From a bacterium (GTDB lineage Bacteria > DYJV01 > JALVYZ01): a stretch of DNA of 14,990 bases. The stretch covers positions 1-14,990 of the forward strand of contig JALVYZ010000085.1 in assembly GCA_027037705.1 (NCBI GenBank). The letters are read 5' to 3'. Position 1 is the first letter of the stretch. Every line of letters starts with the position of its first letter. The position numbers and the translations under genes are program-made. The notes under the pieces were generated by a model that saw only the letters and a program-made list of their open reading frames with translations, was not told where the DNA came from and did not search any database. Below, piece by piece: positions 1 through 14,990 of this stretch.

Positions 1-1
1 G

Positions 2-286
2 GATCAAATGACAGGTAAATTATTGACACAAACCGATGCGGCTAATTTAAACCCTTAATACCCAAATACAATTGTCATAGCAATAAGCACAAAAGGTAAA
101 TCTTTGCCTTTTCATATTGTAGTAGAACCATCATCTGCAAATGGATTAAATAAAAAGGCTTTCATAAAAATAGAAAAGATACTAACTATATCAAAAGAAA
201 GATTGGTAAAAAGAATTGGCATACTTGAGGAGAAATATTTAAAGCAAGTAGGTAACGCTATTAAATTAGTATTGGATCTATATTAA
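2..286 (+). pseudogene. MazF/PemK-type toxin remnant with in-frame stop
   Basis: The frame read from base 2 gives a MazF-like C-terminal two thirds: QTDAANLNP, then a TAA stop at 56-58, then YPNTIVIAIS, LPFHIVVEP, a GL turn and a RIG motif near the end (KRIGILEE). Intact family members are mRNA-cleaving endoribonucleases of toxin-antitoxin pairs, about 110 residues long, with an RP motif shortly before the segment matching QTD. That RP is not visible here (GKLLTQTD), so besides the nonsense codon there may be a small deletion. The gene's beginning and any mazE-type antitoxin would lie left of the window. Restart at the TTG at 104 would give only 60 residues without the N-terminal strands and is unlikely to be active. 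The family assignment rests on motif order read by eye; the stop codon is directly visible. Confidence 0.6.
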
Positions 287-323
287 TGTTTTGTAAAATA
301 GAAAATTGGTTAAAATTAGCCAC

Positions 324-343
324 ATTTGTCAGAAATGACCAAT
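324..343. promoter_or_regulatory. Imperfect dyad, possible activator site upstream of the sigma-54 promoter
   Basis: ATTTGTCA at 324-331 and TGACCAAT at 336-343 form an inverted repeat with 7 of 8 matches around a 4-base centre. A second, wider inverted pair, AATTGGT (304-310) and ACCAATT (338-344), overlaps it. The centre lies about 75 bp upstream of the transcription start predicted from the sigma-54 promoter. This is within the range where bacterial enhancer-binding proteins commonly bind. Activator binding is inference. Confidence 0.35.
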
Positions 344-380
344 TAAAATTTGTTGTCTCTGAATTTTATTGACATTAATC

Positions 381-397
381 TTGGCAAAAAAATTGCA
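381..397 (+). promoter_or_regulatory. Sigma-54 (-24/-12) promoter
   Basis: TTGGCAAAAAAATTGCA matches the sigma-54 consensus TGGCAC-N5-TTGCW, with a single mismatch (A for the C after TGGCA). The GG at 383-384 and the GC at 395-396 are exactly 12 bp apart, which is the invariant spacing for this polymerase form. The predicted start is near 407-409, only a few bases before the ATG at 412. No Shine-Dalgarno sequence is visible there, so the transcript may be leaderless or nearly so. Sigma-54 promoters need an ATP-dependent activator; the dyad at 324-343 is a candidate site. Confidence 0.65.
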
Positions 398-411
398 TAA
401 ATATTTTTGAT

Positions 412-1263
412 ATGAAAAAGATAAAATTGTTTTTAGTCGGAATTTTCATTTTAGTTTGTTCAGTTTGTTTAAAAGCTACAGACGTAAAATTTTATGATGA
501 TTATTCTATTCAAATAATTAATGATATAAATCAATTTAGGTCCTTAAGTTTTATAGAAAAAGTGTTTAAAGCTGGTTATGGTTTAGAGGATTTATTTTCT
601 ATGAAAATACCTCTTAAAGAATGCTATTATTGTTCCGATTTTTTTGTGGATGAAGGTTTGATGCAATATGCTAAAAATAGAATTGTAGATATAATAAATA
701 AGAAAGATATTTCACATAAATTTATATCAGACAATAACAGTCAATATTTATTTAGTGGTGAAGGTATATTTATTTTAGCATTTCAAAATTATGTGGATAT
801 TCAACAAGCTACAAAAATACTTGAAAATAATTTATTTAAAACCACTTTATTAAGAAATAACCCAGAGTCAGTTTTTATGTATTATCCTTATGATAGAATA
901 GGTGCTGCTATTGCAACTGCTGAAATAGAATATGAGGGAGTTAGTTATAATATTGTTATACTTGTGGTTGAAGCTGCTATAACTGAGTTAGGTCGAAATC
1001 TTGAAAATGAAAATAAAAATAATGTGTTTTTAGGAAGAATATATTTTAATGGAAATGTTTGTGGTGATTGTAATTTGAATATATATAATTTAAATGGAGA
1101 TAAGGTTAGAGAGATTATTACTAATTTAGATGGGTCTTTTTTTGAAGTTGTGTTGCCAGAAGAATTTTACTTGACATATGGTAATGAAAAGATTAAAGTA
1201 AACTTAAAAAAAATTAATTTTAATAAAAATATTTACTTTCAAGGAATTGACACAGAAAAATAG
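412..1263 (+). CDS. Secreted CAP-domain-like protein with C-terminal carboxypeptidase-regulatory-like domain
   Basis: The 283-residue protein begins with a signal peptide (basic MKKIK, hydrophobic core, likely cleavage after LKA at 22). Residues about 34-190 follow the plan of CAP/SCP-PR1 extracellular domains: an opening helix INDINQFR, an AKNR helix, His102 (SHK), a GEG segment with Glu117, and a closing strand pair IGAAIATAEI and YNIVILVVEA. The second conserved His and Glu of classical CAP cavities are not evident, so any metal-linked activity may be lost. Residues about 206-275 (GRIYFNGNVCGDCNLNIYN, then an NLDGSF turn) look like a small beta-sandwich of the carboxypeptidase-regulatory type. 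The ATG at 412 is chosen because the signal peptide starts there. It lacks an obvious ribosome binding site and lies directly behind the sigma-54 promoter. CAP assignment is moderate; molecular function is unknown. Confidence 0.55.
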   Translation: MKKIKLFLVGIFILVCSVCLKATDVKFYDDYSIQIINDINQFRSLSFIEKVFKAGYGLEDLFSMKIPLKECYYCSDFFVDEGLMQYAKNRIVDIINKKDISHKFISDNNSQYLFSGEGIFILAFQNYVDIQQATKILENNLFKTTLLRNNPESVFMYYPYDRIGAAIATAEIEYEGVSYNIVILVVEAAITELGRNLENENKNNVFLGRIYFNGNVCGDCNLNIYNLNGDKVREIITNLDGSFFEVVLPEEFYLTYGNEKIKVNLKKINFNKNIYFQGIDTEK

Positions 1264-1275
1264 GTGTGATATAAT
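1247..1275 (+). promoter_or_regulatory. Consensus sigma-70 promoter with extended -10
   Basis: TTGACA (1247-1252), a 17-bp spacer and TATAAT (1270-1275) match the housekeeping consensus at every position. The -10 is preceded by TG at 1267-1268 (extended -10). The -35 lies inside the last codons of the CAP-like gene and the -10 just after its stop. Transcription should start about 1281-1282, so the downstream block can be expressed independently of the sigma-54 promoter. Confidence 0.8.
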
Positions 1276-1297
1276 ATATTAAGTGGGGTTGAAGGCT

Positions 1298-1795
1298 TTG
1301 AGAAAAAAATTCATAATTTTAATTTTTGTATTTTTTGTTAGTTTGTTTATAGTGGGTTGTGCCGAAAAAAATAAAAATATAAAAAAGCTTGCAAAAAGCA
1401 ATATTGGTATAAAATTTTTTAATAAATCTGGAGAAAAAATTGATAATGGCCTTTTTGAAAGGTTCAAAAAATACTGGACATTTCGAAAGGGGGTGAGATC
1501 AAAGGAGGCGTATCAGTTTGAAGTAAGGCATTTAATGGGAGTTCCGTATGATAACATTTATAAGGTATATATTGAAAAGTTTAATGATGCAAAAGTTGAA
1601 AAGGTAGAGATTGATAAAGTTGATAGCGATGGATTGAAATGGAAGAATTATGATGAAGTATGTTTTACTTTAAGATTTTATTTATTTAAAAAAAATATGT
1701 TAGGAAACAAAACATTTTCCCAGCAAGATTGTTGGGTGAATATTGATGGAGAGTGGTTTCATCTATTGAACAACCCTTTGTTGTTCAAATATTAA
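1298..1795 (+). CDS. Small lipoprotein of unknown function
   Basis: The protein has a lipoprotein signal: MRKKF, a hydrophobic run, and lipobox IVGC with the acylated Cys at residue 21 of this reading. The open frame extends up to a GTG at 1283. The consensus promoter places the transcript start at about 1281-1282, so a GTG start would be leaderless, and the TTG at 1289 directly abuts the GGGG. I therefore prefer the TTG at 1298, with GGGG (1285-1288) as a modest ribosome binding site. The mature part, about 145 residues, is basic and aromatic, ends in a WVNIDGEWFHLL segment, and has no domain I recognise. That ending recalls NTF2-like or DUF4878-type lipoproteins, but this is only an impression. 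It lies between the CAP-like gene and the abundant secreted-protein gene. Confidence 0.6.
   Translation: MRKKFIILIFVFFVSLFIVGCAEKNKNIKKLAKSNIGIKFFNKSGEKIDNGLFERFKKYWTFRKGVRSKEAYQFEVRHLMGVPYDNIYKVYIEKFNDAKVEKVEIDKVDSDGLKWKNYDEVCFTLRFYLFKKNMLGNKTFSQQDCWVNIDGEWFHLLNNPLLFKY
1766..1795 (+). promoter_or_regulatory. Perfect 9-bp palindrome over a possible promoter
   Basis: TTGAACAAC (1766-1774), a 5-base centre and GTTGTTCAA (1780-1788) form a perfect inverted repeat overlapping the last codons of the small lipoprotein gene. TTGAAC (1766-1771) and TATTAA (1790-1795) could also serve as weak -35/-10 elements with an 18-bp spacer, so the dyad would sit between them like an operator. As RNA it would be a 9-bp stem; no U-run follows, so it is a poor terminator. 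It lies 34 bp before the next ATG. Function is inferred. Confidence 0.4.
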
Positions 1796-1821
1796 ATAAA
1801 AACTAAAAAGGAGGAAGAAAG

Positions 1822-3102
1822 ATGAAGAAGTTAGTGTTAAGTTTGTTTTTAGCGTTAATGTTAGTTGGTAGTGTGTATGCTTCCTGTAATAGGCATACAA
1901 CTCAATCTCCAGATGGGAAGGGTAATTTATTAATTTACCCAGTTTACTTTGCAGCTGATGGTTTTCAAAGTAGGGTATGGATTACAAACACAAGTGATAA
2001 TTTATCAGTAGTTTATAAGGTTGTAATCTTTTCCCCAAAGTATTCAATTGAAATGAAAGACTTTTTTGTTTATTTAAGTCCGCATGATGCTACTTACTTT
2101 GACTTAAAAGCAGTTGGTAATGATGTGACAGTTGAGACAGATGATGATAGTATCTGTAATCCTTATGATGGAACTCAATGTGGAAGTAATTTTACATTTA
2201 CTCCTCTTGTAAAGCCTAATTGTGATGAAGATGCTTATGGGTATATTGTGGCATTTCCAGCAGCTGCATTTAATTTAGGGACAAGTCCTGTTGATAAAAA
2301 AGATATTGTGGATGAATATAATGATTATATTAAGGGTAGTGTAACATCACAGAATGTGCCTTATTCAGTATTCGGAAAATTAGAAATGTATAATAACCAA
2401 GGTGATTTTTACGCTGTTTATGATGCATATTCATTCAGGATCCCAGATGCATCTCAACCAATTGAAGTTGGAGATAAAACATCATTTGCAACAGTTAATT
2501 ATTTAGATGTAACAGATTTTGAAGCTGTTTTAGCTAAATCAAGAATTCATCTTGCAAATACTGAGCCTGCTGGTAATATGATTTATATTGTTAATTTCCC
2601 TACTAAAGAAACTGGGCAATGTCCATCTGATCCAGATCATGTAATGGGAACTGGTCCATTCTTTACAGAAAGTGCTAATTATAGCACAGATCAGTATGGT
2701 AATTTTGGAATTTCATATAATTATGTAAATTATGATATGAAAGAATATACTGAAAAGGGACCTACTTGTACACAGTCTCCATGTGGTGAAACTCATGTTC
2801 CAGTATTCCCATATGAAGTTAACTTTGTATTTGATGAAGGTTTTGCAAGCATGGGATATAATTACATTGTATTCCCACAAACTGGTGGAACAAATAACTT
2901 TACAGATAAAGCAGGGGATAATGTATCATTTGATGGTGCACCAGCATTACCATTAACATTTATTATCCATGCAAATGGTAGTTATGGATTTGTTAAACCA
3001 GCATTTACACATGGTGATGTAACATGTGATAATGGAACAGTAATGATGACCTACCCAGATGGAAATGATTTCTATTATGGATGGGATTATTCAGCTCAGT
3101 AG
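1822..3102 (+). CDS. Secreted protein of unknown family, probably highly expressed
   Basis: The 426-residue precursor has a textbook signal peptide ending VYA at residue 20, cleaved before Ser21. YASC is a poor lipobox, so I favour a soluble or surface protein. The N-terminal part reads NLLIYPVYFAADGFQSRVWI, then NTSDN, then VYLSPHD and a TDDDSIC segment. From memory this resembles a type of uncharacterised secreted protein in thermophilic and sulfur-metabolising diderm bacteria that has a strand-rich LLIFP...NTS...LSP pattern; I cannot name a family. Eight further cysteines, some paired closely (CNPYDGTQC, CTQSPC), suggest disulfides. The ribosome binding site AAGGAGG (1808-1814), 7 bases before ATG, is the strongest in the cluster. 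Codon choice looks more restricted than in its neighbours (CCA for Pro, frequent TTC). Both suggest abundant expression, perhaps as a structural surface protein. The next gene starts 10 bases after its stop. Confidence 0.65.
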   Translation: MKKLVLSLFLALMLVGSVYASCNRHTTQSPDGKGNLLIYPVYFAADGFQSRVWITNTSDNLSVVYKVVIFSPKYSIEMKDFFVYLSPHDATYFDLKAVGNDVTVETDDDSICNPYDGTQCGSNFTFTPLVKPNCDEDAYGYIVAFPAAAFNLGTSPVDKKDIVDEYNDYIKGSVTSQNVPYSVFGKLEMYNNQGDFYAVYDAYSFRIPDASQPIEVGDKTSFATVNYLDVTDFEAVLAKSRIHLANTEPAGNMIYIVNFPTKETGQCPSDPDHVMGTGPFFTESANYSTDQYGNFGISYNYVNYDMKEYTEKGPTCTQSPCGETHVPVFPYEVNFVFDEGFASMGYNYIVFPQTGGTNNFTDKAGDNVSFDGAPALPLTFIIHANGSYGFVKPAFTHGDVTCDNGTVMMTYPDGNDFYYGWDYSAQ

Positions 3103-3111
3103 GAGAGTAAA

Positions 3112-6100
3112 TTGAATAAGTTATTAATTCATAGCAGGGTTAAAAAAAATAAAGTAGCGGGATTCCTAATCCCGCTACTTATGATAATATTTTTATTTTG
3201 GTCGTTTAGTTTACTTTCTGCAAGTGATTATAAATCTTTTCAGGTTGTATATGGACATAAGTATATTGGTTTAAAAGGGTTTAGAGATTTAGGAAATCCT
3301 CATAGATTAACTCCTGATAGTAATGGTGAGATTGAAATTTCATATCTTGCTCATAGGGATGATAATGCGAATACTATATATAACTTCCCGATAAAAATTG
3401 CATTGTATATCCCTCCTTTTTTAACAGAAGTCATCGGTGGGCAAATATTTTTTAATTACACTATTCCTATAGGATTTTGTATTAAATATAAAAATTTTCC
3501 ATTATGCAGTAACGTTCCAAATATAAATGATTCTGAAGGTTGGGATAATTTTTATACAACTGTTTTCCCTGATGATTATTATAATGAAGTACATTTTAAA
3601 AATTTATCTGGAAATATAGCTTTGTTATATATCACAAAACCAATTAATGATGAATTATCTTCTGGATGGTTATTTTTTAATGAAATTAATCCCCAAGAAG
3701 GTGGTGTTGGAATCAGAAGTTTTTCATTAAGTTTTAATGTAAATTATAATGACTATGTGAAATGGTATGATAGTATAAAAGAACCTTTAAATCCAAATGA
3801 TTCATCTTTTTATTATAGTAATTGTGTGGATTCAAATCATCCTCAAAATTATACAAGGCATAATTGTATTGTTGATGGAGATAATATTTGTGAAAATGTC
3901 CCAGGTTTTAAAAATAGTGAATATACTCCATACTATTACTATACTAAAAATGGTGATTCATCTGGAAAAAAATATTTTTATTGTTGGGTGCCAGGAGGTA
4001 ATTATAGTAATGGTGAGATAATATGGGATATATGGAGTGATGATATTTATTTTCCTGTAAATTCTACAAAATATCAATGCTCACCATCAAATCTTCAGTA
4101 TTGCAATAATCAAAGTGATTGTGAAAATATTGGACATGGATATTGGTATGATAATAAATGTAATTCTATAAGCAAAGAGGAAAAATGCCTACAAGATATT
4201 CAATATTGTGATAATGAGACATTATGTAGTTATTATAAAGATAATAAGCCTGATAACTCAACATATTGGGATAATAGTACTAATAAATGTACATTTAGCT
4301 GTAGTGAGCAGCATTTAGACTTTTGTGATAATCAAACTGCCTGTGATGAAGTTTTCGGAGAACAAGGGCACTGGTATAATAATGAATGTAATTTATTAAC
4401 TAAAGAGGAAAAATGCTTACAGGATATTCAATTTTGTGATAATGAAACATTATGTACTTTATATCATGATAATAAAGATAATGCATCCTATTGGAACGGA
4501 GAGTCTTGTACTTTTCATTGTAGTTTAAACCATTTAGGTTATTGTGATAATCAAACTGCATGCAATGAGGTATTTAATGACAATAAAGAACATTGGTATG
4601 ATAATAAATGTAATCTTCAGGATAAAGAATTTGCATGCTTAAATCAGGATATAAAATATTGTGATAATGAGACATTATGTGACCTTTATCATGATAATAA
4701 AGATAATGAATCTTATTGGAATGGAGAAACTTGCACCTTTCATTGCTCTCAGAAACATTTAGATTATTGTGATAGTCAAGCTGCTTGTGAAAATGCTGGA
4801 GGATACTGGATTAATAGCAGATGTAGTTCAATTAATATAGAATGTTTAAATAATCCAGATAAATGCACAACTCAAGAGTTGTGCGAAGAAGCTCATTATC
4901 AATGGTATAATGGAAAATGTGAATATAATTGTAGTTATTATACATTAGATAGCTGTCATGATAAAAATAGTTGTGAAAATGCAGGTGGTGTATGGAATGG
5001 CTCAAGTTGTAATTCAAAGCCAAAGTCATGTTCTTTAAGTATTATTTTTGCGGCAAATTTTCAACATAATAAGTCTTTGTGTATAGAATATAACTGTAAA
5101 TGGGAAAATAATCAGTGTGTCGATCCTTCAAGTAGTGGTACTCCAGGTGGAAATGAAGGTGGAAATGGTTCTGAAGGGGAAAATAACCAAAATAATGATA
5201 ATATAACAGGATTAAATAATTGGGAAATTGATGATAATTTTATGGTTTTAAACACTGATAGTTGTAATGGAGATACTTTAACTCAAAATGATAAATTAAC
5301 ATTTATTATTAGACATAAAGGTATTTATAATAAATATGTATTTCCTATTTTTGGTATAATTTATTCTGATGGTTCTCAAGTTTATTATGAAATAAAGAAA
5401 ACAGGAGATTTTTATAGACTAACCTATTGGAATACATCTGAATTAAGTCCAGATAATACATTTGAATTTGGAAATAAATTATTTGGTAAAGATGAGACTA
5501 ATTATGCTACTATAAATGTATTTCAAAATATCTTTCAAAATGGAGAAATAGATGTATGTAGTAATCAGGTCCAATTTGAAAATATATTGGAAAGTAAAAC
5601 AGGTATTCAGACAGAATTAGATAATATTAGTCAGATTTTATTAGGAACTATAGTAATGGATAAGCTTTTTACTTTAAAAGACTTTTTATATAACGAAAAG
5701 TCAGTTACTGAAGATAATGTAAAAAAATTACCAATTAAAGGAAATGGAATCTTCGGCTGGAAATATAAATTATTAAATATAGATTGCAGTCAATCTCATT
5801 GTACCTCTTCAAACGAAGAAGATAATAATTCTATTAGCCAGGGAGGAAATGAAACTGCTTCTGTTTATGAACCAAAATTTGTAAATTATATAATTGATAA
5901 TAATACATTAACTTTTGATGAAACTGATGTAATAAATGATTATAATGTATTATTGTTAGGATATTTGGAAAATAAAGTAGAAGGTGGAAAAGTATATTTT
6001 GATATATGTAGAGATGGTTCAGTTGGGTTAGTAGGAGGAGATAGTGAATATCAAAATTATCTAAATGGAAATATTTATAATAATAGTTGTGTAAATTATA

Positions 6101-6309
6101 CAGAAAATCAAATTTCTCTTTTTCAATCTGGTATTTTAGATGCATTAAAAGAATTGTGTAATTCATACAATATTAAGATGTTAGAATTTTATATAAATAA
6201 GAAATTATTTAATATTGTAAACTTATTACATCTTGATGTTAATTCAAATAAATATTATTTTTACTATAGGGAAAAAGACTTTTGTAGCTGGGTGCAATCT
6301 TTACAGTAA
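3112..6309 (+). CDS. Giant secreted Cys-rich repeat protein
   Basis: The 1065-residue protein starts at a TTG with AGGAGAG (3101-3107) overlapping the previous stop, which suggests translational coupling. The n-region is RVKKNK, followed by a hydrophobic stretch ending SLLSA at about 37. Residues about 38-320 are aromatic and probably beta-rich. Residues 323-669 hold five Cys-rich modules starting at C323, C397, C470, C545 and C607. Each is built from half-units of about C-x6-C-x5-C, then a W/YW pair and a closing Cys. A GGNEGGNGSEG linker near 680-700 leads to a C-terminal region of about 350 residues with few cysteines and no domain I recognise. Cysteines in such numbers on an exported protein imply disulfides outside the cytoplasm. 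I read it as a surface or adhesive structural protein. No sortase motif, transmembrane anchor or autotransporter barrel is evident, so how it is retained is unknown. Confidence 0.7.
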   Translation: MNKLLIHSRVKKNKVAGFLIPLLMIIFLFWSFSLLSASDYKSFQVVYGHKYIGLKGFRDLGNPHRLTPDSNGEIEISYLAHRDDNANTIYNFPIKIALYIPPFLTEVIGGQIFFNYTIPIGFCIKYKNFPLCSNVPNINDSEGWDNFYTTVFPDDYYNEVHFKNLSGNIALLYITKPINDELSSGWLFFNEINPQEGGVGIRSFSLSFNVNYNDYVKWYDSIKEPLNPNDSSFYYSNCVDSNHPQNYTRHNCIVDGDNICENVPGFKNSEYTPYYYYTKNGDSSGKKYFYCWVPGGNYSNGEIIWDIWSDDIYFPVNSTKYQCSPSNLQYCNNQSDCENIGHGYWYDNKCNSISKEEKCLQDIQYCDNETLCSYYKDNKPDNSTYWDNSTNKCTFSCSEQHLDFCDNQTACDEVFGEQGHWYNNECNLLTKEEKCLQDIQFCDNETLCTLYHDNKDNASYWNGESCTFHCSLNHLGYCDNQTACNEVFNDNKEHWYDNKCNLQDKEFACLNQDIKYCDNETLCDLYHDNKDNESYWNGETCTFHCSQKHLDYCDSQAACENAGGYWINSRCSSINIECLNNPDKCTTQELCEEAHYQWYNGKCEYNCSYYTLDSCHDKNSCENAGGVWNGSSCNSKPKSCSLSIIFAANFQHNKSLCIEYNCKWENNQCVDPSSSGTPGGNEGGNGSEGENNQNNDNITGLNNWEIDDNFMVLNTDSCNGDTLTQNDKLTFIIRHKGIYNKYVFPIFGIIYSDGSQVYYEIKKTGDFYRLTYWNTSELSPDNTFEFGNKLFGKDETNYATINVFQNIFQNGEIDVCSNQVQFENILESKTGIQTELDNISQILLGTIVMDKLFTLKDFLYNEKSVTEDNVKKLPIKGNGIFGWKYKLLNIDCSQSHCTSSNEEDNNSISQGGNETASVYEPKFVNYIIDNNTLTFDETDVINDYNVLLLGYLENKVEGGKVYFDICRDGSVGLVGGDSEYQNYLNGNIYNNSCVNYTENQISLFQSGILDALKELCNSYNIKMLEFYINKKLFNIVNLLHLDVNSNKYYFYYREKDFCSWVQSLQ
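3152..3180 (+). promoter_or_regulatory. Perfect 13-bp hairpin inside signal-peptide codons
   Basis: AAGTAGCGGGATT (3152-3164), loop CCT, and AATCCCGCTACTT (3168-3180) pair perfectly. The arm is about half G+C within surroundings near a quarter. It is preceded by an A-rich run and followed by a T-rich but interrupted stretch, so it resembles an intrinsic terminator or attenuator. It lies 40 bases into the giant-protein gene and encodes part of the signal-peptide core (AGFLIPLL). It could lower transcription of the giant gene relative to the abundant gene upstream, or stabilise the upstream message's 3' end. The stem is seen; the role is inferred. Confidence 0.6.
4078..5118 (+). repeat. Five tandem Cys-rich modules (about 186-225 bp each)
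   Basis: Module starts are 4078, 4300, 4519, 4744 and 4930. The second and third (4300-4518, 4519-4743) are clearly homologous at DNA level: both contain GATAATCAAACTGC and TATCATGATAATAAAGATAA. The KEEKCLQDIQ segment and the CDNETLC segment recur in the first three modules. The fourth and fifth are shorter and diverged, with a CENAGG half-unit in each. Differences between copies are a mix of silent and coding changes with lengths in multiples of three, the pattern expected of repeats expanded by duplication and kept under coding constraint. Confidence 0.85.
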
Positions 6310-6412
6310 TATTTTTTTATTAGATGATAATGGATTATTATCCCATAAATAAGTTTTCTTTATCAAGTCCTTCTAATACCATTCTTTTAAATTCTATAAA
6401 AGGAGTATATAA

Positions 6413-7447
6413 ATGAAAAGATTATTTTATGTAACAGGTCTTTTTATTCTTATGTTTCTTGCATCATGTGCAAGCAGAATGCAGATGGATGTGAAACCGC
6501 ATAATGTATCATATCAAGAAATCCAAAAGAAGAATATCGCAAAAGTTGTAATTTTACCTTTTTATAACTGTAATATTTCTAAATTTGATAAATTAAATCT
6601 TATTTTATATGATGATTTATCTGATGTTCTAATAAAGCATAATTTTATTCCAGTGCCATATGATGAAATTGTAAGCCTTATTTATAAAAATAGTGAAAGC
6701 GAAGAAGTAAAAATTTCTGATAGTTTATTGGCAGAGCTTAATAATCCTCTATGGTCAAATGAAATGAAAAAAGAAATTGAAAATATAATCTATACTGACG
6801 AAAAATATTATAAAAGCAGAAAGAAAAATTGTACATCTATAGATCAAAATGAAATTATTAATATTGGGGAGAGATATTCTGCTAAATTTGTAATAAAAGC
6901 ATTAATAACTGAATTTGAATTTTTAAATGAAGAAACTTTTAATCCATTTAAAATTGGATTTTTAAATACTCCTGCAAAATTAATTAGTAGAACTATGTAC
7001 GGAAAACCTTCATCTGACAATTGGGGAAAATTTCAAAATATGATAAGTAGTGGTTTACTTGGCGGAATAATTGGTTATAATTTAGGGGAGCCTTTTGATT
7101 CAAGGTCTTATAAAAATGTAAAAGTAGGTCATCCATATTTAGGATATACAATTAGACAAAGAAGTGGTGGGGATAGTGATCATAAATGGAAAAATGGATT
7201 ATTCTGGGGAGGAACTGCAGCATTAAATGGTTTAATTGCGAGTTATAGTGGTGATTTTAAATACCTAAATGTAGGAATTAGATTATATGTTTATGATGTT
7301 GATACAAAACAACTTGTCTGGACAGATAGAGTTAAATTAAGAATTGAACCTGAAAGTATGTATGCTAATGTAAATGAAGATGATTTGATAAATTCTGCTG
7401 TTAAAGAAGGTGTTTCATTATTAATGGCTTCATTTTTTGGTGAATAA
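6413..7447 (+). CDS. Outer-membrane lipoprotein, possible CsgG/LpoB-like fold
   Basis: The 344-residue protein has a clear lipobox (LASC, Cys19) after MKRLF and a hydrophobic run. AAAGGAG (6398-6404) precedes the ATG by 8 bases. The core follows a plan shared by CsgG, LpoB and related envelope lipoproteins: a first strand KVVILPFYN (44-52), a helix with an LIKHNF turn, a segment AKFVIKALITEFE (157-169), and a late strand with YDVDTKQLVW (294-303), like the 'D..TG.VLW' strand of that fold. Between them lies a Gly-rich insert (GLLGGIIG about 214-221, GLFWGGTAALNG about 262-273) that may form membrane-interacting hairpins. CsgG makes a secretion pore for curli and LpoB activates a peptidoglycan synthase; which applies here, if either, cannot be decided. 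It sits between two secreted-protein genes, so an assembly or export role is possible. Fold assignment is tentative; lipoprotein status is solid. Confidence 0.55.
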   Translation: MKRLFYVTGLFILMFLASCASRMQMDVKPHNVSYQEIQKKNIAKVVILPFYNCNISKFDKLNLILYDDLSDVLIKHNFIPVPYDEIVSLIYKNSESEEVKISDSLLAELNNPLWSNEMKKEIENIIYTDEKYYKSRKKNCTSIDQNEIINIGERYSAKFVIKALITEFEFLNEETFNPFKIGFLNTPAKLISRTMYGKPSSDNWGKFQNMISSGLLGGIIGYNLGEPFDSRSYKNVKVGHPYLGYTIRQRSGGDSDHKWKNGLFWGGTAALNGLIASYSGDFKYLNVGIRLYVYDVDTKQLVWTDRVKLRIEPESMYANVNEDDLINSAVKEGVSLLMASFFGE

Positions 7448-7459
7448 TTGGAGGAAAAT

Positions 7460-8956
7460 ATGAAAAAAATAGTTATAAAAACATTATTGTTTTTTATAAT
7501 ATGTTTATTTAATTATAGTTTATACGCTGGAAGTGTAACTCTCTTTCCTTATTCAATTAATTTAAAATTTTATGATGATCAGCCTCAATCATTTAATGTT
7601 GGTATTGGATGTTCTGGATTTTTAACAGATGAAAATGGGGCTTCTAAAGCAAGTTGTTTTATTGTTTCAAACAATGCTGGAGTTACTTTTAATGGAGATG
7701 CGGCATGTAATAAATCAGTAAATGTTAAGGTAGATCCAAATGTTTTATTTTCAAATAATTTTACTATAACAGTATACTGTGCGGATAATGAAACAAGTGG
7801 AACTGACACATTGAATGTTTCTGTGGATCTAACAGAATATTACAATAATTATAGATATAAAGAAATTACTCCAAAAAAATTAATATGGGTTGAACATGTT
7901 TATGGAGATAATGTAACAGATAAAGATAATGTAACAGAAAGTAAAACTACATTAAAGATAGACACTTTGAGTATAAATGTTATTAATTTTGATAATAATT
8001 GGTCTTATGAGACTGATGCAGATTGGCTTGCTATTGGAAAAAGTGGAAATCAATTATTTGTGAAGCCAATAATTGAATTATTTCCATTTAATCAGAAATA
8101 TTTATACACAAAAATTAAAATTTTTGATTCATTTACTACAATGTATTCAGATGTTTATATACTTTTAACTGATACTGATAATAAGTCATTTAATGATAAA
8201 TATAATTTTAAAATTTTTGAATATAATGATTCTAATGGAAACAAAAATAAAGAAGCCTGGAATATTGATAATATGAAAAGGTTATATACTTTTTTTAATA
8301 TATCAAAATATTTTGATTCATCTCAAGATTATTCAAATAAAAAAGAATATCTAACAATCTCATTGGATAATGATAATCAGAATGTATGGGCTTATAATCC
8401 TTCAGATCCAAGGATTTTTATACCAGTCAAAATTAATGGAGTATATGTTCCTGGATGTGATGAAGCATACTTTAGTAAAGGAAAGATTGATATAATACCT
8501 TTTGGTCCATTTACTCTTACAGGATTTACAGGAAGAGTTAATATTAGTGTTAATATTGGGGATAATTATACTGATTCTGAAAATCATCAATTATTTGATT
8601 TATATCTAAGTATTTATGGTATAAAAGGGAAATGGCAGTTATATGATATGTATGAAGGTCAAACATATAAACATCCTAATCTTTTAAATATTTTTAGAGA
8701 TGGAGAGGGGAATATATCTGGTTGTTTTATTGATGAAAATAATCAATGTGTTAAATTTTTAGATGTTTCTTTAGATAATAATTTTAGGTATAGATTAGTT
8801 TTCTATAATGAAGATTACATATTTGAATATGAAGTTTATAACTTAATGGAAACACAGTTAGAAGGTAAGTGGAGATGGTGTAGAAATAATTATTGCCATG
8901 ACTGGGAAAAGTTTTACGGAGTAAAAGTATTAGACTTATTTAATAGTGTATATTAA
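7460..8956 (+). CDS. Secreted beta-rich protein of unknown function
   Basis: The start is the ATG at 7460. The frame opens at a TTG at 7448, but that codon overlaps the ribosome binding site GGAGG (7450-7454), and the signal peptide begins at MKKIVIK, ending LYA at 23. The mature protein, about 475 residues, has four cysteines near the N-terminus and is dominated by alternating hydrophobic and aromatic residues typical of beta-sandwich domains. Residues about 180-206 (WSYETDADWLAIGKSG and the strand LFVKP) resemble the signature of BACON/Ig-like domains, in which a conserved W-L follows a sandwich strand. The C-terminal part (GKWQLYDM, then EGKWRWCRNNYC) looks like a second small barrel or sandwich. 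It starts 12 bases after the lipoprotein stop, so the two are probably cotranscribed. Function is unknown; an extracellular structural or binding role is inferred. Confidence 0.6.
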   Translation: MKKIVIKTLLFFIICLFNYSLYAGSVTLFPYSINLKFYDDQPQSFNVGIGCSGFLTDENGASKASCFIVSNNAGVTFNGDAACNKSVNVKVDPNVLFSNNFTITVYCADNETSGTDTLNVSVDLTEYYNNYRYKEITPKKLIWVEHVYGDNVTDKDNVTESKTTLKIDTLSINVINFDNNWSYETDADWLAIGKSGNQLFVKPIIELFPFNQKYLYTKIKIFDSFTTMYSDVYILLTDTDNKSFNDKYNFKIFEYNDSNGNKNKEAWNIDNMKRLYTFFNISKYFDSSQDYSNKKEYLTISLDNDNQNVWAYNPSDPRIFIPVKINGVYVPGCDEAYFSKGKIDIIPFGPFTLTGFTGRVNISVNIGDNYTDSENHQLFDLYLSIYGIKGKWQLYDMYEGQTYKHPNLLNIFRDGEGNISGCFIDENNQCVKFLDVSLDNNFRYRLVFYNEDYIFEYEVYNLMETQLEGKWRWCRNNYCHDWEKFYGVKVLDLFNSVY

Positions 8957-8978
8957 TTTACCTTTCTAATTAATATTA

Positions 8979-9050
<72 letters not shown>

Positions 9051-9060
9051 AGTTCACTTC

Positions 9061-9089
9061 TTTTTATTAAAAATTAAAAAAATTGTCAA
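9061..9089 (-). promoter_or_regulatory. Probable promoter of tRNA-Gly
   Basis: Read on the minus strand, TTGACA occupies 9089-9084 and, after a 17-bp spacer, TAAAAA occupies 9066-9061 (four of six -10 matches). Transcription would start near 9054, about four bases before the mature tRNA 5' end at 9050. The perfect -35 and spacing support it; the weak -10 limits confidence. I see no equally good plus-strand promoter for pal in 9090-9145; TATTAT at 9116-9121 is a possible -10 without a well-placed -35. Confidence 0.5.
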
Positions 9090-9157
9090 GATAAGTTGAA
9101 TTATTAATTTGAATGTATTATAGTAATTAAACTAAATATATTAATAAGGAGGGGAGA

Positions 9158-9754
9158 ATGAAAAGATTAATTATTTTTTTATTTTTAATATTTTTAGTTT
9201 TTGGTTGTGCTGGCAAAAATAAAAGTACAAAAAGTGTTTATAACAATGGAATTAATGGTGGAAAAAGTGGCAAATCAACTCCTGCTTTTTCTGTTTTTAA
9301 AGGTTCAGAAAAAGGAAAAAGTATAAAATCTGAGTCTTTAGAAGAAGCTAATATAGCAAAATCTAATGAAGAGATTTCTGAAAATGAAGGAAATTTAGAG
9401 AACCAAGGTATAGTTGGTGGATTTCAACTTAGAGATATTCATTTTGATTTTGACAGTGCAATTATAAAACCTCAGGATATCCCTTACCTTGAAAGTCTTG
9501 GAGAGTTTTTACAATCGCATAAAGAATATAAATTAGTGATTGAAGGTCATTGTGATGAAAGAGGTTCTGAAATGTATAATTTGGCATTAGGTCAAAGGAG
9601 AGCTGAATCTGTAAAAAAATTTCTTGTAAATTTAGGAATTAGTCCTGATAGAATCCAAACTATTAGCTATGGGGAGGAAAAGCCAGTAGATCCAAGACAT
9701 AATGAAGAAGCATGGGCAAAAAATAGAAGATGTCATTTTATTTTGGAGAAATGA
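9158..9754 (+). CDS. pal: Peptidoglycan-associated lipoprotein Pal
   Basis: The 198-residue protein has a lipobox VFGC with Cys17, a low-complexity Lys/Ser/Asn/Glu linker (about 18-88), and an OmpA-like peptidoglycan-binding domain at 91-198. The domain shows the Pal hallmarks: IHFDFDSAIIKP at 94-105, LVIEGHCDERG at 126-136 with the Asp and Arg that contact diaminopimelate, a LGQRRAESVK helix, and SYGEEKPVDP before the AWAKNRR motif. Pal ties the outer membrane to the wall and works with the Tol proteins during division; no tol genes are visible here. AAGGAGG (9146-9152) lies 5 bases before the ATG. The stop is separated from the hisH GTG by a single base, so the two are cotranscribed. Confidence 0.93.
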   Translation: MKRLIIFLFLIFLVFGCAGKNKSTKSVYNNGINGGKSGKSTPAFSVFKGSEKGKSIKSESLEEANIAKSNEEISENEGNLENQGIVGGFQLRDIHFDFDSAIIKPQDIPYLESLGEFLQSHKEYKLVIEGHCDERGSEMYNLALGQRRAESVKKFLVNLGISPDRIQTISYGEEKPVDPRHNEEAWAKNRRCHFILEK

Positions 9755-9755
9755 A

Positions 9756-10370
9756 GTGAAGCAGAAAATAGGTTTAATTGATTATGGAATGGGTAATTTA
9801 AGAAGTGTGTCAAAAGCAATTGAAATATCTAATGGAGATGTAAAGATAATTACCGAACCAGATGATATTTTAAAAATGGATAAAATAATTTTACCTGGGG
9901 TGGGTGCAATAAAGGATTGTATTAGGAATTTGGAGAAATATAACTTAGTTGATGCAATAAAAGAATTTATAAAAACTGGGAAATATTTTTTAGGTATATG
10001 TCTGGGGTTTCAAGCTTTATTTGAAGAAAGTACAGAATTTGGACATACAAAAGCCCTTGGAATTATAGAGGGGAAAGTTACAAAATTTGAAAATTTAGGT
10101 AAATTACCTGTGCCTCATATGGGATGGAACAATGTTATTATTAAAAAGAAAACTCCTTTGTTAAATGGGATAGAAGATGGAGATTATTTTTATTTTGCTC
10201 ATTCTTATTTTGTTAATCCAAAAAATGAGAATGATATTATGACAGAAACAGATTATGGTATAAATTTTGTGTCTTCAATTAATAGAGAAAATATTTATGG
10301 AGTTCAGTTTCACCCTGAAAAAAGTCAAAAAAAAGGATTGAGAATTATAAAAAATTTTGTATCTTTGTAG
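9756..10370 (+). CDS. hisH: Imidazole glycerol phosphate synthase glutaminase subunit HisH
   Basis: This class I glutamine amidotransferase supplies ammonia to HisF in the fifth step of histidine synthesis. Starting at GTG 9756 gives 204 residues, the usual family length. An upstream ATG at 9702 in the same frame lies inside pal and would add an unrelated 18-residue head. GGAG (9745-9748) is well placed for the GTG. Visible motifs are IGLIDYGMGNL at 5-15, LPGVGA at 46-51, the nucleophile elbow GICLG with Cys82, PHMGWN at 120-125, and GVQFHPEKS with His186 and Glu188 completing the triad. HisF and other his genes are absent from the window, and its placement between pal and a lipoprotein gene is unusual. 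A HisH-like role in sugar amidation (as in some surface-polysaccharide clusters) is an alternative, but nothing nearby supports it. Confidence 0.9.
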   Translation: MKQKIGLIDYGMGNLRSVSKAIEISNGDVKIITEPDDILKMDKIILPGVGAIKDCIRNLEKYNLVDAIKEFIKTGKYFLGICLGFQALFEESTEFGHTKALGIIEGKVTKFENLGKLPVPHMGWNNVIIKKKTPLLNGIEDGDYFYFAHSYFVNPKNENDIMTETDYGINFVSSINRENIYGVQFHPEKSQKKGLRIIKNFVSL

Positions 10371-10384
10371 ATGGGAGATATCTA

Positions 10385-11020
10385 ATGAAAAAGATATTTA
10401 TTATTTTAATTATTGTTTTTTTATTTTCATGTTCGCATAAAAATATAAAGAAAAATGAAGTTCAAGTTAAAAAGCCAACAAGAGTATATGTTGCACCTTT
10501 TAAATATTTAAAATCTCCAATAGAATTTTCAAATTTAGATATTAAAATAGAAAAAAATATGATTAAATATTCATATAATAATCAGCTTTTAGATCTTATT
10601 GTTAGAGACCTTGCGCAAAAATTTTATATTAAATTAAAAAACCTAAGAAAGGATTACAAGCCTGTTTCAATAGATGATGTTGAAAATGTATTCCAAGTAC
10701 CTATAAATAAAGTATCTAAAAAAGATATAGCAGAAAGATTTAATGTTGATTATATAATTCAAGGATATATAATAAAATTTGTTGAAAGACAGGGTAACAG
10801 CTTTTCTGTAAATGTTCCAGCAGAAGTACATTTTATAATAATAATGAAAGATATTCGTACAAATAAAGTGTTATGGTATAAACAATACCATGAAAAACAG
10901 GAATCTCTTAGTTCAAATTTGTTATATTTTTATAAATTTTTTAAAAGAAAAGGAAAATGGGTAAGTGTTATGGAACTCACTGAATCAGCTTTTAGTAAAA
11001 TAATATTAGAATTACCATGA
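10385..11020 (+). CDS. Lipoprotein of CsgG/LpoB-like or GNA1162-like type
   Basis: The 211-residue protein has a lipobox LFSC with Cys16. It then shows TRVYVAPFKY (32-41), a helix DLIVRDLAQKF, a segment VDYIIQGYII (121-130) and a strand DIRTNKVLWYKQY (156-168). This order of strands (API/AVLPF-type opening, 'A.YI..G.I', 'D..T..VLW') is shared with several envelope lipoproteins including LpoB, CsgG and GNA1162. The fold resembles that proposed for the larger lipoprotein at 6413, although the two are not obviously close relatives. The start has GGGAG 7 to 8 bases upstream. Its last codon overlaps the maf start in an ATGA junction. Role unknown; outer-membrane or periplasmic location is likely. 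Confidence 0.55.
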   Translation: MKKIFIILIIVFLFSCSHKNIKKNEVQVKKPTRVYVAPFKYLKSPIEFSNLDIKIEKNMIKYSYNNQLLDLIVRDLAQKFYIKLKNLRKDYKPVSIDDVENVFQVPINKVSKKDIAERFNVDYIIQGYIIKFVERQGNSFSVNVPAEVHFIIIMKDIRTNKVLWYKQYHEKQESLSSNLLYFYKFFKRKGKWVSVMELTESAFSKIILELP

Positions 11021-11601
11021 AAAATATACAAAAATTAAATTTTATTCTTGCAAGTTCATCTAATAGAAGAATTGAATTATTAAGGTCACTTGAGCTTTAT
11101 TTTGAGATTATTCCCTCTAAAGTTAAAGAAAATTATAATATTGTTGGCTCATCTAAAAAAATTGCTGAAATTAATTCATATAATAAGGCTTATAGTATTT
11201 CTCAAAAATATAAAGATAGGTTAGTAGCTGGTTTTGATACTATAGTTGTTATAAAAAATAAAATATTAGGAAAACCAAAAGATAGAGATGATGCTTATAA
11301 AATGTTAAAAATGTTATCTGGGAATAAACATTTGGTAATTACAGGTTTTTCAATTGTTAATTTAGAAAAAGAAATTAAAATTACAAAGTCAGTTTCAACA
11401 GAAGTATGGTTTAAAAATTTAGATTCAGATGAAATCAACTGGTATTTAAGTACTGAAGAACCTTATGATAAAGCAGGGGCTTATGCTATTCAAGGTAAGG
11501 GCGCTTTTATGGTAAAAAAAATCAATGGATCATATACTAATGTTGTTGGATTACCATTAACAGAATTTATTGAGACATTAAAAGGCTTAATAGATGATTG
11601 A
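11017..11601 (+). CDS. maf: Maf-family nucleoside triphosphate pyrophosphatase
   Basis: Maf proteins hydrolyse non-canonical or pyrimidine nucleoside triphosphates to monophosphates, a house-cleaning role. The 194-residue length is normal. Motifs visible are LASSSNRRIELL at 11-22 (substrate loop with Ser and Arg), VAGFDTIVV at 70-78 with catalytic Asp74 (the Ala before Asp in most relatives is Phe here), GKPKDRDDAYKML at 85-97, HLVITGFSIV, and EPYDKAGAYAIQGKGA at 148-163 followed by GSYTNVVGLPL. The DKAGAYAIQ form is typical of the dTTP/UTP-specific subgroup. The ATG overlaps the preceding TGA, and the stop overlaps yggS by 8 bases, so expression is coupled. Confidence 0.92.
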   Translation: MKNIQKLNFILASSSNRRIELLRSLELYFEIIPSKVKENYNIVGSSKKIAEINSYNKAYSISQKYKDRLVAGFDTIVVIKNKILGKPKDRDDAYKMLKMLSGNKHLVITGFSIVNLEKEIKITKSVSTEVWFKNLDSDEINWYLSTEEPYDKAGAYAIQGKGAFMVKKINGSYTNVVGLPLTEFIETLKGLIDD

Positions 11602-12268
11602 TTATTGTAAAAAAGTCGAAGATATAAAAAAGAGAATAAATATAGCTTTATCTAAATCTCCATATAATCAGACAGTAAAATTAATTGCTGTATCAAAAAC
11701 TTTTCCTTCCGATATTATAAAAAAGGTTTATAATTGTGGCATTTTAGATTTTGGTGAAAATTATGTTCAAGAATTGTTAAAAAAACAGGAAGAATTAAAG
11801 GATTTAAAAATTAAATGGCATTTTATAGGGCATTTACAAAAAAATAAAGCTAAATATATCTTTGATAAAATTGAAATGTTGCATTCATTAGATTCTTTAG
11901 AATTAGCGAAAATTTTAAATAAAAGATTGGAAAACAAGGATTTAAAATTAAAATGTTTAATACAGATTAATATAGGAAATGAACCTAATAAATATGGAAT
12001 AAATATAAATGAGGTAGAGAATTTTTTAAAGGCTATTGAAAATTTTAAAAACATTGAAATAAAGGGTTTTATGTGTATACCTCCTTTTTCAATATATAAG
12101 GAAGATTCAAGAAAATATTACAGAAAAATGAGAGAAATTTTTGAAATGTTTAAAAATGAAAATATTACAGAACTTTCAATGGGAATGAGTAATGATTTTG
12201 AAGTTGCTATTGAAGAAGGAGCTACAATGATAAGGATTGGTACATTAATATTTGGTCAGAGGGTATAA
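11594..12268 (+). CDS. yggS: YggS/PLPBP family pyridoxal-phosphate homeostasis protein
   Basis: This is a single-domain PLP-binding barrel protein resembling the N-terminal domain of alanine racemase but without a second domain, hence non-enzymatic; it buffers vitamin B6 and affects amino-acid balance. Length 224 is typical. Lys35 in LIAVSKTFP is the PLP-linking lysine. Further hallmarks are FGENYVQE, WHFIGHLQKNKAKYI, a LHSLDS segment, IQINIGNEPNKYGI, KGFMCIPPF and the phosphate-binding C-terminal part LSMGMSNDFEVAIEEGATMI with RIGTLIFG. It overlaps maf by 8 bases and is followed after two bases by the coiled-coil gene. Confidence 0.95.
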   Translation: MIDYCKKVEDIKKRINIALSKSPYNQTVKLIAVSKTFPSDIIKKVYNCGILDFGENYVQELLKKQEELKDLKIKWHFIGHLQKNKAKYIFDKIEMLHSLDSLELAKILNKRLENKDLKLKCLIQINIGNEPNKYGININEVENFLKAIENFKNIEIKGFMCIPPFSIYKEDSRKYYRKMREIFEMFKNENITELSMGMSNDFEVAIEEGATMIRIGTLIFGQRV

Positions 12269-12270
12269 TT

Positions 12271-12594
12271 ATGTCGTCAATTTCTATTATGATTATTGTT
12301 TTTTTAAGTTTTTTTATTGTTATTTTGTTTATGTACATAGTTTATTTAAATGGTGAATATAAAAAAATGATAGAACTATATCAAAAGGTTATTTCAGAAC
12401 AGGAAAAATTAGAGAATAAATTTTTAGAATATGAGAAAAAAATTGAAAATTTAAATAAAGAGTTAGCAGAAAAAGAGATAGAAATTCATAAATTAACAGA
12501 AGAAAAAGAAGATTTAAAGGAGAAAATAAAAAAACTTTTAAACCAAAATAAGAAATTAAAAGAAAAATTGAAATCTTTAAAAGAAATGTATTAG
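12271..12594 (+). CDS. Membrane-anchored coiled-coil protein of unknown function
   Basis: The 107-residue protein has one hydrophobic segment at about 5-27 followed by a long charged helix (about 30-105) with heptad-like spacing of Leu and Ile among Glu and Lys, clearly a coiled coil. It starts two bases after the yggS stop, with GAGGG as a weak ribosome binding site inside the end of yggS. Small membrane coiled coils next to yggS are often linked to cell division or envelope organisation, but no FtsB, FtsL or DivIVA signature is visible. The low-complexity sequence gives no family. Being the last gene of the run, it ends just before the rnpB promoter. Confidence 0.6.
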   Translation: MSSISIMIIVFLSFFIVILFMYIVYLNGEYKKMIELYQKVISEQEKLENKFLEYEKKIENLNKELAEKEIEIHKLTEEKEDLKEKIKKLLNQNKKLKEKLKSLKEMY

Positions 12595-12606
12595 TTAGAT
12601 TGATAT

Positions 12607-12635
12607 TTGACAAATAAATTATATAAAACTATAAT
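12607..12635 (+). promoter_or_regulatory. Perfect consensus promoter of rnpB
   Basis: TTGACA (12607-12612), a 17-bp spacer and TATAAT (12630-12635) match the housekeeping consensus completely. The predicted start, about 12641-12642, coincides with the 5' end of helix P1. The promoter sits in the short gap after the coiled-coil gene, so rnpB is transcribed on its own. Confidence 0.9.
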
Positions 12636-12640
12636 ATTTT

Positions 12641-13083
12641 AGGGTGGTCAGGCAGCCGCTCTCTCACAATATGTGAGAGGGAGGAAAGTCCGAACACCAG
12701 AGGGCAGGATGGCAGGTAACACCTGCTGGCAGCAATGCCAGGATAGGGCCACAGAAAACAGACCGCCGAGCACCTACTGGATGTTTAATTCTATATGATA
12801 ATTTTATATTTTGATAAATTTTGAAAAATCATTAAGAGAATTAATAATCAGTAGGTGCTCGGTAAGGGTGAAAAGGTGGGGTAAGAGCCCACCGCATCTC
12901 TGGTAACAGAGATGGCATGGCATCCCCCATCTGGTGCAAGGCCAAATAGGGAGCCGATGGTTGCCCTCACCAATGGCTCCGGGTAGGCCGCTTGAGCCTT
13001 CAGGTGACTGAAGGCCCAGATGAATGGCTGCCACCTCAAAGTTTTAGCTTTGAGGTACAGAATTCGGCTTATAGACCACCCCA
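12641..13083 (+). ncRNA. rnpB: RNase P RNA, bacterial type A
   Basis: This catalytic RNA matures tRNA 5' ends. GGGTGGTC (12642-12649) pairs with GACCACCC (13074-13081) as helix P1. P3 is CTCTCAC/GTGAGAG (12661-12679). Conserved regions follow in order: GAGGAAAGTCCG (from 12681), a GGGCCACAGAAAACAGACCGCC-type block ending about 12767, GGTAAGGGTGAAAAGG (from 12861), GGTGCAAGGCCAAATAGG, GGTAGGCCGCTTGAGCC, and ACAGAATTCGGCTTA (from 13057). P18 (GCCTTCAGGTGACTGAAGGC) and a P19 hairpin (CCTCAAAG/CTTTGAGG) are present. Helix P12 is elongated: CCGAGCACCTACTG (12766-12779) pairs with 12849-12862 and carries a 69-base AT-rich tip. The RNA is much richer in G+C than the genes around it, except in that tip. 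A T-run after P1 (13085-13089) may help end transcription. Confidence 0.97.
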
Positions 13084-13121
13084 TTTTTTGTAAATTATTT
13101 TAAAACAATCTTAATGACTCC

Positions 13122-13150
13122 TCCTGAACCCAGTTCAGGATAACTTTTTT
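13122..13150 (+). terminator. Possible terminator or leader hairpin downstream of rnpB
   Basis: TCCTGAAC (13122-13129), loop CCA and GTTCAGGA (13133-13140) form a perfect 8-bp stem, followed after four bases by TTTTTT (13145-13150). It could end rnpB transcription, or sit in the leader of the flavoprotein gene that starts at 13168. The 4-base gap before the T-run weakens the terminator reading. The remaining gap bases 13084-13121 are AT-rich with nothing recognisable. Confidence 0.5.
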
Positions 13151-13167
13151 ATAGATAAGGAGAAACT

Positions 13168-13725
13168 ATGCTTGTAATGGGAATTAATGGTAGTCCAAGA
13201 AAAGGTAATAGTTATAGATTGCTTGACAATTTTTTAAAAGGAGCAAAAGAGGCAGGATTTGAAACAATTTTAATAGATGCTTGTAAAATAAAAATTACTC
13301 CCTGTCAGGAATGTGGATATTGTTCAAAAGAAGGAATTTGTAGAATTGATGATGAAATGACTAAAATTAGAGAAGATCTTGAAAATGCAAAATATGTTGC
13401 AGTCTGTTCACCTGTTTTCTTTTTCGGTGTAAGTGCTCAAATAAAAGCTTTGATAGATAGATGTCAACCATTATGGGTAAAAAAATATTTATTAAAAAAT
13501 GCAAAATCAAAAAATGATAGAAAAGGTTTCTTTTTTTCAACTGGAGGATTTCATAAAGAAATTACATTCAAAGGAGGAGAATTAATTATAAAAGCTTTTT
13601 TTGATTCTTTAAATGTTGAATATGAAGATAAAATTTTTGTTCCATCAATGGAATTTAAAAATGACATTTTGAAAAGAGAAGATTGCTTAAAAAAGGCTTA
13701 TGAACTGGGAAAAAGTCTAAAATAA
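13168..13725 (+). CDS. Iron-sulfur flavoprotein, NADPH-dependent FMN reductase family
   Basis: The 185-residue protein has the flavodoxin-like FMN-binding start MGINGSPRKGNS (4-15), where the GSPRKGNS loop binds the FMN phosphate. The cysteines in CQECGYCSKEGIC (46-58), spaced C-x2-C-x2-C-x5-C, are the compact cluster motif of the Isf family, which binds a [4Fe-4S] cluster. SPVFFFGVSAQIKALIDR (81-98) is the conserved helix and loop lining the flavin. Isf proteins are electron carriers found mainly in anaerobes and implicated in oxygen or peroxide defence. AAGGAG (13157-13162) lies 5 bases before the ATG. The gene stands alone between rnpB and the convergent tadA; its electron donor is not evident here. 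Specific function beyond flavin redox chemistry is unknown. Confidence 0.88.
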   Translation: MLVMGINGSPRKGNSYRLLDNFLKGAKEAGFETILIDACKIKITPCQECGYCSKEGICRIDDEMTKIREDLENAKYVAVCSPVFFFGVSAQIKALIDRCQPLWVKKYLLKNAKSKNDRKGFFFSTGGFHKEITFKGGELIIKAFFDSLNVEYEDKIFVPSMEFKNDILKREDCLKKAYELGKSLK

Positions 13726-13765
13726 AAGTTATGTTATGTTAAACTTAAAGCAAATTTTATAACTC

Positions 13766-14203
13766 TTATCTTTTATTTTTAAAAAAAGTTTGCATCATAT
13801 GTTTTACTTCATTTGAAAATTTTGAATCTATCTCAAATTCAAATTTATGATTAAATTTAAAATTATCAATTTTTATTCTTGAAACAATTGCTCCAAATTT
13901 TTCTTCTTTTAATGCAAAAACAACTTTTCTTATTCTTGAATTTATTATAGCTCCTGTGCACATTAAACATGGCTCAACTGTCACATATAAAGTACATTCA
14001 TTGAGTCTCCAATCTTTCAAATATTTTTGAGCTTTTTTTATTGCTATTAATTCAGCATGATACAAAGAACTTTTTCTAATCTCTACTAAATTAAATCCTT
14101 TAGCTATAATTTTATCTTTGTATACTATTACTGCACCAATTGGAACTTCATTAAAAAGGTAAGCTTTTTTTGCCTCTTCAATTGCAAATTGCATAAAGCT
14201 CAT
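13766..14203 (-). CDS. tadA: tRNA-specific adenosine deaminase TadA
   Basis: TadA converts the wobble adenosine of tRNA-Arg(ACG) to inosine. The 145-residue length is typical. Zinc and catalytic residues are in order: HAE (His49, Glu51 as proton shuttle) and PCLMC (Cys79, Cys82). Other family signatures are EAKKAYLFNEVPIGAVIV (10-27), LYVTVEPCLMCTGAI and the late MMQTFFKNKR tail. The start overlaps the upstream gene's stop in an ATGA junction, and the flavoprotein gene converges from the other side with a 40-bp gap. A free-standing CMP/dCMP deaminase is excluded by the TadA-specific N-terminus and tail. No features suggest loss of function. Confidence 0.95.
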   Translation of the reverse strand: MSFMQFAIEEAKKAYLFNEVPIGAVIVYKDKIIAKGFNLVEIRKSSLYHAELIAIKKAQKYLKDWRLNECTLYVTVEPCLMCTGAIINSRIRKVVFALKEEKFGAIVSRIKIDNFKFNHKFEFEIDSKFSNEVKHMMQTFFKNKR

Positions 14204-14990
14204 TTTGAGTTCATCCCAGGTAAAAAGACTTTCTCTGGATTTGTAAATAAATCTTTAGGAAGGGTAAAGATGTTTTTAAATATATTAAATGTTTTTTTAG
14301 TAATTGTTTTGGTTGGTTGAATCATTAATTTTGGTTTGTCGTATGTTCCAGATAATTTGAAATAAAAAAGAATTATTTTTTTACCAAATATATACCCAAA
14401 TACAGGAATTTTGCTTATTATATTTCCAACAGTTTGTAATGGTTGAACAACAAGTTCGCCTTTAATTTTTTTAGTAGGAATATTTGCCTTTCCTTTTAGA
14501 CCTAAATTAATTGAATCACTAATTAATACAGATTTTTCAGTTTTTAAAATGCCATTTTTAATATTAAATGTCCCTGCAATAATTTTATATTTTAACCCTT
14601 TTGAATTAATATTTGGTAATTTAAGTTTTAAAAATTGATAAACATTTAAAATAGAAAAAATGTTATTTAAAAAACTAAATTTATATATATAACCATTTTT
14701 AACATATATAAAAATAAGTCCATTTAAATTTTTTAGAAAATCTTTAGGATGTTTGAATCTACTATTTAGATTTATTAAACAATTTTTTGCTCTTCCAGAT
14801 ATTTTACCTAAGGATAGATCGTAAAAGTCAATGTTGTCAATTTTGCCATCCATTGAAAAAAAGTATATTTTCTTTGAAAAATCAAATAGAAAATTATTTA
14901 AATTTATTATCCCATTTTCATAAGTTAATCCTTTAAAATCTGTTAAAAATAATTTTTTGTTATTAAGTTTTATTTTTCCAGTAAATATTT
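14200..14990 (-). CDS. AsmA-like envelope protein, C-terminal part (runs off the window)
   Basis: The frame stays open to the window edge, so the ATG at 14853 is internal; about 262 C-terminal residues are visible. The sequence shows the alternating strand pattern and closing region of AsmA-like proteins: a SGRAKNCLIN segment, a FSILNVYQFLKLKLPN stretch, GLKYKIIAGTFNIKNGILKT, an LGLKGKANIPTKKIKGELVV repeat, and a hydrophobic IPVFGYIFGKK followed by LSGTYDKPKL. In the AsmA/YhdP/TamB superfamily these large proteins, anchored by one N-terminal membrane helix, form periplasmic bridges that move phospholipids between the membranes. Upstream of tadA in an overlapping arrangement, it is likely cotranscribed with it. 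Full length, anchor and subfamily cannot be seen. Confidence 0.75.
   Translation of the reverse strand, partial: IFTGKIKLNNKKLFLTDFKGLTYENGIINLNNFLFDFSKKIYFFSMDGKIDNIDFYDLSLGKISGRAKNCLINLNSRFKHPKDFLKNLNGLIFIYVKNGYIYKFSFLNNIFSILNVYQFLKLKLPNINSKGLKYKIIAGTFNIKNGILKTEKSVLISDSINLGLKGKANIPTKKIKGELVVQPLQTVGNIISKIPVFGYIFGKKIILFYFKLSGTYDKPKLMIQPTKTITKKTFNIFKNIFTLPKDLFTNPEKVFLPGMNSK

Follow-up and report, generated by a model that had tools for sequence, protein, structure and literature searches.

Two separately conserved gene pairs within a run of six bacterial genes for exported proteins

Six consecutive plus-strand ORFs, from 412 to 8956, code for exported proteins in the DNA analyzed here (the window, a stretch of 14,990 nucleotides that spans positions 1 to 14,990 of contig JALVYZ010000085.1). 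Do their products form one surface system, as the first-pass annotation had proposed? Inspection of the sequence bore out its starting observation that each ORF has a signal peptide or a lipobox: cleavable-looking signal sequences were found in 412, 1822, 3112 and 7460, and lipoboxes in 1283 and 6413 (Table 1), all of these calls being made by eye. The products had been correctly described as envelope or exported proteins. For ORF 7460, the ATG at 7460 was chosen as the start over a TTG at 7448. The gaps along the six ORFs are 19, 26, 9, 103 and 12 bp, and therefore all six lie close together, and not the last four alone, for which close spacing had rightly been claimed. A further exported lipoprotein, overlooked by that annotation, is encoded at 10385; the run of exported proteins therefore extends past 8956.

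Table 1. Coordinates of ORFs and sequence elements in the window
Feature	Position	Strand	Description
ORF 412	412-1263	+	secreted protein, 283 aa, signal peptide
Sigma-70 type promoter match	1247-1275	+	TTGACA-17-TATAAT, 12/12, TG before -10; between 412 and 1283
ORF 1283	1283-1795	+	pair A, gene 1: lipoprotein, lipobox IVGC
ORF 1822	1822-3102	+	pair A, gene 2: secreted protein, cleavable-looking signal sequence
ORF 3112	3112-6309	+	large secreted protein (1065 aa), rich in Asn and Cys; orphan
Inverted repeat	3152-3180		perfect 13-bp stem, 3-nt loop, T-rich downstream
Four-Cys, one-Trp repeat array in 3112	about 4075-5028	+	nine alignable units
ORF 6413	6413-7447	+	pair B, gene 1: lipoprotein, lipobox LASC
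ORF 7460	7460-8956	+	pair B, gene 2: Ig-like, beta-rich secreted protein

Two candidate regulatory elements lie within the stretch. Of the 126 promoter-like sites observed in the window (111 expected), just two match at 12/12; the one at 1247-1275 stands one gene upstream of 1822. The inverted repeat, located inside the 5' end of 3112, has a stem length that was reached in 2 of 100 shuffles, and is a candidate attenuator between 1822 and 3112. Its reading as a dispersed repeat was rejected, since it is present in a single copy in the genome.

When we looked for the same gene order in other genomes, only 1283 with 1822 (pair A) and 6413 with 7460 (pair B) stayed together, and they did so separately. 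This result bears directly on the proposal of a single six-gene system, in which a CAP-like protein, a lipoprotein, a major protein, a Cys-rich protein and an outer-membrane partner would act together. A run of six exported genes, all in one direction and closely spaced, together with a strong promoter match ahead of 1283, is what such a system would lead one to expect. However, each pair occurs elsewhere without the remaining genes, no homologue of 412 or 3112 was detected where the pairs recur (neither in genome G001, which carries pair B, nor beside pair A), and the stretch is interrupted by the 103-bp gap before 6413 and by the promoter match and hairpin. The comparison splits the stretch into two conserved pairs and leaves the one-system proposal unsupported; we consider it improbable. 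Both the conservation of each pair and the homology of its members are evident from sequence comparison.

The order of pair A, lipoprotein followed by an 1822-like gene, is kept in two further lineages: in genome G355 and on small plasmids of Nitratiruptor, cultured bacteria of deep-sea vents (NZ_AP023066, from Nitratiruptor sp. YY09-18, and NZ_AP023064, the latter with two units). The plasmid of one related Nitratiruptor strain is without the pair. The 1283 product matched the Nitratiruptor plasmid lipoproteins at 1e-10 (BLASTP) and 3e-11 (hhalign) and that of G355 at 4.7e-10. For 1822, the values were 7e-10 (tblastn) and 8.1e-15 (hhalign) against the plasmids and 1.6e-6 against the G355 counterpart. 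The N-terminal domain of 1822, with the pattern GxLIxPxY...NT...SxExxDFxxxLxPxD, is also present in genomes G307, G354, G084 and G355. Neither 1822 nor its family turned up in two scans of viral contigs, and phages contained no match to 1822. By its sequence, 1283 possibly carries an NTF2/cystatin-like domain: its best PDB match is a cystatin-like fold (2rgq; weak, E 0.14), and no NTF2 match was obtained in Pfam. An earlier suggestion that 1822 is probably abundant found no confirmation: its NNC codon fraction (0.15) falls inside the range of the window's other genes (0.05-0.16), although the gene has the 12/12 promoter match upstream.

The neighborhood of pair A on the plasmids points to type II secretion. 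A 35-kb Nitratiruptor plasmid encodes GspD, E, F and G, a PDZ protein, PpiC isomerases, a subtilase and a PMT glycosyltransferase, and the stretch read of a 24-kb plasmid encodes a secretin, GspE, PpiC, a subtilase and PMT. GspE-, GspF- and GspG-like genes are present in the genome of the window but unlinked to it, and these could also belong to type IV pili; no secretin matching the Nitratiruptor GspD was found in that genome. Likewise, within the 20 kb read around the G355 pair no type II system was evident.

Protein glycosylation is suggested by another contig of the window's genome, on which a gene for a PglB/STT3 oligosaccharyltransferase lies upstream of a GT2 gene and of one for a GspG-like pseudopilin. 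The STT3 and PglB core domains scored above cut-off, and the gene is present in both genomes of this order. The 3112 protein has 29 N-x-S/T sequons, compared with 16.4 in shuffles (p 0.001) and with 13 for the reversed motif, whereas in 1822 and 7460 the sequon excess vanishes against the reversed motif. The description of 3112 as a Cys-rich repeat protein proved accurate: it contains 5.1% Cys and nine alignable repeat units, with four Cys and one Trp conserved in every unit. A profile of this repeat matched only 3112 among 116 genomes, and searches with 3112 in Pfam, NCBIfam, PHROGs, PDB and plasmids gave no significant match. We suspected by eye that it resembles the large protein encoded downstream of the Nitratiruptor 1822-like genes; hhalign did not support this. 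The likeness of 412 to CAP proteins, proposed earlier, was also by eye only: 412 matched no Pfam family, CAP included, at E<=10, and no CAP chain in a search of PDB sequences. It had been rightly stated that most of the six products fall outside any known family.

The borders of the patch agree with the flanks described before, a toxin remnant on one side and housekeeping genes on the other. A C-terminal fragment of PemK/MazF (PF02452, 1.4e-9) lies at the contig edge on the left; on the right comes a tRNA-Gly gene, then Pal, HisH, Maf, YggS and RNase P RNA. These borders suit an account in which both pairs and the two orphans were gathered beside tRNA-Gly by successive insertions, with no functional link beyond the pairs. 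A distance of 23 bp separates the cluster from the 3' end of the tRNA gene, the MazF remnant lies opposite, 412 and 3112 have no homologues that we could find, and pair A is plasmid-borne elsewhere. Against such an accidental patch, no duplicated tRNA-Gly end that could mark an attachment site was found within the window, and no integrase was seen in its contig. One copy of the tRNA end with a single mismatch is present on contig C174 and may be another tRNA gene. We regard this account as rather unlikely; it differs from the explanation we prefer mainly in denying a link of 3112 to pair A.

Pair B was followed in G001, the only other genome compared from the same order and, likewise, from the same phylum. 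There, the homologues of 6413 (36% identity) and 7460 (33%) are adjacent and on the same strand, the flanking genes are unrelated, and 412, 1283, 1822 and 3112 were not found. A search for 6413 across 386 diverse genomes had hits in just the two that belong to this order, and a scan of genome contigs for the pair returned the G001 locus alone. The 7460 protein begins with an Ig-like domain (residues about 22-123) and its C-terminal part is a beta meander. Its second domain is possibly BACON-like; the G001 homologue matched BACON_2 at E 0.039 with 14.3 bits, under the cut-off of 25.

The suggestion that 6413 has a core of the CsgG/LpoB type gained support from structure comparison. The modeled core matched FlgT (Z 12.5, rmsd 3.5, 143 residues aligned), PelC (Z 11.6, rmsd 3.7, 149), TolB (Z 11.3, rmsd 2.6, 120), GNA1162 (Z 10.5, rmsd 2.8, 117) and TraT (Z 9.6, rmsd 2.7, 116), and the protein matched CsgG (Z 8.7, rmsd 6.4, 142), which was also among the Foldseek matches. 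With moderate confidence, we assign the predicted core to the FlgT/TolB-N/PelC/GNA1162/TraT/CsgG-type fold. The only Pfam trace of CsgG type is LpoB, at E 0.13 and below the LpoB cut-off. The model has a mean pLDDT of 49; a Gly-rich, probably helical insert (residues about 170-285) scores below 50 and is modeled as helices.

These matches raise two alternatives for 6413. As a CsgG-like pore it would export 7460, and perhaps 1822, by curli-like secretion, to which the CsgG match, the lipobox and the conserved neighbor 7460 lend some weight. Yet CsgG scores under FlgT, PelC and TolB, the insert is modeled, at low confidence, as helices and not as the beta hairpins of CsgG, and Pfam detected no curlin, CsgE or CsgF family among the six products, which makes such a pore distinctly improbable. 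Alternatively, 6413 could form a ring like that of TraT, held in the outer membrane by an alpha-helical anchor, and act in surface exclusion or protection, not with an exported partner. Chromosomal homologues of TraT are known from several phyla (PMC11733297), and 6413, besides matching TraT in structure, resembles it in having two hydrophobic segments rich in Gly at a corresponding place along the chain. However, hhalign gave a probability of 0.3% against F TraT, and Pfam no TraT match; 6413 was thus unsupported as a sequence relative of F TraT, and the insert on which an anchor would depend is modeled at low confidence. We judge this alternative very improbable.

The explanation that we prefer, and to which we give about an even chance, is that the patch consists of two independent conserved pairs and two genes without relatives, with pair A providing a type II-secreted coat and pair B an anchored ring. 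For pair A we infer that 1822 would cross the inner membrane by Sec, would then most likely be exported to the cell surface by a type II secretion system, and would contribute there, perhaps in glycosylated form, to a protein coat or matrix. The 1283 product, an outer-membrane lipoprotein, would most likely bind 1822 as a periplasmic or surface receptor or anchor. From the same promoter, and possibly attenuated by the hairpin, 3112 would supply a second, disulfide-rich surface protein that is perhaps N-glycosylated. In pair B, the Gly-rich insert of 6413 may anchor an oligomeric ring in the outer membrane, with the Ig-like secreted protein 7460 as its putative partner. More tentatively, and with the balance tilted against it, 1283-1822 may be an undescribed, horizontally moving module of a lipoprotein and a type II-exported coat protein from an unnamed multi-phylum family, served in some hosts by a dedicated plasmid type II system and accompanied by varying large exoproteins and protein glycosylation. 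The six-gene guess thereby becomes two concrete, testable pairs, of which pair A is present in cultured, sequenced Nitratiruptor strains. If the secretion link is true, the result would be a family of type II-secreted surface proteins not covered by the family libraries consulted.

Compared with known systems, pair A is closest in setting to the Nitratiruptor plasmids pNitYY0918_PLS and pNitYY0826_PLS; there as in the window, the 1822-like gene is followed by one for a large secreted protein, though the two large proteins are not detectably homologous. On the plasmids, however, the pair sits in a type II secretion cluster that also includes PpiC, a subtilase and a glycosyltransferase, whereas the window has linked genes for none of these. 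Bacterial N-glycosylation of the PglB type has a candidate counterpart in the STT3/PglB core domain gene and the sequon excess of 3112, although here the oligosaccharyltransferase gene is unlinked to the window. With the fold class of TolB-N, FlgT-M, PelC, GNA1162, LpoB, TraT and CsgG, 6413 shares a lipobox and a beta-alpha-beta core, but it belongs to none of these families at the sequence level, has a long Gly-rich insert, and comes with a partner gene, 7460, found in this lineage only. TraT has in common with 6413 the core fold and the two hydrophobic Gly-rich segments, whereas 6413 has no detectable homology to it, is 100 residues longer and lies outside any tra operon.

The first-pass annotation had read the six exported proteins encoded between 412 and 8956 as one candidate surface system. 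That the six lie side by side was borne out in the main, as all six plus-strand ORFs (412, 1283, 1822, 3112, 6413 and 7460, named by start) carry an export signal. The single six-gene system should be replaced by two pairs, 1283-1822 and 6413-7460, plus two orphans; each pair recurs without the other genes. Gene order in other genomes shows this: G001, from the same order as the window's genome (G000), keeps only 6413-7460, and two Nitratiruptor plasmids and the genome G355 keep 1283-1822. The window is one entire contig of 15 kb; the genome, 93% complete, comprises 496 contigs, and in our sample of 60 genomes G001 alone represents its order and none the rest of its phylum.

When G000 and G001 were searched with the six products joined as a single query, the only G001 matches were homologues of 6413 (36% identity) and 7460 (33%; alternative start 7448), adjacent and co-directional; 412, 1283, 1822 and 3112 yielded no homologues in this search. 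In translation, the genes that flank the pair in G001 read as an acyltransferase and, at the opposite end, a DUF2207-like membrane protein. Because the homologues are adjacent there without the other four genes, 6413-7460 is a pair kept together across two families of one order. Neither 6413 nor 7460 was found in any other of 386 diverse genomes.

Hypothetical proteins of the Nitratiruptor plasmids NZ_AP023066 (24 kb) and NZ_AP023064 (35 kb) match 1822 over most of its length, and a lipoprotein of about 145 residues, homologous to 1283, is encoded directly upstream. The 35-kb plasmid has two such units. A PpiC-type isomerase gene just precedes the lipoprotein, and a large protein, a subtilase and a PMT-type glycosyltransferase lie downstream. 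Genes for a secretin and GspE are present on both plasmids; GspF, GspG and a PDZ protein are encoded on the larger one as well. The annotation of the strain YY08-10 plasmid lists none of these genes, and a term search turned up no mention of secretion in the publication on these strains (PMC9723563). A lipoprotein profile search reached a third lineage, G355 (4.7e-10), where the next gene downstream of the lipoprotein encodes a protein (1.6e-6) that has the N-terminal domain of 1822, in surroundings that read as sugar-transfer genes. This domain (G-x-L-I-x-P-x-Y ... NT ... S-x-E-x-x-DF ... L-x-P-x-D) is present as well in G307, in tandem copies, and in G354 and G084. In the latter two, large secreted proteins follow it, and that of G084 has a PKD domain. 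Since these two genomes also have one, the large downstream exoprotein is a recurring, non-homologous companion; hhalign detected no homology between 3112 and the large Nitratiruptor protein. Convincing family coverage of 1822 and 1283 was absent from Pfam, NCBIfam, PHROG and PDB.

G000 itself carries GspE-, GspF- and GspG-like genes, the last on a contig that also encodes a PglB-type oligosaccharyltransferase and then a GT2-like glycosyltransferase; in G001 the oligosaccharyltransferase adjoins a subtilase. Sequons in 3112 number almost double the shuffled count and exceed the reversed motif more than twofold; the excess in 1822 and 7460 is unspecific, being shared by the reversed motif. We suggest that 1822 would be a type-II-secreted surface protein with 1283 as its lipoprotein partner.

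Coordinates of features in the window and in compared sequences
Feature	Position	Strand	Remark
PemK/MazF toxin, C-terminal fragment	1-286		contig edge
sigma-70 match, 12/12	1247-1275		overlaps end of 412
perfect 13-bp hairpin	just inside 3112		T-rich stretch after
tRNA-Gly	8979-9050	minus	beyond six-ORF stretch
further exported lipoprotein	10385-11020		
sigma-70 match, only other 12/12 in window	12607-12635		5 bp upstream of RNase P RNA gene
RNase P RNA gene	12640-13087		
1822-domain proteins, long, tandem	L026:2760-6419		G307; 584 and 608 aa
type II secretion system with two PpiC-lipoprotein-1822-like-large protein units	L027:3676-35010		35-kb plasmid, NZ_AP023064.1
PglB-type oligosaccharyltransferase, GT2-like gene, GspG-like pseudopilin in row	L052:7457-10591		G000, contig C254

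Promoter-like sites are about as numerous as expected by chance in this AT-rich DNA, and only the match quality of the site ahead of 1283 stands out. This site would drive 1283 onward; together with the hairpin, it would be consistent with a dominant transcript of 1283-1822 and attenuation of 3112. An in-frame stop lies upstream of the toxin fragment, which appears to be a degenerate remnant. Past the tRNA lie pal, hisH, 10385, maf, yggS and the RNase P RNA gene. The lipoprotein 10385 aligns with 6413 over a 22-residue stretch (hhalign E 7e-4, probability 27%) and may be of the LpoB/GNA1162 kind.

Two sequences went into the 6413 model, whose mean pLDDT is 49 and whose best core blocks score 70-87. 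In structure comparison its core matches FlgT, PelC, TolB-N, GNA1162, TraT, LpoB and CsgG, which supports the CsgG/LpoB-like fold noted earlier as possible for one lipoprotein. For 7460, the model gives an N-terminal Ig-like domain (pLDDT about 70-84), a middle without a confident model and a C-terminal beta meander. In the G001 homologue the second domain bears a weak resemblance to BACON. We propose that 6413 would be an outer-membrane lipoprotein, probably forming a ring, with 7460 as its secreted partner. An insert between the third long strand of 6413 and the next holds two Gly-rich hydrophobic segments. The membrane helices of TraT make an alpha-helical barrel (PMC11733297). TraT and 6413 lack sequence similarity; their Gly-rich hydrophobic segments are alike in hydrophobicity and place.
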